Shown in pieces: positions 1 through 64,000 of a stretch of DNA of 64,000 nt; position 1 is the first letter of the stretch, and each line of letters opens with the position of its first letter. The position numbers and the translations under genes were made by a program. The notes beneath the pieces were generated by a model. The model was given only the letters and a program-made list of their open reading frames with translations. It searched no databases and was not told where the DNA came from. Origin of the DNA: an uncultured Owenweeksia sp. (lineage in GTDB: Bacteria; Bacteroidota; Bacteroidia; Flavobacteriales; Schleiferiaceae); contig CAKZRR010000032.1 of the NCBI GenBank assembly GCA_937146805.1, positions 1 through 64,000 on the forward strand, given 5' to 3'.

Positions 1-17
1 GCGATCAGCTCTCGTCA

Positions 18-728
18 TTAAAGGCGTGAGGAAATAATATCCATCGCTTTTTCAAAGACTTGGTCAATATCCAAGTCCGTTGAATCTATAATTACTGCAT
101 CTTGTGCCGGTACCAAAGGAGCCACTGCACGTTGTGTATCGCGCTCGTCTCTCGCCTTGATATCGGTTAAAAGGCGCGCAATATTAACATCCATGCCCTT
201 TGCTTTCAACTGGCTATAGCGGCGTTCTGCACGGGCTTCTGCGCTTGCTGTAAGGAAAATCTTTACAGGCGCGTCGGGAAATACCACTGTACCCATGTCG
301 CGACCGTCAGCAACAAGACCAGGATCTTGTTGGAAAGCACGCTGTCTGCGAAGTAGTGCTTCGCGAACCCGGGGTAATGCCGCAACTTTTGACGCCACGG
401 CGCCAACTTCTTCGGTGCGAATATCGTCAGTAACGTCTTCGCCTTCTAAGATTATGCGAGTGGTATCGCCATTCGTCTCGAAACTAACATCGAGACCGGT
501 TGCTAGAGGAACAACACATTCTTCATCATCACACGGAAGGTCGTGGTGAAGTGCAGCAACTGCTAATACGCGGTAAATTGCGCCGCTATCTAGAAAGTGC
601 CACCCTAATTTCTTCGCCAGCAAGCTACTTAACGTACCTTTACCAGCACCACTAGGACCGTCAACCGTGACTACGGGTGTGGAATGCATACCTGCTCCAT
701 CGTTTAAATTACTAAAAATCGCGCGCAA
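18..728 (-). CDS. cmk: Cytidylate kinase
   Basis: [36 protein letters not shown]-loop; [13 protein letters not shown] motif; position downstream of aroA. The start is probably internal to the ORF, near [11 protein letters not shown]. Confidence 0.95.
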
Positions 729-872
729 TTATACGCTTTAGTGAGAGATAAGCAATGCCGCCTCTAATTGGCGGCATTGAACATCAGGTTTAACCTGATT
801 TAGATCAATGGGGCAAGTAAGGCGATTACCGGCATTGCCTACCATTATTTATGAGGAATATTTTTTGAGCCT

Positions 873-2165
873 TTACGCGCTATACAGTGTTTTAAAGCGA
901 GTAAAATAGTCTGGGAACGTTTTGCGCGTGCAGCCCGGGTCGTTTATTGTTACCGGCGTATCGCTTAATGCAACAAGCGAGAAGCACATGGCAATGCGAT
1001 GGTCGTTATACGTGTCTATCTCAGCATGTTTTAGCGAGTCAGTTGGCCACACTTTAATATAGTCATGCCCTTCTTCCACTTTCGCACCCAACTTTTGAAG
1101 CTCGGTGGCCATAGCCGCAAGACGATCTGTTTCCTTAACACGCCAGTTATAAATATTGGTCATAGTAGTTGGACCTTCAGCAAACAATGCCGTAGTCGCG
1201 ATGGTCATGGCCGCATCTGGAATATGGTTCATATCCATGTTCACGCCTTTAAGCGGCGCACCCGTTATTTCAACATACTCATCGCTCCAAACCACCGTTG
1301 CACCCATGGCTTCAAGTACATCAGCAAATCGAATGTCACCTTGAATGCTGTTTTGGCCAATTCCGGTTACGCGTACCGTTCCACCTTTAATGGCACCGGC
1401 TGCAAGGAAGTAAGATGCTGACGATGCATCGCCTTCAACCATAAATTTACCCGGCGCAATATACTTAGCGTCACCAGAAACCGTGAACGTTTGGTAGTTA
1501 TCATTTTCAACAGTAACGCCAAACTTCGCCATGGTATCTAACGTGATGTCGATATAAGGCTTAGAAACCAACTCACCTTTTATACGAATAGTCACATCAC
1601 CTGAAAATAACGGCGCAGCCATTAAAAGGGCTGTTAAAAACTGGCTAGATACACTGCCGTCCACCGACATTTCACCGCCGTTTAAAGTCTTACCTTTAAT
1701 TTGAAGCGGCGGAAAACCTTCGTTTTTGAGGTAGGTTACTTCAGCATCAGCTTCGCGCAGCGCATCCACTAAATCACCAATTGGACGCTCTTCCATACGT
1801 GGTTCACCGGTAAGTACTGTGTCGACATTACTAGCAGCGAGTGCCGCGCACAAAGGTCGCATTGCAGTACCGGCATTGCCCAAGAAAAGCTCTAATGGCT
1901 CAGCTACGTTAAACGCGCCACCGTTACCTTGGACAACGCATTGCGTTTTGTCTTCGCTCAAGCGGTAGTTAATGCCTAATTTGGTGAGTGCATTAAGCAT
2001 ATGCTCAATATCTTCGCTATCTAGCAAGTTGGTTAATTCAGTTTCACCTTCAGCTAACGCGGCAAGCAGTAGTGCGCGGTTAGACAGACTTTTTGAGCCA
2101 GGTACATTGACCTCTCCCGATACTTTTGCAATCGGGTCTAATGTTAACTGCTCCATTTTATCCAT
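873..2165 (-). CDS. aroA: 3-phosphoshikimate 1-carboxyvinyltransferase (EPSP synthase)
   Basis: [32 protein letters not shown] and [15 protein letters not shown] motifs. Confidence 0.97.
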
Positions 2166-3258
2166 TCACTCTTTCAAATTCGCGCATAAATTCAACTAGC
2201 GCAACAATGCCCTCTACTGGCATTGCATTATAAATACTGGCACGCATGCCCCCTACTGAACGATGCCCTTTAAGAGCAAGTAACCCTGCTTCTTGTGACT
2301 GTTTAAGGAACAATCCGTCGAGTTCAGCATTGGCTAAATGAAACGGCACGTTCATTTTTGAACGGTTGTCAGGGTGAACTTTACTTGAATAGAAGTCAGA
2401 GCTGTCGATGGCTGAATATAATAACGCCGCCTTTTCAGCATTGCGTTTAGCCATAGCGTCAACGCCGCCCATATCTTTAAGCCATTCAAATACAAGCCCC
2501 GCTAAGTACCAAGAGAACGTTGGCGGTGTGTTGTACATAGAGTCAGACTTTGCCGCTAGTGCATAATCGAAGATAGAGGGCGTTTCTTTACGTGCTTTGC
2601 CAACCAGGTCTTCGCGAACAATAACAACTGATAAGCCGCTTGGGCCGATATTCTTTTGTGCGCCAGCGTATATAACGCCATGTTTTGCTACATCTAACGG
2701 CTGAGACAATATAGTCGAAGACATATCAGAAACCAGCGGAACCTTGCCCGACTCTGGTAGCCAATCAAAAGCGATTCCGTCAACGGTTTCATTTGGACAG
2801 AAATGGTAATACGCGGCAGATTGATCAATATCGCTCAACTGAGGCTGCGCAACGTAGTGACAGCCGTCTTTTTCAGACACTTCACCCACCACTTTGGCGT
2901 GGTTGTATTTGTTTGCTTCGTCAACGGCACCTTTAGACCAAGAACCGCTGACTAAGTGAAGACTGGTATCGTTAGCGTTGGATAAGTTGAGCGGTACAGC
3001 GGCAAATTGCCCACGCCCACCACCGTGCGTGAACAGCACATGGTAGTTGGAAGGAATGGACAATAAATCTCGCAAATCTTGCTCAGCTTTTGCCGCTATT
3101 TCAATGAAGTCTTTACCACGATGGCTTACTTCCATTACAGAGCAGCCTAGGTCGCGCCAATTTGTAAATTCTGATTGTGCTTTTTCCATGACTTCTTTTG
3201 GAAGCATAGCCGGGCCAGCACTAAAATTAAAAACCTCTTTCATCGCGTTTTTCAACAC
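2158..3258 (-). CDS. serC: Phosphoserine aminotransferase
   Basis: [14 protein letters not shown]...[27 protein letters not shown]-lysine region; overlaps the aroA start. Confidence 0.97.
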
Positions 3259-3316
3259 CTGTAGATAATTACCGTTTAACTCGCTTTGTTTTGAACGTTT
3301 TGCGGGTCTATTAGGT

Positions 3317-3342
3317 AAACAAGCGGCTTAAGCCGCTTGTTT
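3317..3342 (-). terminator. Perfect 26-bp palindrome downstream of gyrA
   Basis: AAACAAGCGGCTTAAGCCGCTTGTTT between gyrA and serC, both on the minus strand. Confidence 0.6.
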
Positions 3343-3388
3343 GAAAGAACACTGATAATGCGCAAGTATGAATACCTGCGCCCTATCC

Positions 3389-6103
3389 CTACTCTTCTGT
3401 CGTTGAGCCGTCACCGTCTTCTGCGGTGTTCTCTTGCTCTTGAACAGCAGTTTCTGCTTGTTCTGGCGCATCGTCTGAAATGATTAGGTTACCGTCTTCG
3501 TCGAATTCTTGTAACTCTTCCACTTCTTCAATGCGTTGTAACCCTACAACGTGCTCACCTTCTACTGTACGTATTAAGCGAACGCCTTGTGTGTTACGGC
3601 CTACTACTGACACTTCGCCTACACGGGTACGAACCAGTGTGCCTTGGTCACTAATAAGCATAATTTCATTGGTTTCGTCTACTTGAACCGCGCCAACCAC
3701 TTTACCATTACGCTCAGACACCTTAATTGATACAACACCTTGTGTCGCACGGCTCTTCGCAGGGTAATCTTCAAGCGGAGTACGCTTACCGAAACCATTC
3801 TCTGTTGCTGTCAGGATTGGGCCGTCGCCTTTAGGAACAATAAGTGATACCACTTTTTGACCATCTTGCAGACGAATACCGCGAACACCTGTGGCTGTTC
3901 TTCCCATAGGACGAAGTGCCAGAAGCTCTTCACCCGTCTCTGGGTCACGCTTAACTTCACCGGTTTCGCTGTCGCGAAGCTTCTCGTTGAAGCGAACCAC
4001 TTTACCTGCATCAGAGAACAACATGATGTCGTCATCACCGTGAGTGATATCAACACCAATCAGCTCATCACCTTCGTTCAGGTTAACGGCGATAATACCG
4101 CTTGAACGTGGGCGAGAATATAGGCTCAGGTCAGTCTTCTTCACCGTACCGTTTGCTGTCGCCATCAGTACAAACTTACCTTCTTCGAATTCTTTGATTG
4201 GAAGAATAGCAGTAATACGTTCGTTTTCTTCTAGAGGAAGAATATTTACAATTGGACGTCCACGCGCATTTCGGCTAGCAAACGGCAATTGATACACTTT
4301 CAACCAGTACAAGCGACCACGGGTTGAGAAGCAAAGTATGTGATCGTGGGTATTCGCTACCAATAATCTTTCGATGAAATCTTCATCTTTCATCTTGGTT
4401 GCTGATTTACCACGGCCACCACGACGCTGTGCTTCGTAGTCTGTAAGTTTTTGATATTTCACATAACCTTCGCGAGAAAGCGTTACTACAACATCTTCTT
4501 GCTCTATAAGATCTTCAATATCAATATCGTGACTTGCTGCCGTAATTTCAGTACGACGCTCATCACCAAATTCATCACGTACTTTTTCAAGTTCTTCTTG
4601 AATCACTTCCATCAAACGCTCTGGGCTGTTTAGGATGTGAAGAAGTTCTGCGATGATCTCTAGAAGTTGCTTATACTCTTCTAGAATTTTCTCGTGCTCA
4701 AGACCTGTTAGCTTGTGTAAGCGAAGGTCAAGAATAGCTTGCGCTTGCTGCTCAGTAAGGTAGTACTTGCCGTCGCGAATACCAAATTCTGGCATTAACC
4801 AGTCAGGGCGTGCAGCGTCATCGCCTGCGCGCTCAAGCATTTGCGCTACATCACCTAAGTCCCAACCTTGTGCTACAAGCGATTTCTTGGCGTCTGCTGG
4901 GCTTTGTGACGCTTTAATCAACTCGATAATTGGGTCGATGTTCGCAAGCGCTATCGCCAAACCTTCAAGAATATGAGCACGGTCACGGGCTTTACGTAAT
5001 TCAAAAACGGTACGACGTGTTACTACTTCACGACGGTGAAGAATAAAGCATTCTAACGTTTCTTTAAGGTTGAATACCTTAGGCTGACCGTTATCAAGCG
5101 CAACCATGTTAATACCGAATACCGTTTGAAGCTGGGTATTCGCGTATAAATGATTAAGTAGGACTTCGGCAGATTCGTTGCGTTTAACTTCGATAACAAT
5201 GCGCATACCGTCTTTATCAGACTCGTCTCGCAGTGCAGAAACGCCTTCGATGCGCTTTTCTTTTACCAGTTCAGCAATCTTTTCAATAAGACGCGCTTTG
5301 TTAACCTGGTAAGGGATCTCGTTAACAACAATGGTTTCTTTACCGTTGCTGTCAGTTTCAATTTCCGCCTTAGCACGAAGATAAATTTTACCGCGACCTG
5401 TGCGATACGCATCTTCAATCCCCTTGCGCCCACTGATCATAGCTGCCGTTGGGAAATCTGGACCTGGGATGTGTGTCATCAAGTCGTCGATGGTAATAGA
5501 CGGATCTTGAATTAACGCTACGCAGCCGTTGATCACTTCGGTGAGGTTATGTGGCGGAATATTCGTCGCCATACCAACCGCAATACCCGATGAGCCGTTA
5601 ACAAGAAGGTTAGGCACCTTCGTTGGTAATACTTCAGGAATATGCTCTGTACCATCGTAGTTAGGTACGAAATCTACGGTCTCTTTATCTAAATCGGCAA
5701 GTAACTCGTGCGCAATTTTAGCCATGCGAACTTCGGTATAACGCATCGCAGCAGCAGAGTCGCCGTCTACCGATCCGAAGTTACCTTGACCGTCTACTAG
5801 CATATAGCGAAGTGAGAACGGTTGGGCCATACGAACAATAGTGTCGTAAACTGCAGAGTCACCGTGAGGGTGATATTTACCAATTACGTCACCTACCACA
5901 CGGGCAGATTTTTTGTATGGCTTGTTAAAGTCGTTTTTCAGTTCGTTCATTGCGAACAGCACACGACGGTGCACTGGCTTCAAGCCATCTCTTACGTCAG
6001 GCAAGGCTCGCCCGACAATAACGCTCATCGCGTAATCAAGGTAAGAGTTCTTTAACTCTTCCTCAATATTAACGGGGAGGATTTCTTTAGCGTTATCAGA
6101 CAT
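3389..6103 (-). CDS. gyrA: DNA gyrase subunit A
   Basis: [74 protein letters not shown]-terminal beta-pinwheel repeats and acidic tail. Confidence 0.98.
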
Positions 6104-6405
6104 AAACTGCTTAATCCCTTTATCTTGGTTTGTTCTGCGTTATCCAGCACTTCGCTTCACATCATTGTGAAAACAAGGCGTGGGAGCGCACTGTTATTAT
6201 TATGTGGGTCATAATCGTGCTTCGAGTGTACCACTTGATGACAGAATTATGTAGCGCTTAATTACGCTTATTAATCAACTAAAAGGCAAGCGATTATTTT
6301 TCGTTCGACCCTTCTTATAATTTGTCTATTTCTGTTTAAAAACAGTGAAACACAACCTCGATTTACGATATCTTAAAAAGAGATAGATTAAGGATTGTTT
6401 TACTC

Positions 6406-7110
6406 ATGACGAACGTCGATCAACAAGAAATCAATAAGTTCTCTGAACTCGCTTCACGCTGGTGGGATCCAGAAGGCGAATTTAAGCCATTGCACCTTAT
6501 TAACCCACTTCGCTTAGACTTCATTAATCAACACAGTGAAGGCCTGTTTGACAAAAAAGTCGTCGATATTGGCTGTGGTGGCGGTATTTTAGCAGAATCT
6601 ATGGCGCGTGCAGGCGCGACGGTAACAGGTTTAGATATGGCAGAAGCCTCGTTAGAAGTAGCGAAGCTGCACGGTTTAGAATCAGGTGTAAAAGTCGACT
6701 ACGTATGTTCAACTGCCGAAGCATTCGCAGAAGCAAATGCAGGACAGTTCGACGTGGTAACCTGTATGGAAATGTTAGAGCATGTACCCGACCCTGCTTC
6801 TGTTGTGCTGGCCTGTGCTAAGTTGGTTAAGCCTGGTGGCCATGTTTTCTTTTCTACGCTTAACCGAAACCTAAAGTCGTATCTGATGGGGATCGTGGGA
6901 GCGGAATATATCCTTAAACTGGTTCCAAAAGGCACCCACGATCACAGTAAGTTCATCAAACCATCTGAACTTATGGCGATGACCGATCATGCTGGTTTGC
7001 TGCCTCGAGATATGACAGGTCTACACATGGACCCAATTTCTCAAGGCTTTTATCTCTCTGCGAATAATGTCGACGTTAACTACTTACTATATACAGTAGC
7101 GCAAAATTAA
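6406..7110 (+). CDS. ubiG: Ubiquinone biosynthesis O-methyltransferase
   Basis: [33 protein letters not shown] plus SAM-binding [20 protein letters not shown]; divergent from gyrA. Confidence 0.95.
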
Positions 7111-7114
7111 TTTA

Positions 7115-7130
7115 ACACTATATATTGGGT
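7115..7130. promoter_or_regulatory. NrdR-box-like site 1
   Basis: ACACTATATATTGGGT, close to the NrdR consensus acaCNATATATNGtgt, upstream of nrdA. Confidence 0.65.
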
Positions 7131-7146
7131 TGCGGCGATATTTTAA

Positions 7147-7162
7147 ACACCATATATCGTGT
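7147..7162. promoter_or_regulatory. NrdR-box-like site 2
   Basis: ACACCATATATCGTGT, near-perfect NrdR box, exactly 32 bp from site 1. Confidence 0.75.
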
Positions 7163-7313
7163 TTATATAAAAACTATTTTCTAAGAATAAATTAATTTTT
7201 ATGTCGAAGAAATAATTAAAAATGCTTGCAATCCAGATATTTTACGCTTGTAGAACGCTAAAAAGTTAGTTGTTACTAACATAAATTTCATGCCAGATTG
7301 AGTGCTTGAAATA

Positions 7314-7329
7314 CCACCAGATATTGGGT
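7314..7329. promoter_or_regulatory. NrdR-box-like site 3 (degenerate)
   Basis: CCACCAGATATTGGGT; shares ATATTGGGTTGC with site 1. Confidence 0.5.
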
Positions 7330-7345
7330 TGCATTAAGACTAAAA

Positions 7346-7361
7346 CCTCACTATCTTGTGT
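7346..7361. promoter_or_regulatory. NrdR-box-like site 4 (degenerate)
   Basis: CCTCACTATCTTGTGT; exactly 32 bp from site 3. Confidence 0.5.
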
Positions 7362-7659
7362 TTAATTCAGCACGTGATCCCAATGCAGATTTTCTGGGAT
7401 CGCACAGATCGCTAACGAGATTATGGCAATGCCATATGCAGTGTGTGACATCAACCTCGCTGAAAATATAAATGCAGTGAAAAAATTAAATGAGCAGTCT
7501 CTACTTTGTACTTTCAGTATTGGTTTAGGCCGCTTTCGTGTGTGTTGTTATCTGGCGTGAGCCAATGGTGATAATGTCACTCACACTCAATAAATTAAAA
7601 ATGAAAATGGGCATTACATAGCCCACGCATCAAGCGCTAACAGACAAACGGCCAGTAAC

Positions 7660-9981
7660 ATGAACAACAACTTATTAGTCACCAAACGCAACGGTGAAAA
7701 AGAGTCCATCGACTTAGAGAAAATCCACAAAGTCGTGACATGGGCAGCCAAAGGACTTAAAAACGTTTCAGTTTCACAAGTTGAAATCAAAGCACAAATC
7801 CAGTTTTATGACGGTATCAATACTAGCGAGATCCATGAAACGCTGATCAAATCAGCGGCAGATCTTATTTCTACCGATGCGCCAGATTATCAATACCTAG
7901 CTGCGCGCTTGGCCATTTTCCACCTTCGCAAAAAAGCCTATGGTCAATTTGAGCCGCCTGCCCTACTTGAGCATGTAGGTAAGATGGTTGATATGGGCAA
8001 ATACGATAAGCACTTGCTTGAAGACTACACGCCTGAAGAATTTGCTGAAATGGACTCGTATATCGACCATTGGCGAGACATGAACTTCAGCTACGCTGCA
8101 GTTAAACAGCTTGAAGGTAAATACCTGGTTCAAAACCGAGTTACAGGTGAAATCTACGAAAGTGCACAGTTCCTATATATCTTAGTGGCGGCATGCCTTT
8201 TCGCAAATTATGACAAAGCGACGCGTATGGACTACATCCGCCGCTTCTACGATGCCGCTTCAACATTCAAGCTGTCATTGCCTACACCTATTATGGCTGG
8301 CGTACGTACGCCTACTCGCCAGTTTAGCTCATGTGTACTTATCGAAACCGGCGATAGCTTAGACTCAATCAATGCAACGGCAAGTGCCATTGTTAAATAC
8401 GTAAGCCAGCGTGCTGGTATCGGTGTAAACGCAGGCCGTATTCGCGCACTAGGTAGCCCTATTCGCGGCGGTGAAGCATTCCATACGGGTTGTATTCCGT
8501 TCTACAAATACTTCCAAACAGCCGTTAAAAGCTGTTCACAAGGTGGTGTTCGTGGTGGCGCTGCTACGCTGTTTTACCCTATCTGGCATATGGAAGTTGA
8601 ATCACTGTTAGTGCTTAAGAACAACCGTGGTGTTGAAGAAAACCGTGTACGTCACCTAGATTACGGCGTTCAGTTCAACAAACTAATGTACCAGCGCATG
8701 ATGAAAGACGGCTATATCTCACTATTTAGCCCGTCTGACGTTCCAGGTCTTTACGATGCCTTCTTCGCTGACCAAGAGAAGTTTGAAGAGCTATACGTTA
8801 AATACGAAAACGACGACAGCATCCGCAAAAAGCAAATTAAAGCCATGGAGCTATTCAGCTTGTTCATGCAAGAGCGTGCAAGCACAGGTCGTATTTATCT
8901 ACAAAACGTTGACCACTGTAATACGCACAGCCCGTTTAACCCAGAAGTTGCGCCAGTTCGTCAGAGCAACCTGTGCCTTGAAATTGCGCTACCTACTAAG
9001 CCGCTTCAGCACGTTAATGATGAGAACGGTGAAATTGCACTATGTACGCTGTCAGCGTTTAACTTAGGTGCGATTAAGTCACTGGACGAGTTTGAAGAGT
9101 TGTCTGACCTTGCAGTACGTGCGCTAGATAACCTGCTTGATTACCAAGACTATCCTGTTCCTGCTGCGTATAACGCAACAATGGGACGTCGTACGCTGGG
9201 TGTTGGTGTTATCAACTTTGCATACTACCTTGCTAAAAATGGCGTTAAATATTCTGATCACAGTGCGAACGGTCTAGTTCACCGCACATTCGAAGCAATG
9301 CAGTACTATCTACTTAAAGCGTCGAACAATCTTGCGAAAGAAAAAGGTGCGTGTCCTAAGTTTAACGAAACCACCTATTCTCAAGGCATCATGCCAATTG
9401 ATAGCTACAAGAAAGATCTTGATAGCGTATGTAATGAACCACTTCATTACGACTGGGATGCACTTCGTGAAGAAATCAAAACTCACGGTTTGCGTAACTC
9501 TACGCTGTCAGCATTAATGCCGTCAGAGACGTCTTCTCAGATTTCTAACGCGACAAACGGCATTGAGCCACCGCGTGGTTTTATCAGCATTAAGTCGAGC
9601 AAAGATGGTGTTCTTAAGCAAGTTGTACCTGAGTACGAAACGCTAAGAGACCAATACGAGCTACTTTGGGATATTCCTTCAAACGATGGTTACCTACAAC
9701 TTGTTGGTATCATGCAGAAGTTTATCGACCAAACTATCTCAGCGAATACCAACTACGATCCAAGCCGTTACGAAGGTAACAAGGTACCAATGAAGCTTCT
9801 TCTTAAGGACCTTCTTACTACGTATAAACTGGGTGTTAAAACACTTTACTATCATAACACTCGCGACGGCGCGTCAGACACCTCTGCTCTCGATGCTAAA
9901 GCGAGCGAGCCTATGCCACGTCAAGAAGAAGTGGTTGTAGAGGAAGATGATGATTGTGCAGGTGGTGCGTGTAAGATTTAG
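7660..9981 (+). CDS. nrdA: Class Ia ribonucleoside-diphosphate reductase alpha subunit
   Basis: ATP-cone-like N-terminus (LLVTKRNGEKESIDLEKIHKVVTWAAKGL); SNLCLEIALPTKP; SALMPSETSSQISNATNGIEPPRG; C-terminal CAGGACKI redox cysteines. Confidence 0.98.
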   Translation: MNNNLLVTKRNGEKESIDLEKIHKVVTWAAKGLKNVSVSQVEIKAQIQFYDGINTSEIHETLIKSAADLISTDAPDYQYLAARLAIFHLRKKAYGQFEPPALLEHVGKMVDMGKYDKHLLEDYTPEEFAEMDSYIDHWRDMNFSYAAVKQLEGKYLVQNRVTGEIYESAQFLYILVAACLFANYDKATRMDYIRRFYDAASTFKLSLPTPIMAGVRTPTRQFSSCVLIETGDSLDSINATASAIVKYVSQRAGIGVNAGRIRALGSPIRGGEAFHTGCIPFYKYFQTAVKSCSQGGVRGGAATLFYPIWHMEVESLLVLKNNRGVEENRVRHLDYGVQFNKLMYQRMMKDGYISLFSPSDVPGLYDAFFADQEKFEELYVKYENDDSIRKKQIKAMELFSLFMQERASTGRIYLQNVDHCNTHSPFNPEVAPVRQSNLCLEIALPTKPLQHVNDENGEIALCTLSAFNLGAIKSLDEFEELSDLAVRALDNLLDYQDYPVPAAYNATMGRRTLGVGVINFAYYLAKNGVKYSDHSANGLVHRTFEAMQYYLLKASNNLAKEKGACPKFNETTYSQGIMPIDSYKKDLDSVCNEPLHYDWDALREEIKTHGLRNSTLSALMPSETSSQISNATNGIEPPRGFISIKSSKDGVLKQVVPEYETLRDQYELLWDIPSNDGYLQLVGIMQKFIDQTISANTNYDPSRYEGNKVPMKLLLKDLLTTYKLGVKTLYYHNTRDGASDTSALDAKASEPMPRQEEVVVEEDDDCAGGACKI

Positions 9982-9999
9982 ATCACGCCCCCCTGTTTA

Positions 10000-10039
10000 A
10001 ATGGCAAATGCATAAAAGGAGTTAACTGCATTTGCCATT
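10000..10039. repeat. 13-bp perfect inverted repeat between nrdA and nrdB
   Basis: AATGGCAAATGCA (10000-10012) / TGCATTTGCCATT (10027-10039), 14-nt loop, no following T-tract. Confidence 0.8.
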
Positions 10040-10104
10040 AACGTTTCGCAGCAAGAACACAAACAATAATACGCGTTAATCATTAAGTTTTTAGTTAGGC
10101 CATC

Positions 10105-11235
10105 ATGAAATACACTACGTTTAATCAGCAAAGTACTAATCCATTGATCGAGCCGATGTTTTTCGGTAACCCCGTAAACGTTGCACGCTACGACCAGCAA
10201 AAGCATGCCATATTCGAAAAGCTTATTGAGAAGCAAATTAGCTTTTTTTGGCGCCCTGAAGAAGTTGACGTTTCTCGCGACCGTGTTGATTTCCAAAAAT
10301 TGACCGACCCAGAAAAGCACATCTTTATTTCAAACCTTAAGTACCAAACCCTGTTAGATTCGGTGCAAGGCCGTAGCCCGAACATCGCGTTCTTGCCTAT
10401 TATTTCACTACCAGAGTTAGAAACTTGGGTTGAAACATGGTCTTTCTTCGAGACTATTCACTCACGTTCGTATACCCATATTTTGAGAAACTTGTTCTCA
10501 GACCCAAGCGAAATATTCGAAGATATCGTAGTGAATGACGAAATTAAGCGACGTGCTGCTGATATTTCTAAATATTACGATGATCTCATTTTCGCCACTC
10601 AGCTTTGGCAAACACAGGGTGAAGGCGTACATACAGTGAATGGTGTTGCACACACTATCAACATGTATGAGCTTAAGAAGAAGCTTTACCTATGCATGAA
10701 CTCGGTGAACGCACTGGAAGCAATCCGTTTCTACGTGTCTTTTGCCTGCACATTCGCTTTCGCTGAGCGGAAGCTGATGGAAGGTAATTCTAAGATTATT
10801 CGTTTGATTGCCCGTGACGAGAATCTGCACTTATCTTCAACACAGCATATCCTTAATTTGTGGGCTAAGGGTAAAGATGACCCTGAAATGGCGCAAATTG
10901 CAGAAGAATGTAAAGAAGAAGCGCGTGCTATCTTCATGAACGCTGTTGAGCAAGAAAAGCAGTGGGCTGACTACTTGTTCCAAAACGGCTCAATGATTGG
11001 TTTGAATAAAGAAATTCTTTGCCAGTACGTTGAGTACATTGCGAATCAACGTATGTCTGCTATTGGTCTAGACACCCCGTTCGAGATAAGCAGTAATCCA
11101 CTTCCATGGATGAATAACTATTTGAATTCAGACAACGTGCAAGTGGCACCTCAAGAGTCTGAAATCAGCTCTTATCTTGTTGGTCAAATCGACTCTGCCG
11201 TGAGCGAAGACGACTTTGCTGATTTTGAGCTGTAA
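10105..11235 (+). CDS. nrdB: Class Ia ribonucleoside-diphosphate reductase beta subunit
   Basis: [44 protein letters not shown]; diiron ligands including RDENLHL. Confidence 0.98.
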
Positions 11236-11247
11236 AACTACAGCTTA

Positions 11248-11520
11248 ATGAGCAGCAACGATAAATCACTCCGCATCGACGTTGTCGATGTGGGGGCGAT
11301 TATTTCCCCTTCTGATTCCACTATCTTAAACGCCCTTGAAGCAGCGGACGTTCATATTCACTACCATTGTCGTGAAGGCTTTTGTGGTGCATGCCGCACA
11401 AAGCTAATTGAAGGCGAAGTTGAGTACACCACAGATCCCCTCGCCTTCATTGACGACGATGAAATTCTTCCTTGTTGTTGCGTGGCTAAATGCCCGCTAA
11501 AAATAAAAGTACCGCTGTAA
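11248..11520 (+). CDS. yfaE: 2Fe-2S ferredoxin, class I RNR maintenance type
   Basis: CREGFCGACRTKLIEGEVEY plant-type ferredoxin cysteine motif; immediately downstream of nrdB. Confidence 0.9.
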   Translation: MSSNDKSLRIDVVDVGAIISPSDSTILNALEAADVHIHYHCREGFCGACRTKLIEGEVEYTTDPLAFIDDDEILPCCCVAKCPLKIKVPL

Positions 11521-11634
11521 AATCTTCATTCATCGCTCTTACTATCACTCTCACAGTGTTTCTGCGCGTTAGAGTAATCCACTTCAATAGTTTTACGTAG
11601 CAACTTAACACTAATCAAACGTAAGGATAATGTT

Positions 11635-12372
11635 ATGAGCGAAGTTTCTGGAAAAGTTGTCATCATTACAGGTGCAAGTAGCGGGCTTGGAGAAGCAACG
11701 GCGAAAATGCTTGCGGATAAAGGTGCTAAATTAGTGTTGGGCGCCCGCCGTGAAGACCGTCTTAAAAAACTTGTAGATGAAATTGAATCTTCAGGTGGCC
11801 AAGCTACTTATCAAACGGTAGATGTCACGAAAAAGGATGAAGTCAAGGCGCTTGCGAAAGCGGCCATAGATGCCTATGGGCGTATTGACGTGCTCGTCAA
11901 CAATGCTGGTCTTATGCCACTCGCTCCGCTTGACGAGATGAAAGTTGACGAGTGGGATCAGATGATAGATGTAAACATAAAAGGCGTTATGTATGGAGTA
12001 GCAGCTGTATTAGGACAAATGCGAGAGCAAAAAAGCGGGCATATTATCAATCTTTCCTCTGTGGCAGGTCATGTTGTGTTCCCTGGAGCAACGGTTTATT
12101 GCGCAACTAAATTCGCTGTTAAAGCAATAAGTGAAGGCATTCGCAGGGAGTCAAATGGTGAAATTCGCTCTACCAACATCTCACCTGGTGCAGTGGCGAC
12201 AGAACTTACTGACCACATTTCTCACAAAGACTCAAAGCAAATGGCAGATGATATGTATGACGATGCTATCGATGCAGATGCTATTGCACGTGCAGTAACG
12301 TTTGCCATAGAGCAGCCTGGCGACGTAGACATAAACGAAATGATCATCAGACCTACCCGTCAGGAACTCTAA
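11635..12372 (+). CDS. Short-chain dehydrogenase/reductase
   Basis: VVIITGASSGLGEATAKMLADKGA Rossmann motif; YCATKFAVKAISEG catalytic YxxxK. Confidence 0.95.
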   Translation: MSEVSGKVVIITGASSGLGEATAKMLADKGAKLVLGARREDRLKKLVDEIESSGGQATYQTVDVTKKDEVKALAKAAIDAYGRIDVLVNNAGLMPLAPLDEMKVDEWDQMIDVNIKGVMYGVAAVLGQMREQKSGHIINLSSVAGHVVFPGATVYCATKFAVKAISEGIRRESNGEIRSTNISPGAVATELTDHISHKDSKQMADDMYDDAIDADAIARAVTFAIEQPGDVDINEMIIRPTRQEL

Positions 12373-12417
12373 TACAGCTCATTTCTAACGAAATGGTATT
12401 GATTGGCCGTCTAATGA

Positions 12418-12441
12418 TTAAGCCTGCAATTGCAGGCTTAA
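12418..12441. terminator. Bidirectional terminator-like palindrome
   Basis: TTAAGCCTGCAATTGCAGGCTTAA between convergent genes. Confidence 0.7.
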
Positions 12442-12454
12442 TTTGTTTCTGAAT

Positions 12455-12703
12455 CTAAAGTACTTTTTCGATGGCATACAATTCTTCATCAATGACCTGT
12501 AAGCGAGATGCAACAACGGCTCTCGCGTCGTTTACGCCTTTATTATAAAACGATGCGCCCATTTCTTTACTAATGAAGTCGAGAAGAAATTCTCCGTCAA
12601 ATTGACCAAGTTCCACGCTTAATTCATCATCAAAATATCGTTGCAGTTTAGCGACTAGCGCGTCTTTTTCCTCACGGGTAAATGCAATATCACTCATTGT
12701 CAT
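12455..12703 (-). CDS. DUF2164 family protein
   Basis: FTREEKDALVAKLQRYFDDELSVELGQFDGEFLLDFISKEMGASFYNKGVNDA. Confidence 0.75.
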   Translation of the reverse strand: MTMSDIAFTREEKDALVAKLQRYFDDELSVELGQFDGEFLLDFISKEMGASFYNKGVNDARAVVASRLQVIDEELYAIEKVL

Positions 12704-12724
12704 CCTTCATTTGTCACTTATAAA

Positions 12725-13017
12725 ATGTCACGTTCTTTGTTCTACCTTACGGTAGTTTACCTGCTTGCGCCAACCCTAACCCTCATAAAGATAAATCACT
12801 CCCTCCGGGTATAGAGAAGAAGTATGAACGAACAGGTGAATTACCGCCGGGTTGGGAAAAAAAGCTAGCCGTTGGAAATCGTTTAGATCGTGATATTTAC
12901 AACCATGCCCGCATCATTGTGCCTTTGGGAGAAGACGGGTTAGTAACAGTTCGTATTGAAAACAAAGTGGTACGCCTTATTCAAGCCACAAGGGAAATTG
13001 TAGAGATTTTAGATTAA
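12725..13017 (+). pseudogene. RcnB-like small (lipo)protein missed by the ORF track; apparent frameshift near its signal peptide
   Basis: One frame from ATG 12725 reads MSRSLFYLTVVYLLA. The -1 frame reads PACANPNPHKDKSLPPGIEKKYERTGELPPGWEKKLAVGNRLDRDIYNHARIIVPLGEDGLVTVRIENKVVRLIQATREIVEILD* with no suitable start codon of its own. Confidence 0.55.
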
Positions 13018-13348
13018 GCCTGCTCATATCTGAAAGAGAGCTTCTGATATGGAGCTCTTAGCTCACTTTTACTTATGGCTTACTATCAACATTTGAAAAT
13101 TGACTTGCCCTCACTCGACAGTAGTATCTGGAATCAACCATAGTTTTTTAGTTGGGTAGCCATCATGTTATTCCTGCAACACATCACGCAGGATATACTA
13201 GAGCCAGTTATTCTTTGTTGTAACATCAAGACTCAACAATCCCCAACTTAATGACTTGTTTAACACTTCTATAATAATGGCGGCGTTTCATTTTCTATGA
13301 TGAAAGTACAAACGGCCCCAATTGCAATAAAGAAATCAGGAACAAAAA

Positions 13349-14446
13349 ATGGCAGCTAACGCACTGTTTAAGCCTTACTCACAGGGCAACCTATCGTTAA
13401 CCAACCGAATCGTTATGGCCCCCATGACTCGTCAATTTTCGCCTAACGGCGTACCTACCAACGACGTAGCTGGCTACTATAAGCGCCGCGCTCAAGGTGG
13501 CACAGGTTTGATTATCACCGAGGGCACCACAGTAAACGATAAAGTCGCTACGATGGATGCAAATATCCCTCAATTCCATGGCGATCAAGCTCTAGCCGGT
13601 TGGAAAAATGTGGTAGATCAAGTTCACAGTGTCGGTGGGAAAATTATGCCTCAACTATGGCACGTGGGTATGGCGAGGATAGCGGAAAAAGCGCCTTATC
13701 CTGAACTTCCAAGTGCAGGGCCTTCAGGTTTATTCAAACCAGGAAAACAGGGCGCTGAACCTATGACCGTTGAACACATTGAATCCGTGATTACTGCCTT
13801 TGCACAAGCAGCAGCAGATGCCAAAACTATCGGTATGGATGGAATAGAGATTCACGGTGCTCATGGTTATCTAATCGACCAGTTCTTCTGGGAAGGTACA
13901 AACCAGCGAACCGACAGTTGGGGGGGTAACATGGAAAATCGTGGACGATTTGCGGTTGAAATAATTAAAGCCATACGTGATGCAACCGGTCCCGATTTTC
14001 CGATCGTACTGCGTTATTCGCAGTGGAAACAACAAGATTACACCGCTCGTTTAGCGCACACGCCCCAAGAACTAGAACAGTTTCTTCTTCCGCTAAGTGA
14101 AGCTGGTGTAGATGTTTTTCATTGTTCTCAGCGCCGCTATTGGGAAAACGAATTTGAAGGCAGTGATTTAAACCTTGCAGGCTGGACGAAAAAATTAACA
14201 GGAAAGCCCACCATAACGGTAGGGTCAGTTGGCCTGAATGACGACTTCTTCGGCGCATTCAAAGGGCAAGATTCCAGCACTCGCTCAGTCGATGATTTAC
14301 TTGAACGTTTAGACGCTGGCGAATTTGATCTGGTTGCTGTAGGAAGAGCGCTACTACAAGATCCGAACTGGGCAAACAAAATAAAAGAAAACCGCACCAA
14401 CGAACTAGAGCAATACTCTGGTAAAGCCTTAGCAACGCTGTCTTAA
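13349..14446 (+). CDS. NADH:flavin oxidoreductase, Old Yellow Enzyme family
   Basis: LTNRIVMAPMTRQFSPNGVPT; MDGIEIHGAHGYLIDQFFWEGTNQRTDSWGG; DLVAVGRALLQDPNWANK. Confidence 0.93.
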   Translation: MAANALFKPYSQGNLSLTNRIVMAPMTRQFSPNGVPTNDVAGYYKRRAQGGTGLIITEGTTVNDKVATMDANIPQFHGDQALAGWKNVVDQVHSVGGKIMPQLWHVGMARIAEKAPYPELPSAGPSGLFKPGKQGAEPMTVEHIESVITAFAQAAADAKTIGMDGIEIHGAHGYLIDQFFWEGTNQRTDSWGGNMENRGRFAVEIIKAIRDATGPDFPIVLRYSQWKQQDYTARLAHTPQELEQFLLPLSEAGVDVFHCSQRRYWENEFEGSDLNLAGWTKKLTGKPTITVGSVGLNDDFFGAFKGQDSSTRSVDDLLERLDAGEFDLVAVGRALLQDPNWANKIKENRTNELEQYSGKALATLS

Positions 14447-14461
14447 GCCCGATTAAATTAA

Positions 14462-14490
14462 GCACTAGCGCGGCAAAGTTGCGCTAGTGC
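14462..14490. terminator. Terminator-like hairpin between convergent genes
   Basis: GCACTAGCGC-GGCAAAGTT-GCGCTAGTGC. Confidence 0.65.
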
Positions 14491-16817
14491 CTCTCCCAAA
14501 AGGACTCAAAGTCTGATTTGCTGAGCGGTTTTGCAATGAAATAACCCTGCGCATAATCACAGCCCATGCTTTTTAGAATATCGTATTGTTCTTGTGTCTC
14601 GACACCTTCCGCTACTACCTTTATTCCGAGTTTATTCGCCATCACAATAATGGCTTCGCACAGCACCTTATCATTGCTAACGTCAGTCATCGACTTCACA
14701 AAGCTCCTGTCAATCTTGATAAAGTCTGTAGGAAAGCGCTTTAAATAAGAAATAGAGCTGTAACCTGTACCAAAATCATCCAACGCGATATCAACGCCTG
14801 CTTGCCTAAACTGGAAAAGCTTCTTGGACACCATCTCATTGGCTTCCATTAATAAGTTTTCCGTGACTTCAAGAAGTATAGAACGCGCAGAGATCTTCTG
14901 GTCTAAAAGCAGGTTTAACCATTGAGTTATATTAGATTCTAAATTGAAGTAGTGGCTAGGTGACGTATTAATACTCACCTGCAGCTCTTGACGGTTTTGG
15001 GCTTTCCATTGTTTGATATTGGCACAGACTTCATTAAATACCCAATTACTGATATCAATGATGAGTCCAGATTCTTCAGCAAGTGGAATAAATTCATCAG
15101 GTGTAATTCTCCCCTTCGTGGGATGCTGCCATCGAAGTAACGCTTCAGCTTTCATCACTTTCTGGCTACTGAAACATGCAATTGGCTGGTACTCAATAAA
15201 CAATTCTTTGTTCTTAACTGCATAGCGCAAATCATTCAACAAGGTCATTCTCTTGATTGCTGCAGTTTGCATGTCGTGGGTATAATACTGATAGTTGTTT
15301 TTACCGAGATCTTTAGCACCGTACATCGCTTGGTCGGCATTCTTTAACAGGCCTTTGACATCTTTTGCGTCGTCCGGGTATAAGGTGACACCTAGGCTCG
15401 CGCTAGTATGCACACGTTCCAGCTCTAAACTATAAGGTTTTACGATCTCGCCAAGTAGCTTTTGTACGACCAGTTCTATAGAACTTAGGCCTTTAATGCC
15501 GTTTAGGATAATGACAAATTCGTCACCGCCTAATCGGGAAACGGTGTCATCTGAACGCAAACACTGCTTTATTCTTCTGGCGCACTCAATTAAAAGCTTA
15601 TCACCTATATCGTGACCAAGCGTGTCATTAATATCTTTGAAATTATCAAGGTCTAAGAATATCACTGCTACCTTATCGCTCTCTCTATCGGCAGCCTTAA
15701 TGGCTAACTGCAAGTGATCCAACATAAGGTTTCGGTTAGGAAGTCCTGTCAAAGAATCAAAGTTGGCTTGCTTCCATATAAGTTGATTCGCCAGCTCTCT
15801 TTCAATAGCGATGCTAGCGATATGCGCGAACTGTTCGATTAAGCGCATTTCTTCCGCTGTCGGTACTGCTTTTTCTCTATGATAAATTGCAAAAGTACCA
15901 ATAGCGTCACCATTAGCTCCTTGTATTGGCTGTGACCAACAAGAGCATACACCAGCGCGCAATGCTAAATCTTTCCAATCGGTCCAAAAGGGGTGCGTAC
16001 TGATATCTTCAACAATGGTCGGTAAGTTCGTCGCGGCTGTATTTCCACATGATCCCCTGCCTACACCAAACTCAACGCCATCGATAGCGTCGTTATAAAA
16101 GTCAGGTAAAGAAGGCGCAGCACCCTTTTTCAGCTTGCCATCTTCTAATAGCAGGATACTGCAAATTTGATCTGTGTATTCGGCCTCTATAGCATTCACA
16201 ATGTCGTGGAGCACGGTATGCAATGACTCTGCATTTACCACTTTCTCTAAAATAGCGCTCCTCACTCGGGTGATTTTTTGTGTTTGAGCTAGCTTAAATT
16301 GATACTCCTCCAATTGAGTTGAGAGATCATTGAATTCTTGTCGCTGTAGTTCCGACTCTACAAGTTTTGCAAGCTGCTCTAATTGCTGTATTTGAACGCA
16401 ATTGAATATTTTTGGATTATTATCCGACACACATAGCGTTCCCACCGCAAACCCTTCTATCATCAGCCTAACACCCGCGTAAAATCGAATGTGAGGATGA
16501 CCAACCACATAAGGATTACTTTTGAAGCGAGGGTCCTCTTGAGTATCTGGAACGACTAAGGTTTTGTCCTGCGCTATAGCATGGGCACAAAAGGCGACAT
16601 CCCTTTCTGTTTCAGTCATATCGAGATTAATAGCCGACTTAAACCACTGCCTACTGTCATCGACAAATGTGACCGATGCGAATCTACAATTAAAAATGCT
16701 ACTCGCTAGTCGAGTAATACGGTCAAAGCGCTCTTCTGGTGGGGTATCGAGCACTCTCAGTTTGTTGAGTGCGGCCAGCCTCTCATTTTCATTTACAATA
16801 GTCGGGGGTGTGCGCAC
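14484..16817 (-). CDS. GAF-GAF-GGDEF-EAL cyclic-di-GMP signalling protein
   Basis: VSRLGGDEFVIIL (GGDEF); KAEALLRWQHP (EAL), DDFGTGYSS; N-terminal GAF-like RASSIFNCRFASVTFVDDSRQWFKS region. Confidence 0.93.
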   Translation of the reverse strand: MRTPPTIVNENERLAALNKLRVLDTPPEERFDRITRLASSIFNCRFASVTFVDDSRQWFKSAINLDMTETERDVAFCAHAIAQDKTLVVPDTQEDPRFKSNPYVVGHPHIRFYAGVRLMIEGFAVGTLCVSDNNPKIFNCVQIQQLEQLAKLVESELQRQEFNDLSTQLEEYQFKLAQTQKITRVRSAILEKVVNAESLHTVLHDIVNAIEAEYTDQICSILLLEDGKLKKGAAPSLPDFYNDAIDGVEFGVGRGSCGNTAATNLPTIVEDISTHPFWTDWKDLALRAGVCSCWSQPIQGANGDAIGTFAIYHREKAVPTAEEMRLIEQFAHIASIAIERELANQLIWKQANFDSLTGLPNRNLMLDHLQLAIKAADRESDKVAVIFLDLDNFKDINDTLGHDIGDKLLIECARRIKQCLRSDDTVSRLGGDEFVIILNGIKGLSSIELVVQKLLGEIVKPYSLELERVHTSASLGVTLYPDDAKDVKGLLKNADQAMYGAKDLGKNNYQYYTHDMQTAAIKRMTLLNDLRYAVKNKELFIEYQPIACFSSQKVMKAEALLRWQHPTKGRITPDEFIPLAEESGLIIDISNWVFNEVCANIKQWKAQNRQELQVSINTSPSHYFNLESNITQWLNLLLDQKISARSILLEVTENLLMEANEMVSKKLFQFRQAGVDIALDDFGTGYSSISYLKRFPTDFIKIDRSFVKSMTDVSNDKVLCEAIIVMANKLGIKVVAEGVETQEQYDILKSMGCDYAQGYFIAKPLSKSDFESFWERH

Positions 16818-16882
16818 AACTCACTCCTAAATCGAACACGGTCGAATTGCGCACATTGTGCAACACGCTTTCAATAGCGTGG

Positions 16883-18079
16883 TTAAGCCAGTTGAACATT
16901 ATTTCTGCCACTCTCTTTGGCTTTGTATAATGCGTCATCGGCTTCCGATAGTGCTGACTCAATAGTGTCATGATGTTCTTTTACATAAGATACACCCACA
17001 CTAACAGTGATATCAATAAACTTCCCGTTCACATCTAGAGGTTTTTTACTTATTCGATCTCTTAACTTTTCAGCTAACTTGAAGGCGCCTGCGCGGTCGG
17101 GGTCGGGGTCGGTATCAGGCAATAACAGTACGAATTCCTCGCCGCCAGTGCGCGCTACGCAATCTGCATTACGCGAAGACATTTTTAAAATTTTTGCTAC
17201 GTGCTTAATCGCTTTATCACCCATGTCGTGGCCGTGAGTGTCGTTGATACGTTTAAAAAAATCGATATCGATCATCACCACTGACAGCGATCGCTTGTAG
17301 CGGTGACTAGCCGCTATTGCTTGTTGGGAAACAATCTGAAATGCCCGTCGATTTAGTAAACCAGATAGGTAATCAAAATTAGCGTCTCGCTGGAGCTTAG
17401 TGGCAAAACGGCTTACCTTTGCCACCATTGGACGAAATATGAAAAACGCTTCAACTAATATGGTGAGGATAATGATGCCCAACACTACGTTTTGTGCATT
17501 TCTAAGGTCGTTTACTTTTTCCAAACTCTCTTTTTCATATTGCCCAACAATGTTGTGTAACGGTGTTAGCAGGTCGCTTTCTGCGAGTTGTAAAAACATC
17601 AAACTTCCGTTAGAAAACTGGACAGCGCCAACATTACCATTTTCTGAAAGTGCGGCCCTTATCTCGCCTTCAAATAACTTTATTTTCTTATCTACATCAG
17701 AGGGAGGCATAAAATAGAGGTTATACAGTTCTTCAGAAAGTGGGCTGGGTTGACCTTTTGATAATGCTTCAAAATGTGGTGCTAGCAGAAACTGATGGTT
17801 TTGCTTCATTTTCTCAATCGCAGCTATAGAGAGTCTTTTTGATTTTTGAGCGCCAGTTTGCAAGTAATCGACCGCAAACATACTGGCTCTTTGCGAAAGC
17901 ATGCGTTGCTGACCACTTACGTTAACAATTTTGCCAGTATTGTTCTGCTCTGAAATGACTTCATCTAACATGAAGTGAACAACCAGAGACAGTACCGCAA
18001 TCACTGAAAGCGAAATAACATAAGTTAGCGTTAACAATCTGCCTGGATTTCTTATCGTTATTGGATCTTCTGCGTTCAT
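16883..18079 (-). CDS. Diguanylate cyclase with PilJ-like N-terminal sensor
   Basis: NVSGQQRMLSQRASMFAVDYLQTG; two TM segments; ARTGGEEFVLLLP active site. Confidence 0.9.
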   Translation of the reverse strand: MNAEDPITIRNPGRLLTLTYVISLSVIAVLSLVVHFMLDEVISEQNNTGKIVNVSGQQRMLSQRASMFAVDYLQTGAQKSKRLSIAAIEKMKQNHQFLLAPHFEALSKGQPSPLSEELYNLYFMPPSDVDKKIKLFEGEIRAALSENGNVGAVQFSNGSLMFLQLAESDLLTPLHNIVGQYEKESLEKVNDLRNAQNVVLGIIILTILVEAFFIFRPMVAKVSRFATKLQRDANFDYLSGLLNRRAFQIVSQQAIAASHRYKRSLSVVMIDIDFFKRINDTHGHDMGDKAIKHVAKILKMSSRNADCVARTGGEEFVLLLPDTDPDPDRAGAFKLAEKLRDRISKKPLDVNGKFIDITVSVGVSYVKEHHDTIESALSEADDALYKAKESGRNNVQLA

Positions 18080-18249
18080 TACTGCGTTCCCATTATTTGG
18101 TGATCTACTACGTTAGCACTGTTGGAAAATTCAAATATTGCTCTTTAGTCTAGAAATATGCGTTAACGCTCCCCCATTAAACTTTATAGAACTATTTCGC
18201 CACGGCGGAAAATAACGCTTTTGCTGTTTTAAACGTAGCGTATAAAACG

Positions 18250-19152
18250 CTATTTTTTTATAACCAAGTAGATGCCACCCAACGTAGCTATTGAAGCAAC
18301 CAGGATCTGCATTGTGAGTGGCTCACCAAGCGCTATCCACCCCATCAGCGATGCTATGACAGGCACGCTCAGTTGCACTGTCGCGGCGGTGGTTGATTTG
18401 ATAAGGGGAAGCGCGCTGTACCAAATAGCGTATCCGCAACCCGATGCAAACACCCCTGATGCAAGCGCGTAATAAACACCCTCGCTATCTAAGACAAAAT
18501 TATCTGCGCCCACGAAGCAAACCACACCAACCAAAGGAACACAGAAAAACGCGGCATAGACGAAATTACCCGATGTAGATAAAAGGGCTGAGCTACTTTT
18601 TTTACCCAAAAGCGAATAGACGCCCCAGGCCATACCCGCCAAAACCATAACCGCGCCTGCTAAAAGAGGCGGTGCTGCCGCGCTAGGCAACAGTAAGATA
18701 ACAAGGCCTAAAAATGCCAACACAAACCCCAACCACTGCCATTTTATAAACCGCTCGCCATTGAACAACCCTACGGAAATCATAGTGAGTTGCACGGCAC
18801 CAAATAATAAAAGTGCCCCCGTTCCCGTGGACATTGAAATATAGGCATATGAAAAGCAGATAGCGTAAACGAACAACGAAATGCCACCGAGTACGCTGGC
18901 GTTGGTTTTTAGGCCATGAAAAAGGCCTTGAGAAGGCACGCTCCCACTTTTGCGACGTTGGAAATAAGAAGACAAAAGTAATAACGCTATCGCCCCGCTC
19001 GCTAAACGCAAGATAGTAAAACTAGCAGGATCTATATCGGTATTAGCAAGAGCCATGCGGCAAAGTAGCGAATTAGCAGCAAATGCAATCATGGCAATAG
19101 CGACCAATACAAAGGTTTTCAACAAACCGAATCTCCCTAGTTTTAAACGCAA
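18250..19152 (-). CDS. EamA/DMT family transporter
   Basis: Multiple TM helices; typical N-terminal FAANSLLCRMAL and C-terminal PVIASLMGWIALGEPLT motifs. Confidence 0.88.
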   Translation of the reverse strand: MRLKLGRFGLLKTFVLVAIAMIAFAANSLLCRMALANTDIDPASFTILRLASGAIALLLLSSYFQRRKSGSVPSQGLFHGLKTNASVLGGISLFVYAICFSYAYISMSTGTGALLLFGAVQLTMISVGLFNGERFIKWQWLGFVLAFLGLVILLLPSAAAPPLLAGAVMVLAGMAWGVYSLLGKKSSSALLSTSGNFVYAAFFCVPLVGVVCFVGADNFVLDSEGVYYALASGVFASGCGYAIWYSALPLIKSTTAATVQLSVPVIASLMGWIALGEPLTMQILVASIATLGGIYLVIKK

Positions 19153-19263
19153 AAATGCTTAGCAGTACACTAACTTATCCCGTAATGCATCGAAAAGTAA
19201 ATGCTTAAACGCAAGAGACAATATTTTACAACGACGTAGACAGGTCAAACTGCCAAAAACGAA

Positions 19264-19287
19264 AAAGAGGACCGAAAGGTCCTCTTT
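19264..19287 (-). terminator. Rho-independent terminator of purC
   Basis: AAAGAGGACC-GAAA-GGTCCTCTTT with a T-tract on the minus strand. Confidence 0.85.
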
Positions 19288-19313
19288 AAATTAGTTATTA
19301 CTTGATGAGAGTT

Positions 19314-20027
19314 TTAAAGCGATAAGCCTAAGCGCTCGGCCACTTCAATATATGTCTCGACTACAGAGCCCAAACCTTGTCTAAAGCGGTCTTTGTCCAT
19401 CTTTTTACGGGTTTCTTTATCCCACAAGCGACAGCCATCTGGTGTAAACTCATCACCTAGTACGATATTGCCATCTTTGTCGACACCAAACTCTAGTTTA
19501 TAGTCTACAAGCAACATACCCGCGTCATCAAAGAGTGCTTTCAAAACACTGTTAACCTTGAAGGTCAATGCTTTCATTTCAGCAATTTGCGCTTCGGTTG
19601 CCCAACCAAATGATAAAATATGGTAGTCATTTACCATTGGGTCGTGAAGTGCATCATTCTTTAAGAAAAACTCGAAAATAGGTGGGTTAAGCTCTTTGCC
19701 CTCTTCCACACCCAGTCTGCGAACTAAAGAGCCAGCAGACAAGTTTCTCACCACACACTCAACAGGGATCATGTCGAGCTTCTTAACCAAAGACTCAGTG
19801 TCAGAAACCAGCGCCTCAACTTGCGTTGCAATGCCTGCTTCTTCAAGCTTTGTCATAATAAAGTGATTAAACTTGTTGTTTACTTCACCTTTGCGTTCTA
19901 GCTGTTCAATCTTCTCACCATCAAACGCCGAAGTGTCGTTTCTAAAGTGAAGAATAAGTTTATCGCTATCATCAGTGTAATAAACAGTTTTTGCTTTACC
20001 GCGGTAAAGCTCGTCGCGTTTTTCCAT
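19314..20027 (-). CDS. purC: Phosphoribosylaminoimidazole-succinocarboxamide synthase
   Basis: [66 protein letters not shown]. Confidence 0.97.
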
Positions 20028-20039
20028 TCTCAGTCTCAG

Positions 20040-21089
20040 TTATATATCAAGGTTATCTTCTGACATGACCTCAGCAAATGCACTGTAAAGGTCGGAAACC
20101 TGATTTGCTTCAAACGGTACACTTTCATTATTCATGAAGGTAACTGACGTGCGATCTGCACCCGCTCTTGCAACTTTCAAACGATAGTCACCTTTCTTTA
20201 GTAACTCTTTATCGCTTGAGAATAAACCATCCCACCAACTACCTTGATCACCATTGTAAGTGACAAATAATAGGCCGTTTGATTTATCTAAATCTTTAAC
20301 GTCAAAACCAAGTTTACGCAGTACTAACAGCATTCTTGGCCACGCTACATCATACTTAGCTTCTACGATATACGCCGCATCACCATCGGCATTAAAGCCC
20401 ATCTCGGTATTGATACCCTGACGGATACGAGCAATTCTTCGTGTCTCTGCTAGCTGAATTTGGTACTCATAGTGACCAATAACTTGGTTCAACACCTCAA
20501 CTTCTTCGCGACGTTCTTCCATTGAAGAGACTTCTGCAACCACATCGTTGCCCAATGTTTGCATATAGTCCTTTAATTCAACAGTAAGCGCAGCACTACG
20601 GCCGTGAGGTTTAACGTCTAAGCTGAATTCAAAACGTCGACCGATTTCGCTTTCTTCATCTATAAAGCTATACCAAGGACCTTCGACTTCTTTAGTTATC
20701 ACCATCCAGTCAGTAACCAGCACTTTCTCTTCTGGACTAAAGCTATCTACACCAATACCTTGTTCATCTAAGAAACTTAAAAGCGAGTTCCAAATTGCTC
20801 TACTCAACGGTTGGCTATCGTCAACCTGGTCAAACCAGATAGTCGCTGAGCTTTTACCCTCTTCAATGTGGGAGCCAGTTACTAATGGTAAAACAAGCGC
20901 AGGCGAACGAACCATCAAAGATTTGCCCACTAGCTTCGGGTCGGCCTCTTGGCCTAAGTCAGGTAATGCAAAATCACGAGAAAAAGCAGGTGCATCTAAA
21001 TCAGAAGGTACTTTTAGCGATTCTTGTTCTTTAGTTTTTAAGTATTCGTAGCTGCCAGACGCGGTTTTTCTATCTATTTGGGAGTCGTA
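20040..21089 (-). CDS. bamC: Outer membrane assembly lipoprotein BamC, 5'-truncated at a junction
   Basis: The ORF-track start at 20930 is an internal GTG. The frame continues upstream as YDSQIDRKTASGSYEYLKTKEQESLKVPSDLDAPAFSRDFALPDLGQEADPKLVGKSL and stops at TAA 21092-21090, with no start codon and no lipoprotein signal peptide. Confidence 0.85.
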   Translation of the reverse strand, partial: YDSQIDRKTASGSYEYLKTKEQESLKVPSDLDAPAFSRDFALPDLGQEADPKLVGKSLMVRSPALVLPLVTGSHIEEGKSSATIWFDQVDDSQPLSRAIWNSLLSFLDEQGIGVDSFSPEEKVLVTDWMVITKEVEGPWYSFIDEESEIGRRFEFSLDVKPHGRSAALTVELKDYMQTLGNDVVAEVSSMEERREEVEVLNQVIGHYEYQIQLAETRRIARIRQGINTEMGFNADGDAAYIVEAKYDVAWPRMLLVLRKLGFDVKDLDKSNGLLFVTYNGDQGSWWDGLFSSDKELLKKGDYRLKVARAGADRTSVTFMNNESVPFEANQVSDLYSAFAEVMSEDNLDI

Positions 21090-21092
21090 TTA

Positions 21093-21185
21093 TTCTTAAA
21101 CTTATTTATGTTTTTTAGAGGGCGTAGAAAATCTAAAATATCTGCGCAAAACACTTTAAAAGTAGTCACTCCAAACGCTGAGTAA
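21093..21185 (+). other. 3' end of an unidentified truncated Bacteroidetes ORF
   Basis: [30 protein letters not shown]; the stop overlaps the next ATG (TAATG), as in coupled operons; the 5' part is missing at the junction. Confidence 0.5.
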
Positions 21186-21859
21186 TGAAAAAGATCGTTA
21201 TCGCAGGAGGCAGTGGTTTTATAGGGATGCACCTGGCCCAATTCTTTACCGCAAAGGGATATCAAGTTATCGTTTTAACCCGAAAACTCAATCCACACGA
21301 CAACGATATCATATATCAGTATTGGGATGGTCAACATCTGGGTGAATGGGTTTCTGCACTGGAAGGTGCAGAAACCTTAATTAATTTGAGTGGTAAATCT
21401 GTAGATTGTAGATACACCAATAGAAATAAAGCGGAAATACTTAGCTCAAGAATTCAACCCACTCAAGTATTAGGGAAAGCCATAAAATCTTTAAAACATG
21501 CACCCAAATTGTGGATCAACGCGAGTACAGCCACCATTTACAAACATTCTATTTATAAAGCCATGACGGAATCAAATGGGGATATTGGAAATGATTTCTC
21601 CATGAGCGTGGCCCAAGCATGGGAAAAAGAATTCTTTAAATGCCACACGCCTCAAACCCGAAAAGTAGCCACTCGTGTTTCTTTGGTGCTCGGTGCCAAC
21701 GATGGGGTTTATCCTGTACTCAAAAGACTTGCGCAATTTAGACTGGGTGGATCTCATGGAAATGGCCTGCAAAAATTTGCTTGGATTCATATCCAAGATT
21801 TACTTCAGGTTTTTGATTTTATCATTCAAAACGACTGGATTTTTGACAAGAAGGTGGTA
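21185..21859 (+). CDS. TIGR01777-type NAD-dependent epimerase/SDR, N-terminal part only
   Basis: [62 protein letters not shown]; the expected C-terminal DUF1731-type domain is absent. Confidence 0.85.
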
Positions 21860-22279
21860 ACGGAGCCAGGAGAATCTGAAAATTTAAAAGCAGGTCAAAT
21901 TGTATCGGCTCGTAAATTAAGAGATGAAAACTCCTTGTTACGTAGGGCTGATAAAACCTTGGTAGAAGCTAGAGACGCGCAGCCAGCAACGGCTAAGCCT
22001 ATCTTACAAGGTATTACAAGAGCCTCGCTTCAAACTAAGTCGTTCATCTCTGCAGCTTCTTTCCAAGAAACTACTAAAGTGTTAAACGAAGCCGCTGTAA
22101 ACGGTAAGCGTGATTACTTAGAAGGCCTAAAAGAAAATGTAATTGTAGGACATAAGATTCCAGCTGGTACGGGATTAAAAACCTACGAAAACATTATTGT
22201 AGGCTCACAAGAGGATTACGACCGATTAAGAGCTAGAGAAGTAGCGACTGAGTTGGAAGAAGAAGACGTAAAAAGCTAG
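21845..22279 (+). CDS. rpoC: DNA-directed RNA polymerase beta' subunit, C-terminal part only (fused in frame to the epimerase)
   Basis: [94 protein letters not shown] is the conserved RpoC C-terminus. Confidence 0.93.
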
Positions 22280-22285
22280 AAGAGT

Positions 22286-22609
22286 ATGAGCAACGATGCT
22301 AACAATACCCCTAAAGAAGGACAGTTAAACGTAGAGCTTAGTGAGGAAGTAGCCGAAGGAACCTATTCCAATTTGGCTATTATTAATCACTCGCCTAGTG
22401 AGTTTGTATTGGATTTTATTAAAGTGATGCCGGGGGTACCCAAGGCCAAAGTAAAATCGCGTATTGTGCTAACACCACAACATGCCAAACGATTTTTACG
22501 CGCCTTAACGGACAATGTGGCTCGCTTTGAAGGCCAGCATGGCGAAATTCAAGATGTGGAGCAACCCAATATTCCTTTAAATTTTGGAGGACCTACTGGG
22601 CAGGCTTAG
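22286..22609 (+). CDS. DUF3467 family protein, rpoC-linked in Bacteroidetes
   Basis: YSNLAIINHSPSEFVLDFIKVMPGVPKAKVKSRIVLTPQHAKRFLRALTDNVARFE. Confidence 0.85.
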   Translation: MSNDANNTPKEGQLNVELSEEVAEGTYSNLAIINHSPSEFVLDFIKVMPGVPKAKVKSRIVLTPQHAKRFLRALTDNVARFEGQHGEIQDVEQPNIPLNFGGPTGQA

Positions 22610-22644
22610 TTAAAGAAGCTAGACTTTAGATACTAGACATTAAG

Positions 22645-22679
22645 AACCCTGATTAGCGAAAGCTGGTCAGGGTTTTTTT
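22645..22679 (+). terminator. Terminator, repeat copy 1
   Basis: AACCCTGATTAGC-GAAA-GCTGGTCAGGGTT + TTTTT. Confidence 0.9.
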
Positions 22680-22829
22680 ATTGTGGTTTTTGGCAGCAAA
22701 GTGGGGTTTCATTTTAGGATTTTCATTTCTATTTGGGAATAAGTGTATATTCAAAAATACTGATTGTTAGTAGTTTGTAATAACGGCATGCTATTTAACT
22801 GGATAGAGTTGTAACCAAATTTTATACTT

Positions 22830-23207
22830 ATGAAAAGCAAAGTATTTATTGCTGCTGTGGCAGTATTGGCGTTGGTTTCCTGCGCTAAAAAAGAATCACA
22901 AGTGGGTGCAGGCTCTAATGTGGGTTCTTTCTCCGAAATTAAAACGCCAATGGGTTTTGATTTTTCGAGTACCCAAACTATTACTGTACAACTACCCAAG
23001 CACGAAGGAGTAGCTCCTGGCACTAGATCGATTATTACGATTGAAGATGCGGAAGGCAATGCCCTTTTAAAGTACAATGCAGATCTTTCTCAAGAGACAA
23101 CCTTACCACTGGAATTACCAGCCACTACAGATGAGCTGTTTTATACCAGTACTTCGGGTTTAAGAGAAACGATTAAAATTTCGAACAAAATAGCCACCTT
23201 TAAATAA
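22830..23207 (+). CDS. Small lipoprotein, module copy 1
   Basis: MKSKVFIAAVAVLALVSCAKKESQVGAGSNVGSF; lipobox LVSC; paralogous to 24848..25231. Confidence 0.8.
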   Translation: MKSKVFIAAVAVLALVSCAKKESQVGAGSNVGSFSEIKTPMGFDFSSTQTITVQLPKHEGVAPGTRSIITIEDAEGNALLKYNADLSQETTLPLELPATTDELFYTSTSGLRETIKISNKIATFK

Positions 23208-23215
23208 AACCTAAC

Positions 23216-24622
23216 ATGAAAAATACAGTTAAACTTTTTGCAGTTGTGCTCCTATTTTCATTAGGATACACAACTAAGGCGCAATTTCATCACGATTTCT
23301 CTCTAAGCAGTACTATCGAAGACTATAGTTCTAATTGGTATTCAGACGATGCGGGGTGTTTTTTACGATCTATTAAGAATGGCGCGGATCATATTTATTA
23401 CTATGATTTAAGCGTGGATGGTGTGAGGAACGCGGGAAGCTCACTAGTTGTTCGTACTCCAGTAATGAGTTTCAATGGTAACTTTGATATTACTATTGAA
23501 TACACATTTGCGTCCTCAAGTTCTTTCACAGTTTGGACAAACTTTGCGGTGCCCCCGGGGCCATCAAGTTGGACGAATGGTGATTATACGTATAATGTTC
23601 CTGGTACTAATGGCGCTAGGTCATCCTATACAATTAGGTCCAGTTCACTTACAGGAAGTTATCGTCCTTTAATTCAGTGTTTACAAGCAGGTGTTATTAT
23701 TCACTCTATAACCATTACTAATGTAGTTTACGCACCGGGTCCTGGTTGTTCAGTAACCAATGGCGGTGGCTGTACGGATAGTGATACCGATGGAGTATGT
23801 GATGATGCGGATGATTTTCCAAATGATCCAGACAAAGCCTTTAGCGCTGTAATGCCACAAAAGAACTGGATGTATGAAGATTTATATCCTAATTACGGAG
23901 ATTTTGATTTTAACGATTTGGTAGTATCATCAGAAAGAGAAGTGATTACCGATGCCGATAACATTTTACGTGTGTTAAAGGTAAAAGCCACTGTATCTGC
24001 TGCTGGTGCTGCCATTAGCCAAGGTTGGGCCTTAGAGCTTAAAGGCATTAGCCCAAGCGATGTACTAAGTGTAAACGGTAACAGCCTTACGGAAGGTGTA
24101 TTGGTTATGGGTGCCAACGGTACTGAGAATGGCCAAACCAATGCCGTAATCCCGATGTTTGATAATTTCAAAACGATAAGTAACAACAACGGAAGCCAGT
24201 TTTTAAACACGGTTAAAACCGATGCGATGGGTACCAGTACACCAGTTGAAGTAGTAATTGAGTTTGCTAAGGGAAGTGAGTTAGGTCGCGAAGATTTGGA
24301 CTTTAACTTCTTCTCTTTTAGAACGAATGACCGTGGTCATGAGATACATGAAATGGGCTTTACCCCAACCGATTTAGCCAACAATGCTTTATTTGGTACG
24401 GGTAAAGATGCTACCGATTTAAACAATGGTGCTTCTTATGTATCAGTAGATGGTTTTCCATGGGCTATTTCAAGTATGGGAGGTGATTATGCTATCGAAA
24501 AAGTAGACATGGTACAGGGCTTTTTAAAGTTTGCGGCTTGGGCTCAAAGTGGAGGTGTATCTTTTCAAGATTGGCACACCAACATGAGTGGTACCTACCG
24601 TAATGCGGCTAATATTTATTAG
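23216..24622 (+). CDS. LruC domain-containing secreted protein, copy 1
   Basis: DSDTDGVCDDADDFPNDPDKAF (TSP3-like Ca-binding); NWMYEDLYPNYGDFDFNDLVV (LruC domain). Confidence 0.85.
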   Translation: MKNTVKLFAVVLLFSLGYTTKAQFHHDFSLSSTIEDYSSNWYSDDAGCFLRSIKNGADHIYYYDLSVDGVRNAGSSLVVRTPVMSFNGNFDITIEYTFASSSSFTVWTNFAVPPGPSSWTNGDYTYNVPGTNGARSSYTIRSSSLTGSYRPLIQCLQAGVIIHSITITNVVYAPGPGCSVTNGGGCTDSDTDGVCDDADDFPNDPDKAFSAVMPQKNWMYEDLYPNYGDFDFNDLVVSSEREVITDADNILRVLKVKATVSAAGAAISQGWALELKGISPSDVLSVNGNSLTEGVLVMGANGTENGQTNAVIPMFDNFKTISNNNGSQFLNTVKTDAMGTSTPVEVVIEFAKGSELGREDLDFNFFSFRTNDRGHEIHEMGFTPTDLANNALFGTGKDATDLNNGASYVSVDGFPWAISSMGGDYAIEKVDMVQGFLKFAAWAQSGGVSFQDWHTNMSGTYRNAANIY

Positions 24623-24664
24623 TACTAGATATTAGAAGCTAGACTTTAGATACTAGACATTAAG

Positions 24665-24700
24665 AACCCTGATTGGCGAAAGTTGGTCAGGGTTTTTTTT
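24665..24700 (+). terminator. Terminator, repeat copy 2
   Basis: AACCCTGATTGGC-GAAA-GTTGGTCAGGGTT + T-tract. Confidence 0.9.
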
Positions 24701-24847
24701 GTGGATTTCAGCCTCAAAGTGAGGTTTCATTTTAGGATATTTATTTCTGTTTGGGAATACTTCCTATATTAAAAATACTGATAATGAATGTCTTATGTGA
24801 ATGGCACGTTATTTAGCCTAGTACGGATGTATACAAATTTCTTACTC

Positions 24848-25231
24848 ATGAAAACCAAATTATTTATTGCGGTATTTGCCGTGTTAGCTTTATCATCTTG
24901 CGCTAAAAAAGAATCGCAAGTGGGCGCAGGTTCCCATGTAGATTCTTTTACCGAAATTAAAACGCCAGCAGGCTTTAATTTTTCGAGTACTCAGACCATC
25001 ATTTTTAAGGTGCCGGCCATTCCAAATATGCCGCCTAAAGCGATGTCTTTAGTTACTATTGAAAATGCCAAGGGGATAACACTTTTAAAGTACAATGTAG
25101 ATTTAGCTATAGGTTTAGAAATGCCTTTAACGATAACAGCGGGTACTAAAGAGTTATTTTTAGTACGTGCAGATGGCAGTAAACAAGCTTTGGAAATTTC
25201 AGGAAATGAACTAACGCTAAACTCTATTTAA
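24848..25231 (+). CDS. Small lipoprotein, module copy 2
   Basis: MKTKLFIAVFAVLALSSCAKKESQVGAGSHVDSFTEIKTPAGFNFSSTQT; start placed at ATG 24848 rather than 24788. Confidence 0.8.
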   Translation: MKTKLFIAVFAVLALSSCAKKESQVGAGSHVDSFTEIKTPAGFNFSSTQTIIFKVPAIPNMPPKAMSLVTIENAKGITLLKYNVDLAIGLEMPLTITAGTKELFLVRADGSKQALEISGNELTLNSI

Positions 25232-25232
25232 G

Positions 25233-26636
25233 ATGAAAAGTTTAAAATTAATTTTAAGTGCGGTTTTGGCGATTAGTTTAGGCGCTGAAACCAATGGGCA
25301 GTTTAGTGATGACTTTAGTACACCGACTTCCTTTGTGAATTTTACGCCACCTTACATTTCAACGCATGCGGGTTGTTATCAACGTATTGGGCAGAATAGG
25401 TTTGGTGTTTACGATGCTAACACACAGGCATTTGTGGCCTCAAGTAATTTATACCTTATGACGCCAGTTGTAGATTTTAAACCTAATTGGACGGTTGAAT
25501 TAGACATTAGCGCAGCCAGTTACCCCTATTCTGATATTTTCACGTTTTACATTATTAGTCCTCAAGGCGGCTTTATTGATATTCCGGTTAGTGTTAATAT
25601 TACCAGAAGAGATACTATTGTAATAACAGATCAAATGTTTACGTCTGCTAATAGAGCGTATCGAGGCATGGGAAGACCCTATTTAGCCCTTTTACGAGGG
25701 CCTGTAGCTTTACATACTCTTGATATGAGTAATGTCATCTATTCTCCAGGGCCTAATTGCACGGTAGTTAGTACTGGGGGAGGCTGTGCCGATGCTGATG
25801 CTGATGGGGCCTGTGACGATGTAGATGATTATCCGAATGATCCAGACAAAGCGTACAGCTCTATGCTACCGCAAATGAACTGGATGTATGAGGATTTATA
25901 TCCTAACTACGGAGATTTTGATTTTAATGATATGGTAATTTCATCTGAAAGAGAAATGATTACGGATGCGGATAACATTTTACGTGTATTAAAGGTAAAA
26001 GCCACTGTGTCTGCTGCGGGTGCTGCCATTAGCCAAGGTTGGGCCTTAGAGCTTAAAGGTATTAGCGCTAGCGATGTACTAAGTGTAAACGGTAACAGCC
26101 TTACTGAGGGTGTACTAACTATGAACGCCAATGGTACCGAGAATGGTCAAACCAATGCAGTAATCCCGATGTTTGATAATTTCAAAACGATAAGTAACAA
26201 CAACGGAAGCCAGTTTTTAAACACGGTTAAAGCTGATGCCATTGGTAGCAGTACTCCTTTAGAAGTAGTGATTGAGTTTTCTAAAAACAGCGATTTATCT
26301 GTAAGAGATTTAGATTATAACTTCTTTTCTTTTAGAACAAACGATCGTGGTCATGAGATACATGAAATGGGCTTTACGCCAACCGATTTAGCCAACAATG
26401 CTTTGTTTGGCACGGGTAAAGATGCTACCGATTTAAACAACGGAGCATCGTATGTATCAGTAGATGGTTTTCCATGGGCTATTTCAAGTATGGGAGGTGA
26501 TTATGCTATCGAAAAAGTAGATATGGTACAAGCCTTTTTAAAGTTTGCGGCTTGGGCTCAAAGTGGCGGTGTTTCTTTTCAAGATTGGCACACCAACATG
26601 AGTGCTACCTACCGTAATGCGGCTAATATTTATTAG
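25233..26636 (+). CDS. LruC domain-containing secreted protein, copy 2
   Basis: DADADGACDDVDDYPNDPDKAYSSMLPQMNWMYEDLYPNYGDFDFNDMVIS; C-terminal half nearly identical to copy 1. Confidence 0.85.
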   Translation: MKSLKLILSAVLAISLGAETNGQFSDDFSTPTSFVNFTPPYISTHAGCYQRIGQNRFGVYDANTQAFVASSNLYLMTPVVDFKPNWTVELDISAASYPYSDIFTFYIISPQGGFIDIPVSVNITRRDTIVITDQMFTSANRAYRGMGRPYLALLRGPVALHTLDMSNVIYSPGPNCTVVSTGGGCADADADGACDDVDDYPNDPDKAYSSMLPQMNWMYEDLYPNYGDFDFNDMVISSEREMITDADNILRVLKVKATVSAAGAAISQGWALELKGISASDVLSVNGNSLTEGVLTMNANGTENGQTNAVIPMFDNFKTISNNNGSQFLNTVKADAIGSSTPLEVVIEFSKNSDLSVRDLDYNFFSFRTNDRGHEIHEMGFTPTDLANNALFGTGKDATDLNNGASYVSVDGFPWAISSMGGDYAIEKVDMVQAFLKFAAWAQSGGVSFQDWHTNMSATYRNAANIY

Positions 26637-26658
26637 TAGCTAGACTTTAGACATTAAG

Positions 26659-26693
26659 AACCCTGATTGGCGAAAGCGGATCAGGGTTTTTTT
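26659..26693 (+). terminator. Terminator, repeat copy 3
   Basis: AACCCTGATTGGC-GAAA-GCGGATCAGGGTT + T-tract. Confidence 0.88.
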
Positions 26694-26886
26694 GTGGTTT
26701 TTGGTATCGCAGGCTTTTGCTGAGATATTTTAATCGCAGTTTAGTGAAAACCTAGATTAAGTTGATTAAAGAAGACTTTTAGTGTTAATCGTTATATTTA
26801 AAGGTTTTAAAATAAGCTAAATACTCAAATACAAACCGTATTCAATTTAGGATATTTTTACACATTAAAACTAAAAATGGCTAAAA

Positions 26887-27381
26887 ATGGAGAACTTCAA
26901 TTGGACATCCTTTACCAAGAAAGTACCGATAAAATCAACTGTTTCGGAGCTATACAAAGCATGGACAGTTCCTAAAGAGATAGAGAAATGGTTTTTAAGC
27001 GAAGCACTTTATAAGCGAGCTAATGGGGAGGTGATTGCCAGTAATGAAAGTATTGCGGCAAACGACCGATATGAATGGTCTTGGTTTTTATACGAGACTA
27101 TAGAAAAGGGGAAAGTGCTAGAAGCCAATGGGGTAGATTGCTTGAAATTTACCTTTGCCGGAGATTGTATCGTAACTATTAGCCTTACCCAAAAGGAGGA
27201 GACAGTGATTGTAAGCCTCACGCAAAGTAATATTCCAACCGATAATCAATCGAAGAGAGGTATTAGAATTGGCTGTGATTCGGGTTGGTCCTTTTTTCTA
27301 GTTAACTTAAAATCGGTGTACGAGGGAGGCTTGGATTTACGGAATAAGGATGAAAGTTTAACGGGTATGTTAAACGACTAA
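26887..27381 (+). CDS. SRPBCC/AHSA1-like domain protein
   Basis: FTKKVPIKSTVSELYKAWTVPKEIEKWFL...GWSFFLVNLKSVYEGG. Confidence 0.75.
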   Translation: MENFNWTSFTKKVPIKSTVSELYKAWTVPKEIEKWFLSEALYKRANGEVIASNESIAANDRYEWSWFLYETIEKGKVLEANGVDCLKFTFAGDCIVTISLTQKEETVIVSLTQSNIPTDNQSKRGIRIGCDSGWSFFLVNLKSVYEGGLDLRNKDESLTGMLND

Positions 27382-27401
27382 GCACTTGCCCCAAATTAGA
27401 A

Positions 27402-28316
27402 CTAATCGCGCTCAACCACCAGTTTCTTAAAAACAACGTCTCCATTTTTAGAAGTGATTTTTAGGTTAAAGAACCCTGCGGGTAATTGGCTAATATCAAT
27501 ACGCTCTCCTTTAAACACGGTGATTTGATCAACGATTAACCCAGAGGAATTAATTATTTGAATGTGCTGAATTTGATTTAGAAAGCTGGTTTTTATTTCC
27601 ACGAAAGTGGAAGCAGGGTTAGGGAAAATGGATAATTGAATGTGATTGGTTTCTGGAGTACCAATGCCGTCACAAATGGAGTAACTGGGGTTTTGATACA
27701 ACTGTGTGCCAGAAGAGTCGAGTATGCAAATGACTTTAAGGTAAGGCCAATCAGAGTGGCATACTGCCGGAAGAATGGTTTCCATTCCAGCGCCCTGCAA
27801 ATTTCCTAATCCTTCAATCCAACTAAAGGGCACTTTTTTAGGGTTTCCACTCCAATCATGTTTAACATAAGCGGTAAAAAAGTACTCCGTTCTTGCTGTG
27901 TTTAGATTCGTGAAAATCGCTGTACTATCCAATGTATAGTAACCCGTATCTGTATTGCAACCAAAGGCAGCAGAATCGCCAACGGTTAAACCAAGGTTTA
28001 AGAATACGGAATCGCCAAAATTGGCACCACCGTTGGGATATTAATAGGTTAATGATGGCGCGGAAGTATCTTCATAAACGATGGCATCCAGTCGTTCGAA
28101 TTGCCCCTTATTATCCACGGTTACTAACTTTTTCATGATTGTACCTTTAAACAAAGTATCACCGTTAAATTCTTGATAATACATTCTGTGCAAAGGATTT
28201 AGCATGTTTGGATGCAGGTACTGGTTCCAACGCCTACCTTCTACAGCTGTTGGTTGGTATTGGGCGCTGCTAATAAAAACGAAAAAGAAGAATAGAGAGG
28301 ATAATACTGTTTTCAT
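27402..28316 (-). pseudogene. T9SS type A sorting-domain secreted protein interrupted by one in-frame TAA
   Basis: ORFs 28316..28041 (signal peptide) and 27932..27402 (FPNPASTFVEIKT...GFFNLKITSKNGDVVFKKLVV sorting domain) share a frame; only TAA at 28043-28041 separates SAPSLTY*YPNGGANFGDSVFLNLG. Confidence 0.85.
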
Positions 28317-28455
28317 AATGAGGGACTTAAAAAGGGCTTTTCAAAAGTAAGGGAAATAGTCCAATGTTGTGAGTTGATGTAAAAATGGACTGAAACAAAG
28401 TACATAAGCTGATAACCATCATATTTTGAAAAGATGGGGCGCTTTACTTTTGAGT

Positions 28456-29460
28456 ATGTCAAAAATTACAAGAAAGCTGAAAAGCTACGCTGCCGATAAA
28501 CCCGCCCTTTGGAGTAGCCTTAAAAAGGCGCAGGAGTGGAAATACGATATTGATTACCACACTTACTACGGCAAGCTGGGAACCCAAACGGCCTCTACCA
28601 CCGAAATTAATGTAGAGTTTTGTTCTAACTGTAATTTGCGTTGCTCCTTTTGTGCGCTCGATCATAGCAAACCCAAGAGCTACATGTCGGTGGCAGTGCT
28701 CAACCGGATTTTTGAATGCCTATTGGCGGATGTCCGTTTTAAGCGCGTAAATACCATTAACCTACACAACGGGGGCGAAACGTTAATGCATCCCGAAAGG
28801 ATGAAATTATTTAAACGTATAGCCCACTACCGCAACCTATTTGCCGCTGTGGGACAACCGTTTCCAAAAATAGTATTGCTTACCAATGGCATGCTTTTGC
28901 GTACAAAGCTGGCAGAAGAGTTAATCTCTTTAAAGGTGTTGGATGAAGTTGGCTTTAGCTTAGATGGTGGTTCGCCAGAAGCTTTTGAAGCCTTAAGAGT
29001 AAATGCTAAGTGGGAACGTTTTGCAGATAACGTACGAAACGTAATCGCCTTAAAAAAGGAAATAGATCCTCAATTAAAAACCTTTGGCATTAGTATTATC
29101 CCCAAACCACATCCGCTAAATAATACTTGGATGGATCCCGATTTTAAAGCCGTTACCGAGCTATTAGATTCGGTGGAATATAGAAGACTGCACGATTGGG
29201 GCGGACAAGTGGACATTGGCAGCAAAAGCGTTGTAAACAAAAAGGGCTGCTCCATGCTTATGCGGCAAATGGTGGTGCTACCAAATGGTGATGTAAGCGT
29301 GTGTTGTAACGATTTAAACAGCCAAGGTGTAGTGGGTAATATCTTAGAGGAAGAACTGTATGCTATTTACAAAGGAGAGCAACGCTTGCGATATGTACGT
29401 TTGTTAAAACAAGGCAGAAAAAGCGAGTTAGAGCTTTGCAAAAACTGTGTGAGCTTTTAG
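28456..29460 (+). CDS. Radical SAM protein with SPASM-like C-terminal cysteines
   Basis: CNLRCSFC (CxxxCxxC); C-terminal CSMLMRQMVVLPNGDVSVCCND...LCKNC. Confidence 0.88.
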   Translation: MSKITRKLKSYAADKPALWSSLKKAQEWKYDIDYHTYYGKLGTQTASTTEINVEFCSNCNLRCSFCALDHSKPKSYMSVAVLNRIFECLLADVRFKRVNTINLHNGGETLMHPERMKLFKRIAHYRNLFAAVGQPFPKIVLLTNGMLLRTKLAEELISLKVLDEVGFSLDGGSPEAFEALRVNAKWERFADNVRNVIALKKEIDPQLKTFGISIIPKPHPLNNTWMDPDFKAVTELLDSVEYRRLHDWGGQVDIGSKSVVNKKGCSMLMRQMVVLPNGDVSVCCNDLNSQGVVGNILEEELYAIYKGEQRLRYVRLLKQGRKSELELCKNCVSF

Positions 29461-29484
29461 TAAGAGGTAGATTTTTAAAATAGT

Positions 29485-29515
29485 AAATCACTTTTGGTAG
29501 CGCCAAAAGTGATTT
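29485..29515. terminator. Bidirectional terminator-like hairpin
   Basis: AAATCACTTTTGG-TAGCG-CCAAAAGTGATTT between convergent genes. Confidence 0.75.
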
Positions 29516-29570
29516 AGGTTAGCCTCTAAATATCTAAAATAAGGCTGTTATTTAAAAGCTGAATACTGAG

Positions 29571-30863
29571 CTAATCTTTGGGATTAGGAGGCATTTTTAG
29601 GCTAATAGGCACCACCATTTTCATGGATACTTCTTTTCCATCCTTTTTAGCTGGGCTCATTTCGGGTAATCCTTTTAGTAATTGAGCCGCGTAATTATTG
29701 GTTTCTTCTGCAGCCGTTTGTTTTTCAGCATCTTCAAAAACTAGGCCTCTGGCTATCGAGCTTTCGCTTACCACACCTTTCTCATTAATCACAAATTCCA
29801 CATAAATTTTACCCTCCAAGCCTAATTCATAGGCATTATCTGGATATCTAAAATTTTTGGAGATATAGGTCATCACACCTATTTGAAAGCACTTTTGTTG
29901 TTCTTCCATAGAGGCACTGGCTTCACAGTTTTCAAACAGCGGTAGCTGATCTACGGTATTCATATCTAGCGCCTTGAGAGCCTTCTCCATTTCGGCCGTT
30001 TGATTTTCGGTTTTATTACAGGCAAACAGTGTAATAAAAGTAAGTAGGGGTACCAAGGCTAGGTATCGCCACTTACCTTTGGTAGTTGATTTTTCTTTGT
30101 AAATCATTTCGATTCTTGTTTTAATTAAACTTGAGTTAAAAAAAGGGCTGGCAGTACCCATGGCCGTGGGAAAGGGGTTAACCTTACTGCCAAATGCACT
30201 GCTCAAAAGGAGCAGGGCATAGGCTTCGCGCGAAGTATTTTTAAGAGCTTGATCATCGGCCTGGCACTCGTGCGTTTGCTTGAGCTCTTTGGCCAATAAG
30301 TGTATAAAGGGATTAAACCAAGCAAGGCTGCTAAGTAGGCTATAAAACAGGTTATCCCAGCCGTGCTTTTGTTGTACATGTATTTTTTCGTGGGCAATAA
30401 TTACCGAAAGCTCTTTGGTGTTTTTAAGGCTGTTTGGTAAAATGATATGTTTAAAAAAAGTGAAAGGGCTATCGGTTGCCGCTGAGTACCAAACGCCATT
30501 TTCAAAGCTGGATTTTTTAAGAATTTGAAAACCTCTGTATAGGCTGTGGATCATGGCACTCAATAGTATTGAGGTAATCCCTCCATAAACAAGTAGCCCA
30601 ATGGATAGGTAACCCTGCGATGCACTAGGGTTGGCTGTTGCTTGTGGTGTTAAAACCACCTCAAGTAAGGGTAGTTGATTTAGGGGCATGGCCAAAGGGG
30701 TGCTAAACATGGGCGCCACTAAAGGTATACAGGCCGCTATGGCGGGAATAGCTAATAAAACAACTCTATTGGCTTGGTAAAAGCTAAGCTTACTCAACAA
30801 GTGGCGATAGGCCAAGTACAGTAAACCCGAGTAAACTACAAACTGAATAATAAATGAACTCAT
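29571..30863 (-). CDS. BlaR1/M56 family metallopeptidase with C-terminal TonB-like domain
   Basis: SVIIAHEKIHVQQKHGWDNLFY (HEKIH zinc motif), ELKQTHECQADDQAL; C-terminal GLEGKIYVEFVINEKGVV TonB-like. Confidence 0.9.
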   Translation of the reverse strand: MSSFIIQFVVYSGLLYLAYRHLLSKLSFYQANRVVLLAIPAIAACIPLVAPMFSTPLAMPLNQLPLLEVVLTPQATANPSASQGYLSIGLLVYGGITSILLSAMIHSLYRGFQILKKSSFENGVWYSAATDSPFTFFKHIILPNSLKNTKELSVIIAHEKIHVQQKHGWDNLFYSLLSSLAWFNPFIHLLAKELKQTHECQADDQALKNTSREAYALLLLSSAFGSKVNPFPTAMGTASPFFNSSLIKTRIEMIYKEKSTTKGKWRYLALVPLLTFITLFACNKTENQTAEMEKALKALDMNTVDQLPLFENCEASASMEEQQKCFQIGVMTYISKNFRYPDNAYELGLEGKIYVEFVINEKGVVSESSIARGLVFEDAEKQTAAEETNNYAAQLLKGLPEMSPAKKDGKEVSMKMVVPISLKMPPNPKD

Positions 30864-31240
30864 GATTGATCTTTTTTATCCTTAATAAGTTCCAAAATAC
30901 TATCCAGCTCGTTGCTATCCAGTTGTTTTTTAGCCACAAAAAACGAAACCATTTTACTAAAGGAACCTTCAAAGTACCCCGTCATGAGTTTCTCCATTTT
31001 AAACTTACTGTAGCCTTCTTTACTAATTAAAGGAAAGTATTGGTGTGATTTCCCCATGCTTTTATGATCTACCAAACCTTTATCTTGCAGTATGCGCACA
31101 ATGGTAGAAACGGTATTGTAGGCGGGTTTTACACCATTGGCATTCTTAGGCATTTGAGCAACAATATCTTTTACAAAGGCATTTTTTAAGTTCCATAAAA
31201 CCTGCATTACCTCCTCTTCAGCTTTGGTCAATTCTTTCAT
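30860..31240 (-). CDS. BlaI/MecI/CopY family transcriptional regulator
   Basis: LTKAEEEVMQVLWNLKNAFVKDIVAQMP...AYNTVSTIVRILQDKGLVDHK; 4-bp overlap with the M56 gene. Confidence 0.92.
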   Translation of the reverse strand: MKELTKAEEEVMQVLWNLKNAFVKDIVAQMPKNANGVKPAYNTVSTIVRILQDKGLVDHKSMGKSHQYFPLISKEGYSKFKMEKLMTGYFEGSFSKMVSFFVAKKQLDSNELDSILELIKDKKDQS

Positions 31241-31269
31241 TTGCGCATTTATTTTTCATTATTGAAATA

Positions 31270-31310
31270 CAAATGTAACTAAATATTTAGTTTGAACTAA
31301 TTTTTTAGTT
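31270..31310 (-). promoter_or_regulatory. Putative blaI operon promoter with tandem palindromic operators
   Basis: Minus strand: TACATTTG (TAnnTTTG -7 box) at 31277-31270; AACTAAATATTTAGTT at 31277-31292; AACTAATTTTTTAGTT at 31295-31310. Confidence 0.65.
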
Positions 31311-31483
31311 TGAAAATTCAAAATATTCCGTTCAGTGCTATTTTGCAAAGAAGGAGAGTAATGCCACGATTGTTAGATCTGGCTCAAATAGAATCTACCA
31401 GCAAACCCAAACTTTTGTAAGTTTAGGTTTTAGTAGTTTGGTTAATTTTGTAAAACTGAGTTTATACCTTGGTCGTTAACATT

Positions 31484-32275
31484 ATGAAAATGAAAAAATT
31501 GGTGCTGATATTTCTTGCGGCAGCTTTGGTTCAGAGTTGTTCAGAAAGTAAAATGGATAGAAAAGGGTTCCAAGTAAATGAGATATCTGAAAATGAGGAC
31601 GGTGAAAAGGTGGTTGGCTTGCAAATAGATTCTTTGCAATTTGAAACAAGACCAATGGGGGTACTAATGACCAAGAATCGGGTACATAGACTTACTCCGA
31701 TTTACAAGGTTAACTACAATAAGGAAACGGGTAAGCCTTTTACTGGCTCAAATCACTTTCATGGTAAATGGGAAAGAGAAAGTAATGACGGTAATAATTG
31801 GAATAATCATATAATGCCTGGTTTTGAGGCTTTGTACGGATATAATTTGGTTAATATATCGCATTATAATAATGTGGAGCATTCTCAAAATGAATTTTTT
31901 GAAAAACCCGTTTTGTTAAGAACTGTGTACTATCCAGCCTTTTCTAAAGATACCTTGAACAAAATGCCAGTTGAAAGAGATTATTACATGATTTCTGTTT
32001 ATGATGAGGATTCTAATAAGGATGGGTTTATCAATGTAAAGGATTTAAGAAGGTTTTATTTATATGATATAGGAGGTAACCTGCGTATGCCATTAATTCC
32101 TAAAAACTATTCTGTTATGAGTTCTGAATATGATTCGGACAACGATTTTATGTACGTATTTGCCAAATTAGATAAGAATTCAAACGGCCAGATGGAAGAA
32201 ATGGAACCTATCCACATTTTTTGGATTGATTTGAAGAGTCCTGAAAAAACTGGAATTCAATTTAAAACAAAATGA
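31484..32275 (+). CDS. Hypothetical lipoprotein with Asp-rich EF-hand-like loop
   Basis: MKMKKLVLIFLAAALVQSCSES lipobox; DEDSNKDGFINVKDL; LDKNSNGQMEEME. Confidence 0.7.
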   Translation: MKMKKLVLIFLAAALVQSCSESKMDRKGFQVNEISENEDGEKVVGLQIDSLQFETRPMGVLMTKNRVHRLTPIYKVNYNKETGKPFTGSNHFHGKWERESNDGNNWNNHIMPGFEALYGYNLVNISHYNNVEHSQNEFFEKPVLLRTVYYPAFSKDTLNKMPVERDYYMISVYDEDSNKDGFINVKDLRRFYLYDIGGNLRMPLIPKNYSVMSSEYDSDNDFMYVFAKLDKNSNGQMEEMEPIHIFWIDLKSPEKTGIQFKTK

Positions 32276-32349
32276 AACAATTCTTATACTAGTAAAGTGT
32301 TTTAGAGTTTATAAAATCATTTTTTTAAACATCAGAATAACACAAGTAA

Positions 32350-33063
32350 ATGAACACGTTCCTAAAAATACTTTTCCTCGTAATTGTATGTTCGTCCTTT
32401 ATACCAAACGAAAAAACCAAAGTGTATTTAATTCCGGGTCAGGGTTCGGATGAACGGATATTTTCAAAAATCTCTTTTTCAGATAAATATGAGGTAATAC
32501 CGATAAAATACGAAATGCCTTTAAAGCACGAAACCATGGCAGCTTATGCCAAGCGTTTGTCGGTTCAAATAAAAGAGCAGGAGGGCTTTATACTGATAGG
32601 TATTTCGTTAGGAGGGATGTTAGCTACGGAAATAGCCGAGATTAAAAACCCCAAGCAGGTAATTGTTATTTCGAGTGCCAAAAATGCCAATGAGTTGCCC
32701 GATCGATATAGCTTTCAAAGGCGATGGCCAGTTTATAAAATAGTGGGACCAAATTTGTCAAAGTTAGGAGCCCAAATATTACAACCTATAGTTGAGCGGG
32801 ATAGAAACAAGGAGAAAGAAACCTTTAGGGCTATGTTAGCCGCCAAAGACCCTCTGTTTTTGAAACGTACCATTCAAATGATAGTGACCTGGGAACGCAC
32901 CACCAATTCTAATAAAATCATACATATCCATGGTACTAAAGATCATACTATACCTATAAGGAATGTGAGTTATACACATCTAATTGAGGGCGGCTCTCAT
33001 ATGATGGCTTTAACACGAGCAGATGAAATTTCTAAGATATTGGAGGGGGTAATGGGAGAATAA
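32350..33063 (+). CDS. Alpha/beta hydrolase
   Basis: LIPGQGSDERIF; GISLGGMLATEIA nucleophile elbow; GTKDHTIP; EGGSHMM. Confidence 0.8.
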   Translation: MNTFLKILFLVIVCSSFIPNEKTKVYLIPGQGSDERIFSKISFSDKYEVIPIKYEMPLKHETMAAYAKRLSVQIKEQEGFILIGISLGGMLATEIAEIKNPKQVIVISSAKNANELPDRYSFQRRWPVYKIVGPNLSKLGAQILQPIVERDRNKEKETFRAMLAAKDPLFLKRTIQMIVTWERTTNSNKIIHIHGTKDHTIPIRNVSYTHLIEGGSHMMALTRADEISKILEGVMGE

Positions 33064-33156
33064 CGGGGTCTAATAATCAATTTGTAATCTTAAAACTACT
33101 AATTTAGGCGTTTGATAGGGTTTAATAGAATTGAAAAATAATAACGAAATCAAGTT

Positions 33157-33885
33157 ATGCGTGGTATACCAATAAGGATAGAGAAAATAAAAAGCAAACA
33201 TAAAGTACACAGCTATACGGGTACAAATGACTCTGTGGAAGAAAGGACAGAGTTTCTTATTTCAATATTCGAAAATAATAATAGTTGGAACCGAACAATC
33301 AAATGTGGGCTGGAAGAGTTAACGAAATTACGTGATGAGGTTTCGGAACTTATTGAATTTACAACAACAGCGGAAAAATTGAATATTACTAGAGACAAAG
33401 CAATTACCCTTGATAAACATTATGCCGAAGATGAACTTTGCAAGAAATGTGAATACCAGCTTACAAAAGATTGTGTCACGTGTATTTTTAGATTACAAAG
33501 CCCTTTAGAGAGGAAGCTATTTTTGGCATTAAAGAAAAAATATGTTCGATTTGAAACACAACATTCGTTGAATTGGAAGGGAGAGTGGATTTCAATCGAA
33601 GGAAAATCATATGATAACCCGAAAAACAACTTCAAAGAGGTGCTGACCGTTGCGGATTTTTACATCGAGAAGGGGAATGTCAGATTGTGTGTTTACACGG
33701 ATGGTCATACATACCATGAAAGGACTGAAGAGCAAGCACAGAGGGATAAGCGGATTGATAGAAAACTTCAAGAATTAGGATTTCAAGTTTTACGATATAC
33801 CGGAAAGGAAGTAAATGAGAATATTAATGTGATCGTGGCAGAAATCAAGAGTTGGATTGACAATCCAACTTTTAATGATGCATAG
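33157..33885 (+). CDS. Putative PD-(D/E)XK (DUF559/Vsr-like) endonuclease with N-terminal zinc-ribbon-like cysteines
   Basis: CKKCEYQLTKDCVTC; SPLERKLFLALKK...TVADFYIEKGNVRLCVYTDGHTYHERTEEQAQRDKRIDRKLQELGFQVLRYTGKEV. Confidence 0.65.
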   Translation: MRGIPIRIEKIKSKHKVHSYTGTNDSVEERTEFLISIFENNNSWNRTIKCGLEELTKLRDEVSELIEFTTTAEKLNITRDKAITLDKHYAEDELCKKCEYQLTKDCVTCIFRLQSPLERKLFLALKKKYVRFETQHSLNWKGEWISIEGKSYDNPKNNFKEVLTVADFYIEKGNVRLCVYTDGHTYHERTEEQAQRDKRIDRKLQELGFQVLRYTGKEVNENINVIVAEIKSWIDNPTFNDA

Positions 33886-33934
33886 AGTTAGCTCTGATTA
33901 GTCTCTGATCGTGTTGAATCTTTATGTCAATTTT

Positions 33935-33971
33935 AAAAGCAAAAACCGGCACAAGGCCGGTTTTTGCTTTT
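33935..33971. terminator. Strong bidirectional terminator
   Basis: AAAAGCAAAAACCGGC-ACAAG-GCCGGTTTTTGCTTTT, 16-bp perfect stem. Confidence 0.9.
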
Positions 33972-33984
33972 AAAGGTTTTCATA

Positions 33985-34662
33985 TTAATCTCTTAGAAAA
34001 GAGAGATAGTAAGCCAGTTGGGTAAGCGAGGCCAGAGCGGCTACCAAGTAGGTATTGGCGGCAGCTTTTAAAGCGTCATCTGCCATTTCATTTTCGGCAG
34101 GGCTGGTAATATTTGTATTCTTTAACCAAGCCAGTGCGCGGTTACTGGCATCGTATTCTACTGGTAAGGTTACCAAGCTAAACACGGTAATAGCACCCTG
34201 AAAAACAATCATAGTCCAAATAACCGTGTTAAGTGGAAATAGATTAATCGTAAAAGCTCCAAAAATCATGGCTATAAAAATAAAGCTCATGGCGCGGTTG
34301 CTAAAGCTAACAGCAGGTACCATTTTAGATCTAAGTTGCAACCACTGGTAGGCGGTAGCGTGTTGCACGGCATGTCCACATTCGTGTGCAGCCACAGCAG
34401 CAGCAGCTACTGATCGTTCGTTGTACACCGCTTCGCTTAAGTTTACAGTTTTATCAGTAGGGTTGTAGTGGTCGGTTAATCTGCCTGCAGTAGAAATTAC
34501 TTTTACATCTGTAATGCCATGATCGGCCAACATTTTTTCGGCAATCTCTCTGCCGCTTAAGCCATTTTGTAGGCCTACTTTACTGTATTTTTTAAACTTT
34601 CCTTTTAATCGGCTTTGTACTGCAAAACCAATAATTCCAAAAACAATGAGTATTAGTATCAT
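33985..34662 (-). CDS. Membrane zinc metallopeptidase, YugP/PF04298-like
   Basis: AAAAVAAHECGHAVQHATAYQWLQLRSKMVP; hydrophobic helices; VEYDASNRALAWL. Confidence 0.9.
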   Translation of the reverse strand: MILILIVFGIIGFAVQSRLKGKFKKYSKVGLQNGLSGREIAEKMLADHGITDVKVISTAGRLTDHYNPTDKTVNLSEAVYNERSVAAAAVAAHECGHAVQHATAYQWLQLRSKMVPAVSFSNRAMSFIFIAMIFGAFTINLFPLNTVIWTMIVFQGAITVFSLVTLPVEYDASNRALAWLKNTNITSPAENEMADDALKAAANTYLVAALASLTQLAYYLSFLRD

Positions 34663-34756
34663 GTAATTTTTCTAAATTTTTTCCAGCGTTAAAAATAACA
34701 AAAGGCGTGCCTTGCTAGTACAATTTTAATAATAGTTTTACGCAAAATTTAAGCTA

Positions 34757-35530
34757 TTGCTCATGGATAAGCCCTTAATACTGGTATGCAATGATGATGG
34801 AATCACCGCTCCGGGTATTCGTCACTTAATAAATGTAATGAATCAACTGGGTGAGGTTGTGGTAGTTGCTCCCGATAGCCCTCAATCAGGGATGGGGCAC
34901 GCCATTACCATTGACGGTATTTTACGCTGCGATAAAATCAGCGTTAATGAAGGTCCGCAAACGGAGTACAGCTGCACGGGTACACCTGTAGATTGCGTCA
35001 AGCTGGCAGTAAATGTGGTGTTAGATCGCAAACCTGATTTGGTGGTGTCAGGCATTAACCATGGCAGTAATTCTTCTATCAACGTAATTTATTCGGGCAC
35101 TATGTCGGCAGCGGTAGAGGGTTCTTTAGAGAACATTCCCTCCATCGGTTTTTCGCTAGATGAGTACAGCTGGGATGCCAATTTTGAACCCGCCACCACT
35201 TTTATTGAAAAAATAGCCCGCAAGGTGTTAGAAGAAGGTTTGCCTCATGGTGTTTGCTTAAATGTAAACATTCCTAAATATCAGGGTAAACCCTATGAAG
35301 GCCTAAAAATATGCCGCCAAGCTAAAGCCAATTGGGTAGAAGAGTTTGATAGTAGAACAGATCCCCGCTCTCGAAATTATTATTGGCTTACGGGCAAGTT
35401 TGTAAATTACGATGAAGGCAATGATACCGATGAATGGGCCTTGGCCAACAATTATATTTCGGTAGTACCCGTTAATAGTGATATTACGGCACATGCTTAT
35501 AGAAACGAGCTAAAAGATTGGAATATTTAG
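34757..35530 (+). CDS. surE: 5'/3'-nucleotidase SurE
   Basis: ILVCNDDGITAPGIRHL; VVVAPDSPQSGMGHAIT; VVSGINHGSNSSINVIYSGTMSAAVEG. Confidence 0.96.
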   Translation: MLMDKPLILVCNDDGITAPGIRHLINVMNQLGEVVVVAPDSPQSGMGHAITIDGILRCDKISVNEGPQTEYSCTGTPVDCVKLAVNVVLDRKPDLVVSGINHGSNSSINVIYSGTMSAAVEGSLENIPSIGFSLDEYSWDANFEPATTFIEKIARKVLEEGLPHGVCLNVNIPKYQGKPYEGLKICRQAKANWVEEFDSRTDPRSRNYYWLTGKFVNYDEGNDTDEWALANNYISVVPVNSDITAHAYRNELKDWNI

Positions 35531-35593
35531 TTTTTATTGCAGTCCGTTTTAAACAATTGAAATCTACCAAAGCATTAACCTAAAATCGAGCAA

Positions 35594-35893
35594 ATGAAAA
35601 AGTCAGTATTAACAGCACCTTTATGGTGGCTAGGAGTTTTTTTAGGTTTGGTAATGCCCATTCTTGGCGTGTTTTTAATGTTAGAGTCGAGGCCTGAGTT
35701 ATTGGGAATTCAAAATTTTGAAGGAGCAGTGGTAAAGCAAATTAATGTGCAAATCATCACCTTGGGTTTAATTATAAATGCGGGTTTATTCTTCTTGTTT
35801 TTAAAGCTTAATAAAGAGCTGCTTAGCCAGGGTTTATTGCTTATGACGGTGTTGTATTTAGTCGCCATCTTTTTCTACAGGTTCTTGTTATAA
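35594..35893 (+). CDS. Small hypothetical membrane protein
   Basis: 99 aa, three predicted TM helices, between surE and lpxB. Confidence 0.6.
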   Translation: MKKSVLTAPLWWLGVFLGLVMPILGVFLMLESRPELLGIQNFEGAVVKQINVQIITLGLIINAGLFFLFLKLNKELLSQGLLLMTVLYLVAIFFYRFLL

Positions 35894-35967
35894 TCTTTTT
35901 ATTTTTTTGGAAAGCCAAGCGCATTAAGCTTTAGTTTTATTGTTTACAATTAAAGCACAATAGCTAG

Positions 35968-37077
35968 GTGAAATACTTTTTGGTAGCCGGAGAAGCCAGT
36001 GGCGATTTGCACGCGGCCAATTTAATGAAGCAGGTAGTTGCCCACGATGAAAATCCTCATTTTGAATATTGGGGAGGCGATAGGATGGAGGCACAGGGTG
36101 GTGTTTTACACAAGCATTACCGCGAGTTGGCCTTTATGGGTTTTGTGCAAGTGCTACTCAATTTACGTACTATTTTAGGTAATATTAAAAAGTGCAAAGC
36201 ACAAATTTTGGCTTTTAAGCCAGATGTGTTGGTACTTATAGACTACCCTGGTTTTAATATGCGAATAGCCGAGTTTGCCAAAAAAGAAGGCATTAAGGTG
36301 GTATACTATGTATCTCCTCAAATTTGGGCTTGGAAACAAAACCGTGTATATAAGTTAAAGCGAGATGTGGACAGAATGCTTTGCATATTACCTTTTGAAA
36401 AGGACTTTTATAGAAAGTTTGATGTGGAGGTAGATTTTGTGGGGCACCCTCTTATTGATGCTATTGCGGGAAGACCAAAGCGACCTAGCGAAAGCGTAAA
36501 AGAAAGTTTGGGCTTAAATCCTGCTAAAAAAGTAATAGCATTATTGCCGGGTAGTCGTAGTCAGGAAATTCAAAAAATGCTACCGGTAATGGTGGAGGCC
36601 GCTCAAAAATTCCCGGATTATCAGCTGGTATTGGCTGCCGCGCCCTCGCAATCAACCGAGTTTTATAAAAAGGTAGCCAACCTAAGCAGCTTGCATATAG
36701 TTGCAGGCAAAACTTACGATTTATTTGAAGTAGCCGATGCTGCCATGGTAACCTCTGGCACCGCTACTTTAGAGGCGGCATTGTTTAATGTACCCGAGGT
36801 GGTGTGTTATAAAAGCGACCCAATTTCTGTATGGATAGCGAGGCGATTGATAAAGGTAAAGTACATTTCGTTGGTAAACTTAATTGCCGATAAGGAGGTT
36901 GTAAAAGAGTTGATACAGAGTGATTTAAATCCTGTAAGTTTAGAGCGAGAATTGAAAAAGTGTTTGGAGAACAGCATTTATTTTAAGGAAGAGTTTAGTG
37001 CTATTAGTAAATTGCTAGGAGGGGGAGGGGCTTCTTTACGAGCGGCTCAAATTGTAATAAAGGAAGCTAAAGGATGA
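35968..37077 (+). CDS. lpxB: Lipid-A-disaccharide synthase
   Basis: KYFLVAGEASGDLHAANLM; PLIDAIAGRP; LPGSRSQEIQKMLPVM; GTB-type fold; GTG start. Confidence 0.95.
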   Translation: MKYFLVAGEASGDLHAANLMKQVVAHDENPHFEYWGGDRMEAQGGVLHKHYRELAFMGFVQVLLNLRTILGNIKKCKAQILAFKPDVLVLIDYPGFNMRIAEFAKKEGIKVVYYVSPQIWAWKQNRVYKLKRDVDRMLCILPFEKDFYRKFDVEVDFVGHPLIDAIAGRPKRPSESVKESLGLNPAKKVIALLPGSRSQEIQKMLPVMVEAAQKFPDYQLVLAAAPSQSTEFYKKVANLSSLHIVAGKTYDLFEVADAAMVTSGTATLEAALFNVPEVVCYKSDPISVWIARRLIKVKYISLVNLIADKEVVKELIQSDLNPVSLERELKKCLENSIYFKEEFSAISKLLGGGGASLRAAQIVIKEAKG

Positions 37078-38249
37078 GACAGATAGTTGTGGTTTTATTG
37101 CTTTTTGTAAGCTTGGCCAGCCAAGCCGTAGATATTAAGGTGCGACTCTTTTCTACCATAAGCTTTAGTGAGGTTACGGTAATACCGGATACCGGGGCCT
37201 ACTTTTTAGTGGCTTTGGATAAGCGCTTAAAAACGGTAGATACGATTTTGGATATTTTTAGTGAAGAGGGCCAGCGCAACCTAAAGTTTAGCAAAGTAGG
37301 CAACCGCGTGTTGGTGAAAAAAGCGGACGAAGATTTAGGTAGATACGATGCTCTTGTGGTGGTGAGTAAACATCCCGATAAGGAGTTTAGGATTATAGCC
37401 AAAGGCAAGTACCGGGTGTACCATGGTGACCTGCGTTTGCGTGTTTTTGATGGCAGCCTACAGGTAGTAAATATTGTAGATTTAGAGGATTATGTAGGAG
37501 GCGTGGTAGAAAGTGAAGGTGGTAAGGATTTGCATCCTGAATACTTTAAGGCGCAGGCAGTTTTGGCGCGAACTTTTGCCCTTAAAAACTGGAATAAACA
37601 TGCTAGGGATGGTTACAATTTAAAGGATGATGTGAGTTCACAGGTGTATTTTTCGAAGGCACATTACACGCATAAGGAAGCTATTTTAGCAGCAGTTAAT
37701 AGCACCAAGGATACGCTTTTGGTAACGCATATTTGTGATCCAGTTTTGGGTGTTTTTCACGCTAATAGCGGAGGTTGTACCGTAGGAGCCGATCATGCTT
37801 GGCAAAACTCCATTGAGTATTTAGTCTCTAGGCCCGATAGTTTTAGTGTGGGTATTGGGAGTTATGAATGGGAAAAAGAGGTTTCTAAAGACGAGTTTTA
37901 TGGGTACCTATCTCGAAAAATGGGCGTGAGTAATGATCTTCGCTTTCAAAAGGCGGTGCTAAATTTTGACCAAAAAGGGGAGCGCCAAGCTTATTTTAGG
38001 TACGCTGGTAAAAAGTTGAAACTCACGGCTATTCGCCATAAATTTAGGTTGCGATCAACTTATTTTCACATTGCAGAAGTACGCGGTAATAAGCTGTTGC
38101 TTAAGGGTAATGGCTACGGACATGGGGTAGGCTTATCGCAAGATGGGGCTATGGAAATGGACAGGCGCGGTTATAATTACCGCGAAATTTTACATTTCTA
38201 TTTTAGCCAAACGGAATTGGAAAGCCTCCAAAATTTGAATGTAGAATAG
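37074..38249 (+). CDS. SpoIID/LytB domain protein
   Basis: IVDLEDYVGGVVESEGGKDLHPEYFKAQAVLARTFAL; GVFHANSGGCT; GYGHGVGLSQDGAMEM; ATGA overlap with lpxB. Confidence 0.9.
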   Translation: MRQIVVVLLLFVSLASQAVDIKVRLFSTISFSEVTVIPDTGAYFLVALDKRLKTVDTILDIFSEEGQRNLKFSKVGNRVLVKKADEDLGRYDALVVVSKHPDKEFRIIAKGKYRVYHGDLRLRVFDGSLQVVNIVDLEDYVGGVVESEGGKDLHPEYFKAQAVLARTFALKNWNKHARDGYNLKDDVSSQVYFSKAHYTHKEAILAAVNSTKDTLLVTHICDPVLGVFHANSGGCTVGADHAWQNSIEYLVSRPDSFSVGIGSYEWEKEVSKDEFYGYLSRKMGVSNDLRFQKAVLNFDQKGERQAYFRYAGKKLKLTAIRHKFRLRSTYFHIAEVRGNKLLLKGNGYGHGVGLSQDGAMEMDRRGYNYREILHFYFSQTELESLQNLNVE

Positions 38250-38251
38250 GC

Positions 38252-39484
38252 TTAGTTAAGAATTTCCTCTTTCCACCCAAACTGACTTTCGGCTCTTTCT
38301 ACAATACCATCGGCAATAGCCAAACCAGCAGTAGCAGCAGGTGAAGGGGCGTTTATCACATGCACTGAGTCCGGGCCGTACTCAATTTGAAAATCATCAA
38401 CCAAATTACCATTGCGCAACAAAGCTTGAGCTCTTACGCCCGATCTGGCGGCTTGTAAATCGTCCATTTCTAAGGATGGAATCATTTTTTGCAAGGCCTT
38501 TAAAAACAGCTTTTTGGAGAAGGCACGTTTGTATTCCTCCATTCCTTTTTGGTAATGTTTGGCAAAAAGTTTTCGGGTCCCCGGAAAGCTCAAGGCATCT
38601 ACAGTATCTTTCAAATCAAAGGAGGTGCGTGAGTAACCTTCTCGTTTAAACGAAAAAACAGCGTTGGGGCCACACTCAATACTGCCATCCGTCATACGGG
38701 TAAAGTGCACACCTAAAAAGGGAAAGGCGGGATCTGGCACAGGATAGATGAGGTGTTTTACTTTGTGTTTTGCCTTGTCTGTTAGTTCGTAATAATCGCC
38801 TCTAAAGCCTACTATGGCGCAGTCTAATTTTAGTCCTTCCATTTCGGCCATTCTATCGGCTTGTAAGCCAGCACAAAATACTTTTTTACCTACTTCAAAA
38901 TCACCTTTAGAGGTTTGCAAAATATTTTTACCGTTACCGGTGATACTGCCACGTACCTGCGTATTTAAAAATAACTGACTTTTAGGATTCAACTCTTGAA
39001 TAAGTTGAGCCAACTTTTTACAAACCCCTGTAAAATCTATGATCCCCGTAACGGGTACTTTAATGGCTTTAAGTCCTTCTACATGTGGTTCAATTTCATG
39101 GATGGCTTTGGGGTTGATAAGCTCAATATCTTCAATACCATTTTCTTGCCCTCGGGTATAAATGTTTTCGAGTAGCTTAACCTCTTCGGGAGTGGTAGCC
39201 AAAATAATTTTACCACATTCATCGTGTTTAATGCCATGCTTTTTGGCAAAGGCCACCATTTGATGGCGCCCATCTACGCAGTTTTTGGATTTAAAAGAAC
39301 CCGGTTTATAATAAATACCCGAATGGATAACTCCCGAGTTGCGCCCTGTTTGATGCGCACTTACCGCTTCTGCTTTATCAAAAATGGCAATGTTTAGCTG
39401 TGGGTATTTTAGTTGAAATTTATAGGCAGTAGCCAGACCAATAATTCCAGCGCCTACAACGGCAAGATCAAATTTATTTTCCAA
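38252..39484 (-). CDS. lhgO: L-2-hydroxyglutarate oxidase
   Basis: DLAVVGAGIIGLATAYKFQLKYP; HQTGRNSGVIHSGIYYKPGSFKSKNCVDG; SPAATAGLAIADGI. Confidence 0.93.
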   Translation of the reverse strand: MENKFDLAVVGAGIIGLATAYKFQLKYPQLNIAIFDKAEAVSAHQTGRNSGVIHSGIYYKPGSFKSKNCVDGRHQMVAFAKKHGIKHDECGKIILATTPEEVKLLENIYTRGQENGIEDIELINPKAIHEIEPHVEGLKAIKVPVTGIIDFTGVCKKLAQLIQELNPKSQLFLNTQVRGSITGNGKNILQTSKGDFEVGKKVFCAGLQADRMAEMEGLKLDCAIVGFRGDYYELTDKAKHKVKHLIYPVPDPAFPFLGVHFTRMTDGSIECGPNAVFSFKREGYSRTSFDLKDTVDALSFPGTRKLFAKHYQKGMEEYKRAFSKKLFLKALQKMIPSLEMDDLQAARSGVRAQALLRNGNLVDDFQIEYGPDSVHVINAPSPAATAGLAIADGIVERAESQFGWKEEILN

Positions 39485-39501
39485 GAAATGTGTTTTTTGC
39501 G

Positions 39502-40440
39502 TTAACCTTCTTTGGGTACTTTTGGTTTTTGCAAGGTAAACACTCTAGAGATATTAAAGCCAAAATGAATGTCATTATCTAACCACCTTCCTGGAGTTTC
39601 GGCAATGGTATAGGGTTCTGTTACGCCTCTCGAATTGGTTAGGAACAACTGAAATACGTGTCCGCCAGTTTCTAAATCGCAACCTACCGAAAAAGCGTTG
39701 GCATAGGTTTCTACATTGCCATTAAAATGCGTGTAATCGTTCGGGTTTACTTGGTAAATATATTCAGCGGTAACGGCAATCATGTGTGATAGCTTATAGC
39801 GAAGGGCTCCGCCTATGGCAATAATATCATTGTTATTGTCCTTGGTTTCTACCACATTAAAATGCGTAAAGGCCGGCACTATTTCTGCCGAGAATTTCTT
39901 CCCAAATTTACGAGCAATCACCAGTTCATGTACGTAGCTTAGTCTCTCAGTGTCATCATGCGGTAAATTATCTGTAAACTTCTGACTCTTATAGTATAAG
40001 GCCGAAAAGCCTGTAATGGTAAAAGGGAAAGTTTTAGCTCCAGTACTTTGTCTCACCAGGCGGTATTTCACATATCCATCGTATACTTTTTGAAAGGAAG
40101 AATGACCCCAGCCTACATTTAACCAATTGGTTGGTGAATAGTCTAAACCCATTTTTATTTGGGCATTATCTAAACCTAAAAAATTATAGAAAAACTCATT
40201 ATCAAAGGAACCAAATCGGTGTAATATGGAGTATTGTAATACGCCCTTTCCGGGGATTTCAGGCGACTGTAAATTAACTACCCGAGTACCTTTAAAAGTA
40301 GCAAAGGTATACTGTGTTTCATCCTTAGTCTCGTCTTCTAGCTCAGCCAATAAGTCGTTTTGAGCGCTAAGTGTTGTCCCTGCTAAAAGACAAATACCGA
40401 TACTAATGAGTTGGAAATGGCGCAAGTTATTTTTTCTCAT
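39502..40440 (-). CDS. DUF5777-like outer-membrane beta-barrel protein
   Basis: Signal peptide; TFKGTRVVNLQSPEIPGKGVLQYSILHRFGSF...; alternating beta-strand pattern; 14-bp overlap with the YceI gene. Confidence 0.7.
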   Translation of the reverse strand: MRKNNLRHFQLISIGICLLAGTTLSAQNDLLAELEDETKDETQYTFATFKGTRVVNLQSPEIPGKGVLQYSILHRFGSFDNEFFYNFLGLDNAQIKMGLDYSPTNWLNVGWGHSSFQKVYDGYVKYRLVRQSTGAKTFPFTITGFSALYYKSQKFTDNLPHDDTERLSYVHELVIARKFGKKFSAEIVPAFTHFNVVETKDNNNDIIAIGGALRYKLSHMIAVTAEYIYQVNPNDYTHFNGNVETYANAFSVGCDLETGGHVFQLFLTNSRGVTEPYTIAETPGRWLDNDIHFGFNISRVFTLQKPKVPKEG

Positions 40441-40969
40441 AATTCATTTTAACACTTACCTCAATCGTGGAAGCAATGTTTTTTTGCTTGGAGTTTGGTA
40501 TTTCTACTTTGTAATCTGCAGGTTTGATATTAAACTTGGTCATTAATTTGACTTTACCATTTTCAACCAATATAGTGGCATTTTCACTTATTGATTTGCT
40601 AACCCCATGCAGGGTCATTGTACCGGCAAAAACCACTTCGTATTTCCCATCTTTCGTTAAATCTACATTCTCAATACCTTCCATGCTTCCAGAAAACTTG
40701 GCCGTTGGAAACTCACCGCTTTCCATATAGTTTTCGTTAAAATGCTCTTGCATTAAGGCTTTCTCAAAAACAAAAGCTTTAATAGGAACCAAAAAGGCAA
40801 ACTGATTTTTTTCCAAATCAAGTACGCTGGAAACCTGGTTGTTAATGGCTTCAATATTTTCTACAGCGGCTTTAGAGAAAAAGGTAACCTCACCGCTTCG
40901 TGTGGCAAATTGTTGTGCCTGAGCCCAAAATGCAGACAGCGTTAATGCTGTCAAAAATATTTTTTTCAT
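40427..40969 (-). CDS. YceI family protein
   Basis: FATRSGEVTFFSKAAVENIEAINNQVS...GTMTLHGVSKSISENATI; start placed at MKKIFLTALTL. Confidence 0.88.
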   Translation of the reverse strand: MKKIFLTALTLSAFWAQAQQFATRSGEVTFFSKAAVENIEAINNQVSSVLDLEKNQFAFLVPIKAFVFEKALMQEHFNENYMESGEFPTAKFSGSMEGIENVDLTKDGKYEVVFAGTMTLHGVSKSISENATILVENGKVKLMTKFNIKPADYKVEIPNSKQKNIASTIEVSVKMNYEKK

Positions 40970-40985
40970 AGTTGGTATTTTAGAG

Positions 40986-41360
40986 TTAATTATTTGGAGC
41001 GCCATCGTTTATCCAAGTTATAATTTGTTCAATTTCGCAAGCCGTTAATGATCCTCCAGGGGGCATAGGATTGCTACTACGACCAGTAATAGCATCTTCC
41101 AATTTTCCGTTTAGTGCAACAAATTTTAGGTTGTCATAGTCAGGTAAGCTCAAGCCTCCAGCTCCGCCACCACCATGGCAATAACCACCCCCGCAGCCAT
41201 TGGCGTTAATAATGGGTAAAATATTGTGGGTGTAACTTATGTTAACACTACAGCTGTCATTGGCTGGCTCTTGGTACTTTGCGTGTAAATCTTCGTAATT
41301 ATCGCTGGTGCACGAAAAAGTCATCCAAGCGAAGGCGAAACAAATCAGTATATTTTTCAT
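40986..41360 (-). CDS. Short cytochrome-c-like lipoprotein (CX4CH)
   Basis: SCTSD lipobox; ILPIINANGCGGGYCHGGG; NPMPPGGSLTACEIEQIITWINDGAPNN. Confidence 0.75.
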   Translation of the reverse strand: MKNILICFAFAWMTFSCTSDNYEDLHAKYQEPANDSCSVNISYTHNILPIINANGCGGGYCHGGGGAGGLSLPDYDNLKFVALNGKLEDAITGRSSNPMPPGGSLTACEIEQIITWINDGAPNN

Positions 41361-41377
41361 AGCTAGTATTTTAAAAA

Positions 41378-41782
41378 CTACGGGCAAGAAACATTAACAG
41401 CGCCTTGGTTAATCCATTCTTCAATGAGAGCAATATTTTCAGATGAAAGAGGATTAGCAGGCGGCATACGCTTATTGCCAGTAGCAGTAACTCTTTGATG
41501 CATTAAACTAGTAGTAGGGTTGCTTGGTGTTACTACATTTCCAGCAATTACATTATTGTAGCTGCTTAAATCTAAGCCAGCTTTAGGATCTGTGCCGGCA
41601 TGGCAACCCGAAAAAGCACATTTAGCGTTAAAAATAGGTTGGATATCAGCTTCATAGTACACGATCGAGTTATCGCAGGGATCCTGTTTATCTTCATCAT
41701 CTTTAGTACATTGAAACAAGCCACCAAATGCAATGGTGGCAAGCAAAAAAACTTTTAGTTTAGCAGACAGGGAAATGAGCAT
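41378..41782 (-). CDS. Short cytochrome-c-like lipoprotein (CX4CH)
   Basis: LFQCTKDDE lipobox; IQPIFNAKCAFSGCHAG; NKRMPPANPLSSENIALIEEWINQGA; start placed at MLISLSAK rather than 41941. Confidence 0.75.
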   Translation of the reverse strand: MLISLSAKLKVFLLATIAFGGLFQCTKDDEDKQDPCDNSIVYYEADIQPIFNAKCAFSGCHAGTDPKAGLDLSSYNNVIAGNVVTPSNPTTSLMHQRVTATGNKRMPPANPLSSENIALIEEWINQGAVNVSCP

Positions 41783-41847
41783 TGTGTTGGTATAATTAGG
41801 GGTTAGTATCCCGTAAATATAGAAAACAAAATCATAAAATTTATAAG

Positions 41848-42228
41848 ATGAAAAAGATTGTAATAGGGGCTGTAATTGTTGTAGGGATTGGATTAGCAGG
41901 ATATTTTTACGTGTTTCATAAGCCCCATCGTGATATTGCAAATGAAGAGGCTACTTTGGCTATTTCGGCTAGTGACTTAAAGTTGGCTTTCGTAGAAAAT
42001 AATGACAAGGCATCTGAAATGTATTTGGATAAAGTAGTGGCCGTAACGGGAGTGGTTTTGAAAATTGAAGTAGGATCTTTAGGTTTGGATGGAGCTGTAA
42101 ATGCAAGCTTCAATGATTTGGATATTAGTCAATTTCAGGAGGGAGATGAAGTGACCCTAAAAGGAAGAGTATTAGGGTATGATGATTTATTTGATGAGGT
42201 GAAATTGGACAACGCTAAGGTAAATTAG
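41848..42228 (+). CDS. OB-fold tRNA_anti-like protein
   Basis: Single N-terminal TM; YLDKVVAVTGVVLKIE...GDEVTLKGRVLGYDDLFDEVKLDNAKV. Confidence 0.7.
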   Translation: MKKIVIGAVIVVGIGLAGYFYVFHKPHRDIANEEATLAISASDLKLAFVENNDKASEMYLDKVVAVTGVVLKIEVGSLGLDGAVNASFNDLDISQFQEGDEVTLKGRVLGYDDLFDEVKLDNAKVN

Positions 42229-42373
42229 AGTATAAAAGGAAGAGGTTATTGCTTGCTAAGCAACTGAAAGGATTGGCCTTAAAAAATATAGTTGCTGCAA
42301 TAGGGGGCTTAGAAGTAAGGAAAATTTACCTTTGCACGGAGTAAGAATTATAAAAAACAACGTTTAATTATTC

Positions 42374-42826
42374 ATGGGGAAAGCGCAAGAAACATTCGGG
42401 AAAAAGGAAAGAGAGAAAAAACGCTTAAAAAAGCGTAAAGAAAAGGATCTTAAACGCGAAGAGCGTAAGGCCAATAACCTGAAAGGCGCAGGCTTTGAGA
42501 GTATGATTTCGTATGTGGATGAGAATGGTCAATTAACCGATACTCCACCAGATCCGGCTAATAAAATTGAGATTGATGCGGAAAGCATTGTGATTGGAAT
42601 TCCGAAGAAAGAGGAAATGGAGCCAGAAGATCCAGTTAAAAAAGGAAGAATTGACTTTTTTAACGATTCAAAAGGATATGGTTTTATTAAGGAAGCCGAA
42701 ACTAATGAGAAGTACTTTGTACATGTAAACGGACTAATTGATGATGTAGGTGAAGGCGATAAAGTGAGTTTTGAATTGGAACGAGGCCTTAAGGGAATGA
42801 ATGCCGTTAAAGTTAAAAAGATATAA
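42374..42826 (+). CDS. Cold-shock-domain protein with basic N-terminal extension
   Basis: KGRIDFFNDSKGYGFIKEAETNEKYFVHVNGLIDDVGEGDKVSFELERGLKGMNAVKVKK; Lys/Arg-rich first ~40 aa. Confidence 0.9.
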   Translation: MGKAQETFGKKEREKKRLKKRKEKDLKREERKANNLKGAGFESMISYVDENGQLTDTPPDPANKIEIDAESIVIGIPKKEEMEPEDPVKKGRIDFFNDSKGYGFIKEAETNEKYFVHVNGLIDDVGEGDKVSFELERGLKGMNAVKVKKI

Positions 42827-42849
42827 TAGCTGTTTAGGCAGTATGTAAA

Positions 42850-42887
42850 ATAATAAAGTCCCGTGCTCAGCACGGGACTTTATTATT
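42850..42887. terminator. Bidirectional terminator, 17-bp stem
   Basis: ATAATAAAGTCCCGTGC-TCA-GCACGGGACTTTATTAT. Confidence 0.9.
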
Positions 42888-42906
42888 TTACACTAGTTCG
42901 GTTCTT

Positions 42907-43362
42907 CTATTTAGTTGAATTTCTACTTTTAAAGTCAGTCACTACCATTTCTAAAAACTCCTTTTTCTGACTAATCGTGTCAGGTAATGGTCCTACCCAT
43001 GCTAATGAATTGTTTACTCCGTTTTGTAGTATAAAAATGGAGTCTTCCTTTCGTTCGGATATAACAAAATGTGAAACCATAGGGCCATCGGATTCCATCA
43101 TTCCAAAATCATACATTTTAATGGTGTCGCCTATTTTTTCATAATCAAACAAAAAGGGATCGGGGTATTGATCAACCACGGTTAATAAGCTTTTTTCACC
43201 AAGCCAAAGCTCAGCGTATTGGTTGTCTTTTTTGATTCTAAAAGTCCATTTACCTACAATTGAGTCGGGGTTGGATTTTTCATCTGGTTCAGCTGGGCTG
43301 CAAGCCCAAGCTAAAGAAATACAAAAGGCGGCTAATGTGAGTTTGGAGAGTGTAGTTTTCAT
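42907..43362 (-). CDS. Hypothetical lipoprotein
   Basis: AFCISLAWACSPAEP lipobox; IVGKWTFRIKKDNQY. Confidence 0.65.
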   Translation of the reverse strand: MKTTLSKLTLAAFCISLAWACSPAEPDEKSNPDSIVGKWTFRIKKDNQYAELWLGEKSLLTVVDQYPDPFLFDYEKIGDTIKMYDFGMMESDGPMVSHFVISERKEDSIFILQNGVNNSLAWVGPLPDTISQKKEFLEMVVTDFKSRNSTK

Positions 43363-43376
43363 AAAGTTCAGTTTAA

Positions 43377-45491
43377 TTATTCTAGGGTTTTAATCATTTT
43401 TTCAACCAGTAACTCGTTACCGTTGGTTAATATTTTAAGTACATAGGCTCCTTGCGCTAAGGGTGCCACATCAAAATGCAATTCATTAAGGCCTGCGTGG
43501 CCATTTGTATTAATAATCTCGGCTACTAACTTACCTTTTTTATCAAATATATAGGCCTCAACCTTTTGCTCGCTGGGCAAAGTAAATTGTACTACCATTC
43601 GATCGTTAAATGGATTAGGATAACTTACATTACCGCTAATAGAGGTTTTCTTATCGCTAATAAATTCGCCATCAAGTACGCAGCCTCTGGTATCTGTAAT
43701 TTGATAAACGATGGTGTCACCATCGCAATAGTCACTAAATGTATTTTCGCTAGTAGCGCTATCACTATTAAAAGAAAACAGGTATGGTGGTACACCACCG
43801 TTAGGCTGAATGGTTAAATTTCCTTGGCAAAAAACACTACGACCCGTTTCTATTGTTTCTACCGTAATTTTTAAGCTATCAGGGCTACTTACTTCATTAA
43901 CCCAAGTGCCGTTTCTGTTATTGGCAAGGCCAAAGTAACCGGCCGTCCAAATTTTACCCGGCTCATTGTATTTGGTTTGAATGCCAAAGTAATCGCCCCA
44001 ACGTTCATAGCTATCCGAGTGAGCATCGGTAAAATTTTCACCTTTCACCAATTTGGTGAGCTCCGAGTAGCTTCCATCATTACCATAATAAAAACAGGCT
44101 ACCCCAGGGAAATCTGTGGGGGAGGTAAAGTTAAACCCAACAATGGCTTCTTTGTCGCAATCTTCATTACCCGTAAAAGCAATGTTAGGGTAGCCAAAGT
44201 CTAAAACTGGGTCGGAATAAATGGTGCCGGTAATACTTTGATTAGGGCTTAGGGGGTTTTGAATAGTACCATGATAGATGGCGGCTAAACCTGTGGCGGG
44301 GTTTACTGTTGTAGATACAAACTGAATCCAATCGCCATTGCTAATAGCTCCTAAAACACGGCCATCATTGGTTTGAAGACCCTTTGTAGGATCGTTTAAA
44401 TCGGTGTCTTGTTGTCTTCCATTAGGAGGCACACCATAATTTGGAGTGGTTTTACCCATGCTTATAATCGGATTCACCGTAGTGTCGTTAATACCGCTTA
44501 TTACCTTTATTATAAATAGGCTATCATTGGTAATATCAAAATTCCGGTTAGATAAAAAGTAGGCTTCATCTGCATAACTATTAATCCCTCTTACCGCATG
44601 CAGGTTACGGGTATACTTGCCATTAAACTTAATATCATGGTACAACCTTGAGTCCATGTCCTCATTAGCATAACCTTTTGATTTATCCATTTGCCAAATT
44701 ACCGAGCCATCAAAACCCACTTGCCAAGTAACACCTGGTACAATTAAGTTTCCTGTAATGTATACATGATCCTTAGTTAAGCTTACAGCAGGAAAGTCGG
44801 TCCAGCGATTATTTTTGAGCGGGTTGCCCGGTAGTTCATAAACATACCAAGGATCCATGGGGTGGTTGGTGCTTGAAAAACAAACTATAATACGGCTGGC
44901 ACCAGGAGTATTTCCTCTTAAAAACACCAAGATAAAACGATCGGCCTCTTCATCATAAATCAGCTTAGGGTCAAAGTAATTTTGGAGAGATGAGCCATTT
45001 GCAATTTGACGCAAGGTGAGCAAGTCCAATTTCAAAGCATTGCTATCTGCCTCGGTATCATAGGCCCAAAGAACATTGTTTATAGCGGCTAAAACTATTC
45101 CTCCATTACTAACAGCAAGTGCATTATCATTAGGTACTCCGCCAGAATAATTGATTGTATCGCCATTAGCCAAAGATCGCGTCATGGCCATTCCAGTGCC
45201 TATTACGGGTTTTTGGCCGCTGCTCTTTTTTACGTTTATACCACTTAGTTTTTTACGAGGGAACTTTTTGCTGCTTTCAATTTTTTGGCGCATTAAAAAA
45301 GAACGATAGCTGGTTCCGCCAGGGAGTGGCGCTTCTCCTTTTAGTAACTGCGCGTTAAAGTCAGGTTTGACATTGTTAGGATCTACCTTTTGATGACTTT
45401 TTATCGTGTATTTTTTGCTTTGAGAGGAGCCCTGTCCAAAGGAAGAAAACCCAATAAAACAAGCGATTAAGAGCGTAAAAAGTTTATTCAC
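43377..45491 (-). CDS. Large secreted protein with T9SS type A sorting domain
   Basis: Signal peptide; C-terminal SYPNPFNDRMVVQFTLPSEQKVEAYIFDKKGKLVAEI...GAYVLKILTNGNELLVEKMIK. Confidence 0.88.
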   Translation of the reverse strand: MNKLFTLLIACFIGFSSFGQGSSQSKKYTIKSHQKVDPNNVKPDFNAQLLKGEAPLPGGTSYRSFLMRQKIESSKKFPRKKLSGINVKKSSGQKPVIGTGMAMTRSLANGDTINYSGGVPNDNALAVSNGGIVLAAINNVLWAYDTEADSNALKLDLLTLRQIANGSSLQNYFDPKLIYDEEADRFILVFLRGNTPGASRIIVCFSSTNHPMDPWYVYELPGNPLKNNRWTDFPAVSLTKDHVYITGNLIVPGVTWQVGFDGSVIWQMDKSKGYANEDMDSRLYHDIKFNGKYTRNLHAVRGINSYADEAYFLSNRNFDITNDSLFIIKVISGINDTTVNPIISMGKTTPNYGVPPNGRQQDTDLNDPTKGLQTNDGRVLGAISNGDWIQFVSTTVNPATGLAAIYHGTIQNPLSPNQSITGTIYSDPVLDFGYPNIAFTGNEDCDKEAIVGFNFTSPTDFPGVACFYYGNDGSYSELTKLVKGENFTDAHSDSYERWGDYFGIQTKYNEPGKIWTAGYFGLANNRNGTWVNEVSSPDSLKITVETIETGRSVFCQGNLTIQPNGGVPPYLFSFNSDSATSENTFSDYCDGDTIVYQITDTRGCVLDGEFISDKKTSISGNVSYPNPFNDRMVVQFTLPSEQKVEAYIFDKKGKLVAEIINTNGHAGLNELHFDVAPLAQGAYVLKILTNGNELLVEKMIKTLE

Positions 45492-45989
45492 TGAAAATAA
45501 TTTTTGAGACAGAAGCCAAATATAGGAAGAACCAAGTTGCTTATGGACGAAGGTGATTATAAAATTAAGCGGAAAGAGTCCCTTGTCTTTAAACTAATCT
45601 GATATTTTAAAGCCTTTGGAGAGGTTTAGTCTTGAAGTTGAAGAAAATGAAATAATTTCATCTGCAAATGCAGGGATAGGACTAAGTATTAGAATTACAT
45701 GTTTTAAATGGTGTTGAAAATAAACCCATATAAATACATGATTATAAGCGTTTTGTATTAAAAGTAATAGAAAATAAACAAGTGTAACTTGAAAATGATA
45801 CTTTGGCAGGACTAAGGAATTGATAAAAATAGTAGATGCTTAAAAAATCGTTTTCGGGGATAATTGTCTCCTTTTTAATTAGTGCATTGCTGCTTATATT
45901 ATCGAGTTGAACAATGCTGTTTAAACAAAACACCAATAATTATCTCCTAAGTAAATACATATAATAAAGAAAGGCCTTATTTTTATACT

Positions 45990-47345
45990 TTAAATCTTAA
46001 GGTGGTAATTTTTGATTTTATTATACAAGGTCTTACGGTCTATATTCAGCATTTTGGCCGCTTTGGATTTATTATATCGCGTAAGCTCTAAAACTTCCAT
46101 TATTTTTTCTCTTTCCAGCTGGCCTTCCAATTTTTTTAAATCGGTGGAGGTAGATGTGTTCTGCTCATCAATACCCCATACAAGAGATTGATCTACAAGA
46201 TCTTTTGGTAAATCATGTGTTTGAATCTTATCGGTTTGGCAAATTAAAACTACCCGATTAATTATATTGTGTAACTCTCTCAAATTACCTGGCCATCGGT
46301 AGTTGGTTAGTATTTTTTCTACTTCTTGGCTATAGCCTAATACATTCTTATTAAACAAGGTATTGGCTTCACTAATAAAATGCTTAGCATATTGCAGTAT
46401 TTCCAACTTTCTGGTACGTATTGGTTTAAGGTCAATTCCAAATTCATTAATACGATAATAAAGGTCTTCCCTAAATTTACCTGATTGAATCAAATCAGGT
46501 AAGCTAAAGTTACTAGCGGTAATAATTCGAACGTTAATGGGAATGTTTCCGCTGCCGCCCACTTTGCGAATAACTTTTTCTTGAATAGCTCTAAGTAGCT
46601 TTACTTGTACTTGATAATTAAGGTTTCCAATTTCATCTAAAAAAAGGGTTCCGCCTGTAGCTCGCTCAAATTGGCCAGTACTTGGCTCGATAAGCGGATC
46701 TTTTGAAACTCTACCAAAAAGCTCTAAGTCCGCTTCGCGGTTGCTAAGTCCTCCACAGTCAATGGCTATAAATGGTTGATTTTTGCGTGTGCTTTTGAGG
46801 TGTATTTGTTTGGCAATAAACTCTTTACCTGTCCCGCTTTCGCCTGAAATAAGCACACTCAAATCTGTAGGGGCAGTAAGATCTACCAATTCCATAATTT
46901 GGGCGCTTTGCAAGCTATTGCCTTTAACAAACTGGCTCTCAAAAAGAGAGGCGTTTAAAGTGTAGTCGTTTGAGAAAGCCGCTGATTTGCTGGGGGATGA
47001 AAGGTGATTTACAAGCTTTAATAGTTCAAAAGGCTTGATGGGTTGCAATAAATAGTGCGTTGCCCCTAAAGGAAAACAAGTGAGTGCTTCTTCAAAATTA
47101 TCTGTGTTACAGAGAACAATGCAGGCGGGTATTTTGTTCTTTTTTGATTGTAAAAAAGGCTTTAAATTACCATCATGTAATTCAAAATCGCTTAAGAGGC
47201 AATCAAATTGTTTATTTCGTAAAAGATTTTCAGCTTCATTAAAGGAAACAGCATTTTCAATGTGATGTCCTTCGTTGGCCAAAGTGCGATTAACAATATT
47301 ATTGGCAACTGGGTTTTTGGTTAAGTATAAAATATGGAAAGGCAT
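45990..47345 (-). CDS. NtrC-like AAA+ response regulator with degenerate receiver and no GAFTGA loop
   Basis: Walker A SGESGTGKEFIAKQIH; Walker B GGTLFLDEIGN; FREDLYYRINEFGIDL; Fis-type HTH NKSKAAKMLNIDRKTLYNKIKNY. Confidence 0.9.
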   Translation of the reverse strand: MPFHILYLTKNPVANNIVNRTLANEGHHIENAVSFNEAENLLRNKQFDCLLSDFELHDGNLKPFLQSKKNKIPACIVLCNTDNFEEALTCFPLGATHYLLQPIKPFELLKLVNHLSSPSKSAAFSNDYTLNASLFESQFVKGNSLQSAQIMELVDLTAPTDLSVLISGESGTGKEFIAKQIHLKSTRKNQPFIAIDCGGLSNREADLELFGRVSKDPLIEPSTGQFERATGGTLFLDEIGNLNYQVQVKLLRAIQEKVIRKVGGSGNIPINVRIITASNFSLPDLIQSGKFREDLYYRINEFGIDLKPIRTRKLEILQYAKHFISEANTLFNKNVLGYSQEVEKILTNYRWPGNLRELHNIINRVVLICQTDKIQTHDLPKDLVDQSLVWGIDEQNTSTSTDLKKLEGQLEREKIMEVLELTRYNKSKAAKMLNIDRKTLYNKIKNYHLKI

Positions 47346-47532
47346 TTGGTTTTGGTTTGGTTGATTTCATAGGTCTAAGTTACTGTAAATTATTGATATA
47401 GAAACTAAGCGACTTAGCCAAGAGTGCTTGGTTAATACTAAAGAAGAATATTCGTTCGAAAATAAATATTTTAAAAACTTGAAGCAGCACCAATAGGTTA
47501 AGGGATGTTGCTAACAAGCAAATTAAAAAGTA

Positions 47533-47850
47533 CTAGAAATTTTCGGACAGGTAGTTGCCTGTGGCGTTAAAAGTAAGTTGCTTATTTACTTCTTTAAAAC
47601 GAAGCTCAACCTTAAACTGAAACACATTTACAGAGGGTTCCACTTTCTCAGCTTTAAGAATAACAGCTCCTGGAAAATTATGCATGATATATTTACGTGC
47701 CAAGGAAGGTAATTCTTTGGGATGAACACTCACCTTTTCAGTATCTGTTCCTTCGTTACCATCTGATTTGTAAGAGCTTAATCCAATAATAAAAGTAAAA
47801 GCTGCGAAGAATATAAGTAGTTTTTTAGCCATAAAGTTGTGTTTTTGCAC
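47533..47850 (-). CDS. Small secreted hypothetical protein
   Basis: Signal peptide-like N-terminus; SVHPKELPSLARKYIMHNFPGAVILKAEKVEPSVNVFQFKVEL resembles PepSY-like/DUF2874 strands. Confidence 0.55.
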   Translation of the reverse strand: MQKHNFMAKKLLIFFAAFTFIIGLSSYKSDGNEGTDTEKVSVHPKELPSLARKYIMHNFPGAVILKAEKVEPSVNVFQFKVELRFKEVNKQLTFNATGNYLSENF

Positions 47851-48087
47851 CCCTAAATGTACTTTAACAATTACCTTATTTCCAAATTGGTGTGAGCGAT
47901 TATCGCTTAAAATTGGACTAAAATAGCCAATTGTTGAAAACCTTTGCTGCTTTTTGATTAGCCATAGCAGGGAATGAGGGAGTTAGCGAAAAAAGTATTA
48001 ACAATGTAAGATTTTCACATCAAGAAGTCTATTGTTGACCAGCGCCTTAAGCTACATTTGCCAGCAAAATTTTAAAGCCTAAGCCCT

Positions 48088-48753
48088 ATGGTTAGCAAAA
48101 ACTTAAGTTTGGAACATAAAGTATTGGCACCTGTAAAGAAGCATGAAAAACCACCTTTGCTCCTTGTATTGCATGGTTATGGTAGCGATGAAAATGATTT
48201 GTTTTCCATGGCTCCGATGCTAAATCAGCAGTTTTTGGTAGTGAGTGCCCGTGCTCCTTTAAGTATTGGTTTTGGAGGTTTTGCATGGTATGAGATAAAT
48301 TTTTCTAACGATGGCGTGAAAACAAGCAATACCAGCCAAGCTAAAGAAGCGATGGAGATGGTGCGAAAATTTATTGTTGAAGTACATGAGGCCTATGGTA
48401 CCGATAGCGAGCAAGTGAGTTTGTTGGGTTTTAGCCAAGGAGCTATTTTGAGCTATGGCTTAAGTTTTAATTATCCGAAAGAGTTTAATAGTATAATAGC
48501 TTTAAGCGGTTACATAATGGCAGATTTATTGCCTAAGCAGTATGATTTAGCGGCTGTGCGAGCTTTGGCCATTTTTGCCAGCCATGGTGTACAAGATGAA
48601 GTAATACCAATAGATTGGGCACGAAAGGCTGCGGCTTTTTTAGAAAAAATGAAGTGTGATTTTAGCTTTAAAGAGTACGCAATGGGTCATGGCGTAAATC
48701 AAAACTGTTTTGAAGATTTACAGCGTTGGCTTAGTAAGCAACAGGTTATTTAG
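48088..48753 (+). CDS. Alpha/beta hydrolase, phospholipase/carboxylesterase family
   Basis: LVLHGYGSDENDLFSMAPML; LLGFSQGAILSYGLSF; GVQDEVIPIDWARKA; GHGVNQNCFEDL. Confidence 0.9.
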   Translation: MVSKNLSLEHKVLAPVKKHEKPPLLLVLHGYGSDENDLFSMAPMLNQQFLVVSARAPLSIGFGGFAWYEINFSNDGVKTSNTSQAKEAMEMVRKFIVEVHEAYGTDSEQVSLLGFSQGAILSYGLSFNYPKEFNSIIALSGYIMADLLPKQYDLAAVRALAIFASHGVQDEVIPIDWARKAAAFLEKMKCDFSFKEYAMGHGVNQNCFEDLQRWLSKQQVI

Positions 48754-49558
48754 CCCTAGATTTAAAGTAATTGGCTGCAGCTCTAACGCTACCATGTACC
48801 AAGAGTAATTGCTGCGCCTCTTCTGCTTCGATGGGTAGTTCAGCCATTAACATACGGGTGCCTCTATCTACCAACTTGTTGTTGCTGAGTTGCATGTCTA
48901 CCATTTTGTTCCCCTTTACTCTTCCTAGGCCAATCATTACGCTGGTAGAAATCATATTGAGAATAAGTTTTTGAGCGGTACCCGCTTTCATGCGTGTGCT
49001 TCCGGTAACAAATTCAGGGCCTACTTCGGCTACTATTTTATAATCAGAAACCTCTAAAACTGGTGCATTGGTATTACAGCAGATACAGGCGGTAGCAATG
49101 CCTTTTTCTTGTGCCATTTTTAAGCCTCCAATTACATAGGGAGTAGTTCCCGAAGCAGCAATTCCAATAAGAATATCATTGGAATTTATAGCATAGGCTT
49201 CCAAATCTTTAAAGGCGCCTTGCGTGTCGTCCTCGGCAAATTCAACAGCGTTGCGTATGGCCTGGTCTCCACCAGCAATAAGTCCAATAACTTCTTTAGG
49301 CGAAGCACCAAAAGTAGGGGGTAGTTCTGAGGCGTCTAAAATTCCTAAACGTCCACTGGTGCCCGCCCCAATGTAAAAAAGACGTCCACCGTTTTTCATT
49401 TGGCCTACCGCTTTAGTAACTAAAGCCTCTATTTGAGGAATTGTTTTTTCAACAGCTGATGCAATTTTGGCATCTTCCTTATTAATACTCCTCAAAAGCT
49501 CACCTGGCTTCATCTTTTCGAGATGGTCGTAAAGGGAGTCTTTTTCAGTGGTTCTCAT
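48746..49558 (-). CDS. murQ: N-acetylmuramic acid 6-phosphate etherase
   Basis: GGRLFYIGAGTSGRLGILDASELPPTFG; IGIAASGTTPYVIGGL; EVGPEFVTGSTRMKAGTAQKLILNM. Confidence 0.95.
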   Translation of the reverse strand: MRTTEKDSLYDHLEKMKPGELLRSINKEDAKIASAVEKTIPQIEALVTKAVGQMKNGGRLFYIGAGTSGRLGILDASELPPTFGASPKEVIGLIAGGDQAIRNAVEFAEDDTQGAFKDLEAYAINSNDILIGIAASGTTPYVIGGLKMAQEKGIATACICCNTNAPVLEVSDYKIVAEVGPEFVTGSTRMKAGTAQKLILNMISTSVMIGLGRVKGNKMVDMQLSNNKLVDRGTRMLMAELPIEAEEAQQLLLVHGSVRAAANYFKSRAK

Positions 49559-49569
49559 ATTTAATAATG

Positions 49570-50790
49570 TTATCCGTTTTTCACTAGCCTAGCCATATAA
49601 AAACCATCGTTGGTATCGGCTGGTAGCAAGTTGTCTTCGGCCTCTAAATTAAAATCGGGGTGTGTACTTAAAAACAGGGCTACCTGTTCCTCATTTTCGG
49701 CAGGAAGAATAGAACATGTAGCGTACACCATTTTGCCTCCTACTTTAAGCATGGCACTATATTGATGTAAAATTTGCTGCTGTAGTTCAATTAGTTCCTC
49801 TAGTTTTTCAGGGCTTAATTTCCACTTTGAATCGGGGTTACGTTTAATAACTCCTAGGCCAGAGCAAGGCACATCTAGCAATAATCTGTCAGCGGTATTC
49901 TTTAATCGCTTTACCGTTTTGCTGCCCTCAATGGCCTTAATTTCAATGTTATGAGCTCCATTTCGTTTGGCACGTCTTTTTAGCTCGGTAAGCTTACGCT
50001 CTTCCACATCCATGGCAATAATTACCCCTTTGTTTTGCATTAATGCAGATAAGTGTAATGTTTTGCCACCGGCTCCAGCACAAGCGTCAATCACGCGCAT
50101 GCCAGGAGTTACCTCTAAAAATGGGGCAATTTGCTGTGAGCCGCCATCTTGTACTTCAAACCATCCCTTTTGAAAACTCTCGTTTCTAAAAAAGTTAGAT
50201 CGCTCTTTAAACACCAAGCCATCTGGCGTATTAGCCACTAAGAGTGTGTCAATACCTTCTTCGTGTAGTTTTTTTTGCAGCTCTTTACGTTGTGTTTTGT
50301 GCGTATTGGCACGGATGATTACACCAGCTTCGCTATTTAAGTCTTTGGCAATTTGTTCCCACTTCTTACCAAAAGTAGCCTGCCCAATTTCATCTATCCA
50401 TATAGGAAAAGATTGTTGTACGCCCACATCCTGAGGCATGGATGCCTGTGCCTTTTTAACATCAAAATTTTGAACTCTTTCAAAGGGAGGCCAAGCGGGT
50501 AACTCTTTGCCTTTTAGCTGCCACCAAACTCCAAATACCCGATATAGTTCCTTACGGTGAAGGCTAGGGGTTTTTCCATAGAGCTCCCATAGGTATCGCC
50601 ACCATCTAATAATCTCATAGGTAGATTCAGCAATGAAGGCTCTATCTCTAGCCCCCCATTTTTTATTAGACTTAAGTATGCGCTCTACCACCTTGTCGGC
50701 ATGGTAGCCTTGTTCAAAGGTTTGCTCTAATGCTTCCATTACGGCTGCTACTAGATTGTTGTAAAGCTTGTTTTGTGTTGGTTTTAACAA
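49570..50790 (-). CDS. RsmB/NOP2-type rRNA cytosine-C5 methyltransferase
   Basis: VIDACAGAGGKTLHLSALMQNKG; LLLDVPCSGLGVIKRNPDSKW; VYATCSILPAENEEQV. Confidence 0.92.
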   Translation of the reverse strand: MLKPTQNKLYNNLVAAVMEALEQTFEQGYHADKVVERILKSNKKWGARDRAFIAESTYEIIRWWRYLWELYGKTPSLHRKELYRVFGVWWQLKGKELPAWPPFERVQNFDVKKAQASMPQDVGVQQSFPIWIDEIGQATFGKKWEQIAKDLNSEAGVIIRANTHKTQRKELQKKLHEEGIDTLLVANTPDGLVFKERSNFFRNESFQKGWFEVQDGGSQQIAPFLEVTPGMRVIDACAGAGGKTLHLSALMQNKGVIIAMDVEERKLTELKRRAKRNGAHNIEIKAIEGSKTVKRLKNTADRLLLDVPCSGLGVIKRNPDSKWKLSPEKLEELIELQQQILHQYSAMLKVGGKMVYATCSILPAENEEQVALFLSTHPDFNLEAEDNLLPADTNDGFYMARLVKNG

Positions 50791-50799
50791 AGCGTATTT

Positions 50800-53217
50800 T
50801 TAAGAAATGGCTGGATATTGGCTTGGGTTACTCTCGTGCATTAAGGCGTAAATACTTTCTACCACATCGTCTGCCGATGGTTTCGAAAAATAATCGCCAT
50901 CGGTGCCATAGGCAGGACGGTGCGCTTTCGCAGTAAGCGTTATTGGAGCACTGTCTAAATACTGATAGCCTTTTTGTTCCTCCATAATTTTTTGAAGAAT
51001 AAAGGCGCTGGCACCACCCGGTACATCTTCATCTAAAACTACTAGGCGGTTGGTTTTTTGCAAACTTTCTACAATTTGCTGTGTTCTATCAAACGGAAGT
51101 AAAGATTGTGCATCAATTATTTCTACATCAATATTAAATGTAGCTAGTAATTCTGCGGCTTCTAAGGCAATTCGGCAACAGCTACCATAAGTTACTAAAG
51201 TTACATCATCTCCATTTTTAATGGTCTCTACTATGCCAATAGGAGTTCGTATTTCACCTAAGTTGGTGGGCATTTTTTCTTTTAAACGATACCCGTTTAA
51301 GCACTCTACAATAAGAGCAGGGTCATCGGCCTCTAACATGGTATTGTAAAATCCGGCCGCCTTGGTCATATTTCTAGGAACCAAAACATGAATACCTCTA
51401 AGAGTCCCTAAAATGGCTCCCATGGGCGATCCGCTATGCCAAATGCCTTCTAAGCGGTGGCCACGTGTGCGGACAATTACCGGTGCTTTTTGGCGGCCTT
51501 TGGTACGATAATGTACCGTGGCTAAATCGTCACTCATTATTTGCAAGGCATACAATAGGTAGTCTAGGTACTGAATTTCAGCAATGGGGCGTAAGCCGCG
51601 CATGGCCATCCCAATTCCTTGGCCTAAAATAGTGGCTTCTCTAATACCGGTGTCAAAAACACGGCCTTCGCCATGTTTGTCTTGTAAACCTTCTAATCCT
51701 TGATTTACATCTCCAATTTTACCACTGTCCTCACCAAAAATCAGGGTTTCGGGCTTTTCGCCTAATAGGCGATCAAAATTTTCGCGCAAAATAATACGAG
51801 CATCTACCATTTCGGCATCACTATCAAACTCAGGTGCTACTTCATTAATCAAAAGCGGGCTCCATTCAGATTGACTGTACAAATAGTCGTTATAGCTGTC
51901 TTTGCCAAGTGCTAAAGCCTGTTGTAACCAATTTTTAAGATCGCTTTTTACAGTGGCATCAGCTTCCTTAAGCTGCCATAATGAGCGCCTTACGGCTGAA
52001 ACGGCATCCTTTTTTAAGGGCTCGGTGTCGCTAGATAATTGTTGCGCCCAGCTTTGTAGTTGATCTGGGTTTTCAGCATGAGGAGCCGCAGCTTCAATCC
52101 ATTGGGCTACCTGTGCTACATCTTCTTTTATGGGATTTATAAAATCACTCCATGCCGCAGCTTTACCTTGGCGAGCCATTTTCTTGGCTTCTTTTTCAGT
52201 TTCATCAATTTGGTCGGGCGTAGCAATACCTTCGCTTAGTATCCACTCCTTCATTTTTTTTACACAATCAAATTCGCGTTCCCAATTTAGGCGTTGCTCA
52301 TTCTTGTAGCGTTCATGCGATCCTGAGGTAGAGTGACCTTGGGGCTGGGTAATTTCGTTTACGTGAATTAACACAGGGATGTGTTTTTTTCGGGCAATTT
52401 TTTCAGCTTTTTCGTAGGTAGCTACTAAGCTGCTGTAATCCCAACCTTTTACGCGTAAAATTTCGTAACCATTGCTGTCACCTTCTTTTTGAAAGCCAGC
52501 TAATATTTCTGAAATATTTTCTTTGGTTGTTTGGTATTTACTGTGTACCGAAATGCCATAATCGTCATCCCAAACAGAAATAACCATAGGTACTTGCAAT
52601 ACTCCAGCCGCATTAAAAGTCTCAAAAAATAAACCTTCGCTGGTAGAGGCATTGCCAATGGTTCCCCAGGCAATCTCATTTCCCTTATTCGAAAAATTAC
52701 TAACGCCTTCCAGTCCTTTATTTTCACGATAAACTTTAGACGCCTCTGCCAAACCCAGTAAACGCGGCATTTGTCCTGCTGTAGGTGAAATATCAGCTGA
52801 CGAGTTTTTTTGTTCTGTTAAATTTTTCCATGCTCCATTTTCATCCAAACTTTGAGTAGCAAAATGTCCATTCATTTGCCTTCCGGCAGAAGCGGGTTCG
52901 TTCTCGTGGTTGGTGTCGGCATAAAGGCTGGCAAAAAATTGTTGCGAAGTGAGTTGGCCAATAGCCATCATAAAAGTTTGATCGCGGTAATAACCTGATC
53001 TGAAATCACCATTTTTAAACACCTTGGCCCAAGCAATTTGCGCTACTTCTTTTCCATCTCCAAAAATGCCAAACTTGGCTTTTCCAGTAAGCACTTCACG
53101 CCTTCCTATTAGGCTGGCTTCGCGGCTTTCAATGGCTAATTTGTAATCTTTTAATACTTCGGCTTTAAATTCTTCAAGACTAATATTTTCGCTTGAGCGT
53201 GTTTGGGTATCACTCAT
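50800..53217 (-). CDS. Fused alpha-beta 2-oxoacid (2-oxoisovalerate-type) dehydrogenase E1
   Basis: GYYRDQTFMMAIGQLTSQQFFASLYAD (alpha, TPP); LIFGEDSGKIGDVNQGLEGLQDKHGEGRVFDTGIREATILGQGIGMAMRGLRPIAEIQYLDYL (beta). Confidence 0.93.
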   Translation of the reverse strand: MSDTQTRSSENISLEEFKAEVLKDYKLAIESREASLIGRREVLTGKAKFGIFGDGKEVAQIAWAKVFKNGDFRSGYYRDQTFMMAIGQLTSQQFFASLYADTNHENEPASAGRQMNGHFATQSLDENGAWKNLTEQKNSSADISPTAGQMPRLLGLAEASKVYRENKGLEGVSNFSNKGNEIAWGTIGNASTSEGLFFETFNAAGVLQVPMVISVWDDDYGISVHSKYQTTKENISEILAGFQKEGDSNGYEILRVKGWDYSSLVATYEKAEKIARKKHIPVLIHVNEITQPQGHSTSGSHERYKNEQRLNWEREFDCVKKMKEWILSEGIATPDQIDETEKEAKKMARQGKAAAWSDFINPIKEDVAQVAQWIEAAAPHAENPDQLQSWAQQLSSDTEPLKKDAVSAVRRSLWQLKEADATVKSDLKNWLQQALALGKDSYNDYLYSQSEWSPLLINEVAPEFDSDAEMVDARIILRENFDRLLGEKPETLIFGEDSGKIGDVNQGLEGLQDKHGEGRVFDTGIREATILGQGIGMAMRGLRPIAEIQYLDYLLYALQIMSDDLATVHYRTKGRQKAPVIVRTRGHRLEGIWHSGSPMGAILGTLRGIHVLVPRNMTKAAGFYNTMLEADDPALIVECLNGYRLKEKMPTNLGEIRTPIGIVETIKNGDDVTLVTYGSCCRIALEAAELLATFNIDVEIIDAQSLLPFDRTQQIVESLQKTNRLVVLDEDVPGGASAFILQKIMEEQKGYQYLDSAPITLTAKAHRPAYGTDGDYFSKPSADDVVESIYALMHESNPSQYPAIS

Positions 53218-53334
53218 GATTATCGCATTTTTTTAAGAGGTGCAAAGGTAGCCAATATTGGGGCTAAAGCAAGGTGCCAGTATGGCTGCCGCTAGCATGG
53301 TATCTATCAGGGTTTTAGATATACCTAGAGTTGT

Positions 53335-54351
53335 TTATAAAGTTTCTTGCGCTTTTACAAAATCGGTAACGAGGTAGGCGATCGCTTTTCCAAGCATTTC
53401 TCTTTCGAGTGGGCTGGTGCTACGCTCAGGAGAGCCTTCGCAAAGGTGTAAATACGTGCAGGGCAGGAGGGAAGCTATGGCGCGTATAAAGCTGCGTAGT
53501 TCGTTTAGGTTAAAGCCTGATGGGTTTAAGGCGCTTACCGGAAATTTAGTGAGGCAATCTAGGTCTATCTCCAAGCCAATGGGTTCTCCAACAAACGAAT
53601 CGCAAAATTGCAGGAGCCGCTCCAAGCGTTCGCTATGGTTTAGAGGCAATAGGCTTTCGAAGGAAAGATATTGGAGTTGGGTATTTTTTTGAAACTGCTC
53701 TAAAATATCTTCTGAATTATAACTTTGGTGCAAGCCAAAAACTCCGTATTGGTTTAACAGTTTTTCAGAATGTGCATAGCTAAATCCATTTCCGCTGTGG
53801 CGTCCTTCTAGGGTTCTAAAGTCGCTGTGTGGATCAATGTTAATCACCGAAAGAGCTTTGCCTAAGGCTTTAACACTACCCTTTATGTTGCCATAGGCAT
53901 TGTTGTGGCCACCACCAATAATAATGGGTGTTTTGCCTTGCGATACAATGCTTTCAATACTTTGCGCTACGGATTTATCAATAATGGCGGTGCTTTCTCG
54001 GAGTTGCTTTAGGTCATAGGGTTTTGTGTTATTGAGGGTCTTGGCTTCGTTTAATAAGTCAGGAAACTCTAGGGCGCCCGCCACACAAATGGAGTGTCCC
54101 GATAAAAAACGATTGCTCTGTACATTGAGCAATGCTTTTAAACTATAATCCCAGCAATTGGTGGCACCACCTACTCCTAAGTTGGCACGTATGCCTATAT
54201 CTTCTTTAATACCCATCACTACAAATTGCGCTTCGCTGTGCCTTAGTTCCTCCAGTCCTTCAATTTGTTTTATGGTTTCGCCTAATTTGGTTTCTCCGGG
54301 ACGTAAATTGGTAAAGGCATTGCGTTGTTTGGTTGTGAATAATTTTAACAT
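53335..54351 (-). CDS. hutG: Formimidoylglutamase / arginase family
   Basis: IIIGGGHNNAYGNIKGS; NIDPHSDFR; LEIDLDCLT; adjacent to hutI. Confidence 0.85.
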   Translation of the reverse strand: MLKLFTTKQRNAFTNLRPGETKLGETIKQIEGLEELRHSEAQFVVMGIKEDIGIRANLGVGGATNCWDYSLKALLNVQSNRFLSGHSICVAGALEFPDLLNEAKTLNNTKPYDLKQLRESTAIIDKSVAQSIESIVSQGKTPIIIGGGHNNAYGNIKGSVKALGKALSVINIDPHSDFRTLEGRHSGNGFSYAHSEKLLNQYGVFGLHQSYNSEDILEQFQKNTQLQYLSFESLLPLNHSERLERLLQFCDSFVGEPIGLEIDLDCLTKFPVSALNPSGFNLNELRSFIRAIASLLPCTYLHLCEGSPERSTSPLEREMLGKAIAYLVTDFVKAQETL

Positions 54352-55583
54352 GGCATACTTTGTTTTATTCCGTTAAGGAATACATTTTTAATTAAATGAT
54401 GACCAAAATTATAGGGTAGAAAAGAGGCGGATTGCAGCGGTTTAGTAAGAATGAGATTGGCCTTTTTTCCTTTTTCAATACTTCCTAATTCACTACTTAA
54501 TTCAATAGCGGCAGCTCCATTTAGGGTGGCGGCACTAATGGCTTGTTGAGGTGTCATTTTCATTTTAATGGAGGCCAAAGACACCATCAAATTCATATTC
54601 CCGCTGGGAGCCGAGCCCGGATTAAAATCGGTAGCCAAGGCAATAATGGCATTTTCTGCAATTAATTTTTGGGCGGGTGCATAGGGTATTTCTAAAAAAA
54701 GTGAGCAGCCAGGTAGCAAGGTCGCTATGGTGTTCGATTGCCCTAAAATTTTAATATCTTCGGCCGTCATTACTTCTAAATGATCAACTGACAATGCGTC
54801 AGCGGAACAGGCTTTTTTAATGGAACCCAGTGTGTTAAACTGATTTAGGTGAAGCTTTGTTTTAAGCTTATGTTTTTGAGCGGCCTCAATAATTTGCACC
54901 ATGTCATCTACGCTAAAATAACCCTCTTCGCAAAAAACATCTACGTAATCGGCTAAGTTTTGGCTGGCCACTTCGGGCATCATTTCATTTATAATTTGGT
55001 GTAGGTAACCTGCATGGTCGTTGCTAAAATTTTCGGGAAAAGCGTGTGCGCCCAAAAAAGTAGTTTTTACAGGAAGAGGAAAATCTTCTCCCAGCTTTCG
55101 GGCTACTCGTAACATTTTTAACTCACTTTCGGGTGTTAAACCGTAGCCACTTTTTATTTCAATGGCTCCGGTTCCTAAATGGATTAATTCGTACAAACGC
55201 GCGGCTGCACTTTCGTATAATTCTTCTTCGCTGGCCGCTCTCAATTTTTTGGCCGAATTTAAAATTCCACCTCCTTGAGCCGCAATTTCAGCGTAGGTCA
55301 TTCCGCTTAAGCGTTTGGCAAATTCATCTTCGCGAGTTCCGGCATATACTAGGTGCGTATGGCTATCTACCCAAGTAGGTAAAACCATTCCGCCTTGGGC
55401 GTTTATAGTTTCGTTGGCGCTAGGTGCTTCGCCTTGCCCCCAGCTTTCAATTTTGTCATTTTTAAGAGCTAGCCAAGCTTGTTCGGTTTCGGGAAAATGT
55501 CCTAAATCAAGCCCTCGTTTGTAGGGGCGATTTTGATCTTCGATGTGAAGAATTTTTGAAATATTGTAAATTACAGTATCCAT
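54345..55583 (-). CDS. hutI: Imidazolonepropionase
   Basis: VLPTWVDSHTHLVYAGTREDEFAKRLSGMTYAEIAAQGGGILNS; KSGYGLTPESELKMLRV; ALATDFNPGSAPSGNM. Confidence 0.96.
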   Translation of the reverse strand: MDTVIYNISKILHIEDQNRPYKRGLDLGHFPETEQAWLALKNDKIESWGQGEAPSANETINAQGGMVLPTWVDSHTHLVYAGTREDEFAKRLSGMTYAEIAAQGGGILNSAKKLRAASEEELYESAAARLYELIHLGTGAIEIKSGYGLTPESELKMLRVARKLGEDFPLPVKTTFLGAHAFPENFSNDHAGYLHQIINEMMPEVASQNLADYVDVFCEEGYFSVDDMVQIIEAAQKHKLKTKLHLNQFNTLGSIKKACSADALSVDHLEVMTAEDIKILGQSNTIATLLPGCSLFLEIPYAPAQKLIAENAIIALATDFNPGSAPSGNMNLMVSLASIKMKMTPQQAISAATLNGAAAIELSSELGSIEKGKKANLILTKPLQSASFLPYNFGHHLIKNVFLNGIKQSMPC

Positions 55584-55687
55584 GTTTGTAAGGTAGCAAT
55601 TTATGGTTTCACTAGGCTTCGAAACTAGTTTAAAAAACTTCTTTTTACACGCAATGGCATTGCCTTTTTATTAGTTTCTTTGTTGCT

Positions 55688-56749
55688 ATGTCAAACACTT
55701 GGGGGAAGCATTTTAGGCTAACAACTTTTGGCGAATCGCATGGTGCCAGCATTGGCGGTATTATTGACGGTTGCCCTGCGGGTTTGGCATTAAATCTAGC
55801 GGCCGTTCAGGAGGCGCTGGATAGACGTAAACCTGGGCAAAGTAAAATTACTACTCAGCGTAAAGAATTGGATGAGGTTCAAATACTATCTGGTGTTTTT
55901 GAAGGTGTTACCACCGGAACGCCTATAGGATTTAGTATTGCCAATCAAAATCAAAAAACAAAAGATTACAGCCATTTACAGGACACGTTCCGTCCTTCAC
56001 ATGCTGATTTTACGTACCAAGAAAAGTACGGTCATCGCGATTACAGAGGTGGCGGTAGAGCTTCGGCTAGAGAAACCGCTTGCCGCGTGGTAGGTGGGGC
56101 TATTGCCAAACAGCTGTTGCCACAAGTTAGGGTGCAAGCTTATGTTAGTAGCGTAGGGTTGGTAGAAGTAACCGAAATGTATCATCAACTGGATTTATCG
56201 CTTACGGAAAGTAATTTGGTACGATGCCCACATCCCGCGAAAGCGGAAAAAATGCAAGAGGCGATTGAAACCTGCCGTAAAAATGGAGACAGCTTAGGTG
56301 GTACTATTTGCTGCGTGGTAAGGGGTGTTCCTGCTGGGTGGGGCGAGCCCGTTTTTGAGAAATTACATGCACAGTTGGGTAGCGCCATGTTGGGTATTAA
56401 TGCGGTAAAGGGTTTTGAGTATGGCAGCGGTTTTGCCGGAACGCAGATGAAGGGCTCGGAGCATAACGATATTTTTAAACCAGGTGGTGGTACCGAAGGT
56501 AATTTTTCGGGCGGCATCCAAGGCGGTGTAAGCAATGGCGAGGATATTTACTTTAAAGTAGCTTTTAAGCCAGTGGCAACCATTATGCAGGCTCAGGCTT
56601 CGGTAAATGAAAAGGGTGAGGCCGTGGTGTTGGAAGGTAAGGGAAGACACGATCCTTGTGTGTTGCCTAGAGCGGTACCTATTGTAGAGGCTATGACCAG
56701 CCTGGTTTTAGTGGATGCTTGGTTGGCATCAAGAACAAACAAAATTTAG
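55688..56749 (+). CDS. aroC: Chorismate synthase
   Basis: [64 protein letters not shown]. Confidence 0.97.
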
Positions 56750-56758
56750 AAATAGAAC

Positions 56759-58210
56759 ATGACAAAAGGGAATAAGGGTAAGTTGGCGCTTCATTGGAAG
56801 ATAATTATTGGATTGGTATTGGGAGTGCTTTGGGCACTGTTATCCAGTACTTTAGGTTGGAGTCAATTTACCATTGATTGGATTAACCCTTTTGGCGATA
56901 TTTTCATCAGCTTGTTAAAGCTGATTGCCGTACCGTTGGTATTGTTTTCTATTATTAGCGGAGTAGCAGGTTTAGGAGACCCGGCTAGTTTAGGGCGTAT
57001 GGGTGGTAAAACCTTGCTATTTTATTTTAGCACCACGCTTTTGGCTGTGGCCTTGGGTTTGGTGTTGGTAAATTTGGTAAAACCCGGTAATTTTATTGAT
57101 AAAGAAGCCCGGGTGGATAACCGTATTTCGTACGAGTTGTGGGCGCAAGAAACCAACCAAGAGATTAAAGATGGACAGCATTATTTGGTAAAGCCTGAGT
57201 TAGCCGATAGAGTAAAGGTTGTAAAAGAAAATAAGGGTACGCCCGTAAATGAGAAAGTAGAATCGAAGTTGGCAACAGCTGCCAGTACTAAGGATGCAGG
57301 CCCTCTGCAAGCCTTGGTAGATTTAGTACCCCAAAATATTTTTGGAGCTTTAGGCGATAACGGTGCTATGTTAAAAGTTATATTCTTCGCTTTGTTTTTT
57401 GGGGTTTCGCTACTGCTGATACCGCAAAGTAAGGCTAAGCCTGTAAAGGACTTTGTGGATGGCGCCATGGAGGTGTTTTTAAAAATGGTAGACTTGGTGA
57501 TGCAGGCTTCGCCTTTTTTTGTGTTTGCTCTGTTAGCTGGTACGGTAAGTGAAATGGCCGGAGACAATGTTTCTAAGGTATTGGAAATATTTAAAGGTTT
57601 AAGTTGGTATAGTTTAGTAGTGTTTTTAGGTTTGGCCTTAATGATTTTTGCGGTGTACCCATTCATTTTAAAAATGTTTGTAAAAGCTATTAGTTATACT
57701 TCCTTTTTTAAGGGAATTAGTCCCGCGCAAACCTTGGCTTTTTCAACCTCCTCTAGCGCAGCTACTTTGCCCGTTACTATGGAATGTGTAGAAGATAACT
57801 TAGGGGTAGATAAGAAAATAACCAGTTTTGTGTTACCTATTGGGGCTACCGTAAATATGGACGGTACCAGTTTGTATCAGGCGGTAGCCGTTGTGTTTTT
57901 AGCTCAAATGCATTTAATAGATTTGACTATGGGCCAGCAACTTACTATAGTGCTTACGGCAACCTTGGCCTCTATTGGCTCGGCAGCGGTGCCCAGTGCT
58001 GGTTTAGTAATGTTAATTATTGTGTTGCAATCGGTTGGGTTAAATCCAGCTTGGATAGGAATAATATTACCTGTAGATCGTATATTGGACATGTGTAGAA
58101 CGGTAGTGAATGTTACCGGAGATGCCACAGTATCAACAGTTATTGCCAAAGGAGAGGGTTTATTACATTACGACCCTGTTCGAAAAACCGACAAAACTTT
58201 TAAACCTTAA
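56759..58210 (+). CDS. Dicarboxylate/amino acid:cation symporter (DAACS)
   Basis: DIFISLLKLIAVPLVLFSIISGVAGLGD; AFSTSSSAATLPVTMECVEDNLGVDKKITSFVLPIGATVNMDGTSLYQ. Confidence 0.94.
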   Translation: MTKGNKGKLALHWKIIIGLVLGVLWALLSSTLGWSQFTIDWINPFGDIFISLLKLIAVPLVLFSIISGVAGLGDPASLGRMGGKTLLFYFSTTLLAVALGLVLVNLVKPGNFIDKEARVDNRISYELWAQETNQEIKDGQHYLVKPELADRVKVVKENKGTPVNEKVESKLATAASTKDAGPLQALVDLVPQNIFGALGDNGAMLKVIFFALFFGVSLLLIPQSKAKPVKDFVDGAMEVFLKMVDLVMQASPFFVFALLAGTVSEMAGDNVSKVLEIFKGLSWYSLVVFLGLALMIFAVYPFILKMFVKAISYTSFFKGISPAQTLAFSTSSSAATLPVTMECVEDNLGVDKKITSFVLPIGATVNMDGTSLYQAVAVVFLAQMHLIDLTMGQQLTIVLTATLASIGSAAVPSAGLVMLIIVLQSVGLNPAWIGIILPVDRILDMCRTVVNVTGDATVSTVIAKGEGLLHYDPVRKTDKTFKP

Positions 58211-58247
58211 GCAAAATAGTTTAAGCATTTAAAACCGATTAAAATTT

Positions 58248-61082
58248 ATGAAACGTCTATTAAAAATTTTTGGCGTGCTAGTAATTTTACTAGTAGCGGC
58301 CATTGTGGTTTTACCCATGGTATTTAAAGATGAAATACTAAGTAAAATTGAACAAGAAGCTGATAATTATTTAAACGCTGAAATTGGTATTGGTGATTTT
58401 GGCGTCAGTCTTTTTCGCTCCTTTCCCGATTTAACGGTTACCTTGGAAAACACCACGGTAGATGGAGTAGATCATTTTGCAGGAACCCGTTTGGCGGAGG
58501 TGGGCTTACTGAGGGTAGATTTAAATCTATTTAGCGTAATGGCCGGTAGTCAGTTTGAAATTGAAAGCGTGGAGCTTAGCAATACACATTTTGATGTATG
58601 GGTAGATTCGGCTGGAAGAGCCAACTATGATATTATGAAAAGCACCGAGGAAGATACCACTGCCGAGGAGGTGGATGATAGCAGCGATGAGCCATCCAGC
58701 TTTAAGCTAAGTTTAAAATCCTATGCCATTGATAATTTAAATATCCGGTACCGGGATGAACCCGCAGGAATGCATGCCGATGTGGTTAATTTTAGTCATG
58801 ATGGAAAAGGCGACTTCACCACCGAAACAGTGGCGTTAAATACCCAAACTACGGTGGAGGCCATTACTTTTGGAATGGATGGTATTAATTACCTGAGTAA
58901 AGCCAAGCTGGAAGCCGATTTAAACGTGGAGGTTTTTATGCCTGACTTACGTATAACGTTTAAGGATAATGAGGTTTCGCTAAACGAGTTGGCGCTTAAC
59001 TTTGATGGTTTTGTGGCCATGCCTGCCGATGATATTGATATGGATTTAAAGCTGAGTACGCCTAGCAATAGTTTCAAAAGTGTGCTGTCTTTAATTCCGG
59101 CTGTATATGCCAAAGATTTTGAAGGTGTAGAAACCACTGGAGAATTTTCGCTGGCTGGTTGGTTAAAGGGAACCTATGCTGAGGCTCCAGAGCAATATCC
59201 CACTTTTGGTTTTGATTTTTCGGTTAATAATGCCAGCTTTCATTATCCCGATTTACCTGCCGGTGTAGAGAATATTAATGTACAGGCCAAAATTGAAAAC
59301 AAGCAAACCAATTTAGATGGAATGGTGATAGACTTGAGCAGCGCCAAAGCCACTTTAGCGAGCAGTCCAATTGAGGCGCGTATGTTGCTTAAAACGCCTA
59401 TGAGTGATCCTGATATTGCGGCCTACCTTAACACTCAATTTGATTTAGCTGATATTGCCAAAGTAGTGCCTGTAGAGGGAATGGATTACGCTGGTTTACT
59501 AACGGCCAATTTAGATTTAGCCACCAAAATGTCCTTTATTGATAATGAAGAATACGATAAAGTAAAGGCAGATGGCCAGTTGAAAATTGAAAACATGGTG
59601 CTAAAAAGTGATAGCCTCCCGTATGATGTAGCCTTGCAGCAAATGGATTTACAGTTTTCGCCTCAAAACGTAAACTTAGCGGCCTTTAATGCCAAATTAG
59701 GTAAAACAGATTTGGCCGCTACCGGTGTAATTGACAATCTTTTATCTTATGCTTTACGCGATGAAACATTACATGCACAGTTTACTATTAGCTCACAATT
59801 AATAGATGCCAATGAGTTGATGGGTAGCTCCGAAACGGGTGAAGTAGAAGAAACTCCATCCGAAACAGATACAGCTACCACAGCGATGGAAGTGGTGCGT
59901 ATACCGTCTAATATTGATGCCACTCTTAAGGTGGATTTACAGCAATTGCTGTACAGTACTTTTGATATTAAAAATATGAAAGGGGAAGTGCTGGTAAAAG
60001 AAGCTAAAGCGGAGTTAAACGCAGTAAAGTTAAATATGTTGAGCGGAAGCATTGCAATGGATGGAAGTTATAATAGCGCACCGCTTAAACCTGAAGTAGA
60101 TTTTGATTTTGACTTAAAAAACTTTGGTTTTAAAAAAACTTTTGAAGCTTTTGAGATGGTGCAAAAAATGGCGCCTATCATGAAAAATACAGAAGGCACT
60201 TATGCTACGCAACTTCATTTAGAAGGTAAGTTGTTGGGAGATATGATGCCGGATTTAGCCACTTTACTAGCACAAGGAAAGTTACAGGCTAAAAATATTA
60301 CATCTACCACCAAAACAACCCAAGGCTTGGCCAAAGCGTTTAAAAACGAAAAGCTAGAAGTACTTAGTTTAAAGGATGTCAATTTAACGTACGCTATTAA
60401 GGATGGCCGATTAGACGTAGAGCCTTTTGATATTAAGGCAGGCAATTTAACGGCTGCTGTATCGGGTTCTTCAGGTTTAGATCAAACCTTAGATTATGAC
60501 ATGGATGTGCAAATACCTGCTTCGGAGTGGGGTGGTGCAGAGGCGCTAGCCGGGTTGGGTTTAACCGATAATGGAAAGCTTAAAGTAAAGGTAAATATTG
60601 GAGGTACCAATCAAAACCCTAAGGTAACTACTGATTTAGGAAACCTAGCCGGTAATGCCGTTGATTTGGTAAAAAATAAGATTAACGATGAGGTAGATAA
60701 AGCCAAAAAGGAGGCGAAGGAAAAGGCCAATGCCGAATTAGCCAAGTTGGTAAAACAAGCAGAGGATGCTGGCGATAAATTGGTGGCTGCAGCTGAAAGA
60801 AATGCGACCAAGTTAAAAGCAGAAGCCAAAAAGCAAGCAGACGGTATAAAAGCAGAAGCCCAAAAGCAAGCGGACAAGGCGATGGCAGAGGCAGGAACGA
60901 ATCCCTTGAAAAAGGCTGCGGCCAAAAAATTGGGAGAAGGTTTGGTGAAGAAAGCTAATGAAACGGCTACGGGTGTGGAAAATAAAGCCAATACCGAAGC
61001 CAATAAACTGGTGAATGATGCGAAAGCGCAGCGCCAAAAGTTGATTGACGATGCCAAGGCGAAGGCCAAAATTGGGAATTAG
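58248..61082 (+). CDS. AsmA family protein with Lys/Ala-rich C-terminal coiled-coil tail
   Basis: N-terminal TM + EAELNAEIGIGDFGVSLFRSFPDLTVTLENTTV-type AsmA start; about 130-aa KAEAKKQADGIKAEAQKQADKAMAEA tail. Confidence 0.85.
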   Translation: MKRLLKIFGVLVILLVAAIVVLPMVFKDEILSKIEQEADNYLNAEIGIGDFGVSLFRSFPDLTVTLENTTVDGVDHFAGTRLAEVGLLRVDLNLFSVMAGSQFEIESVELSNTHFDVWVDSAGRANYDIMKSTEEDTTAEEVDDSSDEPSSFKLSLKSYAIDNLNIRYRDEPAGMHADVVNFSHDGKGDFTTETVALNTQTTVEAITFGMDGINYLSKAKLEADLNVEVFMPDLRITFKDNEVSLNELALNFDGFVAMPADDIDMDLKLSTPSNSFKSVLSLIPAVYAKDFEGVETTGEFSLAGWLKGTYAEAPEQYPTFGFDFSVNNASFHYPDLPAGVENINVQAKIENKQTNLDGMVIDLSSAKATLASSPIEARMLLKTPMSDPDIAAYLNTQFDLADIAKVVPVEGMDYAGLLTANLDLATKMSFIDNEEYDKVKADGQLKIENMVLKSDSLPYDVALQQMDLQFSPQNVNLAAFNAKLGKTDLAATGVIDNLLSYALRDETLHAQFTISSQLIDANELMGSSETGEVEETPSETDTATTAMEVVRIPSNIDATLKVDLQQLLYSTFDIKNMKGEVLVKEAKAELNAVKLNMLSGSIAMDGSYNSAPLKPEVDFDFDLKNFGFKKTFEAFEMVQKMAPIMKNTEGTYATQLHLEGKLLGDMMPDLATLLAQGKLQAKNITSTTKTTQGLAKAFKNEKLEVLSLKDVNLTYAIKDGRLDVEPFDIKAGNLTAAVSGSSGLDQTLDYDMDVQIPASEWGGAEALAGLGLTDNGKLKVKVNIGGTNQNPKVTTDLGNLAGNAVDLVKNKINDEVDKAKKEAKEKANAELAKLVKQAEDAGDKLVAAAERNATKLKAEAKKQADGIKAEAQKQADKAMAEAGTNPLKKAAAKKLGEGLVKKANETATGVENKANTEANKLVNDAKAQRQKLIDDAKAKAKIGN

Positions 61083-61103
61083 TAATTGATAGAATAAGTT
61101 GAA

Positions 61104-61134
61104 AACCTGCACCTATAACGTGCGGGTTTTTTTT
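61104..61134 (+). terminator. Rho-independent terminator
   Basis: AACCTGCAC-CTATAAC-GTGCGGGTT followed by T-tract. Confidence 0.85.
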
Positions 61135-61200
61135 GGAAAATTTTGATAATCAATACCAAATAGTAGATTTGGTGGTTATTTTTTTAAGCAAACATTTGAC

Positions 61201-63153
61201 ATGGGAACGAGGAGGATTTTAGGAATAGTAGTTTTTGCGGTGCTTTGTAGCGTTAGCGCTTGGAGCCAGCCCGAGTTGGGTGAGTGCGATCAAACGGTAG
61301 ATGAAATGGCGGCCAGCCAATTGCCAAAGGCACTTAAAAATTGGCGCGCCAAAAATTACCGCGAAGCAGAGCGCTACCTCAAAAAGGCGGTAGATATGGA
61401 TCCTAATTATGCCGATGCGCTTTACCTTTTGGGAGATTTGTATGTTAAAAAAGGCATGATAGATAAGGCTGAAGGGTTATGGCTGAAGCTTTTAGAAGTA
61501 TGCCCAGAGTACATGGCGGAGGTAAAGTATTATGTGGGTGTAATTTTGCTCGAAAATGGGGAACGTGAACAAGCCATTGCTTTGTTTGAGTCCTTTTTAA
61601 AGGACCCCTCGCGAGACAGGGGGTATGATAAAGAATGTAGAGCAGCCTTGCGCGAGGCGCGTTTAAAAAATGATTTACTCACCAATCAGGTGGAGTTTAA
61701 CCCCGTGCCCTTGCGCCCTTTGTGTACGCAAGAGGATGAATATTTAGCTACCATCTCACCCGATCAACAAACCATTTATTTTACCCGAAAAGCCAAAGAA
61801 GTAAACCTAAAAGATGGGCCAGCTGTGCGAATTAAGATGGTGGAACGATTTACTAAAAGCACGCGAAATGACAACGGTAGCTTTGGGGTAGGAGAATTGA
61901 TGCCTTCGCCTTTTAATGAAAGCTTTAATGAGGGAGGCCCAAGTATTACAGGCGATAATTGCGAATTGTATTTTACCGTTTGTACGGATATAAAGGGCTA
62001 CACCAATTGCGATGTATATTATTGTGATAGAGATGCATACGGTTATTGGACAACCCCCAGAAGTGTGGGCGATCATATCAACTTAAGAGATGCTTGGGAA
62101 AGTCAACCTACGGTAAGTGCCAATGGCGATGAGTTGTATTTTGTAAGCAATCGGAAAGGCGGTATAGGTGGTTTAGATATTTATAAATGTACCCGTTTGC
62201 CTAATGGCAGATGGAGTAAACCGAAAAATTTAGGTAGGGATGTAAACACTCGCGAAAACGAAAAAACACCTTTTATTCACCCCGATGGTCAAAGCCTGTA
62301 CATTGCCTCTAATGGTATAGAAGGCTTGGGGGAATATGATTTATGGATGTATCAAAAGGAAACTGACAGCACTTGGATGCCGCCTGAAAATGCTGGTTAT
62401 CCCATGAATGACAATAAAAACAATATAGGCTTAATGGTGAGTCTTAATGGCCAAAACGGCTATATGGCCTCCAAAAAATTTAAACCATTAAATGGTTACG
62501 ATCTTTTCACCTTCCCGTTGCCCGAACGCATTAAACCACAGCCAGTGGTATTGGTTACCGGGAGGTTGTTAAAAGATGATTTGAACCCAGCGGAAGGGGT
62601 AAAATTGGTACTTAAAAATTTATCCAGCGGAGGCATGGATACTTTGGGGGTAAACCAAGCTACCGGTAATTATGCGCGTGCCTTAGCTGCCAATGACAAC
62701 GAGGAGTTTTTACTTTACTTGAGCCACCCTAACTATGCATTTAGCAGCGTGTATATTACTAAAATGCAGGCAGATGAATACGGTGTGGTTGAGAGTAAAA
62801 TACGTGCTTTGGAGCTGGGTATGGATAAATCTTTTGCGATAAACGATGTGGTTTTTGGCCCGGGACAAGCTTACTTAAATGCGGCTAGTGTAAGGGCATT
62901 AAATGCTTTTGCCACGTATTTAATTAAAAACCCCGATATGAAAATAGAGATAGAAAGCCATAGCAGTCCGAGCGAAGGGGGAGATGCGAAATCTATTTCA
63001 AAGGAGCGTGCAAAGTCGGTGTACAATCACTTGCAATCGGTGGGTGTACCATCATCTCAAATAACATTTAAGGGCTATGGAGCCAGCCGTCCTTTGGTGT
63101 TAAAAGAAGGCGAAGAAGGAAGTCAGCAGCGTATTTCGTATCGATTACGATAA
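61201..63153 (+). CDS. TPR + PD40 propeller + OmpA-like C-terminal domain protein (PorE-like architecture)
   Basis: YREAERYLKKAVDMDPNYADALYLLGDLYVKKG (TPR); several SxDGxxLYxxSN repeats (PD40); MKIEIESHSSPSEGGDAKSISKERAKSVYNHLQSVGV (OmpA). Confidence 0.85.
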   Translation: MGTRRILGIVVFAVLCSVSAWSQPELGECDQTVDEMAASQLPKALKNWRAKNYREAERYLKKAVDMDPNYADALYLLGDLYVKKGMIDKAEGLWLKLLEVCPEYMAEVKYYVGVILLENGEREQAIALFESFLKDPSRDRGYDKECRAALREARLKNDLLTNQVEFNPVPLRPLCTQEDEYLATISPDQQTIYFTRKAKEVNLKDGPAVRIKMVERFTKSTRNDNGSFGVGELMPSPFNESFNEGGPSITGDNCELYFTVCTDIKGYTNCDVYYCDRDAYGYWTTPRSVGDHINLRDAWESQPTVSANGDELYFVSNRKGGIGGLDIYKCTRLPNGRWSKPKNLGRDVNTRENEKTPFIHPDGQSLYIASNGIEGLGEYDLWMYQKETDSTWMPPENAGYPMNDNKNNIGLMVSLNGQNGYMASKKFKPLNGYDLFTFPLPERIKPQPVVLVTGRLLKDDLNPAEGVKLVLKNLSSGGMDTLGVNQATGNYARALAANDNEEFLLYLSHPNYAFSSVYITKMQADEYGVVESKIRALELGMDKSFAINDVVFGPGQAYLNAASVRALNAFATYLIKNPDMKIEIESHSSPSEGGDAKSISKERAKSVYNHLQSVGVPSSQITFKGYGASRPLVLKEGEEGSQQRISYRLR

Positions 63154-63384
63154 GTAGAGCTTGGGCAGTATGCCTTTAGAAATGCCAATACGTTTGTAGC
63201 AAATGAGCGCCTCGGTTTTGGTGGTAGATTCTAGTTTTCGGTGGACTAGCAGAATTCCAAAAAAGTACTTATTTACGGTTACTACGTAGCGGTTACCGTT
63301 TTGCACGAAAACTTTAATGGAGTGGTGATTGGCTTTGGCTTTTTGCAAAATCACAAAGCCGCGAGGTAATTTAGGTTGAGTCAT
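63145..63384 (-). CDS. Small conserved hypothetical protein
   Basis: MTQPKLPRGFVILQKAKANHHSIKVFVQNGNRYVV; follows the rplS terminator; 3' end overlaps the OmpA gene. Confidence 0.5.
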   Translation of the reverse strand: MTQPKLPRGFVILQKAKANHHSIKVFVQNGNRYVVTVNKYFFGILLVHRKLESTTKTEALICYKRIGISKGILPKLYLS

Positions 63385-63387
63385 AGT

Positions 63388-63419
63388 CAAAAAAAAAAGT
63401 CGCTACAAATGAGCGACTT
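63388..63419 (-). terminator. Terminator of rplS
   Basis: AAGTCGCT-ACAAATG-AGCGACTT with an A-run on plus (T-run on minus). Confidence 0.85.
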
Positions 63420-63441
63420 CTTTATTATCCGAAAATGAACC

Positions 63442-63789
63442 TTACATTCTCCTTTCTTTAATTCTTGCGGCTTTACCGGTAAGCTCTCGCTGATAAAAGA
63501 TACGTGCTCTACGCACTTTACCTTTTTTATTGATTTCAATTTTTTCGATTGCTGGCAAGTTTACTGGGAAAATACGCTCAACGCCTACGTTACCAGAAAT
63601 TTTACGAATAGTAAAAGTTTCGGTAGGGCCTGAACCTCTTCTTTGCAATACTACACCACGGAAAAACTGTGTACGTTCCTTAGTTCCTTCCTTAATTTTG
63701 TAATACACGGTAATAGTATCACCGGCACCAAATTCTGGAAATTCTTTGCGAGCTACGTACTCTTCGTTTACAAATTTTAATAAATCCAT
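63442..63789 (-). CDS. rplS: 50S ribosomal protein L19
   Basis: [59 protein letters not shown]. Confidence 0.97.
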
Positions 63790-64000
63790 CTTAAATAAAA
63801 ATATAATTTGCCAAAAGCCAACATTCGCAATTTTTGCCAGAGGTTGAATTTCAGTTGCTTAGCTCTTAGTTTAATAAATAACTAAGCAGGCCGCAATATT
63901 ACGCTAAATGTTTGGAACTTAGAATGCTTGAAAAGCAAATTTTAAAAATAGATCGCCTAAATTGAGTGTGGATCTTCATCAATCGGTTAATGTTGCCTTT

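Follow-up and report, generated by a model that had tools for sequence, protein, structure and literature searches.

Two tandem units of about 2 kb, each composed of a small lipoprotein gene and a gene for a LruC-domain (DUF4842) protein, occupy positions 22,614-26,693 of the window, by which we mean the whole 64,000-nucleotide stretch of DNA that was analysed. All features described here lie on the forward strand. The array begins immediately after the tail of rpoC (21839-22279) and a DUF3467 gene (22286..22609), which together mark a conserved site of the array. Each unit is ordered terminator block, spacer, lipoprotein and LruC protein, and a shortened terminator block ends the array after unit 2. 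In the first unit, terminator block 1 (22614..22679), which contains a 16-bp GAAA-loop hairpin and a T run, lies 3' of the rpoC tail and DUF3467 and is followed by conserved spacer 1 (22680..22829; putative promoter and 5' UTR), small lipoprotein 1 (22830..23207; 125 amino acids, with the motif CAKKES) and LruC protein 1 (23216..24622; 468 amino acids). The last is divided into a signal peptide (23216-23284, called by eye), a variable, jelly-roll-like middle domain (23285-23749), an Asp-rich loop (23750-23851) and the LruC/DUF4842 domain (23852-24619). The second unit consists of terminator block 2 (24634..24699), conserved spacer 2 (24700..24847), small lipoprotein 2 (24848..25231; 127 amino acids) and LruC protein 2 (25233..26636; 467 amino acids). 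The start of lipoprotein 2 was set at 24848 to match copy 1; the listed open reading frame (ORF) begins at 24788. The shortened terminator block 3 spans 26628..26693, with its aligned part at 26635-26693. Sequence, ORFs and repeats all confirmed the duplicated lipoprotein and LruC module with three terminator copies, first recognized in an earlier reading of this DNA made without database searches (the sequence-only reading).

The array in related genomes

Tandem copies in a draft contig invite the suspicion of an assembly artefact, which the sequence-only reading had itself raised. Between the two copies, protein identity is 54% for the lipoproteins and 66% for the LruC proteins, and the copies are therefore too diverged to be an assembly duplicate. 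The array was set beside three genomes of the same genus. In one of them (G002, a single contig), the order is rpoC, DUF3467, two lipoprotein-LruC units and a radical SAM gene; the window has the same order, plus two extra genes ahead of the radical SAM gene. A second genome (G001) carries one unit at the rpoC-DUF3467 site and a third (G003) carries two units in a different context. An assembly duplicate was rejected on the strength of the single-contig genome. The wider possibility, that the tandem copy or its context stems from a chimeric contig, draws on the fact that the contig is chimeric elsewhere, where it carries gammaproteobacterial genes as far as about 20.9 kb and joins yfcH to RpoC near 21,839. 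Nevertheless, synteny with G001 and G002 extends over the block that contains the array, the divergence of the copies goes far beyond that of an assembly duplicate, and for the array itself an artefact is refuted by the single-contig array of G002; we regard this explanation as extremely improbable.

Domain structure of the LruC proteins

Both LruC proteins score far above the family cut-offs, with 166 and 171 bits against PF16130 (cut-off 22) and 200 and 205 bits against TIGR04456 (cut-off 36) for copies 1 and 2, respectively. Scans of Pfam and NCBIfam returned only DUF4842/LruC for these proteins, without a type IX C-terminal sorting domain of the Por_Secre_tail type; LruC proteins of some relatives gave weak matches to DUF4114 or DUF7467. 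The C-terminal signature ED-P-GD-D-ND of the LruC domain is present, and E221, D222, P225, G228, D229, D231, N233 and D234 are invariant across 64 sequences. Between the middle and LruC domains, the Asp-rich loop (DxDxDGVxDxxDxxPxDP) is nearly invariant, and from this type of conserved motif it may bind calcium.

In an AlphaFold model of LruC protein 1, the LruC domain is well defined (pLDDT mostly above 90) and the jelly-roll middle domain is of moderate confidence (about 54-80), with residues 31-66 below 50. The best match to the LruC protein, both by sequence (E 3.8e-23) and by fold (E 5e-9), is PDB entry 3oqq, followed in the Foldseek search by meprin (a MAM-containing protease), CBM6, CBM35 and other sugar-binding entries.

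The small lipoprotein as a detached anchor domain

Neither small lipoprotein matched a Pfam or NCBIfam family above cut-off. When lipoprotein 1 was searched against related genomes, it matched both separate small genes and the N-termini of open frames of 540-860 amino acids, and these long frames proved to be LruC proteins. Small lipoprotein 1 is a homologue of the anchor domain that forms the N-terminus of single-chain LruC lipoproteins. A census was assembled from loci of related genomes together with 80 named loci of public genomes, using profiles of the anchor and LruC domains and removing duplicates. Among 117 classifiable LruC genes from Bacteroidota, 86 encode single-chain lipoproteins with an anchor domain of about 110 residues at the N-terminus, nearly all with a recognizable lipid cysteine and lipobox. 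The remaining 31 have no anchor domain and, in every case, a separate anchor gene lies directly upstream, at an intergenic distance of -4 to +34 nt in 30 of them and of 197 nt in one whose start is doubtful. A further 15 LruC genes, cut by contig ends or unclassified, stand outside the 117. The window LruC proteins cannot be counted among the single-chain lipoproteins, which are defined by a lipobox followed, within one chain, by an anchor and a LruC domain: they have neither lipobox nor anchor domain, and both of these are found on the neighbouring gene.

Inspection accounted for several of the 15 genes set aside. One is a LruC gene broken by a frameshift, with its lipoprotein gene upstream (L054), another the second LruC gene of a lipoprotein-LruC-LruC array (L056), and at a third the lipoprotein gene comes immediately downstream (L151). 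Small lipoprotein genes also adjoin long LruC proteins (657 and 1490 amino acids) and the pairing rule is therefore not one of length. The split state was found in Flavobacteriales, in a Bacteroidales metagenome-assembled genome and in the Chitinophagaceae isolate Limnovirga soli (strain KCS-6, L150; Thermaurantimonas aggregans LA, L116, is another culturable carrier of a split pair), and on the LruC tree the split or fused state changes at least six times, with three changes forced by starred branches. In a structure model of a natural fused relative, the anchor forms a separate beta domain (residues 30-110, mostly with pLDDT >84); the middle region of this model is of low confidence and no interface between anchor and LruC domain can be read from it. 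A search of the lipoprotein profile against PDB sequences gave only signal-peptide and ubiquitin-like noise, and no fold family was assigned to the anchor domain.

To judge by these homologies, the small lipoprotein is the detached N-terminal anchor of a LruC lipoprotein. This relationship accounts for the fixed pairing of lipoprotein and LruC gene that the sequence-only reading had proposed, and for which the neighbourhood survey, the check that this reading had itself set, provides strong support, with an upstream anchor gene at all 31 of the classifiable LruC genes that have no anchor domain. Because the two genes are repeatedly a single gene elsewhere, they most likely act as one unit, and repeated splitting or fusion implies that the two halves would work together. 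Alternatively, the products could be two separate envelope proteins of one regulon, linked without forming a complex, in which case fusion would reflect the convenience of co-expression instead of binding. The order can indeed be reversed, the lipoprotein lying immediately downstream of the LruC gene in one genome (L151). The true exceptions to the pairing come from another single genome (G006), which contains a small lipoprotein on its own (L165), an additional copy (L051) and a LruC protein with no partner (L167). We nonetheless find mere linkage unlikely, given that the same N-terminal domain occupies a fixed place in 86 LruC proteins, is absent where the gene stands next door, and has changed state several times independently.

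Export signals and location

The LruC protein has a signal peptide but neither a lipobox nor a type IX tail, and type IX export was dropped as a candidate when no sorting domain was found. The small lipoproteins carry residues of another kind. The surface-export signal of Capnocytophaga lipoproteins is C-X-K-(D/E)2-X (PMC5080379), and after the lipid cysteine of the small lipoproteins, Lys occupies position +3 in 28 of 31 and Asp or Glu position +4 in 25 of 31. The window lipoproteins, with a lipobox and the sequence CAKKES, match this consensus imperfectly, having Lys at +3, Lys and not Asp/Glu at +4, and Glu at +5. In most of the small lipoproteins, the residues at +3 and +4 thus resemble this signal.

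A pair that remains on the periplasmic side of the outer membrane, with a part in envelope structure instead of surface binding, would be compatible with the imperfect motif of the window lipoproteins and with a LruC protein that is not lipidated and carries no known surface-export signal such as a type IX tail. Against such a periplasmic system, LES-like residues occur in most small and fused LruC lipoproteins, and jelly-roll and sugar-binding-like folds are typical of surface proteins. Moreover, DUF4842, a domain of unknown function, forms the C-terminal part of ice-binding proteins (PMC9957290) and is carried by an outer-membrane protein of Leptospira that binds components of the host (PMC8280789). 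We consider the periplasmic alternative improbable, and an anchor plus an exported partner, as the sequence-only reading had suggested, is the best reading that we can infer for the pair.

Terminators and spacers

The 66-nt terminator block recurs at 22614, 24634 and 26628; identity is 97% between blocks 1 and 2 and 77-83% for the shortened last copy. A 30-nt hairpin sequence within it occurs three times in the window, where 0.00 occurrences are expected, and three times in the whole 3.16-Mb assembly, all within the array. The hairpin is a strong one, each copy folding at -22 to -25 kcal/mol (z -6.6 to -7.3). Searches of Rfam gave only sub-threshold matches at the terminators, and no RNA family is claimed. 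The outer two terminators of the G002 array share an identical stretch of 28 nt, which occurs nowhere else in that genome at up to two mismatches, and they differ from those of G000. The conserved spacer noted in the sequence-only reading is real, with 77% and then 63% identity between the units. A sigma-70 scan returned fewer sites than in shuffled sequences, with a scan model that does not cover Bacteroidota promoters; a putative promoter for each unit is plausible.

Evolution of the array

Divergence between the two copies is uneven. Along the unit, identity is 93% in the terminator, 77 and 63% in the spacer and 76% in the 5' half of the lipoprotein gene, falls to about 50% in its 3' half and about 40% in the middle domain, and returns to about 90% in the LruC domain; LruC protein 2 is 26% identical to copy 1 in the middle domain and about 91% identical in the LruC domain. 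At synonymous sites, pS of the window copies is 0.30 in the LruC half (95% interval 0.23-0.38) versus 0.73 in the jelly-roll middle (0.62-0.83, saturated), and the corresponding values for the G002 copies are 0.31 and 0.67. This synonymous contrast between the halves reflects more than selection on the protein. Between species, orthologues are saturated at synonymous sites in both parts and the LruC half is therefore under no special synonymous-site constraint. The two G003 copies, with a pS of 0.70 in the LruC half, show no homogenization, which has thus not been constant in time.

In the LruC-domain tree, the two window copies form a cluster with support of 100/100 and those of the G002 pair with 93/92, and a grouping of LruC domains by position was rejected (AU p 2e-47). 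In the middle-domain tree, copy-1 domains group and there is a tendency to cluster by position; AU tests against within-genome sisterhood of the middle domains gave p 0.023 for G002 and p 0.078 for the window, where sisterhood is not rejected. Two marks of concerted evolution, a lower synonymous divergence in one part of the unit and a clustering by genome of the paralogues in that part, are thus present; a position-wise clustering of the unconverted part would show the duplication to be older, and for it there are the copy-1 grouping and the AU values just given. Since half of the unit is saturated at synonymous sites, a recent and simple tandem duplication was rejected. More economical is an old duplication, after which the units recombined repeatedly across the LruC half and its borders. 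The sequence-only reading had thought duplication by recombination between the terminator blocks plausible; this survives in modified form, in that the duplication looks old and it is later recombination that made the LruC-coding half, like the terminators, uniform within each genome.

The main rival to recombination is a recent duplication in which a cassette of one copy, spanning the lipoprotein tail and the middle domain, was replaced by diverged DNA. A swap of this kind would give the same divergence profile, and it gains from the middle domain of window copy 2, which has no close relative in the tree, and from the AU value of the window pair. It is less easily reconciled with middle domains that group by position, with the independent appearance of the same pattern in two species, or with lipoprotein 2, which is nearer to lipoprotein 2 of G002 (52%) than to copy-1 lipoproteins of other species (36-41%). 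On balance we judge the swap rather unlikely and continue with inter-unit recombination.

A proposed split LruC lipoprotein complex

Taken together, the window probably encodes a split LruC lipoprotein complex, in which an anchor holds a docked LruC presenter and an old duplication has been followed by recombination that homogenized the LruC half and the terminators. Each unit would be the two-gene version of a LruC-domain outer-membrane lipoprotein. The small lipoprotein would serve as the membrane anchor, while the LruC protein, which has a signal peptide for its own export, would dock on it non-covalently and present a MAM/CBM-like jelly-roll domain, then the Asp-rich loop and then the LruC domain. 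According to this proposal, duplication of the unit dates back to an early stage of the genus; inter-unit recombination would since have kept the LruC-coding half and terminators alike within each genome as the C-terminal half of the lipoprotein and the middle domain diverged. One cell would then possess two presenters with similar constant domains and different binding faces.

The closest known relatives, the single-chain LruC (TIGR04456/DUF4842) lipoproteins of Bacteroidota, share with the window an N-terminal anchor, a variable middle, a C-terminal LruC domain and similar residues after the cysteine. In the window, however, the anchor is encoded apart from the remainder, each gene with its own signal peptide; the LruC protein is no lipoprotein, and the units stand in tandem. 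LruC and LIC13086 of Leptospira, comparable by the shared LruC/DUF4842 domain only, are reported outer-membrane lipoproteins (PMC8280789, PMC9901810) but are single chains from a spirochaete, and the passages on them describe no separate small lipoprotein gene. Akin to the window proteins, the DUF4842 ice-binding proteins (PMC9957290) combine a variable binding domain with a C-terminal DUF4842, although their binding domain is DUF3494 and not a MAM/CBM-like jelly roll, and no separate anchor is described. For the LruC/DUF4842 fold, one solved structure alone was found, that of BACOVA_00967, a putative lipoprotein of Bacteroides ovatus (PDB 3oqq); its likeness is to the LruC protein, and it is a single chain with no reported function. 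Outside the subscription journals, a literature search found neither a description of a two-gene LruC form nor a paper that treats the LruC domain together with Bacteroidetes.

The array represents a two-gene form, genuine and recurrent, of a protein family that is known but functionally uncharacterized. Genetic evidence for the partnership is clear and the pattern of concerted evolution notable, and the pair looks like a putative, undescribed two-part cell-surface system. LruC/DUF4842 is widespread and of unknown function, having been reported in Bacteroidota, Leptospira and marine Gammaproteobacteria. The occurrence of the anchor as a separate gene supplies a concrete, testable partner for LruC and leaves two soluble pieces, the binding of which is open to measurement. 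Likewise, the pattern of a homogenized scaffold with a divergent face can be used to test which part of the protein is diversified by selection.

More speculatively, and with considerable doubt, the array may be a constant-variable-constant presentation system, in which the LruC domain and the borders stay uniform and the anchor tail and binding domain diversify as a matched cassette, yielding surface binders. If so, the cell would hold a set of binders on a common scaffold against different glycans, prey, phages or grazers.

Distances among 27 thinned split pairs are correlated (Spearman) at 0.54 between lipoprotein and middle domain and at 0.32 between LruC and middle domain, which hints that the anchor meets the middle domain; shared descent and linkage could give the same correlation. 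Lipoprotein and LruC-domain distances are correlated at 0.43, with none of 500 permutations as high. This last correlation partly reflects shared descent.

Neighbours of single-chain LruC genes

In five relatives (L066, L069, L071, L072 and L078), the gene for a single-chain LruC lipoprotein, in which anchor and DUF4842 domain share one polypeptide, stands immediately after a putative family-2 glycosyltransferase gene, the latter assigned by sequence motif alone, and a link between these lipoproteins and polysaccharide is possible. At other loci (L057, L060, L062, L064, L065 and L068), a small conserved gene (SLKEFYPFYLSEH...HFIGTGLV) precedes a long single-chain LruC gene of approximately 735 aa, apparently broken at L057; this arrangement recurs as a neighbourhood in this family.

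Unpaired, additional and reordered genes of the split form

A single genome, G006, contains a lone anchor lipoprotein (L165:783-1142), a lone LruC protein of 1542 aa without an anchor (L167:2617-7242) and an additional copy of the anchor, almost the same in sequence as the paired lipoprotein (L051:1705-2070), all of which might act in trans. The gene order is reversed at L151:3392-5328, where the anchor lipoprotein lies directly downstream of the LruC gene.

Composition of the contig and assembly

The contig looks chimeric, because gammaproteobacterial-type genes (BamC/NlpB, purC and others) occur in approximately the first 20.9 kb of the window (1-21000), while Bacteroidota genes lie in the remainder (21185-64000). 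A misjoin close to position 21,839 is the most likely origin of the open frame at 21185-22279, which fuses an N-terminal yfcH-type oxidoreductase portion (approximately 218 aa) to a C-terminal RpoC portion (approximately 146 aa). Another contig of the same assembly, C13, ends in a different rpoC (a 1448-aa frame), 78% identical to the window RpoC over the part present in the window; the assembly therefore probably mixes more than one Bacteroidota organism. Three GyrA/ParC-type genes also occur in the assembly, and the window carries one of these at 4586-6010.
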